Assembly (NCBI GenBank): GCA_963281255.1
Contig: OY725504.1
Location: forward strand, 2,232,001-2,296,000
Direction: 5' to 3'
Length of the DNA: 64,000 nucleotides
Source of the DNA: Aphrocallistes beatrix
Taxonomy: Eukaryota > Porifera > Hexactinellida > Sceptrulophora > Aphrocallistidae
This document shows, piece by piece, positions 1-64,000 of the stretch; within the stretch, counting starts at the first letter, position 1; each line of letters begins with the position of its first letter. The position numbers were made by a program, and so were the translations under genes. The notes under the pieces were generated by a model. The model ran no database searches. It was not told where the DNA came from and saw nothing but the letters and a program-made list of their open reading frames with translations.

Positions 1-592
1 TGAACAGAAATTTGACATGTGTTGTAGCATAGCCCTCTCACAAATACCACCTGTTTTACGATTTCTTCGAATTGCATCAAGACAGGGCCTCTTTATTATA
101 TGACCCTGATACAGTAAGTACAATTTATACGTTTTGCTTTTGAGGGACTTTGTGCAGTTCTGAAACAGCAGTGATGGGACATCATGCCCCATGCCATGAC
201 CTTCGTTGGAAATTTCATTTTGAGGACATGATCTAATCTTTCGCTGGTTTTGTAGCAAACGCGGCCATTTTGTGGATTTGGGGTGAAAACAACTCAAAGG
301 GGGACTCATCTGACCAGAAAACTTTTTTCTAATCCTCAACAGTATAATGTTGATGAGTAGGGCAAAATAAATAAGCCTTTTTGGACGTTTGGACGACCTC
401 GCACCGATATGGTGTTTCAAATGCCTATAAATAGTATTAGGCGAAAAAGTCTAGCCTTTCCCTCACAGTTTCTTCGCGAAATTCCTCGTTGACTGGAGTC
501 GTTTGCCCATAGAATTAGCAATAAAAATTTTGGTCACACGGTCTAAAATCTGCGGACGTCCAGACCACCTCTTTATTTCCAGTGAACCTCCC
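1..592 (-). pseudogene. Tc1/mariner-family transposase relic, truncated by window start
   Basis: Read on the minus strand, this stretch gives a decayed Tc1-like transposase across frames. From about 590 downwards there is a helix-turn-helix-like part containing RWSGRPQILDRVTK, then QSTRNFAKKL and TIYRHLKHHIG. Next comes the start of the DDE domain, TVED-KKVFWSDESPFELF, with the first catalytic Asp in SDES. Then follows KFPTKVMAWGMMSH with interrupting stops. At least four in-frame stops and frame changes are visible, so it cannot be translated. The second Asp and the final acidic residue would lie before base 1. Family-level assignment is secure from motif order. The subfamily is not determined. 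Confidence 0.85.
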
Positions 593-929
593 GAATTATT
601 GGATTAAGAACCATCTTCGGACTATATCCAACATTAAGCCTATTGGCTCCCTCTTTTTCAAGACTACTGATTCTACAAGTATCATCCCGATTGCCTTAGA
701 ACGTATGGCTAACCAGTAGTCAGACAGATTCATTTCGAAAGAATTAACAAAATTCGCAAAATATTCCAAAAAAAGTAGCAGAAAATAATAATCAACGAAA
801 TCATGGTTGAAAAGAGAGTGATTGTAATACAGTAGTAAAGCAGCAGAAAGAGAAATAGAATTGCTCATGGTCAATTAGAAACGCAATTGTGGATATTTAA
901 AATTTATGGACACGATTTATAAAACACCA

Positions 930-1422
930 TGCATGTATGTATATATATATAACAAAATGATTTAGAGAAACTGCTAGGTACATAAAGCTGATTTTTGGCA
1001 ATAGAGAGTCTTAGCTATGGCTACACTAAGACCTGAGCACAGACGAAAATACTGACTCATCATGAAATTATGACGTATTTGTCACCATTAAAAATTTAAG
1101 CTTTTCGACTATAACCCAACCTATAAATTACGTAGGTGATAGAAAGCTGAAATTTTAATAGAATGTGTATATTAATATATCTCACATATGATGAAACTGT
1201 CATCAAAAAATGATAACACATCACTCTGTCATGACGTCAACATTAAACATCCAAAATTTTGTGATTTTTCGAGTGATAACGATTATAACAGTAAGACATA
1301 CGTATTTTGCCATGTTATCTATTTTATAATTAATTAAATGTAAGCCTAGGTATCCTTTGGGCACCTCTGGCGGACACAAAGTGTCCGCCAGCCGCGCAGC
1401 TCAAGCAAGCGAAGCGCGCTTG
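930..1422 (+). mobile_element. Helitron-like family 1, copy with decayed 5' end
   Basis: This is a diverged copy of the non-autonomous family best seen at 37364-37914. It shares the block beginning AGAAACTGC, the GACTCATCATG and ATGACGTC stretches, the GGCGGACAC / GTGTCCGCC hairpin and the terminal GCGAAGCGCGCTTG. The last base of the element is 1422 and is followed by T, as in other copies. The 5' TCCTTAC terminus is not recognisable. It carries no coding capacity. Confidence 0.8.
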
Positions 1423-2238
1423 TTTTATTAATCAGCACAAATGTATTTCGAGGCAAAGTGTGAAAATATGAGTTATCGTTACATTAGACTGATTACTCCT
1501 AAAACAACAAATTTCTAACCACTCCCGAAAAGACACATAATAATATAGTATAAATTGAACCAAGTAAATTATGTATTACATTGAAATAGGTACCACATCA
1601 CATTTCAGGGTCGTATTAAAATAAAATATACAAGTGCAAGTATATATATACCAGAAAAATCAATACATTGAACTCAAATTTTGAACTTTTAGTTATCCGA
1701 ACATTTAAATTAAACGAACCTTCTTTGGCTCATCACCGTTGGGATAACTGATATTCTATACTGTATTTCAGAATTGGACAGATTCAAATTTCACCATATA
1801 AGGATTATATGTGCCAAATTTGGTCCAATATAATTTCCAAGAACGAGCAGACAGACAGACGGACGTTCGTCACCGATCATGACATAAGAAATCACCTAAG
1901 CTAGGAGCTGCACTAAAAAGTCTACATTAAATCCAAAGATCATATGGGGTATGTGATCAATTGGTGCTAGAGATTAACTATTTTGTCAAAATGATCCTAT
2001 GTCTACACTGCAACTAGTAGTTAAAGAGCTCGATATTTTAACGTCATTAGCTGTGTGGATTACAAAATCACTCAAATTCATAGTATACATCTGTATTAAG
2101 CTATAGAAAGGTCGAAAAGATTCTTTCTACTTTAAGTTTGCAGCATAATTCGAGTGTTGAGCTCTATTTTTATTGCGACATAGCCTACAATTACACAACA
2201 GCACTAATAAACTCTGATATTGAACTTAAATTTTGAAA
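1423..2238. other. Unassigned AT-rich sequence
   Basis: I see no convincing reading frame or RNA gene here. The part around 1840-1870 (ACGAGCAGACAGACAGACGGACG) resembles a generic repeat-like stretch but I cannot assign it to a family. Confidence 0.4.
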
Positions 2239-2608
2239 TACACTGCCCTACCAAAAGTATTCGTACACCTCAATATTTCCCATTAATATAGTACTAAAAT
2301 GGCTATATTAAAGAATGATCATGAACTTAAAATATAAGAGATATAGTATATTTGATTTCAGATTCGTATTCTACGCATTTGAAATACCTATTTTCGAAGT
2401 TTCAAATCAATTGCTAATTGCCAAGGTTAAAATTCCCAACTGTGCCACCATGTACCACTTTTCGAGAGTCTCAACCACTGTAGCAGATGGTGATAGGTGA
2501 CACAGGGTAGTACAGGATGGTAAATTTCGGCATAGTTAAAACTTAATTGATTTGAAAACTTTAAAATAGGTAATTCAAATACGTAGAATACGAATCTGAA
2601 ATCAAATA

Positions 2609-3179
2609 CAGGTATCCCTCGCCGTTCGCAGGTGTTACGTTCCTGAGAATTGCCGCGAATGGCAAAATCGCGAACGGCAAGACGTTAGTTCAATGAGAAT
2701 AGTGGGGTTACGTACCTAGATTATAAAAACGACGCTAGATACAGTTTGCTAAATACGTTATTGATTCAATAGTTGAGCTGTAACACTGATACAAACACTG
2801 GCACAAGTGAAATGGTAATAAATGAAGTGATAAATGAAAGATATAGATACCCTAGTTGCAAACCTAAGTACCATACCTAAATAGTAAAGTCTAGCCTTAC
2901 AATCACCAACCAACTTCCTTTTAGGCATGATGTAAGTATACGTAGAAACAATAGGGTCTAGTATTAGTATAGAACAATAGAAACAGTAAATGATATTGGA
3001 TAATATGGAGATACGTATAAGGTTATGGACTTTGGTATCCCATGAAACTACTGAAGAGAGTAACGAAAACCGCGAATAGTCGAGAGAACGAGTCGCAAAT
3101 AGCAAAACAAGACTCAAAAAAATTTCCGCGAATAGTCGAAACCGCGAATGGCAAACTCGCGAACGGCGAGGGCTGCCTG
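2609..3179. mobile_element. Pogo/Tigger-like MITE, TA-flanked, nested
   Basis: Ends are CAGGTATCCCTCGCC on the left and the inverted GGCGAGGGCTGCCTG on the right, with TA at 2607-2608 and 3180-3181. The interior carries repeated CGCGAAT / GCGAACGGC motifs. The surrounding palindrome preserves the empty site: the other arm near 2338-2352 reads straight through where this element sits, confirming insertion at a single TA. The Tigger-like label rests on the CAGGNNNCCCTCGC-type terminus and is tentative; the boundaries are firm. Confidence 0.75.
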
Positions 3180-3199
3180 TATACTGTATCTCGTCTAGT

Positions 3200-3855
3200 T
3201 TAAGGTTGGCCATTCCTATGGACATTTTGTTTTTTATCAAAAATTTGCCAAAGGCCTTTTTAATCATTTTTAGATCCCTAAAGGGGTTTTAAACATTAAT
3301 CTCGATTTTTAGAATTTCGATGCTAATATTTTTCCACTTAGAGCCACTTGCACCACCTGGTGTCGCCCAAAAAGGACACAATTTTGAACTGAATGTATCA
3401 TATCCATAACTTCTTTGAACTGAGCACGAATTTAGCATTAAAATGATGATCTGACATGGTTCAAAGAAGTTATTGATCTGGGATTCCGGAGGATACTATC
3501 GAATGTGGTTATTTTGGGGTAGCCAGTCATCATTGACCAGTTTTTCACACTTTTGACGGTGAAAATTTTTGATATACCATATTTTGAAGTAAAGTACTGC
3601 TATAAGTTGTCGAATAAGATACTTGCATGTTATTTAATATTCCAAAGCAGTTAAAACTAATGGAAATTGAGGGACTTATATAGATATTTTTTAAATCTTA
3701 TTTTATGAGACATTTTTTTCAGCAATTATAAAGGTGATAACTTTTTGTACATTCAACATAGGGGCGAAGCAGATAACTCTGCGATTCAAATCTGCACTGA
3801 AAAATTTAAATGAATCGGTTGAAAAAGTCAAAAGTTAGCTATTAGCCAACCTTAA
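3200..3855. mobile_element. TTAA-flanked element family B, internally deleted copy
   Basis: TTAA at 3200-3203 and 3852-3855 flanks ends GGTTGGCC and inverted AGCCAACC. The body matches the longer copies at 26827-28009 and 28296-29475, including the block about CACCTGGTGTCGCCC and the TTTTTCACACTTTTGA stretch, but the hairpin centre is missing. TTAA duplications are the signature of piggyBac-type transposition. No transposase is present. Confidence 0.75.
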
Positions 3856-3942
3856 CTGCATGACAGTTCAGTAATAGACGCATTTAGTACTATTTTAATG
3901 GGAAATATTGAGGTGTACGAATACTTTTGGTAGGGTAGTGTA

Positions 3943-4592
3943 TACTAAGCAAAGTTAATTTAGAACCGGAAGTATGAATTATTCTTGCATTGAGTTGTGG
4001 AATTTTAATCTAGACAATTGTGAAAGTAGAAAGCAAAGGATAAACTCAATGAAATTAATCAGAAATTCGATGACAATATAGGAATAGAAAAAAATTCAAA
4101 ATTGGACAGATCTAGTAAAAAAACTAAAGATAAGGTTAAACTGTGAAAGCAAAATAATACTATATTCACTATATAAGGAAAGTTATTTTTAAATTTAATA
4201 ATTTAGAATGGACGAGTCAATTCAAATCTATCTTCTGATGGAAGTAATAAGAGTAACCATCAACTTCAATGCAGTCAATTATATTTCATGCACAAATGAC
4301 ACTAGAACATTATTTTTGATATCTCGATATTTTAAATATATTAAATACATGTAATTAGGACACGGGTATCTCGAAGATTGCATTAGTTTTGTCTATGGTC
4401 AATATTTCAAAAAATTCTAAAATCACAGTGTAGACGCCTTTTATCAGTGGAAGCATGGTGAAAATACATGAAATATTGGGGTAATCGTATTAGCAACAAC
4501 GTAGAATACCATTAACTGATTAATTCCATAGGGTTATAGCAGCTAATTTTCCAACAGTATCTAATTATTATAAAGCTATGCATAGCCTACTC
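3943..4592. other. Unassigned AT-rich sequence
   Basis: No coding, RNA or repeat signal that I can support. Confidence 0.4.
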
Positions 4593-4995
4593 GTGTCCTG
4601 GCACGCAGCGAAAATCGTGAATCAGGACCCACTGGTTTTCAAGTTATCTTCCCAGAGTCTTCAAATCCTAGGAAAAATTAGCTCACACATTTTCCTCGAA
4701 CACTCTTTTGTAGAAATATAGAAAGTTTAGATCAGTATAAATTGAGAACCTTTTGGATCAGATTTTTTGGTTTGTGAAAAAAAGTGCCATTTTGGGTGAT
4801 TTTGCAAAATGTACCTAATTTGAAGTCGTGAAATAATAACTTTATCTCGTTTCTGATAATGAATGCAATGGATTTGTGAAATATTTCAATGGTGAATGAA
4901 AGGTATCTGGTGCTAAATCGTCATGGAACATCGATTTTAGAGACATTTTTACAGCAGTGGCCTGGATTCTCGATTTTCGCTGCGTGCCAGGACAC
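4593..4995. mobile_element. Short MITE with 27-30 bp inverted ends
   Basis: The left end GTGTCCTGGCACGCAGCG and following AAAATCG are repeated in inverse at the right end, finishing CGCTGCGTGCCAGGACAC. The element is about 400 bp with no reading frame. I do not recognise the superfamily; a target duplication is not obvious. Confidence 0.75.
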
Positions 4996-5518
4996 ATTTT
5001 TTTTTCTCAAAACTCACCATACAAAACATATTTCTAAGTCATAGAATCGAAAAATCTCTCTAAAGACCATAATAACTAAGATTGTTTGAGTTTAAGAAAT
5101 TATATACCTAATAAAGCTTGGGACAGAACTTACAAGCCACCCTGTAGAGTAATAGAGAAAAGTAGTATTGGCTGTATTATAATTGGGATACAGACAATTC
5201 GTGACATTCTTGTAGTCGTGTATACGATTGAATCTAAGTTACTAGATAATTCTAAATCTACACGTCGTATCTAAGCAAATCATACAGGGCTAGTTATTTA
5301 AGGAAACCATTGAATTCCTCTGATATTATTACTGACCTCAAACCACACCTATTTCAAATTTCAAGTATCGTATCAAAGCAAATCATACTGCTGCAAGATA
5401 ACTTATTTAATGAAACTGAATTTCTGTGATATTATCATTGCCCGTAAACCACACAAATGAAGTATTCATATTGGTGAATAGTTTGCACATATATTTTAAA
5501 TAGGATCAAATCTCGTCT

Positions 5519-5580
5519 ATAGTTTAGTTTAGTTTTAGTTTTAGTTTTAGTTTAGTTTAGTTTTAGTTATAGTTTAGTTA
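5519..5580. repeat. TTTTAG/TTTAG simple repeat
   Basis: Tandem short units alternating TTTAG and TTTTAG over about 60 bases. It is a low-complexity array, possibly an interstitial array, with units unlike the common animal telomere TTAGGG. Confidence 0.85.
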
Positions 5581-5590
5581 GGACATAATA

Positions 5591-6356
5591 CTTAGGGCAT
5601 TCAAAAAGTTCTCATCCCAAATCTGTATCTCAAATGATAGTGAAAATAGGATATTTTCTATTTGTCTATTGTATTCCTTAGGGGATCAGCTTCCAATTTG
5701 TATATTGGTTTATTTTACAAGGACAATTGTTGTGGTTCCTACATTATATTTTTGTACATCGGTTTAAGGTAGTCCCTTTGAACGTGATTTTTCGGGTTCC
5801 CTTTGATATATTTCAGTTCTGAGCAAATTTAGATTAAAACTGATCCCTCCATCGAATTCTACGCATCAACTAACATATAGATTGAATTTTCTGAAGTATT
5901 ATAGTTTGAGGATGAGGGAATACTATGTTTTGAAGTGGTTTACTACCATTTTTGTCCCACTTTTTGAGTGGCGAAAATTGACAAAAAATCCACTAAAAGT
6001 AGCATGATATTTTTTCAACACGAGCAATACTATTGAACACCTCCCGTTTACTTTTTTACATTGGTTCTTAATTATTTAACCTTTTAATGACCTTATTCTA
6101 CGATTTTCACAACTTTTATTCTCCAAATTTAGTTTTAAGCCATTTTCAATGGGGAGATTCCAACTTTTCGACACTACCCTAAACCGATGCACAAAAAATC
6201 TAATGTAGGAACCACAATAATTGTCCTTTTAAAATAAACCAATATATAAATTGGAAGCTGATCCCCTAAGGAATACAATGGACAAATCGGAAATATCCTA
6301 TTTTCACTATCATTTGAGATACAGATATGAGATGAGAACTTTTTGAATGCCCTAAG
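5591..6356. mobile_element. Mariner-type MITE with ~200 bp inverted repeats
   Basis: The ends CTTAGGGCATTCAAAAAG and its inverse are flanked by TA. The inverted repeat continues for roughly 200 bp on each side, including GGGATCAGCTTCCAATTTG-type sequence and a block about CATCGGTTTAAGG / CCTAAACCGATG. The unique centre is about 340 bp. No transposase frame is present. Confidence 0.8.
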
Positions 6357-8602
6357 TAATAGTTAGCGCATGTATTTAGGTAGGTAGGTAAAACGATTAA
6401 TTCATCATTAATATTGGATCAAGTGAGTTTTTAATTATTTGTTGTTTTTTACACTTATATTTTCCTTACATATGCTGTATATATCGTATGTTCTTTCAAA
6501 CCTCCCCTTCGATAGGAAACTGTCGTCCCTTTATTATAGTTTGTTCTGCCATAATAAAGGGATAGCATACTGTCATTATCCCCCTGCTATGCCAATAGAC
6601 CTAACTAAACAAATTTTTGGTGCGTTTTTACTCTGGTTAAACGTTTTTCAACTGGTTCGATAATTTTGATTCAACAAAACAGACTTTTATCTGAATTTGG
6701 GTCGGTATGTTGAAGTGACATGCAAAAGTGGCAGAGAAATTTGAGCCCCTGTATCTCCAAATGTTTTTTTCCTGCAGAACCTATCATTAATTAACGAGTT
6801 AGAATCAGAAAGTCAACGGCTTAGTAAATATCTCTGCGAGTAGAACAAAAAGAGTGGAGAGATTTTTGATATTTATATACCTCTGTGAGGAAAAAATCGA
6901 GACCTAAGTAGTATTTTAGTGGGGGCATTGAGCTATTTAGCGGGACATAGTATATTTATATTAGTCCTATACACTGAAAGCCGGACAATTCCACATTTGG
7001 AACGTTTCCGCGAGGTATTATATTTGCAATTAAAATAAGGTTATCATTTATCAACTTCTATATCCCAAATTTTGACTATTTTTCAAGTTTTTAGGATATT
7101 CATTTTAATCTCACATCTGGATATTAAATCGATTTTTGCAATCAAACTTAAATCATACTATTTTTCTTCAGCATTCATCAGCAAATCTTAATTTTGTACA
7201 AAATAGACCTAAAATGCCAACTCTTTCTAATAAATCGAGTATAGACTACTAATAATAGAGTTTAACGTAATTCGTTTAAAAACGAACAAATAGTTTTAAA
7301 ATACAAAAACCTAAACCTCTCAGTTCTGGGGAGTCCAGTATGAAGAGTGTCCGTCTCTGAATTTTGCATAGCATGATCAACATGCAAAATGTTTTGACGG
7401 GATAGCCCGCTTTTTTCACTTTTACATGAAATTTTCCCATTATGTCCGATTTTTTCCATTCTATGTATAATCTTTTTAGTTGACCTATACCATGTATTGT
7501 GGTCGACTTCTGAAATGAGTGCCTCCCTATTTTCCTCCATAACGGGTTTTCGTGAATACCATAAGTGTGAGAAAAATGAAATTTATACAGGTGTTTAATG
7601 TTTATCTGCGGTTACTATACAGTTACTATACGAAAATATCATAAAAAGATACCCCAGTTTGCCGCCACCTTTATCATGCAGTCGCCATCCAGAGATCACA
7701 CAAATGCGCCGCGATACAAAGCGAGAATACAGAGGGTGGGGTGTCCTGGGTATCCCCCCTAAAATTTCACCATATTCCACCTTTACATGTGATGTGTGGG
7801 AAACATATTCATTAGTAATAAAAACTAATTTAGGGAATAATATCCATCTATTTTTCTTGGATATAATATTTCATTTATTTGTTTTTGCAAAAACACATTT
7901 CTGTTCTGCTAAGTTTTGAAATGCTTACTTCAATCAAGTAATGATATACTAGCAGATTTCATATAACGGTAAATTCCTTGAATTTCTGAATTCTGATGTT
8001 ACGTTCCATTTCAAGCTATCTATTGGGTAGTTACTAAGTCTGAACCTTTGATTAGATATATCATCAATTGTACTGCTGTATTGGAAGAATTTCAATGGCT
8101 GCAATACTTTATAAGACTTCTAATTTGTTTCTGATTGATACCAAATCTAGTTTTGCTTAGGATGGAAACGATTGAAATTAATTTTGAAAAATAAATTGAA
8201 TAATTTCTTTTTATGAAAATTTACTGAATCCTGCATTCTAAAATTAGCGTTATAGTACCATGTTATAGTTTATCAATTACTTTAAAAAACATGGACAAAC
8301 GAAAGAGAAAACATTAGTCACTCGTAGTATCATTACAGACCTTTGGCATCGCAGTATGACAGTATGATATCCCAAAACTATTTCCTCCTTTCCCTTTAAA
8401 TAGTTATCTTTTCAAGGAAATTATTACATTTTGACTGAATTTTGTATCTTTGTAATACTCCTAAATAAGTAGCGGTCGAATTGATCAATACAAGCTGTGC
8501 AAACTCGATTTTTACATGTGTATTTAGTCATACAGTCGAGGTTGCTTATTAGCAACTCAACCAATTTTCAAATCCCAAGTGTAGATGTTGTATTATTAAT
8601 TA
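6357..8602. other. Unassigned sequence, no supported gene
   Basis: Several open frames of 60-92 codons occur, for example 7262-7540 on the minus strand and 7659-7919 on the plus strand. None shows a domain, motif or homologous repeat that I recognise. I see no tRNA-like or terminal inverted repeat structure that I can defend. Confidence 0.4.
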
Positions 8603-8632
8603 CAAGCGCGCTTCGCTTGCTTGCGCTGCGCG
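8603..8632 (-). mobile_element. Solo Helitron-like 3' end
   Basis: CAAGCGCGCTTCGCTTGC followed by TTGCGCTGCGCGG is the inverse of the 3' terminus shared by the Helitron-like families of this window, preceded by A. The body beyond 8632 does not match the other copies, so only the terminus is supported. It lies 60 bp from the end of the MULE transposase relic, so the two may or may not belong to one element. Confidence 0.65.
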
Positions 8633-8692
8633 GAGATCACACGACGAATACTAGTACTAAGGTATTAGTTGTTGTCCTATATGTAAAGATTA

Positions 8693-9965
8693 AGAGTTGA
8701 AAGCGAATTGGTATGCAACTCCTCGAAGAAAATCCATCTTGGGACGCGTCAGATAGTCTTCAACTAGAGTCTCTAATGCTCTTTCATGATCAGCATTTGA
8801 TTTTCTCTTCGAGGGATTCTTACCACATAGGTAGAACGCTTGCTTTACCTCAGTTAAGCCTTGTTCTTTTTTTAGTACGCTTAGAAACTTCCAAAGTGAT
8901 GGATGATGACAGGACATGTGAGTAGAAAATGACCTGTGCCATGCCTCAACTACGTTAGTGGTTCTAGGGAGACCGAAATGTACCATGAAATGGTTATTCC
9001 ATAGTTCCAGAGAAAATATACTAGGAATAACGATGGGTGTATCAGTTAAGTGCCTGCAAATATAGGTGGATTCAAAGTAGAGAGCTAAATCATAGGCTTC
9101 AATGGGAAGTTCCATAAAGAGCTGATTAAAAAGTTCAGGGATATCTGTAGTGTTGTGAATGCTAGAGCTGGTAACATTCGGATTTTTAACGCAAATGATG
9201 GATCCTCCTGATATTTCGTTTTCAGGCCTAATTCATGGACTTTTCTCCATACATTTTGGGTGAGGTGGAAAAAACATCCTTTTACCTGAGCGTGAGGATA
9301 AAGACTCTTAAAAGCATTGATTGCAGCCCTTTCAAAGTCAACAATGAGGTAGGTGGGTAGGACATGCATTAGGACACAATACTTTAACTTCACTCCACAT
9401 TTTTTTATAGGTTTCTTCCGCTTTATTAGGTAAAAGAACGAATAAACTTGGCAGCAGATGCCCGTCTTTCAATGGAATGGCTCCTCCTTTTAACCCATGG
9501 ATGACATAAACTGGTAGAACAAGTTCGGTGCCGTTTTAAAAGTGACATCAGCCAACCAAACACTGGAGGTATTAAGGATATTCAAGTTGGATTCAGTGCC
9601 AAAAATCAGAATTCTTTGATCACCACTATCCATACCTGAATCAAAAAGAAGGAAGCGTTGGCCTTTATCTGTCTTCCTATATTCCTCTGGTATCTCAAGA
9701 CAGTTAAGAGACTTTGGTTCTGGCGGAACATTCGCAGTTCTTTTTCGCTCTCGACGAACAGTTTGCTTTAAGCTGTCGAGTTTTGGAAGCACAAAAAGTG
9801 TCTAAATTAGATTCATGAGTGTGCTCATTTTTGCGTGCAATTACATTATTCCCACTGTGTGAATTCTTGCTTTGCACACTCCGCGCTGAATACATTGCCA
9901 ATGTACTTTATCGTTTATCACACGATGTTTGGTATATACGAAGTTATTTTCCATAAGGTATTGAC
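8693..9965 (-). pseudogene. MULE transposase with FLYWCH zinc finger, frameshifted
   Basis: Reading down the minus strand from about 9965 there is a FLYWCH-type finger (HWQCIQRGVCKARIHT, later KNEHTHE). A basic linker and RFLLFDSG follow. The MULE DDE core comes next: VWLADVTFKTAPNLFYQF carries the first Asp and TYLIVDFERAAINAFKSLYP the second. After these come VKGCFFHLTQNVWRKV and the conserved TTNVVEAWHRSF region, where the third acidic residue is expected. The pieces lie in different frames (9085-9393, 9490-9792 and 8690-9115), so several indels have broken the gene. FLYWCH-MULE proteins are Mutator-like transposases of animals. I could not identify terminal inverted repeats. Confidence 0.9.
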
Positions 9966-9983
9966 CTCCTCTCTCGGTTGTTG

Positions 9984-10725
9984 TCAATTGAAATGAGGGA
10001 ACATCTGGAGTAGAACTATTTGGATAATAGGATTTGGTCGCTGACTTCCATTTTTGCGAAAAGCTGGTAACTGATCATTTGATTGCTCTGATAGGATTGA
10101 ATCTTGAGAATGAACAGAACGAGAGACAGGAGCATCAAAAGGTAAAAGATCAATTGGACAATGGGGTGAAGAGTCATCCAAAGTATCCGAGTGGGATGGT
10201 GGGTTTTGATTGAAGAATTTCAACAAGACCTCGACTGACTTCAGCTGCTTTTCTATCAAGACTTTGTTGGAAATTATAAACTTCTAATGTCTCCTGAATG
10301 AATCTTGGAATCGAAACGGTGAGGTATTGATCAGTCCAAATATTTGGTATGCCTTCAATGAGCGAAAAGCCATAGAGTAAGACATTTTCCTCAGAATGAC
10401 AGAAAGACACCCTAACTATATACAGAGATTCTGTATTGCAAATCAGTCTAACGGTTAACCTAAAAGCGTTTAAGAGTACTGGATGAGATGTAGATGAAGT
10501 CGGGCAACTGCTACCTATTATTGAGAGAAGCTTCCCCTCAATTACAGTCACGTTACGCATCGACCGAGACATAGCCCTGAAAGTGGGAGCATCCATGCTA
10601 GGTAAGCATGCGTTTAGTTGAATGGACTCTTCACGGCTTGCTACAAATTCTGGACTGATATCCACAAAACCTTTGCAAAAAGAGGATTTTGAAAAGACTG
10701 GCCAAGGAAAATCCATGTAATCCAT
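9984..10725 (-). pseudogene. Unidentified broken reading frame next to the MULE
   Basis: A frame of 183 codons (10725 to 10174) overlaps one of 91 codons (10259 to 9984) in another frame. Together they suggest one protein of roughly 260 residues with a single indel. The translation has a mixed hydrophobic/polar composition, as in FRAMSRSMRNVTVIEGKLL and LYIVRVSFCHSEENVLL. It ends in a Ser/Pro-rich acidic tail. I recognise no domain. It lies immediately upstream of the MULE transposase on the same strand, so it could be an extra N-terminal part or a second gene of that element. Host origin cannot be excluded. Confidence 0.45.
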
Positions 10726-11790
10726 TATTAGATTAATATTAGCACTTTGTAATCTGTAATCTTAAGTGTTTGTTTACAAGGTATTTATTTGCATCTTGCT
10801 TCTTATTTTATATGCATAAATTAAAAAATCGTTTATTAAATCAATTCATCAATTCATAGGATAGAGTAAACAATCATTAGTTGAGATTATAGGATTTCAT
10901 TCAACTTGTTTATTGATTAATTTAAGATGAAAGACAATGACAACTAAAATAATTACTTCCGGAGAGAGAAATTCATTCTCACATTCTAACATTGAATTCA
11001 TCAATTCTATGATGAATAGTCAAGAATAGCAATGTCACGAATTATAAGTTACGAAATGAATGTCACGAATTGTAATGTCACGAATTGTATGTCACGAATT
11101 GTAATGTCACGAATTGTCTGTATCCCAATATAATTGATGCAATTGATGATTCTGAGAATATGAAGAAAAACAGTTGAAACGGGACGGGATAGTTCATTCA
11201 AGAAAACAGTGGCCCATTGAGATGGGACTGGGGCCGGGAATTCACACTCATAAAATTTTAATAAGCGATTTTCTAGAATATAGTAAAGCCTACCTCCTGT
11301 GACGATTAATGAAACCTTCAAACATACCTTGGAAATGAATGCCAGTCAACTCGTTCCACATGCCAACTCGTGCCAAGTCAACAGGAAATCCAGCTTTTCG
11401 CTGTGTTCTTACAGATATCTCATCCAGAATGCTTTAGAAATCGTACATTTCATTTTGGTATTTGATACGAGTTGACTGGTTCCCTAAATCACTTAAAGAA
11501 TTTAGTTCCCAAAGATTGTGCCTGGCGAAGTCATACTGAAGCTCAGGATTCTCAATTCAGCTCTTGATGATAGGTTGGCGAAACTTCCTCTACTGTAGAA
11601 ACAGTTCTGTCTAGTACGGTTTGGAGGAGTGAAGACATCGCAGCAACACAATAGTCTCGGGAGTAAAGAAGTCCACACAGCTTGGCGCGCATGAAAAGAA
11701 CGATATTGAATGAAATCGATTAAAGACAGGCATTAGCCGACTACTTACAAAGTCGATTATATACTCGAAATTTAGCTTCTTCAGGTTTTA
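10726..11790. other. Non-coding stretch with a short GTCACGAATTGTA tandem array
   Basis: Between about 11033 and 11120 the unit ATGTCACGAATTGTA is repeated roughly five times with slight variation. The flank TGTATCCCAATATAATTG occurs in inverse near 5175-5205, so this array belongs to a dispersed repeat. The rest of the stretch has no supported feature. Confidence 0.6.
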
Positions 11791-14232
11791 TTAAGGATAC
11801 CGCCCTCGAAAAAACATATGATTTGGCTTACAGCATACGATGAAAGTAGAGCTATAAGAGATGTTAAGCGTGGGGAGGTATCTCCATCAAGAAATACTGG
11901 CACATTCCAAAGCGTTTTTGATTCTCATTTCTAGTTTTTGAGATACAGTGTCTCAAAGTCTGTTTTTGCGTTTTCCGCTAGCACATCTTAATGGTAGAAA
12001 TTTGGGCACTCAAGGAATTGTTTAGGACAAACCAAGGAATCAAATGCTTCCAAAATCGAATCATAGATAGTATACAATATTTCCAAATTCATAGGACCAG
12101 AAGAAAGTTAAAATGACAAAAATTGTAAATTTTATCAGGTCCAAAAAAAAAGGGCCAAGAAAGGGCGAAAAATGTCTGTTTTTGGGGGAAATCAGGAATA
12201 AAATCACCGAGTTAGAATATCTCAAAAAAATGGTGGTCCTACGTTCATCGCCTAATGATATGGAACAACTCTTGATATTTTCAAACTTCTATCTCAAACC
12301 AAATTTGAGAAATAATTCTGTAAAGAAAGTCAATTTTGAAATTTTAAAGTCCCGAATATAGAGATGTTAAGTTTAGGTGTTAAGAAGAATGTAAAATGAG
12401 CTATTAATAATGAACAAAAGCATTCACAGACGTTTATTCGCATTCATGCTGCTGATTTAGGTATATTAGAACCAAATATTTACAAAAAATAGCAAAAGTA
12501 CCGTGAAAATCCACACATTTCCTTGAGGCCCCTAACTCCGAATATTTTGAGATAATTGTAAACAATAATTCATATTCCTGGCGCTGCGAAGTATAATCTA
12601 TCAGTTTAGAATGAATAAAAAGCTTCCAAAAAGTATATTAGGAAGTTAGAGCGAAAGTCCACGACTTTTAGTTTCGAAGTTAAGATTTTCGAAAATGCTA
12701 CGTCATCACATGACAAAAATCTAAAACTTAACATTCCATAGGGTGTGGTACAATTATTATCAAAGAATCATATATGTACACTCATAAAAAGTATATTAGG
12801 AAGTGAGAACTAAGAATTTGGACTTATATTTACAGAGATAGAGAGATATCTCTTTTTGGACCCTAAATGGGGGTTTTGACCGAATCTGCGAGGTCCAAGG
12901 CCAGAACTTTCAAAATAATTATCAAAAGTTCTCCAATTTTTCTGTACATATTATTAACGGCAATTGTATTCACTATTTAGCATAATAGCTAAATTTGGAC
13001 ACATATTTAATGATTAGATTCGCCATTTTCTAATAGATTCAAAGTTCTCCATAGAATTTGTATTACAATTAAATCAATGATAAGTCGAGAATTATTTATT
13101 TTTTGACAAAGGAATGTTCGAGGAACCTATATATTTTCGCATATATCCTTTTATTTAAGGATATAATATATTACAAGCGCGCTTCGCTTTCTTGCGCTGC
13201 GCGGCTTGCAGACACTGATTTACCCAGTGGGCGCTTGCGGATAGTAGAGAAACAATACGTCGCTTTCTTGTTTTATACTGAGTACGCTGAATTGTCATTT
13301 GTCTACGGTTACATTGATGAAATCAGAACTGTAGCAGAAATTGTTTCGTGATAAATATAATTTACTTCGTATTAAGTCAACTAATCTGAATGTAAGCTCA
13401 ATTTGAATACACAAAGTTCACATTGCTAAAGATTATTATACTTAATAAATAATCAATTCCAGTCACTGTCGTTAAAAGTTATTTTATGATCGAATTGATT
13501 GATCGTAGCATATAACACACTTTAATTGTTGTTAACGATGAAATTATAGACTCAAAATAGCAGTATTCAATCATTTATATGAAATAGACCAATGAAAGAC
13601 CAATCAATGAAATAGACAAATCAAGTCAATCAATTCGGACAAACAAACAAACAAACAAAAAATCCTAGAGTTTTAATATATAAGATATATCTACAATAGT
13701 TTTTAAGATATGACATCGGCCTCTTTCGGGAACTTAGAGGGATATCATGAACGAACTTTACCTATAATAAGCGATATCTCAATAACAAATGGTCGGATCC
13801 GAACAAATTTTGTTTTTGAAACGATCAGAATTTTATTTCTGACCCAGTGATCGCTAAATATCTGAGATCAAACTTGCGATTTCCCGAGCATTATATAAAT
13901 GAACTCCCTTATAGAGCTATTTTGTTTGGATTTTATTTGCCCATCTTTTAAATCTTTGTGTTATATAATCTTCAAAGGTGCCAAAACAATGTTAAGGTCC
14001 TTATCATTAAAAAAATATCAAATAAGTTAAAAACTAATTGGTAAATGAGTTAAAAACCTCCAATAATTTTTCAATTTTTATTAATGCTAAACTTTAGGGG
14101 GTTATCTCACAAAAAATACCGTCCAAATAGTGCTATCAGATGGTAGACCGATCAGTAATACAATGAAATTAGCAATAAAAAAAATTGTTTTTTTTTACAC
14201 CAGGCAAGGTTTTTCGAGGACGGTATCCTTAA
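11791..14232. mobile_element. TTAA-flanked foldback element family A, with nested Helitron
   Basis: TTAA at 11791-11794 and 14229-14232 flanks ends GGATACCGCCCTCGAAAA and inverted TTTTCGAGGACGGTATCC. Sequence matches other family A copies (39561-41477, 44028-45962, 56964-58891) nearly end to end. In these copies long diverged segments recur in both arms, giving a foldback. This copy is longer because a Helitron-like element occupies 13174-13685. The TTAA duplication points to piggyBac-type mobilisation, but no transposase is encoded and the frames inside are incidental. Confidence 0.85.
13174..13685 (-). mobile_element. Helitron-like family 2, complete copy
   Basis: The 3' end reads CAAGCGCGCTTCGC on the plus strand and the 5' end is the inverse of TCTTATATATTAAAAC. 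The element is preceded by A at 13173 and followed by T at 13686, with no duplication. The empty site can be read in the family A copy near 57520-57550 (in inverse), where the same TTAA-element sequence continues uninterrupted. It shares only the terminal hairpin region with family 1; the body matches 36090-36726. No coding capacity. Confidence 0.8.
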
Positions 14233-14269
14233 AATTCTTTGAGGCCGTCATACCAGGGGCCTTATTCAC

Positions 14270-14600
14270 TAAACTTAACTTAAGTTTCGCTTAACTTAAA
14301 ACTTAAGTATAACTTAAGCAAAAACTAAGTATTTGCTTAACTTTAAGCAAAAACTAAGTATTTGCTTAACTTTAAGCAAAAACTAAGTATTTGCTTAACT
14401 TTGAGCAAAAACTAAGTATTTGCTTAACTTTAAGCAAAACTTAAGCAAAACTTAAGTATTTGCTTAAACTTAAGCAAAACTTAAGTTAAACTTAAGTTTT
14501 GCTTAAGTTGGTATTCACTAAGCTAAACCGCAAAAACTAAGTATTTGCTTAACTTTAAGCAAAATCTAAGTATTTGCTTAACTTGAGAAATAGCCAAGAA
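14270..14600. repeat. Harbinger left subterminal repeat array
   Basis: Repeated units of about 30 bp containing GCAAAAACTAAGTATTTGC and GCTTAACTTTAA. Related units recur inverted at 17630-17960. Such arrays are plausible binding sites for the element's own DNA-binding proteins; that role is inferred. Confidence 0.8.
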
Positions 14601-14750
14601 TTTGCTTGCTTTACAAAAATGTCAAGAATTTAATACTTTTGAATTTTCCAAATGCAATCACTATCAAGTTCCATGGTTAAATTATATGAACAATAGTCCT
14701 ATTAAATAGTTATAAATTTCTGAAGAAATATTCTAGTTTAGTTAGATTTC

Positions 14751-15806
14751 ATGGCTTCTGCACTAAGTTTACTTGAGATTGAAATTGAAATTATTGAAAA
14801 CAGTTTACGTCGCCAAAGAGTTTTTAGGGATCGACTTAACCCAATGGAGGCATATTCTGACTTCGATTTTATCGCTAGATACAGAATAACGAAGTATATG
14901 TTTGTAAACCTCTTGAACAACATTTCCATCAAACTTCATTGATCTACTGCTCGTTCCCACTCAATCGCTCCAGCAACACAACTAGCTGTAGCTCTGCAGT
15001 TCTTAGCTACTGGAACTTTTCAGACAGTTATCGCATCCGCACATGGAATCTCGCAAACGTCTGTATCGAGATGCGTAACTGCTGTGACTAAAGCATTAAC
15101 CAGCATAGCTCCAGCATATATCAAATTTCCGAATACAACTCGACAAAGGGTCATTCAAGAATATTTCTTAAAGAAATACAAGTTCCCACTAGTTCTTGGA
15201 TGTATTGATGGCTCCCATGTTCCCATCCTTGCGCCATCAACGAATGAGGATCTCTATGTTAACCGAAAGGGATTTCACTCTATAAACATCCAAGCAATTT
15301 GTGACCATGAATTTCGCTTCATCAATGCTGTTGTCAAATGGCCCGGCTGCACTCATGATGCTTTTATTTGGCGTCAATCAGGCATCAACCGGGAGATAAC
15401 AAGTGGTGGGATTGAAACTGTCCATGGATGCCTCTTAGGTGATAGTGCGTATGGATTACGTACTAAGTTAATGACTCCTATAACTTCTCCAGTTACACCT
15501 GGGCAAAGAAGGTATAATCGGGCTTTCCTTAAAGTTCGTCAAACAATTGAGTGCACTTTCGGTATTTGGAAGAGCCGTTGGAGGTCCATGGATAGAACAG
15601 GAGGGACTCTCTGTTATAGTCCTGAAAAATGCTGTAAAATAATCATCGCTACTATGGTGCTGCATAACATGTGTATCGACCATGGCCTCCTGACCGAACT
15701 CGAAGCAACAATGGATGAACCCACTCCTGACATTGATTATCTGCAGGAACCTTCAGAAAATGGTATCATAATGAGGGAAGCTATAGTAACTGAATTTTTC
15801 CAGTAA
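14751..15806 (+). pseudogene. Harbinger DDE transposase (HARBI1-like) with one premature stop
   Basis: The frame runs 351 codons from ATG at 14751 to TAA at 15806, broken only by TGA at 14940-14942. Downstream of that stop the same frame is open for the whole catalytic domain. VLGCIDGSHVPI holds the first Asp, WPGCTHDAFIW the second and QTIECTFGIWKSRW the Glu, the DDE_Tnp_4 triad of HARBI1-like nucleases. IATMVLHNMC near the C-terminus is also typical. An N-terminal helical segment and a helix-turn-helix-like part (ISQTSVSRCV) precede the core. TGA is one transition away from CGA (Arg), so this copy was probably inactivated recently. Restart at ATG 15084 would give a shorter 240-residue protein lacking the N-terminus. 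Confidence 0.92.
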
Positions 15807-16101
15807 ATTATGCTTTATCATTGCATGTCAAATTTATGTTAATTTTATTTGACTTTACATTGTATTGAATTCCAATCACCCATTCTTAATACATTTTAAT
15901 ATACAGTTGAAACCGCTTCGTCGGAACACTTTCAGAGTACGGTAGCTCTCGATTATCCGATATGATGTCCCGATTCAAGATGATTTTTAGTTTAAAGAAA
16001 TTATTTTCGACAATTCTATCCTGATTAAGCTGCTTCACTGTCTCAACATCATAACTAGTTATCTGAAATCATTAAGAATACAAAGTGAACAGAAATAGTA
16101 A

Positions 16102-16917
16102 TTAATAATCACTGGAACTTGGAGGATAGAAAGGTCCTGAAGGGAAACTCTTAGGGTAGGATGGCGGAGCAAATGGTCCTGCGAATGGATGCATATGAGG
16201 CTGTGTCAAGGCAGATAACATCGCTTTTTGGTTTGCGATCATCTCTGGTAGATTCTGCAACATATCTCCTATTCTCTGCATATGCGATTCAATTCTCTCT
16301 AAACTTGACTCTATTCTTTTGACTACAGCCAACTTCTCTTCTTCCTTCTCTAACAAAATCTGTTTAGTATTTGTCAGTTGCATATCTGCAGTTGCGCCAG
16401 ATAGTGGGTACGAAAACTTTCTTTTTCGACTGGGTAGTCCCGCCAGGTTGGGTTGCTCATCATCCGTTGAAAACAGAGGGCTTGTGACCATTTGATCAGA
16501 ATCATGAGACACTTGGGAGTGAGTAGGTTCATTCGTGATGTCTACCCCAGAAGCGATGCCCTCAAATAATTGTTTCCCTTTGATGCTTTGGATTTTCTCC
16601 TCCAGTGGAGTTAGCTCACTTCCAGGGGGACCTCCGCCAGTTTTTTTCATCGAAGCAAGCTTATCGGCAATTAGTGGTTTATGCTTGCTCAGGAGGTTGG
16701 ACCACTTTTTGAGGACATCGTCTCGATTCCTTGATGTGCCATGAAGTGTTGACAATCCAGACGCGACTTCATCCCAAACTGTGTTCTTCTCTTCGAAATT
16801 GAAGGAAGCACTCAAACTGCCAAACAGTTGGGATTTTTTCTCCTGAATTAAATCCACTAAGGAGTTTATTTCTTCAGAGGAAAAGTTTTTCGCCCGGGGT
16901 TTGGATTTTTCTGCCAT
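16102..16917 (-). CDS. Harbinger-associated Myb/SANT-like DNA-binding protein
   Basis: An intact 271-codon frame starts MAEKSKPRAKNFSSEEI. Residues about 10-80 form a Myb/SANT-like trihelix, seen in FSSEEINSLVDLI, VWDEVASGLSTL and RDDVLKKWSNLLSKHK. This is the arrangement of NAIF1-like proteins and of the second protein of Harbinger elements. The middle is Ser/Thr-rich with a basic SRKRKF stretch. A predicted coiled coil follows (about 180-230, LLEKEEEKLAVVKRIESSLE), then a Pro-rich tail. In this superfamily the Myb-like partner is known to carry the transposase to the nucleus and to terminal DNA. It is transcribed convergently with the transposase and has no lesion, in contrast to its neighbour. 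Confidence 0.88.
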   Translation of the reverse strand: MAEKSKPRAKNFSSEEINSLVDLIQEKKSQLFGSLSASFNFEEKNTVWDEVASGLSTLHGTSRNRDDVLKKWSNLLSKHKPLIADKLASMKKTGGGPPGSELTPLEEKIQSIKGKQLFEGIASGVDITNEPTHSQVSHDSDQMVTSPLFSTDDEQPNLAGLPSRKRKFSYPLSGATADMQLTNTKQILLEKEEEKLAVVKRIESSLERIESHMQRIGDMLQNLPEMIANQKAMLSALTQPHMHPFAGPFAPPSYPKSFPSGPFYPPSSSDY

Positions 16918-17035
16918 TAGTTTCAGTATTTCTTATTCCGTGAGATGTTTCGAATTTATTTTGTTCTTGTTTCCAGCAGTAGTTTATATAGTAGTTTGTT
17001 TTCAGATGTTTGTTCTGGAAAACGTTTGTAGAATA

Positions 17036-17476
17036 ATTATTCATATTCTATAGTAGTTATTCGCTAACTTCCATTTAGATCACATACTTAAGTATCATCA
17101 TTTTAATACGTCATGGATGTCATGGATATATTTAGACAATTCGATTCTTTACGCATCTCAATCACTCTTCGAAAACATTTGTATTCTAATAATATTCTAG
17201 CAGTTATTCGCCAGCTTCCAATTAGATCATTTTAATACGTCATGGATGTATGGATATATTTAGACAATTAGATTCTTTACGCATCTCAATCACTCTTCGA
17301 AAACATTTGTATTCTAATAATATTCTAGCAGTTACTCGCCAGCTTCCAATTAGATCATTTTAATACGTCATGGATGTCATGGATATATTTAGACAATTAT
17401 ATTATTTACGCATCTCAATCACTCTTTGAAAACATTTGTATTCTAATAATATTCTAGCAGTTATTCGCCAACTTTC
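17036..17476. repeat. Three-copy tandem repeat of about 128 bp
   Basis: The block containing CATCTCAATCACTCTTCGAA starts at 17154, 17282 and 17411, a period of 128-129 bp, with few differences between copies. It lies in the Harbinger transposon between the Myb-like gene's start and the right subterminal array, in its putative promoter flank. Confidence 0.85.
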
Positions 17477-17629
17477 ATTTTAATACCACAGATAGAACTG
17501 ACAAAACACTCCTAGCGCGGCAATGATTCATACAACAGAAATAAAAATTGCCTACAAGCTTTTATATTAATTTATAGACCGACGAAACAGGATTTACAAA
17601 ATAATTTAAGAGTTAAGTCAACCCCAGAC

Positions 17630-17960
17630 ATGACTTAAGTTTAAAACTAAATATTTGCTTAAGTTTAAGCAAATACTTAGTTTTTGTTTAAAGTTTAAGC
17701 AAATACTTAGTTTTTGCTTAAAGTTAAGCAAATACTTAGTTTTTGCTTAAGTTTAGCTTAGTGAAAACCAACTTAAGCAAAACTTAAGTTTAACTTAAGT
17801 TTTGCTTAACTTTAAGCAAATACTTAAGTTTTGCTTAAGTTTAAGCAAATACTTAGTTTTTGCTTAAGTTTAAGCAAATACTTAGTTTTTGCTTAAGTTT
17901 AAGCAAATACTTAGTTTTTGCTTAAAGTTAAGCAAAACTTAAGTCAAGAAGTTTAGTGAA
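17630..17960. repeat. Harbinger right subterminal repeat array
   Basis: Units such as GCAAATACTTAGTTTTTGC repeat every 30 bp or so, in inverse orientation to those at the left end. Confidence 0.8.
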
Positions 17961-18209
17961 TAAGGGCCCTGCAGCTGCAGGGTTGGGTTTTGTCCGTCCA
18001 AAATAGGTTTTGGACAGGGCAGTGGACAAAACCTGGTTTTAACCGGTTAAAACCGGACAAAACTGGACAAAACCTAATAGAAACTGTAAATCATTGCAGT
18101 GGGTACGAAACAGTTTAGGATGGAAAGAGAGCGAGGACAATGAATGGATTTTCTTGCTAACGCCTGTTTATTACCATAACTATATTTTGTATTCGATTTA
18201 TCATGGAAG

Positions 18210-18440
18210 ACACGAACAACACTTGGACAAAACCTGGACAAAACTTGGATAAAACTTGGACAAAACCTGGACAAAACTTGGACAAAACTTGGACAAAACC
18301 TGGACAAAACTTGGACAAAACTTGGACAAAACCTGGACAAAACTTGGACAAAACCTGGACAAAACTTGGATATAACCTGGACAAAACCTGGACAAAACTT
18401 GGACAAAACTTGGACAAAACCTGGACAAAACTTGGACAAA
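18210..18440. repeat. 11-bp minisatellite GGACAAAACYT
   Basis: About twenty tandem copies of GGACAAAACCT / GGACAAAACTT, with rare variants such as GGATAAAAC and GGATATAAC. Because 11 is not a multiple of 3 and the unit lacks stops in several frames, long spurious frames arise on both strands (for instance runs of DKTWTKPGQN). It is the interior of the hAT-type MITE. Confidence 0.95.
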
Positions 18441-18583
18441 ACCGTTAATGAGGAATATGAATTAAATTTTGAGGTTTTGTCCAGTTTTGTCCACCCAAGA
18501 GGTTTTGGACAGGAAGGTTTTAACCTGGTTAAAACCACTAGGTTTTGTCCAAGTGGACAAAACCTGCCAACCCTGCGTCATAC

Positions 18584-19445
18584 CCACAAAAAGTTAGAAA
18601 CAAAATATTGACGAAGACTAAGAGATCGAGAGTAGAATACGAGGATAGAAAGAGATGAGAGCGAGCTATCACGAACATCATCTATTTTACTGTTATTTTA
18701 ACAGTTTGTTACAAAAGAAACAAATTATTGTTGTTCTGAATGATATTGAAAATTTATAAAGTTGAATTCAATTACATTGTTAGATTTATGAGTGATAACA
18801 TCAGGAAATGGAAGTCTTGAGGTATTAAATAGCTTTTAAGCTAAGCAGATATATTTTTAAGAAAAATGAAGCCATCCTGAAATTATAATAATCTTCCCAA
18901 ACATATTTTTAATATATTACACGAAGTTAAAGTTCACTGTCAATAATTTTGGGATATACTGTAAACAAAATTTTTGAAAAATCCCTGTGACCACCCCCTG
19001 ACTGTAAATTCCCATTCCTGCCAATCTCGGTTGGACCAACCATAACATACTCGATTAGGTTTTAATGATACTCGTATTTAGCATTAAATTTGGAGAGAAT
19101 TGAGGGGTCACATGACCATATTCGAGCTGAATATTTTCTTGACGATGCATGAATGTGCAACATCCCAATCTCAAACCTCCTAGTAACCTCATCGAGTGAC
19201 TCCTTGTTTGAAAATTGCCCAAACATGCCAAAGTGGCACGGGCTAAATTTTGGCCAAAGGGGCCCCCGAGAACTCAAAACCACCAAAAAAGTTCCTACTT
19301 CTCAGTTTTCGGTTCGGTTGATCCCAAGTGGTCCTGGACTATCAAGGGAGAATACAAATGTACTATAATGTTATGAAATTGTGCCACTATATATCCCGTT
19401 CCAGATGTTTTGCTCATTATGACGTCATCGTGATGAAATTAGAAT
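18584..19445. other. Unassigned sequence
   Basis: No supported gene. A 70-codon frame pair around 19062-19368 is open on both strands but has no recognisable domain. Confidence 0.4.
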
Positions 19446-19500
19446 AATATTGCAGAGTCAACATACTAAACAGTGTTTAGTATGCTGACTCTGCAATATT
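19446..19500. other. Near-perfect hairpin, 26-nt arms
   Basis: AATATTGCAGAGTCA and following CATACTAAAC pair with the mirror arm across a 3-base AGT loop, with one mismatch (25 of 26). The stem begins and ends in AATATT. Nearby sequence (GACGTCATCGTGATGAAATT, GACTCATCATGACG) resembles the body of Helitron-like family 1, so a transposon origin is likely. A transcribed small-RNA hairpin is possible but unsupported. Confidence 0.8.
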
Positions 19501-19758
19501 CTGTAACATCTACCATTTGTTCACTACAATCTTATCGTATTCCCGAGAAATGAATCTTATTAGGAAATGATAACGTGATTTTTATTCTGGCTGACTCATC
19601 ATGACGCTAGCATAATTTTGGGGAACATCCATACTGAAATTTTATCGCTCTTAAGTTGTACCCTATAACATAACCTTCGTAGGAAAAACTTTTAAATATG
19701 AAAAACGTTATTTATATTTCTAGCTACATAATTATTTTATCTACTTAATACTATAGAG

Positions 19759-20058
19759 CAGTGGTTCTCAACCTCGGCGTCGCAATTAACATTTATTGGG
19801 GTCGCCGAAAAATTTATTGAGGTATTTAATGTTACTGGTATTTAATGTTACTGACATTAATGACTTTTAATCCGAATCCTTATGGAGCTCAATTCTGGTA
19901 ACTGAACCGATGCCATGTTTTTTCCAACCACCTATGCCGAGAACAAACATAATATAATGTATATAGCCCAGTAACAATAATCAGCTCCATATAAGTATAA
20001 GTAATTCATGATGTCTTCTTTGGTGGGGTCGCGAGAGAATTTAGGCCGAGAACCACTA
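19759..20058. mobile_element. hAT MITE (CAGTGGTTCTCAA type)
   Basis: The left end CAGTGGTTCTCAACCT and the right end GCCGAGAACCACTA are inverted. The flanks CTATAGAG (19751-19758) and CTATAGAA (20059-20066) are an 8-bp duplication with one mismatch. The interior GGGGTCGC segments resemble those of the larger hAT at 29500-31623. No coding capacity. Confidence 0.85.
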
Positions 20059-20066
20059 CTATAGAA

Positions 20067-20755
20067 AACCCCATATTGTCCATTGGTAATAATATTGTAT
20101 GTCGAAAGGTTATAATCAAATGAAGAGAGTCACCAAAATACTACGTAATCATAATATTTCAGCATATTCTGAAAATCGAAAGGTTAGGTACAGATTCCAT
20201 ATAATGTCGCATCATCACCAAAACCTTTGAAGTCATTATCTTTTAAACTGTTGCCACAAGACCCTTTATGACCCGGCAGGACGACAACACTCATTTTAGA
20301 ACTGTATGTTCCAAGACTATTATATAGGATCATAGACAGTTTACTCGGGAATTATTGAGACTGCACTTTAACTTAATTTATTTTTCTTACTTTCAATACA
20401 TTATTTTAAATCATCACACCATCATACTATGTGATTATCCAGCACATCGCACCTGGACTTTCCTCAGTTCCAATTCCGTAGTCAGAATCGTGTGTTCACT
20501 TAGCGTTGATGGTTGGCTACGTCTTCAATAGAAGAATGGGGAAAGACTAAATATCTTGACCTCAACTCGCCAATTTTTCTGGTTTATCACCGATTTTCGA
20601 CCCAGGGCGAGGGGCATCTTCGACAGAGGCTCTACTTTTCATAAATAGATTTACCTACCTACTGACCGTTGAATATGATAGCGTGTCATCTCCACATATC
20701 GTTTTTACAGTTTGAGTACGTATTTCCTTTCTTAATAGATCCACTATAATACTAT
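20067..20755. other. Unassigned flank of the LTR retrotransposon
   Basis: No gene or repeat that I can support. Confidence 0.4.
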
Positions 20756-20918
20756 TGTGAAATAGTAAGGAATATCAACGAGACAATAATATAGTTAACT
20801 AGATAGCAAGTTACAAAAACTGGATTAACGTTGGTAACCTAAGCTATATACTAAATACTCATGCCTACTATATGACTACTTAGGTGAAATTACTATTGCG
20901 ACTCATAACTACATGACA
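20756..20918 (-). repeat. 3' LTR of the Gypsy element
   Basis: In the element's orientation it begins TGTCATGTAG and ends in CA after CCTTACTATTTCA. It matches 25151-25313 with few differences. The end of the coding region runs through the polypurine tract into this LTR and stops at 20893. Confidence 0.9.
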
Positions 20919-23900
20919 TTTCACCTTCCCCTTCAAAATCATTGTCCACCCTGCTATCGTTGCCTCTATTCTGCCAGTCTACTCTTTCAATATCCTCTGA
21001 ATTAACCGTAAGATTCTCACTATTATACATTGGCGGATTTTGTTCTGACAAATCCCCGTTCCTGGGTGTTATTTTGCACCGGTTTAGATGCACTATTTTC
21101 TTCCTTTTGGAGCTAGGGTCGACTAGACTGAGGTTAACACCTACTCTTTCCACAACTAACCAAGGACCCACGTATAGCGGGGCAAGCGAGCTTCTCCTCG
21201 TTTCGTCTTTCACCAAAACCCAATCCCCAGATTGGGCATCACTTGGACTGGTTTTCCTATCGTACGCAGTTTTCATTTTCTTCTGTGCACGGTCGATATT
21301 CTCTGCTATTCTATCATACAGCTCTACATTTCGTGGACTGACAGCTTCACAATAAGAAGTCGGATCATCATAGGAAGTGTGCTCGGCATAATGGATAACT
21401 GCATCAACCTTTCCCCTCAACTTTTCTCCAAACATCACCTCGTGAGGGGAACACTTTGTACTAGCGTTAATCTGTGAGTTTCAGATAAAGGAAATCTCCT
21501 GAGTCAATCTAGGCCAATGCGCCCTTGAAATTCTCCTCTCCTCCAGAAAACTGCGCATACACTGTTTAAAGGACTGAATCGTTCTTTCGGCCTCTCCGTC
21601 ACCTTCTGGGTGGTAAGGACTTGAATGAAACTTTCGAATCCCATATTTGGCGCAAATTTCCCTTATAACTGTACCATCCACGTTTGGACATTGATCAGAG
21701 AGAAGGGCCAACGGGTAACTATGCCTGTGAAACCAGCCATGTTCCAACGCCTCAGCAACTGTCGCCGCCTCTTGGTTTTTCATCGGAATTGCCTCCAGAT
21801 ACTTGGAGAATAGGTCTACAATGATAAGTAGATAACGATAGCCATCGGATGTCCACGGTAAATATGCTATGTCCATGGTAATCAAGGCACGTGGAAACTT
21901 GTAGGGTAGCTTAAACAACTTCATGGGTTCCTTCTTTCCGTAAGTCCGCTTGCTCCTTAAGCAAACCTCACAACACTTACAAATTTCCACAGTGTCCGAA
22001 AACATTCCTCTCCAAAAGAATCTTTCTCGCAAATCTTCGTATGTCCTATGAACCCCTGAATGGGACGCGTTATGAACAAGACAAAGGGCCATCTCTCGAC
22101 AAGATCTAGGAATCACGATTCTTCTTCCCCTATATAACAAGCCCGAACGAATTTTCATTTGTGAGTATCGTTTAAATTGCCCAGTTCGAATATTACCATT
22201 GTTATTGATTTCTTCCATGGCTCTAGAAGTGACAAGGTCATCTTTCTGTGCCTCACGTAAATCCTTGGTAAATTCCGACTCCTCATCACTGACCTGGTAA
22301 ACCTTACTCTCGAAGTGTTCTACATCATTGTTCACGCTAAAATCAAATGTAGTCGCACACCGGCTCAAATAATCAGCCACAAGGTTTTCTGCCCCCTTTC
22401 TGAATTCAATCTTGTAATTCAACCCTTCCAATTCAATAAGCCAACGAGCAAATTTACCTTTTGGGTCTCTCTGATGCCTCATCCAAACTAGTGGATTGTG
22501 ATCCGAGATAATGGTGATTCCTGGAGCGGCATCTAAATACTTTCGCCATTTACGTGTGGCGGCCACTATGGCCCACGCTTCTCGTTCCCCTGCCTGTAAC
22601 GTTTCTGAGACTCATTCAGCTGACATGAAAAGAAAGATATTGGTCGCATTTTTCCTTCAGTCTTTCTGTGTTAACACCCCACCAACCGCAGAACCCGAGG
22701 CATCAACCTCGACATAAAAATGACGCTTCCAATCAGGGTAACCAAGAATAATCGGGTTGTCTGTAAACGCCTTGCACAATTCCTGATAGCTGTTTTCGCA
22801 CTCCCGATTCCAGTTCCACATTACCCCCTTTTTCGTCAACTTATAAAGCGGTACGGCAGTTTCAGCCATGTTTGGGAGAAATTCCCTATAATAGTTCACT
22901 AGACCTAAAAATGATCGCAACCGTTTAACATCAGTAGGTCGGGCTTGCCGTTCGATTTTTCCCACAATAGAGGGTAATGGTCGAATTCCATCTCCACCTA
23001 AAAGATGCCCCAGAAACTCGATTTTCTTATAACCGAAGTGGCATTTATCACATCTTAGCTGGAGGTTCGCCTTCCGATAACAATCTAGGGTTCGTTTGAG
23101 ATCTTGAAGATGGTCATCGAAAGTAGAAGAGTGAGTAAGCGTGTCGTCTATATATGGCAAAGAGCAGGGAACTTCCTTCAGGGCCTGATCTATCAAACGC
23201 TGGTAGGTCGAGGGTGCGTACAAAGACCAAATGGCATTACAAGGAACTCATATTGTCCTCTGGGAGTGACAAATGCAGTTTTTTCGACGTCGTTTCCGTT
23301 AATTGGTATACTCCAATATGCGCTGGCACCATCCAATGCGGAGTAGAACTGACTGCCCACCAGCTTGTCTAGGATGTCACGTATGTCTGGCAGTGGGTAA
23401 GAATCCTTCTTTGTACAGTCATTAAGTGCCCGAAAATCAACAACGAAACGCTTTGCACCGTCCTTCTTTTCGACCAAAATAACCCGACTCGCCCATGGAG
23501 AATTTGATTGCCGGATTATTCCATTTGCGAGCATTTGATCCACTTGCCTTTCAATCTCCTGCTCAGTCAATGGGTCAACTCTGTTATATTTCGCTTTGAC
23601 AGGTCTTGACCTCCCTGTTTCGATGATATGTTCAACCATATGTGTGATTTTGGGGCTTTTGGGATTCACTGCAAAGACATCAGAATACTCCATCAAAATA
23701 TTTAAGATAGCCTGATGTTGTTTGTAGTCTAATTCTGAGTTTATGTCCCAGGTATGCTGACATCCTCTGGATGATTCTTCCAAAGCCACACTGTTCACAA
23801 CCATCACGCGCGACAAAATCTGTCCTCCATGCAATGAGGCCTCAGTAGGGAGCCAATAATGACCGAGACGAACCCTATAATTTGCCCAGTCAAATTCTGT

Positions 23901-23930
23901 CGAATTGAATTGAGATAAAAATCTCCCCAA
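20893..23930 (-). pseudogene. Gypsy pol: RT, RNase H, integrase, broken
   Basis: The RT core shows NSPWASRVILVEKKDG, FVVDFRALND, LDGASAYWSIPI and the catalytic box as YIDD. The usual Gypsy tether follows (FLGLVNYYREFLPNMA), then an RNase H part (FYVEVDASGSAVGGVL ... IISDHNPLVWM ... FARWLIELE ... ADYLSR). Integrase has an HHCC finger (HNASHSGVHRTY ... CCEVCLRSKR). Its core includes ITMDIAYLPW, SDQCPNVDG and HPEGDGEAER, so D, D and E are present. A GPY/F-like APLYVGPWLVVERV follows. Lesions are a frameshift at about 23200, two stops between 22657 and 22566, and a stop at about 21481. It cannot make a full polyprotein. Confidence 0.93.
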
Positions 23931-25123
23931 ATTATGGTGGATTCGGTAGAGTCCAGAACCAGAAACTTGTGATTAATCCGTTTATCCTGACCAATATCAA
24001 CCTTTAGTTGGGCTGTTCCCAAAGTCACAACTGGAGTTGCTCCTACACCATGAATGCGACCTGGAGAAGCAGTAAGAATTTCTCCAAGGGATGCCAGAGT
24101 TCCTCTGTCCACTATACTATGTTGTGCACCTGTGTCTATCATTGCCAAGTAAGGAAAATCATTCAATGTAATTTGCACTACCACTGCGGATTCGCTAATA
24201 GCTTGGGATTGGTCTTTGGAATCAACTATCATTACTTTATGTCTAGCTCTGCAGTCACGACGATCATGGCCTCTCCTTCCACATTGCTGGCAAAACTGTT
24301 CAGGGCAGTTGCGAGCGAAATGTCCTTCCGTACCACAAATGAAACAGCCTGTTTTTCGACTTGTCCAGACATTCGAGTTTCTAGCGACCCGAGGTTGTCG
24401 ATTCCACTTTCTTCCGCCCTGATATCGGACTGCAGTCACTCGTTCATTGATAGGTTCTGCACATTGCTCACGAGATTTTCCCCCAACGTATTCCTCATGA
24501 ATTTCAACCGGTAATTCACCAAGCCCCTTTTCGCTCACTTTGTCCGCTGTCCTCTCGTCAAGTACTTTACACACTCGTGAAAAATCCCTATTACCCTTGT
24601 CCAAAGCAATACCCCTTTCTGTTAGAGTCTTACGCACATACTCAACAAACGCGCGGGCTTGTCTTGAAACAATTTCATCCTTCGTTGCCAGCCATTCCTT
24701 AATAGGTGCTTGGACTGGAGTTGGTAGCTGGGCTATTAGAAGGGTACACACCATTCTCAAGGGAGCTTGAGCTCGTTCGCCGTCCACTTTCAACCGATAG
24801 AAGTAATCATCAACAAGTACCCCGGTTCCCAGTCTTGACGACAGTGCAACCATGGCGTGGGTCCGATCGATCGGTGGGTCCAGTACTCTTAGTATCTCGA
24901 AAGCTTCATTCAATGTTGTCGCTTCTTTAACTACTTCGAGTACAACTTCTCGTTCAGCAGGTCTTCAACAGACATATGCTGGAAGAATACTAATCGCGAA
25001 CTTCTCCCCTCCGTCTTGAGTCAATAATGACACAACTGCAGCTCTGAAGAAATATTCCCATTCGGTGACTGTCTGATCCTTGAGGAGAGGTGGTATATTC
25101 AAATTACTAAAGCCGGTTGCCAT
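23804..25123 (-). pseudogene. Gypsy gag-protease reading frame
   Basis: Starting at ATG 25123, the frame has one TGA just before the point where an uninterrupted frame begins (24913). It then continues through gag. Two CCHC knuckles follow one another: CFICGTEGHFARNC and CQQCGRRGHDRRDC. The retropepsin active site is YLAMIDTGAQHSIV, with a flap-like region GRIHGVGATP and a C-terminal IIWGDF. The same frame overlaps the pol frame between 23930 and 23804. Pol is in the -1 frame relative to gag-protease, entered near a GATTTTTATC run. This could be programmed frameshifting or a simple indel, and the run is not a canonical slippery heptamer. The homologous fragment at 63444 allows direct comparison. 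Confidence 0.9.
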
Positions 25124-25150
25124 CCAGGAGTTAAGAGTTTTTGTAACTTA

Positions 25151-25313
25151 TGTAAAATAGTAAGGAATATCAACGAGACAATAATATAGTTAACTAGATA
25201 GCAAGTTACAAAAACTGGATTAACGTTGGTAACCTAAGCTATATACTAAATACTAATGCCCACTATATGACTACTTAGGTGAAATTACTATTGCGACTCA
25301 TAACTACATGACA
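25151..25313 (-). repeat. 5' LTR of the Gypsy element
   Basis: It begins TGTCATGTAG and ends CCTTACTATTTTACA in element orientation. The adjacent TAAGTTACAAAAAC would be the primer binding site region; I cannot name the tRNA. Confidence 0.9.
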
Positions 25314-25370
25314 CTATTTATATGGAGGTTTGCGTGGTGGTCGAATACTTTTGTCCAGATAGTATATATT

Positions 25371-25740
25371 TAGTATATAAACGATGATTGAAGAAACTTA
25401 CAGACACATAAAGCTGATTTGGTATGTCGTAGTCTTTTGGCTATAGCTCCACTAAGTTCTGATTTCATTAAAAATGTCGACTCATCATGGAATAATGATT
25501 TCATTGCCACCTTTTTATAATTAGAAATTTCAGTTTTTACTATAACAACCATTTTAGGTGATGAAGGCTGAAATTTTAATAGACTGAGTATAATAATATT
25601 TTTCACATATGATACAACTAGCTATTATCAAAAAAGATGACTCATCACTTTGTTATGACGTTATCATTACGCATCAAAAATTGACATGTAGTTTTTCGAG
25701 TGATATCGATTATTAGCGCACTAAAGCGAAGCGTACTTTT
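25371..25740 (+). mobile_element. Helitron-like family 1, fragment
   Basis: Matches the 5' two-thirds of family 1 (GATTGAAGAAACT ... GACTCATCATGGAAT ... TATGATACAACTA ... TTTTTCGAGTGATATCGAT). It then jumps to a remnant of the terminal AAAGCGAAGCG. Both true ends are missing. Confidence 0.75.
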
Positions 25741-26745
25741 TTTTAATTACTAAAAAATAAGAAATTTTTAGTTTGGATTCATCGTATCAGTGCAGGTATT
25801 TGTTCACTTCAAACAGAACATTTTAAATGGTGAAATTATAACTACTCCAGGTATATTTTTATGATAAATGACAATGTATAAAGTAGCTTAAGAATACCAA
25901 ATTCACCGAGTACTGTTTTTTCCAAACAATTGAACTACTCCAACCTCTACATAGAATAGAACTATAAAGATGTTTCCTCTTTTATATTTTTAAGACTTCC
26001 GCAAAAAAAGAATTAGAATATATTTGTTAGAGGAAATTATGTAATATGAGTGATTTAAATCAATTCAAACTGGAGGTTATATCACCGCTAGTTTTATCAA
26101 TTGTCCTTTATTAAAATTTGGGAAACATCCCCCAAACTCTTCTGAATTTCTGAATCAGTAGCAAATTAAAAATAAATGAGGAATTGAAAAAAATTGCTCA
26201 AATAATATAGTGATCTGGATGAATATAAAGCTTAAATATTCTGTTTTTGGCAAAACTAAAGAGCATGTTAAAAATTGGATCAAATACTGACAAATAAAGA
26301 ATATATTACATAGACAAACAAACCATTGATATTCCGTCAGAAGGTTCAGGGAAAGAATTTGCCATAAAATTGAATAGCTAAATATATTAGGAGAAACATA
26401 ACACGATTTATGGGTATCTATAAAGAATTTAATAAAGTGAACATTGTTACTAGAGCCAGATAAACAGGATCAAAATTATTTAGTTCAATCTTCTTTTAAA
26501 ATTTCGATAACGTATTTTTATCCGAAATGTCGAAAATTCATTTGAATGGACTATTATAAAGTTTTTATTTTCTAGGTCAGCGCTGTCCAACAGGCGGCCC
26601 GCGGCCTTGCTTTGTGCTGCCCGCGTTGCGTCCAAATGCCTCTATCCATACCCATCCCGAGTGCACGCCCCTGTATTGCGGCCCGCCACTAAATGATATG
26701 AAGCAGTTGCGGCCCTATAGCCTATTATAGCCTACTGTATATAAG
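25741..26745. other. Unassigned sequence with GC-rich repeat remnant
   Basis: Mostly AT-rich with no gene. At 26578-26720 a GC-rich segment starting CAGCGCTGTCCAACAGGCGG resembles the terminus of a hAT-type repeat, but I found no matching opposite end. From about 26722 the sequence CCTATTATAGCCTACTG is the outer end of the palindromic cargo family described at 43158-46695. Confidence 0.4.
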
Positions 26746-28058
26746 CAGCGGTGTTTTGGCAAAAATCGAAGTGGGGGGCGCTTCCTTCCCATAAAAATGT
26801 ATATGTTTTACATTCTAAGCCTAAAATTAAGGTTGGCCTTTCATATAATAGCTAACTTTAGACTTTTTCAACCGATTCATTTAATTTTTTCAGTGCAGAT
26901 TTGAATCGCAGAGTTATCTGCAAAACTGCATTAATAATTTTTTTAAAAAAATTTGGTCATTTTACAAGAAAGAAATCGGACACAATATGCTTACAATCCA
27001 TTAGAAACTTTTCAAATTGATTCATAAATCGATGATCTAACTAAAGAACAGACAGATTATTGAAATTTTGAAAATTGTTAAAAATTCACACCAAAACACC
27101 CGAGGAATTATATTTTTAGTCATTTTGACACTATTTTTTTCATAATTCTCTTTTTATTTGTATTATCAAAAATATGTCTGTTCATTATGTTCTACTCTTC
27201 GAGATCTATCAGAAACCGTAGAGTTTTCGCCCCTATGAATTTACAAAAAGTTATCACCTTTATAATTGCTGAAAAAAAGTCTCAGAAAATAGGTTTTAGA
27301 ACTTATTTATATATGTACCTCAATTTCCATTAGTTTTAACTGCTTTGGAATATTAAATAACATGCAAATATCCTTATTCGACAACTTATAGCAGTAGTTA
27401 ATTTCAAAGTATGGTATATCAAATTTTTCTCGATCAAAAGTGTAAAAAACTGGTCATTGCTGACTGGACACCCAAAAATAACCACATTCGATAGTGTCCG
27501 CCGGAATCCGAGATCAATAACTTCTTTGAATCATGTCAGATCATCATTTTGAAACTAAATTCATGCTCAGCACTAAATTTCCAGCAATTTGAAATATATA
27601 TTGACCATATTTGGAGAATCTTTTGGATGTCCGTGCATAGCAACGGCCAGGAATTTTTCCACAATCCTGACCGTTGCTAGGAACACGCAGCCAAAGAATT
27701 TCTTCAAAGATCTCCAATATATATATCAAATTGCTGGGAATTTAGTGCGGAGCACGAATTTAGCATTAAAATGATGATCTGAAATGGTACAAAGAAGTTA
27801 TGGATATGGGACAAAAATGTGCCCTTTTTTAGGCGACACCAGGTGGTACAAGTGGCTCTAAGTGGCGAAATATTAGCATTGAAATTTAAAAATCAAAATT
27901 AATGTTTAGAACCCCTTTGGTGATCCTAAAATGATTAAAAAGGACTAATGGACTACTAAGGCAAATTTAGAATATAAAACAAAATGCCCATAGGAAAGGC
28001 CAACCTTAAAATGGTAGTCAGCATGAGGTAAGGAACGCCCCCCCACAAAACACCACTG
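26746..28058. mobile_element. hAT-type MITE with 8-bp duplication, containing a TTAA element
   Basis: Ends CAGCGGTGTTTTG and inverted CAAAACACCACTG, each followed inward by a GGGGGGCG / CGCCCCCC tract. TATATAAG lies immediately outside both ends (26738-26745 and 28059-28066), an exact 8-bp duplication. The element split a copy of the palindromic cargo at CCTACTG^TATATAAGGCC. Nearly all its interior is the family B element 26827-28009. Confidence 0.85.
26827..28009. mobile_element. TTAA-flanked element family B, near-complete copy
   Basis: TTAA at 26827-26830 and 28006-28009, with ends GGTTGGCC and inverted GGCCAACC. The part about 27590-27745 is a hairpin in which CCAGGAATTTTTCC and ATATTTGGAGAATC blocks fold onto GATTCTCC-type and CCTGACCGTTGC blocks. 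No transposase is present. Confidence 0.85.
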
Positions 28059-28295
28059 TATATAAGGCCTCACAGTAACTTGCGGATTTGGGACTAGGGA
28101 TGAGGTAGAAGATGGTTGAAATAATACATGAGCTGCCTTAACTAATTAACAAAGCACAATAGAGCTTAGGAATGTATTACAAGCATATATAAAAATGGTG
28201 TTAATGTACCCATATCCATTAAAATTTAAATTGGTCATCATATGGTTGCGCAATAGGATATATTTGTGACGAATTTGGTGATTTTCAGAGGTCGT
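28059..28295. repeat. Outer part of the palindromic Helitron cargo
   Basis: TATATAAGGCCTCACAG through GATGAGGTAGAAGATGG and ACCAATTTAAATTT-type sequence matches 43575-43800 and 55290-55530. It is cut at both sides by later insertions. Confidence 0.75.
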
Positions 28296-29475
28296 TTAAG
28301 GTTGCTTTTTCTATAATACCTAACTTTTGACTTTTTCAACCGATTCATTTAATTTTTTCAGTGCAGATTTGAATCGCATAGTTATCTGCAAAACTGCATT
28401 AATAATTGAAATATTGAAACAGATAAAAAATTTGTCATTTTACAAGGAAGAAATCGGACAGAAAATGCTTAGAATTCTTTAGAAACTTTTCAAATTAATT
28501 CATAAATCGATGATCTAACTAATGAACAGACAGATTTTTGAAATTTTGAAAATTGTTAAAAATTCACACCAAAACACCCGAGGAATTTTATTTTTAGTCA
28601 TTTTGACACTATTTTTTTCATAATTATCTTTTTATTTGTATTATCAAAAATATTTCTGTTCATTTTGTTCTACTCTTCGAGATCTATCAAAAACCGTTGA
28701 GTTTTCGTCCCTATGTTGAATTTACAAAAAGTTATCACCTTTATAATAGCTGAAAAAAAGTCTCAAATAGGATTTAGAAAATATTTATATATGTCCCTCA
28801 ATTTCCATTAGTATAAACTGCTTTGGAATATTAAATAACATGCAAATATCCTTATTCGACAACTTATAGCAGTACTTAACTTCAAAATATGGTATATCAA
28901 AATTTAACACCATCAAAAGTGTAAAAAACTGGTCATTGATGAATCACCCCAAATAACCACATTAGATAGTATCTGCCGGAATCTCAGATCAATCACTTCT
29001 CTGAACCATGTCAGATCATCATTTGAATTCATGTCCCGCATTGAATTTCCAGTAATTTGATATATATATTGACCATATTTGGAGAATCTTTTGTTTGTTC
29101 GTGCCTAGCAACGGCCAGGATTTTTTCACATTCCTGGCGGTTGCTAGGAACCCGCAGCCAAAGAATTTCTCCAAATGTGTCCAATATATATATCAATTGC
29201 TGGAAATTTATTTCTGAGCACGAATTTACCATTAAAATGATGATCTGAAATGGTTCAAAGGAGTTATGGATATTAAACATTTCGCGTCAAAAATGTATAC
29301 TTTTTGGGCGACAACAGGTGATAGAAGTGGCTCTAAGTTGCGAAATATTAGCATTGAAATTCTAAAAATCGAAATTAATGTTTCGAACCCCTTTAGGGAT
29401 CTAAAATTGATTAAAAAGGTCTTTTGGCAAATTTTTGATAAATAGCAAAATGCCCATAGGACAGGCCAACCTTAA
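28296..29475. mobile_element. TTAA-flanked element family B, second near-complete copy
   Basis: TTAA at 28296-28299 and 29472-29475, ends GGTTGCTTTTTC and inverted GGCCAACC. It aligns with 26827-28009 over its length, in the same orientation. It is inserted in the TTTAA of the cargo palindrome, whose undisturbed version is readable near 43810. Confidence 0.85.
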
Positions 29476-29499
29476 TATGATATAGTCTATTGGCTATCA

Positions 29500-31623
29500 A
29501 ATGAAATTACATGAAATTACACCAACCTTTTTCTTGCTGCGACCCCATTCCATGAATCAACATTTGAGCGCGACCCCCAAAGAACAAAATCAAAAGTAAG
29601 ACGATGCATAATTTTCATTTATCGCTACAAATATTGATAATGTCATCCATCCTAAGATTAGTGTCATATAATAATCAATGTGATGGTTGAGCCTGTTTTC
29701 CAGTAACCAGTTTTTTAATGCGAGGCTCTGTAGATGATAATGCGACAATCATGTCGCTCTCTAGTTCAAGGCGATTCCTGTATTTAGTTTTCATCACTGC
29801 CATTGTAGAGAACGACTGTTCACATAGGTATGACGATGGGTACGGCATTAGGAGCCAAATTGCCTTCTTTGATAAACGTGGATAGGATAGAAGCATTTTG
29901 CACCAGAAACTGTGCAAAGAAGAGGACTGAAATAATGCTTTAGCTCCTGAATCTTGCTTCAGTCTCACGAACTCCTCTTCGGTTATATCACCGTCGATGA
30001 TGGCGTCTAATGATGCACTGAAAGGGTCTCGAGCAACAGCGAATGACTGGGTGTCGAGCTCGGGAAAATAGTTTTCGAATTGACCGATCAGTGACTGAAT
30101 ATGTTCAGCAATTGCGTGTGAAATATGCTCGAGATCGATGTCTTCCGATTCTTCCATGTGTGCAGATAGACGTGGAAATAAAACGAAGCGGTTGTGACTC
30201 ACTTTATCTTTCAACAAAGCGTTGCGAGAAACCCTTTAATTTTGTAATGGAAGAGCATCATGTTCGTATCTTTCCCTTGAAGCGTACGATTTAGTACATT
30301 GATACGTTCAAAAATGTCACTCAAATAGCACAAGTTAGCAACCCAGTTACTGGACTCAAGCATTGTTACCCATTCATTCTTATTTTATGTACGTAGGAAC
30401 TCTTTTAACTCTTCACGTAGCTCGTAAACACGTAAAATAACATTTCCTCGTAAGAGCCAACGTACCTTAGTGTAGAACAGTAAGTTTAAGTGGTCAGCGT
30501 CCATTTCATGACAGAATAATCAGAATAACCTCGTGTTTAGAGTACTCGATTTGATGTGATTTATTTTGATCACCTGCGAAAAGACGTTCATCAGCTTTCT
30601 GGCATGTACGGGAAGCCAGCGCTTCCCGATGGATCATGCAATGTATCATCAGTGCATGAGGAGCCACTTGCTGTAATTTCGTTTTGAAGCCAGAATGCTT
30701 CCCAAGCATTGCAGGAGCTCCATCTGTTGTAGATCTAATTAATTTATTGAAGTCTAGACCTTCTTTGTTGTAAAAAGAATTGATTTTGTTGAAAATGTCC
30801 TCTCCTTTAGTTGTCATCTCCAATGACTTGCACATTAAAGGCTCGTCGACAAAATCGCAATCTTTGATAAACCTGATCCAAATCATTAATTGTGCGCATG
30901 ATGCAATGTCAGTTGATTCATCCAGCTGTATTGCATGCCAAGGTGACTCCTTGATAGCAGCTATATTCTGGGCGGTAATGTCCTCACACATGTCACAAAT
31001 TCTGCGATGAACAGTGTTATTTGAGAGAGGAATGATTCCGAGTTTACTAACCATTTCTTCTCCGATCATGAGAGAAACCATTTCCTTGGCACATGGCATT
31101 ATCAGCTACTCTCCGATGGTGTGTGGATGTTTAGCTTTTGCAATGCGCAATGAAACCCGATAAGAAGCTTCCAGAGCATGCTCATTGTTCTGACTATATT
31201 TACCTTGTTTATCCAAGCGAGTGTCTCTAAGGGAGGTCAACTTCCGTTCGAAAAATGAGCGATCTCTATCTTTGTACGCTGGATGTTTTGAAGACAGATG
31301 TCGTAATTTGTTCTGTTTCATGGATTCACTCGAAAGTACTTCGTAGCAAATAACGCACTGAGGTTTCTGGAGCCCACAATCTGTCACATAATAAAAACCA
31401 AGTTCAATGAATTTGTCTTGGTAATGTCGTTTGCGTAATGCTCCCGCCATCTCCCTGCACGAAACGTAACTCTAGAGTCTAAACTTAGTATTAGCAATAT
31501 AAAATGATGGGTATAGGAACGAATACATGCAATAACGAAAAAGATTAGAGATTAGTCCGCGACCCCATAAAAAGTGCTTCGCGACCCCAATTGGGGTCGC
31601 AACCCATAGTTTGGGAACCACTG
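29500..31623 (-). mobile_element. Autonomous-type hAT transposon, decayed
   Basis: The right end is the inverse of CAGTGGTTCCCAAACTATGG and ends at 31623. GGGGTCGC-type sequence lies inside both ends. The left terminus has been lost or eroded against the neighbouring TTAA element, whose end is 29475. It holds a three-part transposase relic on the minus strand. Confidence 0.8.
29675..31450 (-). pseudogene. hAT transposase with BED finger (ZBED5/SCAND3-like)
   Basis: From ATG 31450, the BED-type zinc finger region (CVICYEVLSSESMKQNKLRHL ending in an H-x-H-like SSKHP) is followed by an in-frame TAG at about 31105. The frame then continues into the catalytic core: WHAIQLDESTDIA with the first Asp, LIRSTTDGAPAMLGKHSG with the second, and HCMIHREALASR. 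A frameshift near 30506 and others down to 30217 break the middle. The C-terminus keeps the hAT dimerisation region (WLLMPYPSSYLCEQSFSTM and KTKYRNRLELESD) and stops at 29675. The nearest relatives that I know are the ZBED5/SCAND3-type hAT proteins of animals. Non-functional. Confidence 0.9.
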
Positions 31624-33344
31624 GTCTAAAACAAGGAAATTTTTGAAATTTTCAAATTCAATATACGTAATAACTGGACAATACAAATCATCTCTGAACC
31701 TTAAAATCTAAAATTGGCTGTATTTAAATCAAAAATGGAAATTTTGAGATAGAATACTGAAAAGATAGAAGGCTAAAAATTCCCATAGTTTGATTTTATT
31801 TTGAGATGTTTTAAATTCCTCTTATATTTGATATTTTAAAGAGCTTTTTGTCATTTTTACCCCCTTCTTCAAAATCCTTGTTATAGACAACTAATATCTT
31901 TAAATTTCTTTGACTTAATGAGGTACCTCATATGGTAGACCATCTTTAATTCAATGTATAAAACTTTGTAACAGGTTGTGTTAGTTATTTGAATCTGCAT
32001 GGCGAAATTTTAAAAAAAATTACTTTGAGACCCCGTATCTCAAAACTAGAAATGAAAAAAAATAAATTATATTTCTGTAAATATCTCTCCAACTGGAGGC
32101 GTGCCCTCACTTAATTTCTTAGCTAGCTATCTCTTTTTAATATATTTTTGCAAATTAAATCGAAGGATGTTACGTGAGTCCTTATCAAAATTTAGGGGAC
32201 TTACAATGTGAGTATAATCAATTTAATTTATCGAATTATTTATGATAGGTTTGATGATGTGAAGTTGAAACTAAGAAAAGGTGGTACACAGTTGTAATTG
32301 ATGTGGAACACAGGTATCTAGATTGGAGGTTGGAAAAATGTGGACAGTTTACTTTGAGAGAGTAATTATCGAAAAATAACAAGTTGAATTAGATGATTTC
32401 AATTTAATAGTATATCTTTGGTTACTTCATGTAAATGGGTAATATATGAGCAGTAGCTGACTATTTCCAAAGTAAGGAGGTACAACACTAGACAGTTATT
32501 TTGCACAGATTTGCTAGCATGAATGCAAGGACAGTACTAACTGCAAATGCATTGATAATTGTAGATCCAAATATTATACTCAAGGATAAGAAAAATCCGA
32601 CGTAAATTTCGCCAAAATGTAAGTGATATCTCTTTCCTGCTTGTTGAATTTATGAGTAGAAGCAATAAAATACTTCACATCAAACTCCCATAAAAACAAT
32701 AATCAAGGAAAATTATCAAATATCTGGCAAATCTAAATTCCTTACATCTAAACATAAAATCTCTATATCTCGGGACTTTAATATTTCAAAATTGACCGTC
32801 TTTATAGAATTTTAACTCAAAATTGGTTTGAGATAGAGGTTTGAACATTTCAAGAGTTGTTCCATATTATTTGGCGATGAACGTAGGACCACCATTTTTT
32901 CGATATCTTCTAACTTGGTGATTTTATTCCTGATTTCCCAAAAAAACTTTATTGGCTCTTTTTTTCGGACACCGTTTATTGGCCCTTTTTTTCGGACACC
33001 GATAAAATTTACAATTTTTGTTATTTTAACTATCTTCTGGTCCTATGAAGTTGCAAATATGGTAGACTATCTATGATTCGATTTTGGAAGCATTTGATTC
33101 CTTGGTATGTTCTAAACAATTCCTTGAGTGCCCGAATTTCTACCATTAAGATGTGTTAGCGGAAAACAAAAAAAACAGACTTTGAGACACTGTATTTCAA
33201 AAACTAGAGATGAGATTCAAAAACTGTTTGGATATGCAAGTATTTCTAGACGGAGATACCTGCCCACGCTTAACATCTCTTATAGCTCTACTTTCATCGT
33301 ATGCTGTAAGCCAAAACATATGTTTTCGAGGACGGTATCCTTAA
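31624..33344. mobile_element. TTAA family A fragments
   Basis: The right arm of a family A element ends with CGAGGACGGTATCC and TTAA at 33341-33344. It runs leftward to about 32720, matching 11791-12420 in inverse. Sequence at about 31720-32150 looks like a more diverged arm of the same family, sharing the ATCTCAAAACTAGAAATGA block. The left terminus is missing. Frames here are incidental. Confidence 0.65.
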
Positions 33345-33659
33345 GAAATAACTCGCCAATGGAATCTTGTTGTTTTGGTAGTATTCACAGGTCTTGGACT
33401 GACTCGATTCCATTTTCACGAAGAGCACCATCTTTTGGGAAATTGAAAACTTCATGAAGTCTTCTACTCTTCTGTAATTGGAAGTAGAGTCAGGCGCGAC
33501 ACAAGACATCGTCCAAATAATAATTTATGCAATAGTGTTCTCAAGTGAGGTATTATAAATGAGTAATAGAAATAATATGCAGCAAAAAATAATACATTAC
33601 TGTAATACACTATGTCATACGTGAAGTAAATATAAATATTGTGGTTACATAATATTTTC

Positions 33660-35237
33660 AAAGGTTAGTCTTTCCTATGGGCATTTTGTTTTTTATCAAA
33701 AATTTGCCAAAAGCCTTTTTAATCAGTTTTAGATCCCTAAAGGGGTTCTAAACATTAATTTCGATTTTTAGAATTTAAATGCTAATATTTCGCCACTTAG
33801 AGCCACTTGTACCACCTGGTGTCGCCCAAAAATGGACACATTTTTGAAGTAGAATGCCTCATATCCATAACTTCATTGAACCATGTCAGATCATCATTTG
33901 AATGCTAAATTCGTGCTCATCGAGAGTTTTTTGGCTGCGGGTTCCTAGTAATGGCTAGGAATATGATAAAATTCCTGGCCGTTGCTAGGTACGGACAGCC
34001 AAAAAATTCTCCAAATATGGTCAATATCTACTATATCAAATTGCAAAATTCAATTCTGGACACGAATTCAGAATTCAAATGATGATCTGACATGGTTCAA
34101 AGAAGTTATTGATCTGGGATTCCGGCGGATACTATCAAATGTGCATATTTTTGAGTGGCCAGTCATCAATGACCAGTTTTTCACACTTTTGATGGTGAAA
34201 ATTTCTGATATACCATATTTTGAAGTTAAGTACTGCTATAAGTTGTCGAATAAGGATATTTAAATAAAATTCGAATCATTTTTAAAAAAATTCAGGTCCG
34301 ACCATTTGTTCGTGAGTAATCGCTTATTATAGGTAAAGTTCGGGCATAATACCTCTCTATGGTACCGAAAGAGACCGATGTCATATCTTAAAAACTATTC
34401 AAGATATATAATCAATTATAACTTTAAATGAAAGGATATATATGATAATATCTGGTTCTCAAACATCTCTTAGTCAAAAAATAAATATTTCTCGATTGAC
34501 ATTATTATAATACACATTTTATGTGGAGAACTTTGAATATATTAGAAAATGGCGAAGCTAATCATGGAATATGTATCCAAATGTGGCTATTAAGCTACAC
34601 AATCAATACAATTGTTGTTAATATTGTGTACAGAAAAATTGGAACACTTTTCATAATATTTTCACAGCATGACACCATCAAAAGTGTGAAAAAGTTGTCA
34701 GTTATCACTGGGGACCCAAAAATGACCATGTCTGCCGAAATCCCATATCTATAACTTTATTTGACTATGCCAGGTCGTTATTCTATCACCGAATTCGTGC
34801 TCAGCACTAAATTTCCAGCAATTTGATATATATATTGATCATATTTGGAGAATATTTTGGTTGCCTTTTCCTAGCAACTGTCAGGAATGTAAATTCCTGG
34901 CCGTTGCTAGGCACGGTCAAACAAAAATATTTCCAAATATGGTCAATATATATATCAAATTGCTGGAAATCTAGTGCTGAACATGAATTCAGCATTAAAA
35001 AGAGGATCTGGCACTGTTAAAATAAGTTATAGCTGTGGGACATTTCGCATTTAAAATGTGTCGTTTTTAGAGCGACACCAGGTCATACAAGTGGCTCAAA
35101 GTGGCGAAATATTGGGGCTGGAGTTATAAAAATCGGAATAATTGTTTAGAACCCCTATAAGGATCTAAAAATGATAAGAAAGCAATTTGGGCACATTTTT
35201 AGTAAAACAAGTGTCCCATGGGAAACACCCACCTTAA
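33660..35237. mobile_element. TTAA family B copy, interrupted
   Basis: Family B sequence runs from about 33660 (GGTTAGTCTTTCCTATGGGC) to 34263 and resumes at about 34660. It ends CACCCACC before TTAA at 35234-35237. Between 34264 and 34660 is interior sequence of family A (TATAGGTAAAGTTCGGGC, AGAACTTTGAATATATTAG), so the two families are recombined or nested here. The hairpin centre with CCTAGCAACTGTCAGGAAT and its inverse is present twice. Confidence 0.65.
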
Positions 35238-36088
35238 GTTTTAGATTTTTATCATGTGATGACGTTGCATTTTTCGAAAATCGAACTTGGAAACCTAAAG
35301 TCGTAGATTCTCGTTCTAACTTCCTAATATACTTAATGAATTATTATTTCTAATTGTTCAAAATTATTCGGGGTTAGGAGCGCCTCAAGGAATGTTGTGG
35401 ACTTTAGTATACTTTGCTATTTCCAAAATTTGCTGTTACTATATCTAAATAATCAGTATAAATGCGATTAAATGCTTTTGAATGCATTTATATATCCTCA
35501 ATAGTCCATTTTACATTGTTCTTAACATTTAAACTTAAAATCTCTATATCTCGGGACTTTAAAATTTCAAAATTGACCGTCTTTGAATAAAAAAAGTCTA
35601 ATTGGTTAGTGATAGAAGGTTGAAAATTTCAAGAGTTGTCCCATATCATTGGGCGATGAACGTAGGCCCACGATTTTCGATATCTTATAACTTAGTGATA
35701 TTATAGCTGATTTACTCAATAAATCATTTTTCGGGGTTTTTGGTACTTCTTTTTCAGACCCATTTAAAATTTAAAATTTTTGTCATTTTTGATTTCTTCG
35801 GTGGGAAATATGATAGACTATATATGATTCGATTTTTAAATCATTTGTCTCCTTCCCAAAAGAACTTTGAGTGCCCGGGGGTGTCACTTTAAGATGTGCT
35901 AGCAAAAATGAAAAAACAGACTTTGAAACACTATATCTCAAAAACTAGAAATGAGAGTCGAAAAGCGGTTTGGAGTCCGCATTTATTTCTAGAAACCGAT
36001 TCGTGCCCACGCTTAACATCCCAATCGCTCTACTTTTATCATATGCTGTAAGCCAAATCGTAAGATTTTCTGCGGGCGGTATCCTTAA
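35238..36088. mobile_element. TTAA family A right arm
   Basis: Sequence homologous to 40550-41477 ends GCGGGCGGTATCC with TTAA at 36085-36088. Its left arm is represented only by the 34264-34660 fragment. Confidence 0.7.
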
Positions 36089-36089
36089 A

Positions 36090-36726
36090 CACGCGCGCTT
36101 CGCTTGCTTGTGCTGCGCGGCTTGCAGACATTTTGTGTCCGCAAAATGTCTGCAAGCCGAGTTGCCCAGTGGGCGCCTTTGGGGACATTAGAGAAACAAT
36201 ACTTCGCTTGTTTGCTCTATACTAAGTATGCAGAATTGTCATTTGATCAATCAATTTGGACATGCATTTGCAAATGTACAGTAGTGGTCAATCAATTTGA
36301 TCAAAATTAACTTTTAAGAATCAAAATATATACCCAAACGGCTGTATTCAATTATTTATTGGCATTATAGAATAATTGAATTTGATTGGTTAGCAAAATT
36401 TGTCACCTATCTCAGCGAGGGTGAAGATTCCGCTCAAATCTTATAACTCCTTCGTGGATTGATTATTATTTATCTGTGTTCCATATTTCACATTTCCAGC
36501 ACTTTCCAAAAAAGTTTTAATCAGGGCATTATACAGCCCTCCAGAGATACGCTCCTACTCTTAAACCCTAAATTTTCATACGCCTAAATCGATAAATAAC
36601 ATTATAATATAAGGTAAATTGGGGAATAATCTAAATTTTCACGCTCCTAAACACTTTCGTGCTTAAAATCCTACACCTGAGGAGCGTCTCGCGCTCCTAG
36701 TTCAACTTTGGTTTTAATATATAAGA
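36090..36726 (-). mobile_element. Helitron-like family 2, second copy
   Basis: Begins CACGCGCGCTTCGC on the plus strand (3' end of the element, one substitution from CAAG). It contains a large hairpin made of CTTGCAGACATTTTG and CAAAATGTCTGCAAG. It ends with TTTTAATATATAAGA, the inverse of the family 2 5' terminus. A precedes and T follows. It is inserted one base beyond the TTAA of the adjacent family A element. Confidence 0.8.
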
Positions 36727-37363
36727 TTTACTAGTAGAAAATTGTCAATTGTCATACATAGCATACAGTAAAATCACCCTAACTCAGAGAATGATCATAT
36801 TTTAAGCGCAAGCAAGTTGTAAAACACAAAAAATACTCAGGTTAAGCTAGTAGCCCATATTCGAATAAAAGCAAATTGTAAAAACTGAAAATGATTTTTT
36901 CCAAAAATTTCCTTGACAAAATATTTTTCATATTAAAAAAAAAAGTCAAAACTGAACAAGATATCTTCGTTACTAGCTCTTTGAATCACTAATAATTCTA
37001 ATCGAGCAGTTAAATAAACTTGTTCCTAGTCAATATTGTAGTTATACCGACTGGTCTAACCACGGATTTTATATAGGATCTAGACTTTGAGTAACTATAA
37101 CTTCATATTTATTCTTAGTTTGATACTCATATTATGCAATAATTATTATACGTACTAACTAGTACTATTCATAAACAGTATTACATTGGTTGAATTAAAA
37201 CTTTTATTTTTTGAGGGTCTGTCACTTGATCGGTTAATCGCCTAGGGGAAAAAATAATCGAGCACTAAAATCGGTTATGCAACCCCAGCCCTGAAAGGAA
37301 TTTGATAAAATTTAAAGAGAGTGACTGGTCCTGTTTTAGTGTTTTTCTGTCATTTTATGTAAA
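36727..37363. other. Unassigned AT-rich sequence
   Basis: No gene, RNA or repeat boundary that I can support. Confidence 0.4.
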
Positions 37364-37914
37364 TCCTTACTATTAAAACTCGATTAATCTATATGTGTGT
37401 ATAAATATATATATATATATCTGTAACGAATTGATTGAAGAAACTGCCAGGCGTAGAAGGCTGATTTTTAGCATGTGGGAGTCGTTTGGCAATGGCTCCA
37501 GTAAGTTCTGAGCTCAGAGCAAAATGTCGACTCATCATGGAATTATGACGTCATTGTCACATTTTTAAAAGTTAAGCAACACAGTTATTCGAGTATAACT
37601 CAGCCATTATAGGAGATAGAAGGCTGAAACTTTAAGAGAATATGTATACTAACATACCTAACATATGATGCAACTATCATCAAAAAATGATGACTCATCA
37701 CTTTGTTATGACGTCATCATTACGCATCAAAAATTTTAAAATTGACAAATTTGGTGATTTTTCGATTAATATCGATTATAACAGTAGGACAGACGTATTT
37801 AGAGATGTTATCTCCCTTATAATTAACCAATGTGATCCCAGGCGACCGAAGGCAGCCTCCGGCGGACACAAAATGTCCACCAGCCGCGCAGCGCAAGCAA
37901 GCGAAGCGCGCTTG
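37364..37914 (+). mobile_element. Helitron-like family 1, reference short copy (551 bp)
   Basis: Starts TCCTTACTATTAAAACTCG after A and ends GCGAAGCGCGCTTG before T, with no target duplication. Near the 3' end a GGCGGACA...TGTCCACC stem precedes the GC-rich terminus. This combination (5' TC, 3' hairpin, insertion between A and T) is diagnostic of Helitrons. The final CTTG departs from the usual CTRR. No Rep/helicase is encoded. Other near-complete copies here are 50588-51073, 51104-51630, 53737-54283 and 61715-62259. Confidence 0.88.
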
Positions 37915-38435
37915 TTTAAATTAAAAGCTCCAATTGGCGGAACAGGAATGGTTCAAATTTCTGAGTTGTAATTCATCCAAATGCTTAGAATTGTCTCACT
38001 TGTTCGAACCATGAAAAATTATTACTTATCATAATCGAGTCAGCGGAATATTGTTGGGGCGGAGCGGGTGTAGCTTATAAACTGTTAATGTGGAGCGAGT
38101 GCCGGTTGTGCGTGGATCGGAAGGGTTATTGCGGGTTTACTTTAATCTAGTCAATGGATAAGATGTTGAGTACCGGATTTAATCACGGCGGCCTTAAGAA
38201 ATCCACCATTTTACTAGAAGAATACTATTTGATAAATTGTTTTAGTGCCGGTCCTATTGGAGACTATGGCATGAACAACGTTCCGTTCGTCCGTCCACTG
38301 ACCCTGTGAAATCTATCATCCGATTGATACCAAATTTGGTAAGTAGGATTCATTTATAGTAGTGCTCTTGATGTTAATTAGGCGAAATTTATAGCAGCTA
38401 AAAATATTTTAATATCTTCAAACTATTATCATTAG
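37915..38435. other. Unassigned sequence between two Helitron copies
   Basis: No supported gene. A 94-codon frame beginning at 37687 lies inside the Helitron and is not coding. Confidence 0.4.
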
Positions 38436-41400
38436 CAAGCGCGCTTTGCTTGCTAGCGCTGCGCGGCTAGCGGACATTTTGTATCCGCCGGAGGCGCCCT
38501 TTGGGCGCCTGGGACCACATTGATTAATTATAAGGGAGATAACATTTCTAAACACGTCTGTCCATAGCCTACTCTAATAATGCCTCACAGTAGACTGAAA
38601 ATTATGGACTAGGGATGAAGTAGTAGCCGAATGGAATAATACACGATTAACCTAAAATCGTTAACCATGCAGAATAGGCATTAAGAGTATTACCAGCATA
38701 TATAAACATGGTATCAAAGTACATATATCCGTTGGAAAAATTTCGATCAGTCATCATATCATTGCGCGCAACAGGTCATTCCAAGGACAATTTTAGCGAT
38801 TTTCTAAGCTGTTTTAACCCTATCTCTAAATGGCATTAAGGTGTGATTTTTGTGTAGTACCAAGATTAGTACGAGTTGATTTGAAAGATTTATTTTTCAA
38901 TGGAATGTTGTTACATTCCTGCGTTGCTATGGTAAAGCATTTTGGTCAGTTTGGTCCACTTCGTGCAAACTGTATTAACTAGAGCTTCAAATTTGATCGT
39001 GTTTGATAGGCAATGGACAATTCCTATTAGGTGATAATACAACTTGAACTTCTAAATTCAACGAGTTTTGAGTTATGGATTGATTTTAAGAATGTGACCA
39101 AAACATTAAATTGTCGCATAACTCTATAGTTTGTGAATTTAGAAGTTTAAATTGTATTATTAGCTAATAGGAAGTAGCCAATTGCCTATCAAAAACGATC
39201 AAATTTGAATACCTAGTTCTTACAGTTTGCAGGATATGGCTCAAACAGATCAAAATGTTTTACCATAGCAACGTAGGAATGCAACAATATTCCATAGAAA
39301 AATTCTAGATTTTTCAGATCAACTCGTACTAATCTTAGTTCTACACAAAAATTCTACATTAATAACATTTAGAAGTAGGCATAAAAATGCTTAGAAAATT
39401 GCCAATATCGTGCTTTAAATGACCTGTTGCGCAATGATATGATGATTAATCGAAATTTTCCAACGGATATACGTATGTACTTTGATGCCATGTTTATATG
39501 TGCTGGTAATACATTCTTAATGCCTATCCTACATGGTTAACGATTTTAGACAATCGTGTGATAAGGATACCGCCCTCGAAAAACATTGTGGAATTTTTTA
39601 TTGTCAATTCCATCGGATTATTGAGTAGTCTACCATCTAATCGTACTTGTTGGACGGTATTTATTTTGATATTCTAGAACTGGGCACCTAAAGCTCAGGC
39701 GTACTAAAAATCGGAAAGTTATTCGTGATTTTGCGGGGCATTCATCAATTATTTTCTAACTTATCTGATATTTTTTCAATTATACGAACCTCAAAATGGT
39801 TTTGGCCCCTTTAAATATTATAAAACAGATGAATTTAGAAAAAGAGGCACCTGAAATCCAATCAAAAATATCTTTATGAGGGACTTCATTTCTAAAATGC
39901 TCGGGAAATGGCCGTTGTGATATTAGCTATTGTGTATAGAAAAAAATTCTGAACATTTTAAAAAAAAGTTTGTTCAGATCGGACCATTAGTTCGTAAGTT
40001 ATAGTATATTGTAGGTAAAGTTCGGACATCAAACCACTCTATGGCCCCCAAAGTGCTCGATGTCAATGCTTAAAAACTATTGAAGATATATAATCTATAA
40101 TAATCTTAAATGAAAGGATATATATGATAATATATAGGTTCCTCAAACATCTCTTTGTCAAAAAGTAAATATTTCTAGACTAATCATCGTTTTTGTTGTA
40201 ATACAAATTCTATGGAGAACTTTGAATATATTAGAAAATGGTGAATCTTGTCATGAAATAAGTTCCCAAAAGTAGCTATTATACTCAAAAAACAATGCAA
40301 TAGTCACTAACAATGTATACAGAAACTTTGAAGCACCCAACATGATTATTTTGGAAGTTCAAATCATTGATCTCCAAATTTTAGTCAAAGCCCCCCCATT
40401 TATGGTCCAAAAACAGATTCCTCCATATCTCGGGAAATATACACCAAATTCTTAGCTCTCAATTCCTAATATACTTTTCAAGACGGTATATATCTGATTC
40501 TTAAATAATAAATGTACTACATGGAATGGAATGCTAAGTTTCAAATTTTTATCACGTGATGACGTAGCATTTTTCGAAAATCCTAACTTGAAAACTAAAA
40601 GTCATAGACTCTCGCTCTAACTTCCTAATATACTTTTTGGTAGCTCTTTATTCATTCTAAACCGATGAATTATACATTGTACTGCTAGGAATATGATTTA
40701 CATTCCCTAATTGGTTCAAAATATTCGGGGTTAGGGGCCTCAAGGTAATTTGTGAATTTTCAGTATAATTTTGCTATTTTCACCAAAATCTGTTGGAATA
40801 CATCTAATTAATTAGTATACACGCGATTAAATGCCCATGGATGCTTTTATTTTTCGTTAATAGCTCATTTTACATCGTTCTTACAATCAAAACTTCAAAT
40901 CCCTATATCTCGGGACTTTAAAATTCCAAAATTGACCGTCTTTCAAAAATTTTAACTCAAAATTGCTTTGAGATAGAGGTTTGAAAATTTCAGGAGTTGT
41001 TCCATATCATTAGGCGATGAGCGTAGGACCACTCAATTTTTGATATTTTATAAATTTGTGATTTTATTGCTGATTTGCAAAGAAAATCGGACTTTTTTCG
41101 CCGTTTTTTGGCCCTTTTTATTCGGACACCGATAAAATTTACAATTTTTAAAATTTTAACTTTCTTTTGGTCCTATGAAGTGGCAAATATGATAGACTAT
41201 CTATGAATAAATTTTCGAAGCATTTAATCCAAACATGTGCTTTAAAAAAATCACAGAGTGCAGGAGGGCTTACCATTAAGATGTGCTAGGGAAAAACGGA
41301 AAAAACCGACTTTGAGACGCTGTAATTCAAAAACTAGAAATGTGAACCAAAAACTGTTTGGCATGTCTCAATATTTTTTAATTGCACTACCTGCCCACGC

Positions 41401-41968
41401 TTAACATCTTATATATCTCTATTCTTGATATATGCTGTAAGCCAAACCTATGGATTTTTCACGGGCGGTATCCTTAATCCATTCGGCTATTACCGCATCC
41501 TTGGTTATTTTACTGTGAGACATTATTAGAGTAGGCTATGGTCTGTCCTACTATTTTAATTGATATCTCACGAAAAATCACCAAATTTGTCAATTTTTAA
41601 AATTTTGATGCATAATGATGACGTCATAACAAATTGATGAGTCATCATTTTTTGTTGATAGTTGCATCATATGTGAGGTATATTAATATACACATTCTAT
41701 TAAAATTTCAGCCTCCTATCACCTCAAATGGCCGATAGTCGAAAAACTGAAATTTCTTATTATAAAAAAGGTGACAATGACGTCATAATTCCATGATGAG
41801 TCGACATTTACGTCTGAGCTCAGAACTTAGTGGAGCCATAGCCAAAAGACCCCAAATTCCAAAGTTCAGCTTTCTGATCCTTGCAGTTTCTTTAATCAAT
41901 TCGTTACAGATATAGATAGATAGATATACACAAACAAACAAACATTAATCGCGTTTTAATAGTAAGGA
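38436..41968 (-). mobile_element. Helitron-like family 1 with palindromic cargo and nested TTAA element
   Basis: The 3' part (38436-38555) and 5' part (41554-41968, ending with the inverse of TCCTTACT) are one family 1 Helitron on the minus strand. Between them, exactly after CGTCTG, sits the cargo that starts TCCATAGCCTACT and returns as AGTAGGCTATGG. Within the cargo, the long inverted arms (38930-39120 and 39130-39310) differ somewhat from each other. A family A TTAA element splits the right arm. Target A is G at 38435 in this copy. Confidence 0.82.
39561..41477. mobile_element. TTAA family A element inside Helitron cargo
   Basis: The right end is GGGCGGTATCC followed by TTAA at 41474-41477. 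The left end GGATACCGCCCTCG is preceded by ATAA, a one-base change from TTAA. The empty site is visible at about 56370-56385, where GTATTAATCCATTCGG is uninterrupted. Confidence 0.85.
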
Positions 41969-42505
41969 TGCGCATATCAAGGCACTATAATTAAATCTCA
42001 AAATATTTTGCATATTCATACACACCTTTAAGTGAGGACTGCAGGCGTTCACGCTTGGATCCTGGAATTAGGTCCATTGTGTTTTAATAATATATGGGGA
42101 GTAGTATTTCTTTGAGTCCATTCGTCATATTAACCTTCAACTATGTGTGAAATGTGAATTATGTGGTTTACACATTTGTTCTTCACAAAATTAAAATAAA
42201 TTTTGGGGATATACTGACCTGTTAGCACATTTTAAAGGATTAATAATGTATGATCTTCAAAGAAAATCAAGGTAAGGTGGGCGGATTGAAAAATTGAAAA
42301 TATGGAATCTTGTTACCTTCCTGCGTCGCTATGGAAAAGTATTTTGGTCATTTGATCCTATATCTCGAAAACCGTTGTGGTTAGACCATAGGCTACTTAA
42401 TATAATATCTGACAGTAGATTAAAAATTATGGACGAGGGATGTAGTAGTAGCCGATTGAAATTATACATGATTACCCCAAGATCGTTAACCATGCAGAAT
42501 AGACC
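41969..42505. repeat. Unassigned stretch ending in palindromic-cargo fragments
   Basis: To about 42280 there is no supported feature. From about 42285 to 42505 rearranged pieces of the cargo palindrome appear (CCTGCGTCGCTATGG, then GACCATAGGCTACTT through CCATGCAGAATAG), ending where the Ginger-like copy 2 begins. Confidence 0.6.
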
Positions 42506-43157
42506 TGCTGCATGAGATTCTGACCCGCGTGGGATTTTGCCTCTACTGATTGCTTTTTCAATTTAGACTAAGTAACATTTCGTCCAGGGTTACTTGCTAA
42601 TGACTATATAATTATCTTCATATCATAAACTCTCATCCTACTTTATCTCTTTTTTCTAGATTTCTTCAACTTCTATTTACGAATTTACTTCGAACTGACA
42701 TTGACTCTATCAGGAACGTGAACAAGTACCAGCAAATTAAGAGTTATCTCTTGACTAAGTCATTCCTCTGGAGATCAAGGATTCAAGCGATTAAAATACC
42801 ACGGCATTCAAATTAGCTTTTAGCTAACTTTTGCTACTATTGAATCTTGGTCGCCAATATTTCGCTTCAATGTTTTTCAATTTTACCATGTCTGTGGTGG
42901 TAGATTATTTTACTAACCATGCAAATCGTATGCATCCATTCATTTTTATTGTCCATATTTTAGATTATGAGGAAGAATGGAGTCGTGAAATACCTTGAGG
43001 TTCCACTTGAATCTGAAAACAATGATATCATCAGCTTCTACTATGATACTGCTCACGGTGGCATAGATGCCATTATTGATGACATTCGTCGCAAATACGA
43101 CTGGATTCACGAAGATGTTCGACAATAAGTAAGAAATTCCCATTCAATGAATTAGAA

Positions 43158-46100
43158 TCCTTACTATTAAAACTCGATTAATCTATTTATGTCTATGTAT
43201 ATATATACTAGTATATATATATATATATCTGTAACGAAATGATTGAAGAAACTGTGAGACCCAGAAAGTTGATTTTTGGCATGTGGGAGTTTTTTGGCTA
43301 TGGCTCCAGTAAGTTCTGAGCTCAGACGAAAATGTCGATTCATCATTAAATTATGACGTCATTTTCACCTTTTTTATAATTAGAAATTTCAGCTTTTCGA
43401 CCATAACTCAGCCATTTTAGATCATAGAAGGCTGAAATTTTAAGAGAATATGTATATTAATAAATCTCACATATGTTGCAACTATCATAAAAAAATGATG
43501 ACTCATCACTCTATTATGACGTCATCATTACGCATTAAAAATTTAAAAATATAACAGTAGGACAGGCCATAGCCTACTATATATAAGGCCTAAGAGTAAC
43601 TTAACCAGGGATGCGGTAGAAGATGGATGAAGAAATACATGAGCTGCCTTAAATCATTAACAAAGCACAATAGAGCTTAGGAATGTATCACCAGCATATA
43701 TAAATATGGTGTCAAAGCACCCATATCCGTTGTTAAAATTTAGATTAGCCATCAAATGATTGCGCAACAGGTTATATTTGGGTCAAATTTAGTCATTTTC
43801 GGAGGCCGTTTAAGGGCACTTCTATGTGTTTTTAGTATAAGGTTTTTCGCATTGAACTGAGAAGTGAATGTGTTAATACTAAGAATTTGAAATTTTTTAA
43901 TGGAATGTTCTTACATTCCAGTGTTGCTATGGAAACGTGTTTTGGTCAGTTGAGGCTATATCTTGAAAACAGCGATAGCTAAACATTCAAATTTAATCCC
44001 ATTTGATAGCAAATAGACTACTTCCTATTAAGGATACCGCCCGTGAAAAATCCATAGGTTTGGCTTACAGCATATATCAAGAATAGAGATATATAAGATG
44101 TTAAGCGTGGGCAGGTAGTGCAATTAAAAAATATTGAGGCATGCCAAACCGTTTTTGGTTCACATTTCTAGTTTTTGAGTTACAGCGTCTCAAAGTCGGT
44201 TTTTTTCCGTTTTTCCCTAGCACATCTTAATGGTAAGCCCTCCTCCACTCTGTGATTTTTTTGAAACACATGTTTGGATCAAATGCTTCGAAAATTTATT
44301 CATATATAGTCTATAAAATTTGCAATCGCATAGAACCAAAAGAAAGTTAAAATAATAAAATTGTTAATATTATAGGGGTTTTAGAAAAAATTGCCAAAAA
44401 ACGGCGAAAAAACCCCGATTTTCTTTGGAAATCAGCAATAAAATCACAAATTTGTAAGATATCGAAAATCGAGTGGTCCTACGCTCATCGCCTAATTATA
44501 TGGAACAACTCCTGAAATTTTCAAACCTCTATCTCAAAGCAATTTTGAGTTAAAATTTTTGAAAGACGGTCAATTTTGGAATTTTAAAGTCCCGAGATAT
44601 AGGGATTTGAAGTTTTGATGTTAAGTACGATGTAAAATGAGCTATTACCGATAAATAAAAGCATCCATGGGCATTTAATCGCATGTATACTAATGAATTA
44701 GTTGTATTCCAACAGATTTTAGTGAAAATAGCAAAATTATGCTGAAAATTCACAAATTACCTTGAGGCCTCTAACCCCGAATATTTTGAACCAATTAGGG
44801 AATATAATTCATATTCCTAGCACTACAATGTATAATTCATCGGTTTAGAATGAATAAAGAGCTTCTAAAAAGTATATTAGGAAGTTAGAGCGAGAGTCTA
44901 CGACTTTTAGTTTTAAAGTAGGATTTTCGAAAAATGCTACGTCATCACGTGATAAAAATTTAAAACTTAGCATTCCATTCCATGTAGTACACTTATTATT
45001 TAAGAATCAGATATATACCGTCTTGAAAAGTATATTAGGAATTGAGAGCTAAGAATTTGGGTGTATATTTCCTGAGATATGGAGGAATCTGTTTTTGGAC
45101 TATAAATGGGGGGCTTTGACCTAATTTTGGAAATAAATGCTTTGAACTTCCAAAATAATCATGTTGAGTGCTTCCAAATTTCTGTATACATTGCAAGTGA
45201 CTATTGCATTGTTTTTTGAATATAATAGCTACTTTTGGGAACCTATCTCACGACAAGATTCGCCATTTACTAATATATTAAAAGTTCTCCATAGAATTTG
45301 TATTACAATAAAATCGATGATAAGTCAAGAAATATTTACTTTTTGACAAAGAGATGTTTGAGGAACCTATATATTATCATATATATCCTTTCATTTAAGA
45401 TTATAATAGATTATATATCTTCAATAGTTTTTAAGCATTGACATCGAACACTTTCGGGGCCATAGAGAGGTTTGATGTCCGAACTTTACCTACAATATAC
45501 TATAACTTACGAACTAATGGTCGGATCTGAACAAATTTTTTTTTAACTGTTCAGAATTCTTTTCTATACACAATAGCCAATATCACAACGGCCATTTCCC
45601 GAGCATTTTAGAAATGAAGTCCCTCATAAAGATATTTTTGATTGGATTTTAAGTGCCTCTTTTTCTAAATTTATCTGTTCTATAATATTTAAAGGGGCCA
45701 AAACCTTTTTGAGGTTCATATAATTGAAAAAATATCAGATAAGTTAGAAAATAATTGATGAATGCGCCGCAAAACCACGAATAACTTTCCGATTTTTAGT
45801 ACGGCTGAGCTTTAGGTGCTCAGTTCTAGAATACCAAAATAAATACCGTCCAACAAGTACGATTAGATGGTAGACTACTCAATAATCCGATGGAATTAGC
45901 AATAAAAAATTTCACCATTTTTTTTTATGTCAGGCGATGTTTTTCGAGGGCGGTATCCTTAAGCAATAATACAATTTCTATGTCTTAATTCAATAATTTA
46001 CGAGTTATTAGACAATTTATCATACTGGTCACATTTGGTAATTTGTCGAATATCTCGTAAACCATTGAATTTAGACACAGAAATTGTATTATAGCTTAAT

Positions 46101-46695
46101 AGGAAGTAGCCTATTTGCTACTAAATGGGATTATTTTTGAATGTCTAGCTATCGCTGTTTTCAAGATATAGCCCCAACTGACCAAAATACGTTTCTATAG
46201 CAACACTGGAATGTAAGAACATTCGATGGAAAAATTTCAAATTTTTCGTATTAACACATTCACTTCTCAGTTCTATGCGAAAAACTTTATAATAAAAACA
46301 CTTAGAAGTGCCCTTAAACGACCTCTGAAAATAACTAAATTTGACTCAAATATAGCCTGTTGCGCAATCATTTGATGACTAATCTAAATTTTAACAACGA
46401 ATATGGGTGCTTTTACACCATATTTATATATGCTGGTGATACATTCCTAAGCTCTATTGTGCTTTGTTAATGATTTAAGGCAGCTCATGTATTTCTTCAA
46501 CCATCTTCTACTACATCCCTAGTGCCAAATTCGCAAGTTACTCTGTGGCCTTATTGTAGTAGGCTATGGACAGGCGTATTTCGAGATGTTGTCACCCATA
46601 TAATTTATCAATGGTGACCCCAAGAGTCCAAAGGGGGCCTCTGGCGGACATAAAGTGTCCGCCAGCCGCGCAGCTAAACAAGCGAAGTGCGCTTG
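43158..46695 (+). mobile_element. Helitron-like family 1 with palindromic cargo
   Basis: Starts TCCTTACTATTAAAACTCG after A, ends GCGAAGTGCGCTTG before T. After CAGTAGGACAG-type sequence at about 43562, the cargo begins (CCATAGCCTACTATATA). It runs to its mirror end at about 46575 (AGTAGGCTATGG), then the family 1 3' region resumes. A family A TTAA element occupies 44028-45962. The whole lies in an intron of the Ginger-like copy 2, between a GTAAG donor at 43130 and a TTTTAG acceptor ending at 46733. Confidence 0.87.
44028..45962. mobile_element. TTAA family A element inside Helitron cargo
   Basis: TTAA at both ends, termini GGATACCGCCCG and inverted CGAGGGCGGTATCC. The empty site survives in the related cargo near 55755 (CTTCCTATTAAGTGATAATA). 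It matches 39561-41477 in inverse orientation over nearly its full length. Confidence 0.9.
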
Positions 46696-46870
46696 TGAGT
46701 AATTAATTTATTGGCTTTTTATTATCCTTTTAGATAAAACCCTGTCACGACTGCCAAATTAATCCAGCACTCCCACCTCAGCCCCAACGAGACTCCAACC
46801 CATTCCATCTCCACAGATCCCCTGGCATCACTGGAATTGATCTAATTCGCAACATGATCCCAGATTCCAT

Positions 46871-47123
46871 GAGCATATTATTATTAATATATCTCACATA
46901 TGATATAACTATCATCAAAAAATGATTACTCATCACTCTGTATGACGTCATCATTAGGCATTAAAATATTTTTCGAGTGACATCGATTATAGAAGTAAGA
47001 CAGACATATTTAGAGATGTTTTCTACCTTTTAATTAATCAATGTGAGCACAGGCGCCAAAGGCTCCTCCTGCGGATCCAAAGCGTCCGCCTAGCGGGCAG
47101 TGCGAGCAAGCGAAGCGCGCTTG
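46871..47123 (+). mobile_element. Helitron-like family 1, 5'-truncated copy
   Basis: Matches the last 250 bp of the family, from the ATATCTCACATATGAT block to GCGAAGCGCGCTTG before T. It interrupts the exon of Ginger-like copy 2 that encodes the first Asp. Confidence 0.8.
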
Positions 47124-47170
47124 TAAACAAGAAAATACTCTTTACTAACTTAATTAATTACGTCTGGTAT

Positions 47171-47754
47171 ACAGGGTGATCAAAAGGTTCTGCAACAAAT
47201 TTTGCTGAAGTATTGTACTTACACAAGTGGATCTAACATCCAACATTCCGTTTTACTTGAAAATTATAAGAATTATTTTAATTATCTTGCAATCCAATTG
47301 CCTGTATTTCTGAATATATTTGCCAAGGTAGATCATTAATGTTGGTGTATTTAGAAAAAAGAGAAAAATCAAAAGAAAATCCCGAATGGTACTCTATGAT
47401 TATACTTTAACAATTATTATTCTCATTGGTGATTGCCGGTCTATGAACCAAAAGAAGTGATCATATTTTAGTATTTTGAATTAATAACTGACTATAGGAA
47501 GATATAAATATATTTAATCAGGGGAAAAAAGTTCTTTTCGATCCTGAAATTTTTGAGATCACGATATTGGAGTCCCGGATATATAATATTTCAAAATTTA
47601 ATTAGTTAATATTTTGCGAATGAATAGTGTTCATTTCTAAAATAGAAGGGTGGTGGGTGATTCCATAGTTGCAAACCGATTTAAAGTTAAACTAAAGTAT
47701 CTTAGTCAAATCAATGAAGTAAATTTATTGTTGCAGAACTTTTGGATCACCCTA
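47171..47754. mobile_element. Mariner-type MITE with TA duplication
   Basis: Left end CAGGGTGATCAAAAGGTTCT and right end inverted AGAACTTTTGGATCACCCT, TIR about 26 bp, with TA outside both ends. The ends resemble mariner ITRs (GGTGNTCCAAAAGT type). No coding. Confidence 0.8.
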
Positions 47755-48775
47755 TACGTTGACATTATATGATATTCACCTGCTTCAACGTAGTCGTTAC
47801 TCTAAATTAACTAAATTTGCACTCCTTTTTCAAACTAATGTCCCAATTAAGGTATTGCATAAAAGTGAGAGTACCAGCTAGCATACTTAGGAATATGTTT
47901 AGGAATTTTCACTCACAACTTGATGTTGAGCTTAGAAGAACCACCGCTTACCATCCACAAAGTAATGGACTTGTTGAAGCGCACATTAAAATTATCAAAA
48001 AGTATGAGTCTTATTTATTTATCTAACCCCCTATTATTAGTTACTCTCTATTTGTGAAATTAACTTTGAATTAAAGTAAAATTTACAAATTGAGGAGTAA
48101 TGCAGATACAGAATGGACAGCAATACTCAGAAAAAAACGATCTACAGGGTACACTCCATTTTATTCTATGTTTGGAAGATATTATGATTCATCTAACCTT
48201 CTCAACTTGATACGATTCTACCTCTGATCCAGGATCCCCCCAACTTGATACCATTCCAAAGACCATTGACGAAGGAGATCTCTATGAACTACCGAATGAT
48301 GATGATGAGTGGATGAAAGAAATAGATGAAACTCATGATACTGCCAGAATGTTTGCTATCGACAACATCAAAAAGGAACAGAATATTCAAAAAGATTCCA
48401 AGACCGTAAACTAAAGCGTAATAGGTGAGTATTCTTATTTTTAGTGTTTGGTTCCAATAACAGAAAGTAATGACAATAATGATAATTTTCTCAAAGAAAC
48501 TTTGCAATTCGCATAACTTCTCACACTTTAATATTTTCTGTTGACGTAAATTCAATTCATCACGAGTCAAAAAATCTTAATTTAACCAAGTAGCTAAATG
48601 TAGGTCGGAATTCGAGGAAGGAGACCTAGTACTTGTACAGGAAATCAAAAAATAAAATATCTTGGACTATATTCAGTAGATAGAGTGACAACAAGCCATA
48701 TTATTGCACATACACATTTCAACAGCAAAAAGACAACTAAGATACCAATTCACCTTTCTCGAATATAAACGCACT

Positions 48776-50587
48776 AAGTAATTCTACAGTAAGTGAAATA
48801 TTATTATTTTTTAATTAAAATGCTATCAATTCCTTCGAGTTTGATATACTTTAGGATACGGAGACATCAGTAAACAAAGCAATACTCGAGCCATCCACCA
48901 ATTATATTAGTGAGTAATATGAGTATCGATAAGTTATTTACTTGTCTGAGGTTAAATTGGATACCTGAATTATATTCTTAGAATCCTATGATGATATGGA
49001 TACCTTAACTTTTGGAGCGAAAGAAGAGACATTTACAGCCAAGAACACCTACTATCTGAGACAGAAAAAAAATACTAGAAAAACAAATTTAACGCCATCA
49101 AACCTCAAGTATTAACATCAACAACACTTACTTACCAGATCTCCACGAAATCGCCCCACGTGCTGCCATAATCCGAATTAAAATGTACTCCGCACAAAGT
49201 TTCACGAATAATTGTGATCAATTCAGCTTAGATTAAATATTCCTTTATCCCTACATAGCGGGATTATATTGGATGCATATTTGGGATAATATAGTCGACT
49301 CGACTCTCGTCAGTACGAACACATATAAGGCGTAACCTGGATAAATATTAAGTAGTACACTTTTAAATTATCTATATGCAGTAGTGCACATAAACAAGAC
49401 GTACAAAATTCAAAGGTCTGGCGTACGTGCTAACGAGGGTTGACAGTAATTGAATAACAACTAGATATCAATCATTATGTTGAGACGCTTGCAAATGATC
49501 GAATGATTGGATTGACTGAATAAGGGCGAATAATCTGCAAAACTGGATTAAGGAAGTGAATAACAAGTTAGATATAGCTGTTCCTTAAAAATGGCTCATG
49601 CAGTTAATTTTTAAAGTATTCGGTACAAAAAAACCGCATGCCCAATGCCTCTAACAGACTCGTATTCTTTATTTCACAAAATAAACACCATTTCCTCCTC
49701 GCGATCCAAATTCATTCGATCAATTCTAAAGTCACTCCAAATTCACTGTTGATCAATTGCAAGCCCTCGTTATGTTGTCCGTTATTTTGACTCGACATAT
49801 ACTCTCACTACTTAAAACATCGGTGCACCCGACCATCGGTACATTCGATTCTCGGTACATTCGACTATCTTAAATTGATGGGCGTACAATTGACTGTCAT
49901 AAATTCGGCTATCGTACTTTCAATGTCACACATTCAAAAAAACGGTACACTCGGCTGACGGAACACACGATTGACGGAACAAGCGATTGACGGAACACAC
50001 ATATGACAGTACAATCGATTGACAGTACACTCAATTAGCGATGCATTCAAAGAGAATGCGACCATTGACAGATCGCATACATGCCAACCTGAGCCATGAT
50101 AAAAGCGGGACGCAGCGTTGAATTTCAGAAGCCATCACACCTAAACAACTAGTCACTAGTACTCTCCGCACATAGCTCTTATACTTACACAGACTCATAG
50201 TGTAGTTATATATTTAGGTATGATTTATGATTGATTGTTATTAAATGGAGTGTATATGGAAATGTAATTACATTAATTGATGATTCCTCGCTTCATTTTG
50301 ACTATATAGATAATTAATGAGCTTAGAAACATAATAATGCAAATCAGTTACTTAAGATATTTGCTTATAAATACATTCAGCCCATGGCCCCCTAATTACA
50401 CTAATGCATTCCAGTGACAATCATTGTTCAAGTTAAAGTATGAATACTGACCCAAAAATTACGGCCACTCTAGTCTTGGTACTTAAGTTGGGAAAATGAA
50501 AGCCTAAAAAATTTGGAGATAGAAGAATGTATAGTAAATATGCACATGTCCGTGGTGCGGTCAAAATCCCACGGCTAAATATATGTA
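48776..50587. other. Decayed 3' part of Ginger-like copy 2 and unassigned sequence
   Basis: Possible exon relics follow the GPY/F module to about 49170, but no domain is recognisable. At 49820-50060 a loose series of short phrases such as GGTACATTCGA, GGTACACTCGG and GACGGAACACACG recurs. It looks like a degenerate short-period repeat. Confidence 0.45.
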
Positions 50588-51073
50588 CAAGAGCGCTTCG
50601 CTTGCTTGTGCTCGTCGGCTTTCGGAAACTTTGTGTCCGCCGGAGGCACCTGGGCTCACATCGATTAATTTTAAGGCAGATAACATCTCTAAATATGTCT
50701 ATCTTACTGTTATGATCGATAACGCACGAAAGGACGCCAAATTTGTCAGTTTTAATGACGTAATGATGACGTTATAACAGAGTGACGAGTTATCATCTTT
50801 TGATGATCGTTGAATCACATGTGAGATATAATAATATACACATTCTAGTAAATTACAGCCTTCTCTCACCTAAAAAGGATGAGTTATAGTCAAAAAGCTG
50901 AAAATTCAAGTTATAAAACAGGTGATACTGACGTCATAATTCCATGATGAGTCGACGTTTTCGTCTGATCTCAGAATTTAGAGGAGCCATAGCCAAAAGA
51001 CTCCCATATGCCAAAAATAGCTATCTATTCGTGGCAATTTCTTCAATCAATTCGTTACAGATATTTATATATA
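50588..51073 (-). mobile_element. Helitron-like family 1, copy lacking its 5' terminus
   Basis: The 3' end CAAGAGCGCTTCGCTTGC lies after A. The body continues to CAATTCGTTACAGAT. Its own TCCTTAC end is missing, and the sequence runs directly into the left terminus of the large palindrome at 51074. Confidence 0.8.
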
Positions 51074-51103
51074 TCCTTACAATTAAAACTCGATTAATGT
51101 ATA

Positions 51104-51630
51104 CAACCGCGCTTCACTTGTGCTGCTCGACTGGGTGACACTTTGTGTCCGCCGGAGACGCCCTTCGGGCTCCTGGGGTCACATTGATTAATCATAAGGG
51201 AGACAACATCTCTAAATACGTCTGTCCAACTGTTATAATCGATATCGCACGAAAAATCAAATTCGTCAATTTTTAAATTTTGATGAGTAATGATGACGTC
51301 ATAACAAAGTGATGAGTCATCATTTTTTGATGATAGTTGCATCATATGTGAGATATATTAGTATACAGATTTTATTAAAATTCAGCCTTCCATCTCCTAT
51401 AATGGCTGAGTTATGCTCGAATAACTGTATTGCTTAACTTTTAAAATGTGACAATTACGTCATAACTCCATGATGAGTCGACATTTTCTTCTGAGCTCAG
51501 AACTTACTGGAGCCATAGCCAAAAAACTCTCACATGCCAAAAATCAGCTTTCTGCGTCTGGCAGTTTCTTCAATCAATTCGTTACAGATATATATATATA
51601 GACGCATTAATCGAGTTTCAATACTAAGGA
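51104..51630 (-). mobile_element. Helitron-like family 1 copy inserted in the palindrome's left arm
   Basis: Begins CAACCGCGCTTCAC (mutated CAAG) after A and ends ATACTAAGGA before T. It separates the first 30 bases of the palindrome from the rest. Confidence 0.85.
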
Positions 51631-53736
51631 TATATACATAGGGACTTCCATGTCAAATCAGCTAGCCATTTTACCACCATTGATCGATTTGTCTGAAATT
51701 TGCTGTGCGACAAGCCACTAGTACGTCTTTACTTTTGTGAAAATTTCAGATCAATCGATCGTGTTGTTTTTGACCTATGACGTCACAAAATTTTGAATTT
51801 TTGCTTTTTGACCACGGAATTTTTAGAATGGTAAAATCACCATCCCATATTAAACTCGAATAACTCGGAAAATATTTATCAACTCTTTCATAAACTGCTA
51901 TACTTATGTTTTCATAGATGGAGAATTCGAAAAAATGAGTATATTAAATTTTGTGTTCCTTTTATTATTGAAAACTGGAAGAAACCAACTAGAAGCAAAC
52001 CGGAACTATGACGTATCAAAAATGTATATTTTGGAAACTGTTTTATTTTTTGTTATTTACTGTTTATAATCATAATTCATTGTATGAAAAATTTCATTTG
52101 GTTTCCATATGTTCTCTTTGGGGGATTCACATTTTTGCTCCTGTAAACGCTTTCTATATAGTATAACTCAAAATTTTATCCCCTTTGTAAAAATATAAAT
52201 TTGACCTGACAACTCTAAATTTCTACCATTTTGAAAATCTTTTATGTCTTCCTCTATAATATCACTCATTCTTACAACATTCCTCAATTGATATGTGCCT
52301 AGGAATTATCAGTATGTTGTATATTTGACCGCAGACACATTAAACATCAAACTGCAATATGTTGTTGCAAATGCGATAAATATAACCAATGGGTTGTAAA
52401 GTTAATTTAGGAGGACTAATATTTGCTAAACAATCCGAAAATTACTCGGACCATAGCCCTCTGTATATAAGGACTGCTATCTAAATCTCAAAAATGGACC
52501 AGGGATGCGGTCGAAGATGGTTGAACTAATACATTATCTGCCTAAAATCATTAACGACGCAGAATAGAGCTTCGGAATATATTACCAGCATATATAAATA
52601 TGGTGCCAAAGTACCCAGATCCGTTGTTAAAATTTAGATTAATCATCACATGATTGTGCAATAGGTCATATTTGGGGCAAATATATTGATTTTCAGAGCC
52701 CTTTTTAGGGCAGTTCTAAGTGTTTGTATTATAACTCTTTTCGCCTAGAACTGAGCTGTAGATTGGGTTGTTGCGAAGAATTTGGAATTTGTTCATGAAA
52801 TGTTGCTACATTCCATCGTTGCTATGGAAACACATTTTGTTGAGGTCATACTTGAAAACTGCAATAAATATGCATTTAAATTTTATTTTATTTGATAGCG
52901 AATAGAATCCTTCCTATAAAGCCATAATATAATTTCCACGTCTAGATTCAATGGTTTACGAGTTATCAAGACAAATTTATCGCGTTAGCCACATTTGGTA
53001 ATTTGTCTAAAATCTCGTAAATCATTGAATTTAGACGTGGAAATTATGTTATGGCTTTATTGGAAGGATTCTATTCGCTATCAAATAAAATGAAATTTAA
53101 ATGCATATTTATTGCAAGTTTTCAAGATATGACCTCAACAAAATGTGTTTCCATAGCAACGATGGAATGTAGCAACATTTTACTTTGGCACCATATTTAT
53201 ATATGCTGGTAATACATTCCGAAGCTCTATTCTGCGTCGTTAATTATTTTAGGCAGATAATATATTAGTTCAACCATCTTCGACCGCATCCCTGGTCCAC
53301 TTTTGAGATTTAGATAGCAGTCCTTATATACAGAGGGCTATGGTCCGAGTAAGTTTCGGATTGTTTAGTAAATATTAGTCCTCCTAAATTAACTTTACAA
53401 CTCATTGGTTATGTTTATCGCATTTCTATTACATAGCAAAAACACATTGCACAGTTTGATGTTTAATGTGTCTGCGGGCAAATATACAACATACTGATAA
53501 TTCCTAGGCACATATCAATTGGGGAATGTTGTAAGAATGAGTGATATTATAGAAGAAGACATAAAAGATTTTCAAAATGGTAGAAATTTATAGTTGTCAG
53601 GTCAAATTTATATTTTTACAAAGTGGATAAAAATTTGAGTTATATATAGAAAGCATTTACAGGAGCAAAAATTTGAATTCCCCAAAGAGAACATATGGGA
53701 ACCAAATGAAATTATTCATACAATGAATTATGATTA

Positions 53737-54283
53737 TCCTTACTATTAAAACTCGATTATTGTATATGTATATATATATATATATATCTCTGTAACGAAT
53801 TGATTGAAGAAACTGCCGGGCGCACAAGGCTGATTTTTGGCATGTGGGAGTCTTTTGGCTATGGCTCCAGTAAGTTCTGAGTTCAGAGCAAAATGTCGAC
53901 TCATCATGGAATTATGACGTCATTGTCACATTTTTAAAAGTTAAGCAACAGAGTTATTCGAGCATAACTCAGCCATCGTAGGAGATAGAAGGCTGAAATT
54001 TTAATAAAATATGTATACTAACATGCTTCACACATGATAGAACTATCATCAAAAAATGATGACTCATCACTTTTTTATAACGTCATCATTACTCATCAAA
54101 ATTTTACAAATTGATATTTTTTGTGATTTTTCGTGCGATATCGATTATAGCATTATGACAGACGTATTTAGAGATGTTCTCTCCCTTATTATTAACCAAT
54201 GTGACCCCAGTCGACCGAAGGGAGCCTCTGGCGGACACGAAGTGTCCGCCAGCCGCACAGCGCAAGCAAGCGAAGCGCGCTTG
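53737..54283 (+). mobile_element. Helitron-like family 1 copy inserted in the palindrome's right arm
   Basis: Starts TCCTTACTATTAAAACTCG and ends GCGAAGCGCGCTTG. The palindrome sequence resumes without loss or duplication: TGATTA before, TAAACAG after. The opposite arm reads CTGTTTATAATCA without interruption. This copy defines the element's exact ends. Confidence 0.93.
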
Positions 54284-54412
54284 TAAACAGTAGAATAACA
54301 AAAAATAAAACAGTTTCCAAATGATACATTTTTGTTACGTCATAGTTCTGGTTTGCTCCCCGAGTTAGTTTTTTCCAGTTTTCAAAAATAAAAGGAACTC
54401 AAAGCTTAATAT

Positions 54413-54812
54413 ACCGTATTTCCTGAATAACCGCCGGGGCTCGAATAAGCACCGGGGGTCGAATAAGCGTCGGACGCCGGGGCATTTTAGTTCTCTGAAC
54501 ATCATATCAAACCATAAATGTATAATAATAATTTCATCCTTTAAATCACAATCTAAGCTGTTGTAACCAATATCGCATACTACGTAGTATGATATCATTG
54601 GTATGCGTGACGTACATTTAATTTTTTTTAATAGAACTAACATTCTCAGTTGAGGCAAAAATAAAAGTGCTAGTCAATGTAGTAAACATAAAAAAGAGCG
54701 CCGAGTCAAAATAGCGAATGAAAAAAATATGCGCCGGGGCTTGAATAAGCGCCGGATTTTAAGGGTGCACGAAATAAATAAGCGCCCGGGCGCTTATTCG
54801 AAGCAAAACGGT
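54413..54812. mobile_element. MITE with ACCGTATTT / AACGGT ends
   Basis: Ends ACCGT and ACGGT are inverted. Inside are several GAATAAGCGCCGG-type motifs and GCGCCCGGGCGCTTATTCG at the right. It is absent from the left arm of the palindrome, which shows the empty site near 51935. The superfamily is not identified. Confidence 0.7.
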
Positions 54813-55154
54813 CATTTTTTCGAATTTTCCATCTATAAAACATAAGTATAGCAGTTTATGAAAGAGTTGATAAATATTTTCCGAGTTATTCGAGTTTAAT
54901 ATGGGATGTTGATTTACCATTCTGAAAATCCTTGGTCAAACAGCAAAAATTCAAAGTTTTGTGACTTCAAAAGTCAAAAACCACATAACCGATTGATCTG
55001 AAATTGTCACAAAATTAAGACGTACTAGTAGCTTGTCGCACAGCAAATTTCAGACAAATCGGTTGATGGTGGTGAAATGGCTGTTTGATTTGCCGTGGAA
55101 TTTCCATATATATATAAATAAATATGCATTAATCGAGTTTTAATAGTAAGGATA

Positions 55155-55992
55155 CAAGCCCGCTTCGCTTGCTTGCGCTGCGAGGCTGGCGGACATAAAG
55201 TGTCCGCCGGAGGCGCCCTTTGGGCGCCTGGGGTACATTGATTAATTATTAGAGATAACATCTCTAAATACGTCTGTCCATAGCCTACTATATATAAGGC
55301 CTCACAGTAACTTGCGAATTTGGGACTAGGGATGCGGTAGAAGATGAATGAGCTAATACGAGCTGCCTTAAATCATTATCAAAGCACAAGAGAGCTTTGG
55401 AATTTATTACCAGCATATATAAATATGGTGTCAAAGTACCCATATCCAAAAAATGTTAGATATTAGATTAGTCACCATATGGTTGAGAAATGGGTTATAT
55501 TTGTGACAAATTTGGCGATTTTCAGAGATATTTTAAGGGCACTTCTAAGTGTTTTTAATATAAAATTTTTCGCATAGAACTCAGATGTGAATGAGTTAAT
55601 TAATATGAAAAATTTGAAATTTTTCTTGGAATATTGCTACATTCCAGTGTTGCTATGGAGACGTGTTTTGGTCAATTGGGATTATATCTTGAAAACCACA
55701 ATAGCTAGACATTCAAATGTAATTCCATTTGATAGCAAATATACTACTTCCTATTAAGTGATAATATAATTTCGACGTCTAAATTCAATGGTTTACGATA
55801 TATTCGACAAATCACCAAATCTGACCAATATGATGAATTGTCTAATAACTCGTAAAAGATTGAAATTAGACGTCTGTCAGAACTTAGTGGAGCCATATCC
55901 AAAAGACTCCCACGTGCCTAAATCAGCTTTCTGTGCCTAGCAGTTTCTTCAATCAATTTGTTATATATACGTATATTGATCGTGTTTTAGAA
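55155..55992 (-). mobile_element. Helitron-like family 1 with half of the palindromic cargo
   Basis: The 3' end CAAGCCCGCTTCGCTTGC lies after A. After ACGTCTG, the cargo begins at TCCATAGCCTACT as in the other cargo-bearing copies. It runs as a single arm to about 55877, and then family 1 5' sequence resumes (CAGAACTTAGTGGAGCC ...). The terminal TCCTTAC is degraded (ATTGATCGTGTTTTAG). Confidence 0.78.
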
Positions 55993-56435
55993 AGCTGATT
56001 TTTGGCATGCGGGAGTCTTTTAGCTATTGCTCCAGTGTCTGAGTTCAGACGAAAATGTCCACTCATCATGGAATTATGAGGTCATTGTCCCCTTTTTTCT
56101 AATTAGAAATTCAAACATTTCTTCTTTACTATGTCAACGCAGGAATGTAGCGATATTTCATTGGCTCTACACAAAAATCATTCATTGATAACATTTATAG
56201 TTAGGCTTAAAACAGCTTATAAATTCGCTAAAATTGTCTTTTAAATTCATATGATGACTAATCAAAGTTTTAATAACGGATGTATGCACTTTGATACCAT
56301 TTTTATATATGCTGGTATACTTTCTGAAAGTATATTCTGCATTGTTAATGATTTTAACTTGATTGTATTAATCCATTCGGTTATTACTGTAACTGTGAAA
56401 TAGTTTAGGGCGGCCAATCACGGCTATTTCAGATA
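55993..56435. repeat. Family 1 Helitron fragment joined to a half cargo palindrome
   Basis: 55993-56120 matches family 1 in plus orientation. At about 56130 it switches to one arm of the cargo (CTATGTCAACGCAGGAATG ...), which carries the intact TTAA site used elsewhere by a family A element. Both parts are decayed. Confidence 0.65.
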
Positions 56436-56439
56436 GGCC

Positions 56440-56493
56440 TGTTGCATGAGAAATTGACCCCCATGGGAAAATGACTCCCCTTGTATATAGGAA
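56440..56493 (+). repeat. Left terminal inverted repeat of Ginger-like copy 1
   Basis: 54 bases identical to the inverse of 63250-63303. It includes GGGAAAATGACTCCCC. Confidence 0.95.
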
Positions 56494-56963
56494 TCTACTT
56501 TTTGGAAGGTTTTATTCTTTCTATTGGTACAGAAAGTGATGTTTCCAGATGGGAGTGAACATTCTTAAAAATGCCCACTGAAAACAGAAATAGCGACTAT
56601 ACTCCAGCTGTACCATGATTCAGATCATCCTGGCCAGAATGCTACACTCAACAATATTCGCAGAGAATACTATTGGACTGGAATGTGCGAGCAAGTTAGA
56701 AGCTATGTAAGTAGTATGTTAATTTTAAAACAATTGTTAGTTAGGGCTGTAATTCTAGATGCTATATAAAATTTCGAAATCAGGTGATACATTGTGTGAA
56801 GTTTCCAATGCATATCTTTAAAAAGTGTACTATTGAGTGATCTTTTCGCATAGGTAAAAGTTGTGATAAATGCCAAAAGGAAAGGGATCCAAATACGAAT
56901 ACAAATCGTCTACTCCAACCTATACCACCTCCAGAAAGGCCATGGCAACATATCGGAATGGGC

Positions 56964-58891
56964 TTAAGGATACCGCCCTCGAAAAATCTTGCCTGGCGTA
57001 AAAAAAGAGGCAAAATGTTTTATTGCTAATTTCATTGTATTACTGATCGGTCTACCATCTGATAGCACTATTTGGACAGCAATTTTTTTTATTTTTTGTG
57101 AAATAACCCCCTAAAGTTTAGCGTCAATAAAAATTGAAAAATTATTGTAGGATTTTAACTGATTTACCAATTAGTTTTTAACTTATTTGATATTTTTTTG
57201 ATGATATGAACCTTAACATTGTTTTAGCACCTTTGGACATTATAAAACACATTATAAAAAAGATTTAAAAGAATGGGCAAATAAAATCCAAACAAAATAG
57301 CTCTATAAGGGAGTTCATTTATATAATCCTCGGGAAATCGCATGTTTAATCTCAGATATTTAGCGATCACTGGGTAAGAAATAAAATTCTGATCGTTTCA
57401 AAAAAAATTTGTTCGGATCCGACCATTTGTTCTTGAGATATCGCATATTATAGGTAAAGTTCGGCCATAATATCCCTCTATGGTCCCGAAAGAGGCTGAT
57501 GTCATATCTTAAAAACTATTGTAGATATATAATATATTATATCCTTAAATAAAAGGATATATGCGAAAATATATAGGTTCCTCGACCATTCCTTTGTCAA
57601 AAAATAAATAATTCTCGACTTATCATTGATTTAATTGTAATACAAATTCTATGGAGAACTTTGAATCTATTGGAAAATGGCGAATCTAATCATTAAATAT
57701 GTGTCCAAATTTAGCTATTATGCTAAATAGTGAATACAATTGCCGTTAATAATATGTACAGAAAAATTGGAGAACTTTTGATAATTATTTTGAAAGTTCT
57801 GGCCTTGGACCTCGCAGATTCGGTCAAACACCCCTATTTAGGGCCAAAAAGAGATATCTCTCTATCTTTGTAAATACAAGTCCAAATTCTTAGTTCTCAC
57901 TTCCTAATATACTTTGTATGAGTGTACATATATGATTCTTTGATAATAATTGTACCACACCCTATGGAATGTTAAGTTTTAGATTTTTGTCATGTGATGA
58001 CGTAGCATTTTCGAAAATCTTAACTTCGAAACTAAAAGTCGTGGACTTTCGCTCTAACTTCCTAATATACTTTTTGGAAGATTTTTATTCATTCTAAACT
58101 GATAGATTATACTTCGCAGTGCCAGGAATATGAAATATTATCTACAATTATCTCAAAATATTCGGAGTTAGGGGCCTCAAGGAAATTTGTGGATTTTGAG
58201 GGTACTTTTGCTATTTTTGATAAATATTTGGCTTTAATATACCTAAATCAGCAGTATAGATGTGAATAAATGTCTGTGGATGCTTATGTGCATTATTAAT
58301 AACTCATTTTACATTCTTCTTAACACCTAAACTTATAATGTCCATATCTCGGGACTTTGAAATTTCAAAATTGACCGTCTTTACAGAATTATTTCTCAAA
58401 TTTGGTTTGAGGTAGAAGTTTAAAAATTTCAAGAGTTGTTCCATATCATTAGGCGATGAACGTAGGACCACCATTTTTTGGATATATTCTTTTATTCATG
58501 AATTCCCCCAAAAACAGACATTTTTGGCCCTTTTTTTTCGGACACCGATAAAATTTACAATATTTGTCATTTTAACTTTCTTCTGGTCCTATGAAGTTGC
58601 AAATATGCTAGACTATCTATGATTCGATTTTGGAAGCGTTTGATTCCTTGGTATGTCCTAAACAATTCATTGAGTGCCTAAATTTCTACCATTAAGATGT
58701 GCTAGCGGAAAATTAAAAAAACAGACTTTGAGACACTGTATCTCAAAATCTAGAAATGAGAATCAAAAACGGTTTGGATAGTGCTAGTATTTCTTGATGG
58801 AGATACCTCCCCACGCTTAACATCTCTTATAGCTCTACTTTCATCGTATGCTGTAATGCAAATCATGTTTTTTCGAGGGCGGTATCCTTAA
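56964..58891. mobile_element. TTAA family A element inside the Ginger-like integrase exon
   Basis: TTAA at 56964-56967 and 58888-58891, ends GGATACCGCCCTCGAAAA and inverted. Removing one TTAA plus the element restores the integrase frame across the site (GLICNL), so the insertion postdates the gene. The two arms are long and imperfect. Confidence 0.92.
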
Positions 58892-61714
58892 TCTGTAACC
58901 TGCCAATGACTCAAGATGGCTATTTCCATCTATTAGTTGCCGTTTGTTATTTATCTAAATATGTAATAGCAAGACCGCTGAAATCGAAGTGCACTAAAGA
59001 AGTTATTGACAAGCTACGTTCTATATACCTAACACTTGGCATCCCTGAAATCATTCAGCATGATCAAGGTCCAGAATTTCAGAGTAAGGTTGGTAAATAT
59101 CACTTTTCGGATAATAATGTTACCACCATAGTCTAGTTGTGAAAAAAGTTATTTGAAAGTATTTGTTTGTAGGAGTTCAAACAATTCCATGAAATTCTAA
59201 AAGTAGACAACCGATCAACAGCAGCGTATCACCCACAGAGTAATGGCCTAGTGGAAGCAGGAAATAAGATCTTGAAATGGTAGTAATTGAATATTTTTAG
59301 ATAGAAGTTTCTTGGATAACTATTCAATAACTTATATTTATTTAGCAAAATCGAAAAGTTTCGCAACGACGTAGACATTGAATGGACACAACGGCTTGAC
59401 GAGGCATGCTTAGCTGCAAACACACCTCAAAAAATCGACTAAGATTACCCCATTTAGATTAATGTTTGGCCGAGATTGCAATCCGGCTTATCTCTTTAGT
59501 ACAAGTGGCTTAGAACTAGATGGAAATTCAAGTTCTGATCATGCTATTGAAAATAATGACTCTGAAAGAAGTGAAAACTCGTATACAGTGCCCTCTGATT
59601 CATTAGAGTGGATAGAAAGTATGGACTCCCACAGAAATAGTGATTATGGAAATGCACGTACAAATATCCTACAAGATCAAGCAAGGCAGAAACAGATATT
59701 TGATGCTAAGATTCATCGTAAGAGGTTTGTTTTTCTTTTATATAAGTTAAAATATCTCTAATAGATTTAATTACTTACATTTGTGCAATGATTATGTAAA
59801 TGAAAACTAAGTAAAATAACGAAAGGAGATATCTTAATTTACTAAAAATACATTTACTCAATTACGGAATTTCCGAATTTTCGGACAGATCGGATACATA
59901 GAGTTGTTAAAATAAGCACGGATAACATAAATTGTAGACTCAGTATTTATTATAACTCTTTCCTTAGATCAAGCATCGAGAAGTCAGATAACGTGCTTAT
60001 CCGTAATATCAACAGAGACAAAAAGCTGCCTGGGACAAAATCACAACCTAAATATTTTGGGCCTTATCCAGTTCAAAGAGTTACAAAAGGCCATGTTGTT
60101 GTTGATAAGGAGAAAGGGAAAAAATCGAAAAAGGTGCCATTCCATCTCACCAAAAAGTATTTGCAGCGTATTTCACAGGTACTATATTTTCCTATCTACA
60201 CAAATATTAAAATACTACTCGATTTTAAGTATCTGTCATGGCTATCCGTTAAATGTTATGAGATAGCGAATAGATGTATAATATTACGTGTATATATCAA
60301 AGAACCAACAATTGATTTGTAAAATAACAATTATTTAGACTCATCACACTGTCGTTCAAACTACTACATCGACTACATCGACAAATCAGAATTCTCAAAA
60401 GCGAAAAGCATCCAAAAAGCTAAAACAATGCAAGGTTGGTTGGTTCATCATCAACATTTTTATGTTTACAGATTTCATATTTAAATTGCGTATTTGATAC
60501 ATTGCACGAATGTATACGTGTACAATAATCGGTAGCGTAAATCTCCCTATGCATGATACTTCAGTATGTTAGATCATTATTCTCAATTCTGTAGTTTCAA
60601 TCTTCGCCAACTTCCTCCTCAATGTCGTTTGAATGTTCCAACTCGAAATTAGATGACTTGACTACTAATTACTTCTCTAGCTCTAAATGTAAGTAAGTAA
60701 TATAGTATTTTGCAAAGGGAATCAAAAATAATAAAATTCCGCGAAATACTAGCTAGCTATTAGATGTACAAGGTACATATTAATTAAAAGATAAAATATC
60801 ACAAAAAATTCAAATTTTATAAAATCAGAATGCTAAAAAATATTATTTGATACAATTAATCCTTAGTCGAAGTGTACAACATTCACACAATTAAAATATC
60901 GTTCAGGTTTCAAACACCTATCCGTTCAAATTTTATTCTTAGTCAATTATTTTAAGGTGGAGATGGTACTATTGGTTCGATGGTAGAAATATTTGAATCT
61001 TATCCCAATCTTCCTACCTATGATGAATACCTGGAAATTATAAACAGCATCAAACCTAAACTTGTAAATGCGTTGAAAGAGAACTCCTACATCTCTGATT
61101 TACATTGACAATTAGATGAAAAATCTAAATATCTGAAATTCAATGATCTCATACCATCCAGAGACTTCAGTTGAATATGCTCTGAAAGAAAAGGTTGCTT
61201 GCCTGGTTTCCAAATGGTATAATGAACATCTCGAAACTTGTCAGATAGATATAGATGAAAGACATAAATGTGACTACCCCTTGGCTGTTCTATTACCTGT
61301 GGTACTGGAAAGTATTTCGAATTCTAAACTTAATTATATCGATTCTGAAGATGAGGGAACAAAAGATATTCAACTAAACTCGAACTCGGATATTGCTCAA
61401 GAGTGCTATTCTCACGGTGTCGCGTCTGAACTTGAAAAATTGTGTCCAATTTGGCAAGGGGAATTTAACCATATCCTACATGTAAACACCTGTTCGATAG
61501 ATAATGTAATATCACTGATTGGTTTAAATAAAGTTAGCATAGAGAATGCAATAAAATTCACCGGATTCACACCTAATACAGATGGAGAACATTTTTTGTC
61601 ACTAATTCATGACCTCAAGTTCGATGAACTTCGACACTACATTGCAAATTTAATCAATATTCCGCTTACAAACGAAATAATAGTTAAAAGTATAATTTCT
61701 TTGGTTCTGAGGCA

Positions 61715-62259
61715 TCCTTACTATTAAAACTCGATTAATGTTTGTATATATATATATATATATAACTCTGTAACGAATTGATTGAAGAAACTGCCAGGCG
61801 TAGAAAGCTGATTTTTGGCATGTGGGAGTCTTTTGGCTATGGCTCCAGTAAGTTCTGAGCTCAGACCAAAATGTCAACTCATCATGGAATTATGACGTCA
61901 TTGTCACATTTTTAAAAGTTAAGCAACACAGTTATTCGGGCATAACTCAGCCATTATAGGAGATAGAAGGCTGATTTTAATAGAATCTGTATACTAACAT
62001 ACCTCACATATGATACGACCTTCATCAAAAAATGATGACTCATCACTTTGTTATGACGTCATCATTACGCATCAAAAAATTTTAAATTGACAAATTTGGT
62101 GATTTTTCGAGTGAAATCGATTTTAACACTAAGACGGACGTATTTAGAGAGGTTATCTCCCTTATAATTAACCAATGTGATCCCAGGCGACCGAAGCGAG
62201 CCTACGGCGGACACGAAGTGTTCGCCAGCCGCGCAGCGCAAGCAAGCGAAGCGCGCTTG
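61715..62259 (+). mobile_element. Helitron-like family 1 copy inside the USP-like region
   Basis: TCCTTACTATTAAAACTCG after A, GCGAAGCGCGCTTG before T, 545 bp. It splits the protease-like domain between the Cys box and the zinc ribbon. Removing it leaves a frame that is open through the junction into LLRKFRLSNDVY. Confidence 0.9.
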
Positions 62260-62961
62260 TTAATAATAAAACTTCTTCGAAAATTCAGGCTATCTAACGA
62301 TGTTTATTCTACGACGTTTAAATGCTACAGCTGCTGTGATACATTTGATGCTAGTCTTCAAGTCGGCAGCTTTACTAAAGTCACCTCTACATTACAAGAT
62401 TGCATTGATAAGAAGATAATTCCTGCGAATTGCAAAAGATGCCAGTCAGACAAATCTAAACTTGAATTACTCTCTGGTCACTTCCAAAATATACCAACAA
62501 TATTCGTAATAGAACTTGGACATATCTCTGAATCAAATTGTACACTTAAAATGGGTGATATTGATGAGTCAATCTATATTGCTAACAATGAACGAACCCT
62601 ATGCTACAGATTGGCAGGATATACTTTATCTATTGGCAATCATTTCTATTTAATGATATACCAGAATGGTGTTTGGTACAAGTATAATGATCTGCTGTCT
62701 CCTAAAATATCAGAATGGGAGAAGAACACAACTTTGGGGAAACTGAATTCAGTGTTTACTTACTACACCCTGAATTATGTATTTAATCTACAAAATGATG
62801 TTTGTTATCTGTAGAATTTATTGTTGCAAAAACTAAAATATGTTAATAAACTTATTACTATATTGTACCAGATTGTATGAGTTTATTTACACAATAACAA
62901 CACTGTGTAACATATGCCAATACTTTCCTATTTTCTTTATTTTATTACTCATGATAAGTAT

Positions 62962-62983
62962 GCTACGGAACATGTTCCGTAGC
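62962..62983. other. 22-bp perfect palindrome
   Basis: GCTACGGAACA followed immediately by its inverse complement, lying between the transposase stop codon and the right TIR. It could be a subterminal protein-binding site or a transcription-end hairpin; neither is shown. Confidence 0.7.
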
Positions 62984-62991
62984 AAGTATAC

Positions 62992-63116
62992 GAAATCACC
63001 ACAGGAAGATGTAATAGTGTGATAGAATACTAAATATTCTAGATGCAATTGTCATCCCTTCCAATTAGGAAATCACCACAGGAAGATGTAATAGTGTGAT
63101 AGAATACTAAATATTC
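62992..63116. repeat. 48-bp direct duplication near the Ginger-like right end
   Basis: GAAATCACCACAGGAAGATG through AGAATACTAAATATTC occurs at 62992-63039 and again at 63069-63116, nearly identical, followed by shorter CTAAATATTCACYAAGATGA repeats. Confidence 0.9.
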
Positions 63117-63249
63117 ACTAAGATGACTAAATATTCACCAAGATGATCAATACATTAAATAGTAGAGGGGAGTCATTTTCTCACGCACCTATCGTAGGAA
63201 TATGACCCCCATATGAAAATGACTCCCCCTAATTATTGAGTATCCATGG

Positions 63250-63303
63250 TTCCTATATACAAGGGGAGTCATTTTCCCATGGGGGTCAATTTCTCATGCA
63301 ACA
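63250..63303 (-). repeat. Right terminal inverted repeat of Ginger-like copy 1
   Basis: Exact inverse of 56440-56493, ending TCTCATGCAACA before the GGCC duplication. Confidence 0.95.
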
Positions 63304-63307
63304 GGCC

Positions 63308-64000
63308 TAGCTACACCTAAGTATATAGGAGTACCTATGAATTAGCGTATAGTACTGATCCTATTATTTCTTATCTGTGTTATTAGCTATCAATAAACTA
63401 CTATTTATCAACTGCCTCTTCACATAAGATAAGAAATAATCACATGGCTACTCCCTATGGGAACCTGAGTATTCCGCCCCTACAGACTGGGGAAAGAATA
63501 GCTTCGTGGGAGAAACTATTTCGAGCTGCCGTGACGTCGTTACTTGCACAGGAGGGAGGCGAGAAGTTGGCAGTTGGATTACTTCCTGCCTATGTATGCA
63601 GAAGGCCAGCGGAGAGAGAACTCGTCAAATATATCGTCAGCGAAACTACAAAGCTCGAGGAAGCATTTCAAATCCTAATCAGCAACCTAGATCCACCTAT
63701 CGATCCCCAACAGTCAATAGTAAACTTGTGCCGCAAAGAATGAGAAGCCGGTGTCTTGGTGGACGATTATTTTTACTCTCTGAGGACTGCGGCAGAGGAA
63801 GCAGGCGCACCCTTGCGTATGGCGTGCTTGTTGCTAACCGGACAACTTCCGCCAGCCGTTCAGAGCCACATTAAGGAGTGGATTAACGGTAGAGAGGAGG
63901 TCACCAGGGCTACAGCAAGGGAATTTATCATTTTACTAGTACGGAGGGTATTGACCGAGAAGGGGATAAGCCTAGATCTCGGATACCGCAGCATGAATCG
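63308..64000 (+). pseudogene. 5' end of a second Gypsy-like element (LTR remnant and gag), cut by window end
   Basis: The gag frame starts ATG 63444 (MATPYGNLSIPPL). It is clearly homologous to the start of the element at 25123 (both share GGEK, LPAYVC and RPAERE motifs). It has one in-frame TGA at about 63741, after which GVLVDDYFYSL and APLRMACLLL continue in the same frame to the window edge. Upstream, 63308-63430 contains CACCTAAGTATATAG, similar to part of the 25151-25313 LTR, and TTCACA before a presumed primer-binding region. The LTR start would lie at or beyond the Ginger-like right end, so that element probably inserted in or next to this LTR. Confidence 0.8.

Follow-up and report, generated by a model that had tools for sequence, protein, structure and literature searches.

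Ginger1 transposons are described, in the excerpted account of PMC2836005, with terminal inverted repeats (TIRs) of about 40-270 bp, termini TGTNR and a 4-bp duplication CCGG/CCGT, and their transposases with a YPYY motif upstream of H2C2 and a C-terminal OTU or Ulp1 domain. For these protease domains a role in DNA repair was suggested, no more, in the excerpts of that account (Bao 2010, PMC2836005), which also place on record a Trichomonas vaginalis protein in which transposase_11 is joined to a Peptidase C19 domain. Helitrons carry VTD and OTU deubiquitinases, and one Helitron VTD was shown to be active, according to the part of PMC9741609 that deals with them.

Here we describe an element at 56440-63303 of a 64,000-nucleotide stretch of Aphrocallistes beatrix DNA (the window). 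Its sequence, read together with that of its relatives, suggests with a probability of about two in three that it is a dead cut-and-paste transposon of the Gypsy-integrase (Ginger) type, the transposase polypeptide of which would have contained a compact USP-like cysteine isopeptidase.

Structure and decay of the window copy

The element is a DNA transposon with TIRs that match perfectly over 54 bp (60 bp when the palindromic flanks are counted), and GGCC flanks both ends as a target duplication (Table 1), exactly as the earlier note had stated. The transposase order given there, HHCC followed by a Gypsy-like DDE domain and GPY/F, was also recovered: Pfam recognized H2C2 and rve in the window's own frames, the latter above its cut-off of 32.6 bits (32.8 bits), and the motif FGPYPV is present, while the other five frames gave no match in the same Pfam search of the window. 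The motifs NTCSIDN, CYSC, CKRC, GNHFY and WYKYNDL were all located at 61485-62694, in the order that had been reported.

Read against relatives at about 97-99% identity, the window copy is dead. It lacks 587 bp that the relative L010 has after 56493, and with them the first exon and the greater part of the left TIR; an insert of about 1.92 kb sits inside its DDE domain and a second, Helitron-like insert sits between the Cys box and the zinc part; the first catalytic Asp is replaced (GMGL), and one frameshift is also present. Since the Helitron-like insert lies within 61143-62814, this span, the coding parts of which the earlier note had proposed for comparison, includes foreign DNA.

Table 1 Features of the element in the window
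Feature	Position	Strand	Remarks
Target duplication GGCC, left copy	56436..56439	.	sequence
Left TIR, starts TGTTGCATGAG	56440..56493	+	truncated here; longer in relatives
H2C2 integrase zinc-binding domain exon	56569..56712	+	PF17921 1.7e-13, frame 56569-56769; ends approximate, by eye
DDE exon start	56855..56967	+	CDKC, then GMGL; relatives have Asp there
Nested insert, TTAA-flanked, 28-bp inverted repeats	56967..58887	.	interrupts DDE exon; foreign to element
First DDE exon, remainder incl. QHDQGPEF	58887..59087	+	PF00665 8.5e-8; exon end approximate
DDE exon with Glu motif NGLVEAGNK	59175..59280	+	ends approximate, by eye
Integrase core end and linker exon	59345..59725	+	ends approximate, by eye
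GPY/F exon	59967..60175	+	FGPYPV at 60056-60073; ends approximate
Linker and USP-like domain, N-terminal part	60955..61715	+	Cys box NTCSIDN 61485-61505; start approximate
Cys codon of NTCSIDN Cys box	61491-61493	+	within 60955..61715 coding part
Nested Helitron-like insert (A/TC...CTTG/T)	61716..62259	.	splits USP-like domain; foreign to element
USP-like domain, remainder to stop	62260..62814	+	CYSCC 62323-62337, CKRC 62431-62442
Core strand NIPTIFVIELGH of USP-like domain	62488-62523	+	pattern located in window
His box GNHFY; WYKYNDL	62635-62649; 62674-62694	+	within USP-like domain
Subterminal repeats, ~51 bp	62989..63116	.	belong to long TIR in relatives
Right TIR, ending ...CATGCAACA	63250..63303	-	pairs with left TIR
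Target duplication GGCC, right copy	63304..63307	.	sequence

Relatives in the genome and among public proteins

A search of the same genome for further copies, which the earlier note had proposed, found related elements bounded by TIRs. Identical 4-bp duplications were present in 16 of the 18 elements with both ends (14 of 16 in one set, plus L018 and L019), L010 and L028 being the two whose flanking 4 bp differ. All 16 duplications begin with G and 15 finish with C, which gives the consensus GNNC (GGCC in five; GGTC, GTTC and GTAC in two each; GCAC, GTAT, GCTC, GAAC and GCGC in one each), and the target TAGNNCTA was found in 7/16 elements. The TIRs of L009-L013 measure 258-398 bp with a few flanking bases counted in, and the termini read TGTTG in the family to which the window copy belongs and in the closer relatives of that family, and TGTTT in L023-L025, L027 and L028.

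One relative, L027, has a single frame of 911 aa with H2C2 (2.3e-13), rve (1.4e-12), GPY/F (recognized by eye or by pattern) and then the C-terminal domain, which indicates that the domain belongs to the transposase, as the earlier note had held. The public protein P0005 (897 aa) shows the same fusion in one frame, and P0007, P0003 and P0004 show it nearly whole. Within this genome P0005 has no whole-length match better than 53%, so the fusion has been kept at large divergence; this first, Ginger1-like fusion recurs in public sequences, a glass sponge among them. A start with YP and a stretch RRK/RKK, which may correspond to the YPYY motif, occur in L010, L014, L027 and P0005. The introns that split the coding parts in the window lineage would fit a separate host gene, or a captured host exon, adjoining an integrase remnant. 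This explanation is scarcely credible in view of the single frames of L027 and P0005, the position of the domain between the TIRs in 18/18 two-ended elements, and its repetition across the genome (126 matches, a number to which a single copy may contribute several); a separate host gene was ruled out on the L027 frame and the location inside the TIRs.

Among seven copies, pN was lower than pS in 21/21 pairs (ratio 0.28-0.64, synonymous sites being saturated or nearly so), and protein change below saturated synonymous change points to purifying selection. An integrase tree of 84 rows and only 109 columns, from which P0020 and P0004 were left out for coverage, contained two starred clades of 5 and 6 rows but did not place either with respect to the Gypsy-like rows or to P0021, which ends in Ulp1. 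A second, putatively Ginger2-like integrase lineage (L038/L052) bears the same C-terminal domain; it has TATA on both sides and TG...CA ends, and L052 begins with TGCTA. From these sequences we give even odds to the broader proposal that an unnamed family of compact USP-like isopeptidases may be a portable transposon module, fused here to Ginger1-like and Ginger2-like integrases, and may represent a third isopeptidase fold of Ginger-type elements beside OTU and Ulp1. Spread of the module in viral contigs was considered and rejected, as 75 stretches fitted the pattern in an IMG/VR scan and 0 were confirmed.

Affinity of the C-terminal domain

The earlier note had read the domain as C19/USP-type and proposed its comparison with C19, OTU and C48. 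In hhalign, a profile of 18 domains matched 7 USPs of the same genome with a score of 35.1 (P 4.4e-4, probability 33.5), which was reached by 0/150 column shuffles (highest 25.2; any failed shuffle runs were entered as zero). The same domain profile scored 14.0 with OTU, 15.7 with C48 (Ulp1) and 12.9 with a reversed profile, all profiles being small (7 USPs, 5 OTUs, 3 C48) and the OTU and C48 scores standing without a positive control. The C-terminal half alone scored 34.4 with USP (probability 53), and none of 300 shuffles was as high (highest 21.2); the part that matches is the second zinc pair, the core strand and the His box together with the Asp/Asn. Taken by itself, the Cys box was no better than chance against USP (34/200 shuffles as high), and it was not paired in the global domain-USP alignment.

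These profiles thus uphold a USP-like domain over OTU or Ulp1, whereas Pfam and PDB searches of the domain gave no significant protease match. Among 12 members, Pfam UCH appeared in one at E 0.048 (UCH cut-off 23.9 bits), and better scores went to Zn_ribbon_3CxxC (3 members, best 2.2e-4), to the zinc finger of ZNF451 (0.028) and to Herp-Cyclin (0.031). A phmmer search of the PDB with the window frame returned only two sequences, both TssM and neither significant (E 2 and 2.2); TssM is a USP-family enzyme according to the excerpt of PMC10643670. The TssM matches were not repeated in the other PDB searches, in which profile A1 and the consensus sequence found nothing, profile A4 placed RNF38 on top (0.21) with no protease, and the single L014 sequence matched non-proteases only (best 0.11). 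Comparison with NCBIfam gave no lead.

An OTU or Ulp1 domain would be the expectation from the excerpts of PMC2836005, in which only a single Ginger1 transposase among those described is without such a domain. The near-chance hhalign scores, on which we ruled out both readings, nevertheless make it highly improbable, and the listed OTU and C48 matches of the genome overlapped, by eye, none of the 18 elements (OTU was scored in 150 of 263 candidates). The domain has the order Cys-His-Asp/Asn, different from the catalytic order of Ulp1, which is His-Asp-Cys. Separately, at least 149 OTU matches in the genome had the look of candidate Ginger1-OTU elements; L050 and L051, the two inspected, contain long frames that end in OTU, in which no integrase was recognized by eye.

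When the domain HMM was applied to every fetched locus and to each of the 99 public proteins, with rows not chosen by motif, the Cys was kept in 17/17, the His in 12/13 and the Asp/Asn in 12/12 of the public proteins reaching each position (the His count leaving out a spurious second stretch of P0005), at identities down to about 30%. In the locus frames, which include overlapping loci and near-copies, the counts were 34/36, 36/36 and 35/35. The conserved Asp/Asn follows the conserved His at a distance of 15 model positions. This conservation argues against a USP-like pseudoenzyme that would only bind ubiquitin or a ubiquitin-like protein, an explanation we consider improbable, even with the chance-level alignment of the Cys box, the absence of the His from P0014 and the two locus frames without Cys in its favour.

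It is less improbable, if still unlikely, that the domain is an isopeptidase for SUMO or another ubiquitin-like protein of the USPL1 (Peptidase_C98) kind, not a deubiquitinase. The compact size, the motif NHF + aromatic-[ND]-D/G-L/M and the short Cys-to-zinc spacing are presumably USPL1-like. Given that some Ginger1 elements carry the SUMO-type protease Ulp1, as excerpted from PMC2836005, SUMO would be the parsimonious target. The absence of Pfam C98 from 12/12 members and from the genome, in searches that filter out weak matches, counts little against this reading. Whichever the tag, the domain is probably a ubiquitin or ubiquitin-like isopeptidase fused to a Ginger-type transposase, as judged from motifs and profiles.

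Proposed role and comparison with known systems

In the mechanism we propose, binding to the TIRs, cutting, and joining of the element into GNNC sites, which would leave the 4-bp duplication observed here, all fall to the integrase part. The C-terminal domain would act on the transposase, or on chromatin and repair factors retained at the transposition complex; by stripping them of ubiquitin or a ubiquitin-like tag it would keep the transposase stable or free the joined product. Judged from its motifs, catalysis would use the Cys of NTC, the His of HF and the Asp/Asn of Y-[DN], and the Cys4 zinc ribbon would act as a short 'fingers' module. The fusion suggests that such elements need ubiquitin-type tags stripped when moving. 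If the portable-module proposal is true, the recruitment of a third isopeptidase fold would argue that cut-and-paste transposition by integrases generally requires such tags to be removed locally, and the fact that unrelated folds of one chemistry (OTU, Ulp1, USP-like) were recruited repeatedly would make this need testable. Open-frame relatives from several lineages in one genome could serve to test it directly, and the USP family would be widened by the domain itself.

Among the matches listed from the open-licence literature, there was no paper that described a USP-like domain in a Ginger element. The pairing of an integrase-type transposase with such a domain was thus not found described, but a transposase with C19 is already known in Trichomonas. 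The earlier claim of a third, independent pairing is too strong given the Trichomonas transposase_11 protein (PMC2836005) and the VTD of Helitrons (PMC9741609), both as excerpted.

With USP/C19 (PF00443) and USPL1/C98 (PF15499) the domain shares the NTC Cys box, two CxxC pairs, the core strand and the HF/HY box, after which an aromatic-rich stretch runs to [DN]; it differs from USP/C19 in being shorter (about 265 aa against 311-406 in the 7 USPs compared) and in giving no significant Pfam match. Helitrons likewise house a deubiquitinase within a transposon but are rolling-circle elements, and the Asp-x-His motif of VTD, in the excerpts of PMC9741609, contrasts with a His preceding Asp/Asn here; Asp-x-His was not found in the domain at the HMM-based residue positions. 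The Trichomonas protein also joins a transposase to a USP-type domain, but it is of the transposase_11 type, from a protist, and the relevant passage of PMC2836005 describes no element. The TATA flanks of L038/L052 resemble the RTATAY target of Ginger2/Tdd, with which they share TG...CA ends; the excerpts of PMC2836005 on that group mention no protease domain, whereas L038/L052 carry one, and Ginger2 termini are TGTNR against TGCTA in L052.

Strict membership of Ginger1, as excerpted, fails, since the target is GNNC and not CCGG/CCGT and the C-terminal domain, being USP-like, is neither OTU nor Ulp1. TGTTT takes the place of TGTNR at the start of some families here, and the TIRs of L009-L013 partly exceed the described length, within which the 54 bp of the window copy fall. 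The earlier Ginger-type label therefore holds for a DNA transposon with a Gypsy-integrase-like transposase and not for Ginger1 in the strict sense. Shared with Ginger1 are the TIRs, the 4-bp duplication, the TG...CA ends, the H2C2, Gypsy-type DDE and GPY/F domains, a protease-type C-terminal domain and, in some families, introns.

Structure and genomic family of the element

Perfect 54-bp terminal inverted repeats (TIRs), beginning with TGTTGCATGAG, bound the element in the window, and GGCC is present on either flank. Across its exons, Pfam recognises an H2C2 zinc-binding domain (1.7e-13) and, barely above the cut-off, a DDE integrase core (8.5e-8); a GPY/F motif and then the C-terminal region follow. 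All of these features, including the C-terminal motifs, had been described in the earlier note. When compared with four loci at ~97-99% identity (L009, L010, L012 and L013), the window copy was found to lack 587 bp of L010 directly past the left TIR stub, a loss that takes out the first exon along with the bulk of the longer TIR. Two inserts also interrupt this copy, one catalytic Asp is substituted and the domain is frameshifted; the window copy is not active. The TTAA-flanked insert, presumably a piggyBac- or Kolobok-type non-autonomous element, has a 94% relative (over 1.8 kb) ~1.2 kb outside the L009 element. Sequence related to the Helitron-like repeat was also seen next to L010 and L013.

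Coordinates of the transposon, its inserts and adjoining sequences in the window
Feature	Position	Size	Location	Marks
Transposon	56440-63303			exons on plus strand
TTAA-flanked insert	56967-58887	1.92 kb	inside DDE exon	28-bp inverted repeats
Helitron-like insert	61716-62259	~0.54 kb	splits USP-like domain	A|TC...CTTG|T, GC-rich 3' hairpin
Sequence related to Helitron-like repeat	near 56023-56111			
Frame resembling retroelement Gag	63387-63743		immediately right of transposon	MATPYGNLSIPPLQTG...

The window corresponds to G000:C18:2232001-2296000 in a genome of 100.5 Mb and 28 contigs. A search of this genome with the C-terminal frame as a protein query gave at least 152 matches (150 of 10135 candidates scored). 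Many of them fall on the Helitron-like insert within the query (residues 1-60), a repeat found in this way at many genome sites, and the remainder fall on the domain proper. Twenty stretches of 9.9 kb were fetched around domain matches, and both ends were seen in 18 elements, the window copy, L018 and L019 among them; L020-L022 have the left end alone inside the fetched stretch. Identical 4-bp duplications flank 16 of the 18 two-ended elements (exceptions L010 and L028), with G as the first base in 16/16 and C as the last in 15/16, and the wider target site is TAGNNCTA in 7/16. A search of the genome for the TIR pattern (at most one mismatch) returned 33 ends, against 0 for the reversed control pattern. 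The family is a mobile element that duplicates its target. Two of its TIRs lie merely 116 bp apart at G000:C1:8456956-8457071, a small non-autonomous derivative.

Integrase and C-terminal domain in one polypeptide

In L027, a locus on another contig (G000:C3), one 911-aa frame flanked by ~227-bp TIRs and a GTTC duplication holds both integrase and domain. This layout is shared by the public proteins P0005 (897 aa) and P0007 (849 aa, end cut), and most of it is seen in P0003 and P0004. The single frame in L027 and the equal layout in P0005 establish that the C-terminal domain belongs to the transposase, as had been claimed. Since the best full-length match of P0005 in this genome reaches 53% identity (at most 73% on short pieces), the fusion is old. 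The public protein P0020 (source name Oopsacas minuta, a hexactinellid sponge) is 47% identical across the integrase part and lacks a piece of the DDE core; because it terminates right past the NTC box, it shows only the beginning of the domain. Judging from this single relative with a named source, the genome probably belongs to a sponge. A further public protein, P0021 (605 aa), has an integrase and no reverse transcriptase domain listed; its end (WLNDQVF) resembles the start of a Ulp1 domain, and we take it to be a Ginger1-Ulp1 relative.

The same domain is carried by a second integrase lineage, apparently Ginger2-like. The 813-aa frame of L038 contains a divergent integrase (Pfam rve, 6.3e-5, 23.6 bits, below the cut-off of 32.6), a zf-RING_16 match (0.0037) and cysteine clusters that resemble PHD/RING and CxC. 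Its copies L052 and L053 share 96% identity along 3.6 kb. Perfect inverted repeats of 42-45 bp form their ends, with TATA on either side; as TATA is palindromic, it is indistinguishable from the repeat itself. The Ginger2 target is given as RTATAY (excerpt of PMC2836005). With the L038 domain as query, 126 genome matches were obtained, including the window and all 20 fetched stretches.

Conservation and identity of the domain

Residues were counted with a domain HMM over the full set of 99 public proteins and every fetched locus. Among the public proteins, the Cys is present in 17/17 of those reaching the position, the His in 12/13 (spurious second stretch of P0005 excluded; P0014 has Leu instead) and Asp/Asn in 12/12. 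The locus frames, in counts that include near-copies and overlapping loci, gave 34/36, 36/36 and 35/35, respectively. In all 21 pairs among seven copies, pN was 0.21-0.51 versus a pS of 0.71-0.86, the ratios being rough because pS is at or near saturation, and open frames of 429-448 aa persist in several copies. The domain has been maintained rather than passively carried along.

Pfam UCH was matched by only 1 of 12 domain members (0.048). Three other families scored better: Zn_ribbon_3CxxC, hit by 3 members with 2.2e-4 at best, a zinc finger of ZNF451 at 0.028, and Herp-Cyclin at 0.031. PDB searches with the window frame, locus L014, domain profiles A1 and A4 and the consensus gave no significant match; the window frame reached two TssM sequences at a non-significant E of ~2, and TssM was not recovered from PDB with the other four queries. 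A tandem cluster of 15 matches to UCH, the ubiquitin-specific protease (USP) family, lies at G000:C17:3630818-3668145.

Profile-profile comparison of 18 domains with proteases drawn from the same genome, namely 7 USPs, 5 OTUs and 3 members of C48, favors a USP-type (C19) reading of the domain, as the earlier note had suggested: the score was 35.1 for USP (P 4.4e-4, probability 33.5), compared with 15.7 for C48, 14.0 for OTU and 12.9 for the reversed profile, and 150 column shuffles of the USP comparison peaked at 25.2. A previous run with 12 domains (one row dropped out) gave 34.3, 14.7 and 12.4 for USP, C48 and OTU. In the USP alignment the second CxxC falls in register, 'IPPLLILEVGHL' lies opposite 'LPPVLLIHLKRF', and 'YxLxGYTIxxGxHF...WYKYND' lies opposite 'YQLFAVSNHTG..GGHYTAF...FYTFDD'; the Cys box stays unpaired. 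The C-terminal half by itself scored 34.4, reached by 0/300 shuffles; the Cys box by itself paired NTC with NTC, yet 34/200 shuffles did equally well. The USP case thus rests on the His-box half, with the Cys box counting as motif evidence alone. The aromatic residue that follows the domain His (HF) fits the 'aromatic gatekeeper' that adjoins the catalytic His in USP-type deubiquitinases (PMC10643670, in part).

Proposed role and known relatives

We consider it probable, at roughly two in three, that the domain is USP-like, catalytically competent and serves transposition; a target of ubiquitin rather than SUMO is less certain. The integrase part would excise and then insert the element, and the domain would strip ubiquitin or SUMO-type tags from the transposase itself; alternatively, it may act on repair factors or chromatin proteins where the element inserts.

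A Ginger-type element with a USP-like domain was not found in the open-licence literature searched, and the element may be catalogued as 'Ginger' with its domain unnamed. Ginger1 elements with OTU or Ulp1 have already been described, as has a transposase_11 protein of Trichomonas that bears a C19 peptidase (both from an excerpt of PMC2836005). Helitrons carry VTD and OTU deubiquitinases (PMC9741609, in part). In the present genome, repeated ~1000-aa frames ending in an OTU domain, in which no integrase was recognised by eye, occur at L050 (G000:C4:959300-963900) and L051 (G000:C8:2429300-2434000); they appear to represent a further kind of DNA transposon that carries a deubiquitinase-type domain. 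The window family differs from Ginger1 in both target and C-terminal domain, and since these depart from the definition, the Ginger label first applied holds in the sense of Ginger-like and not of strict Ginger1.
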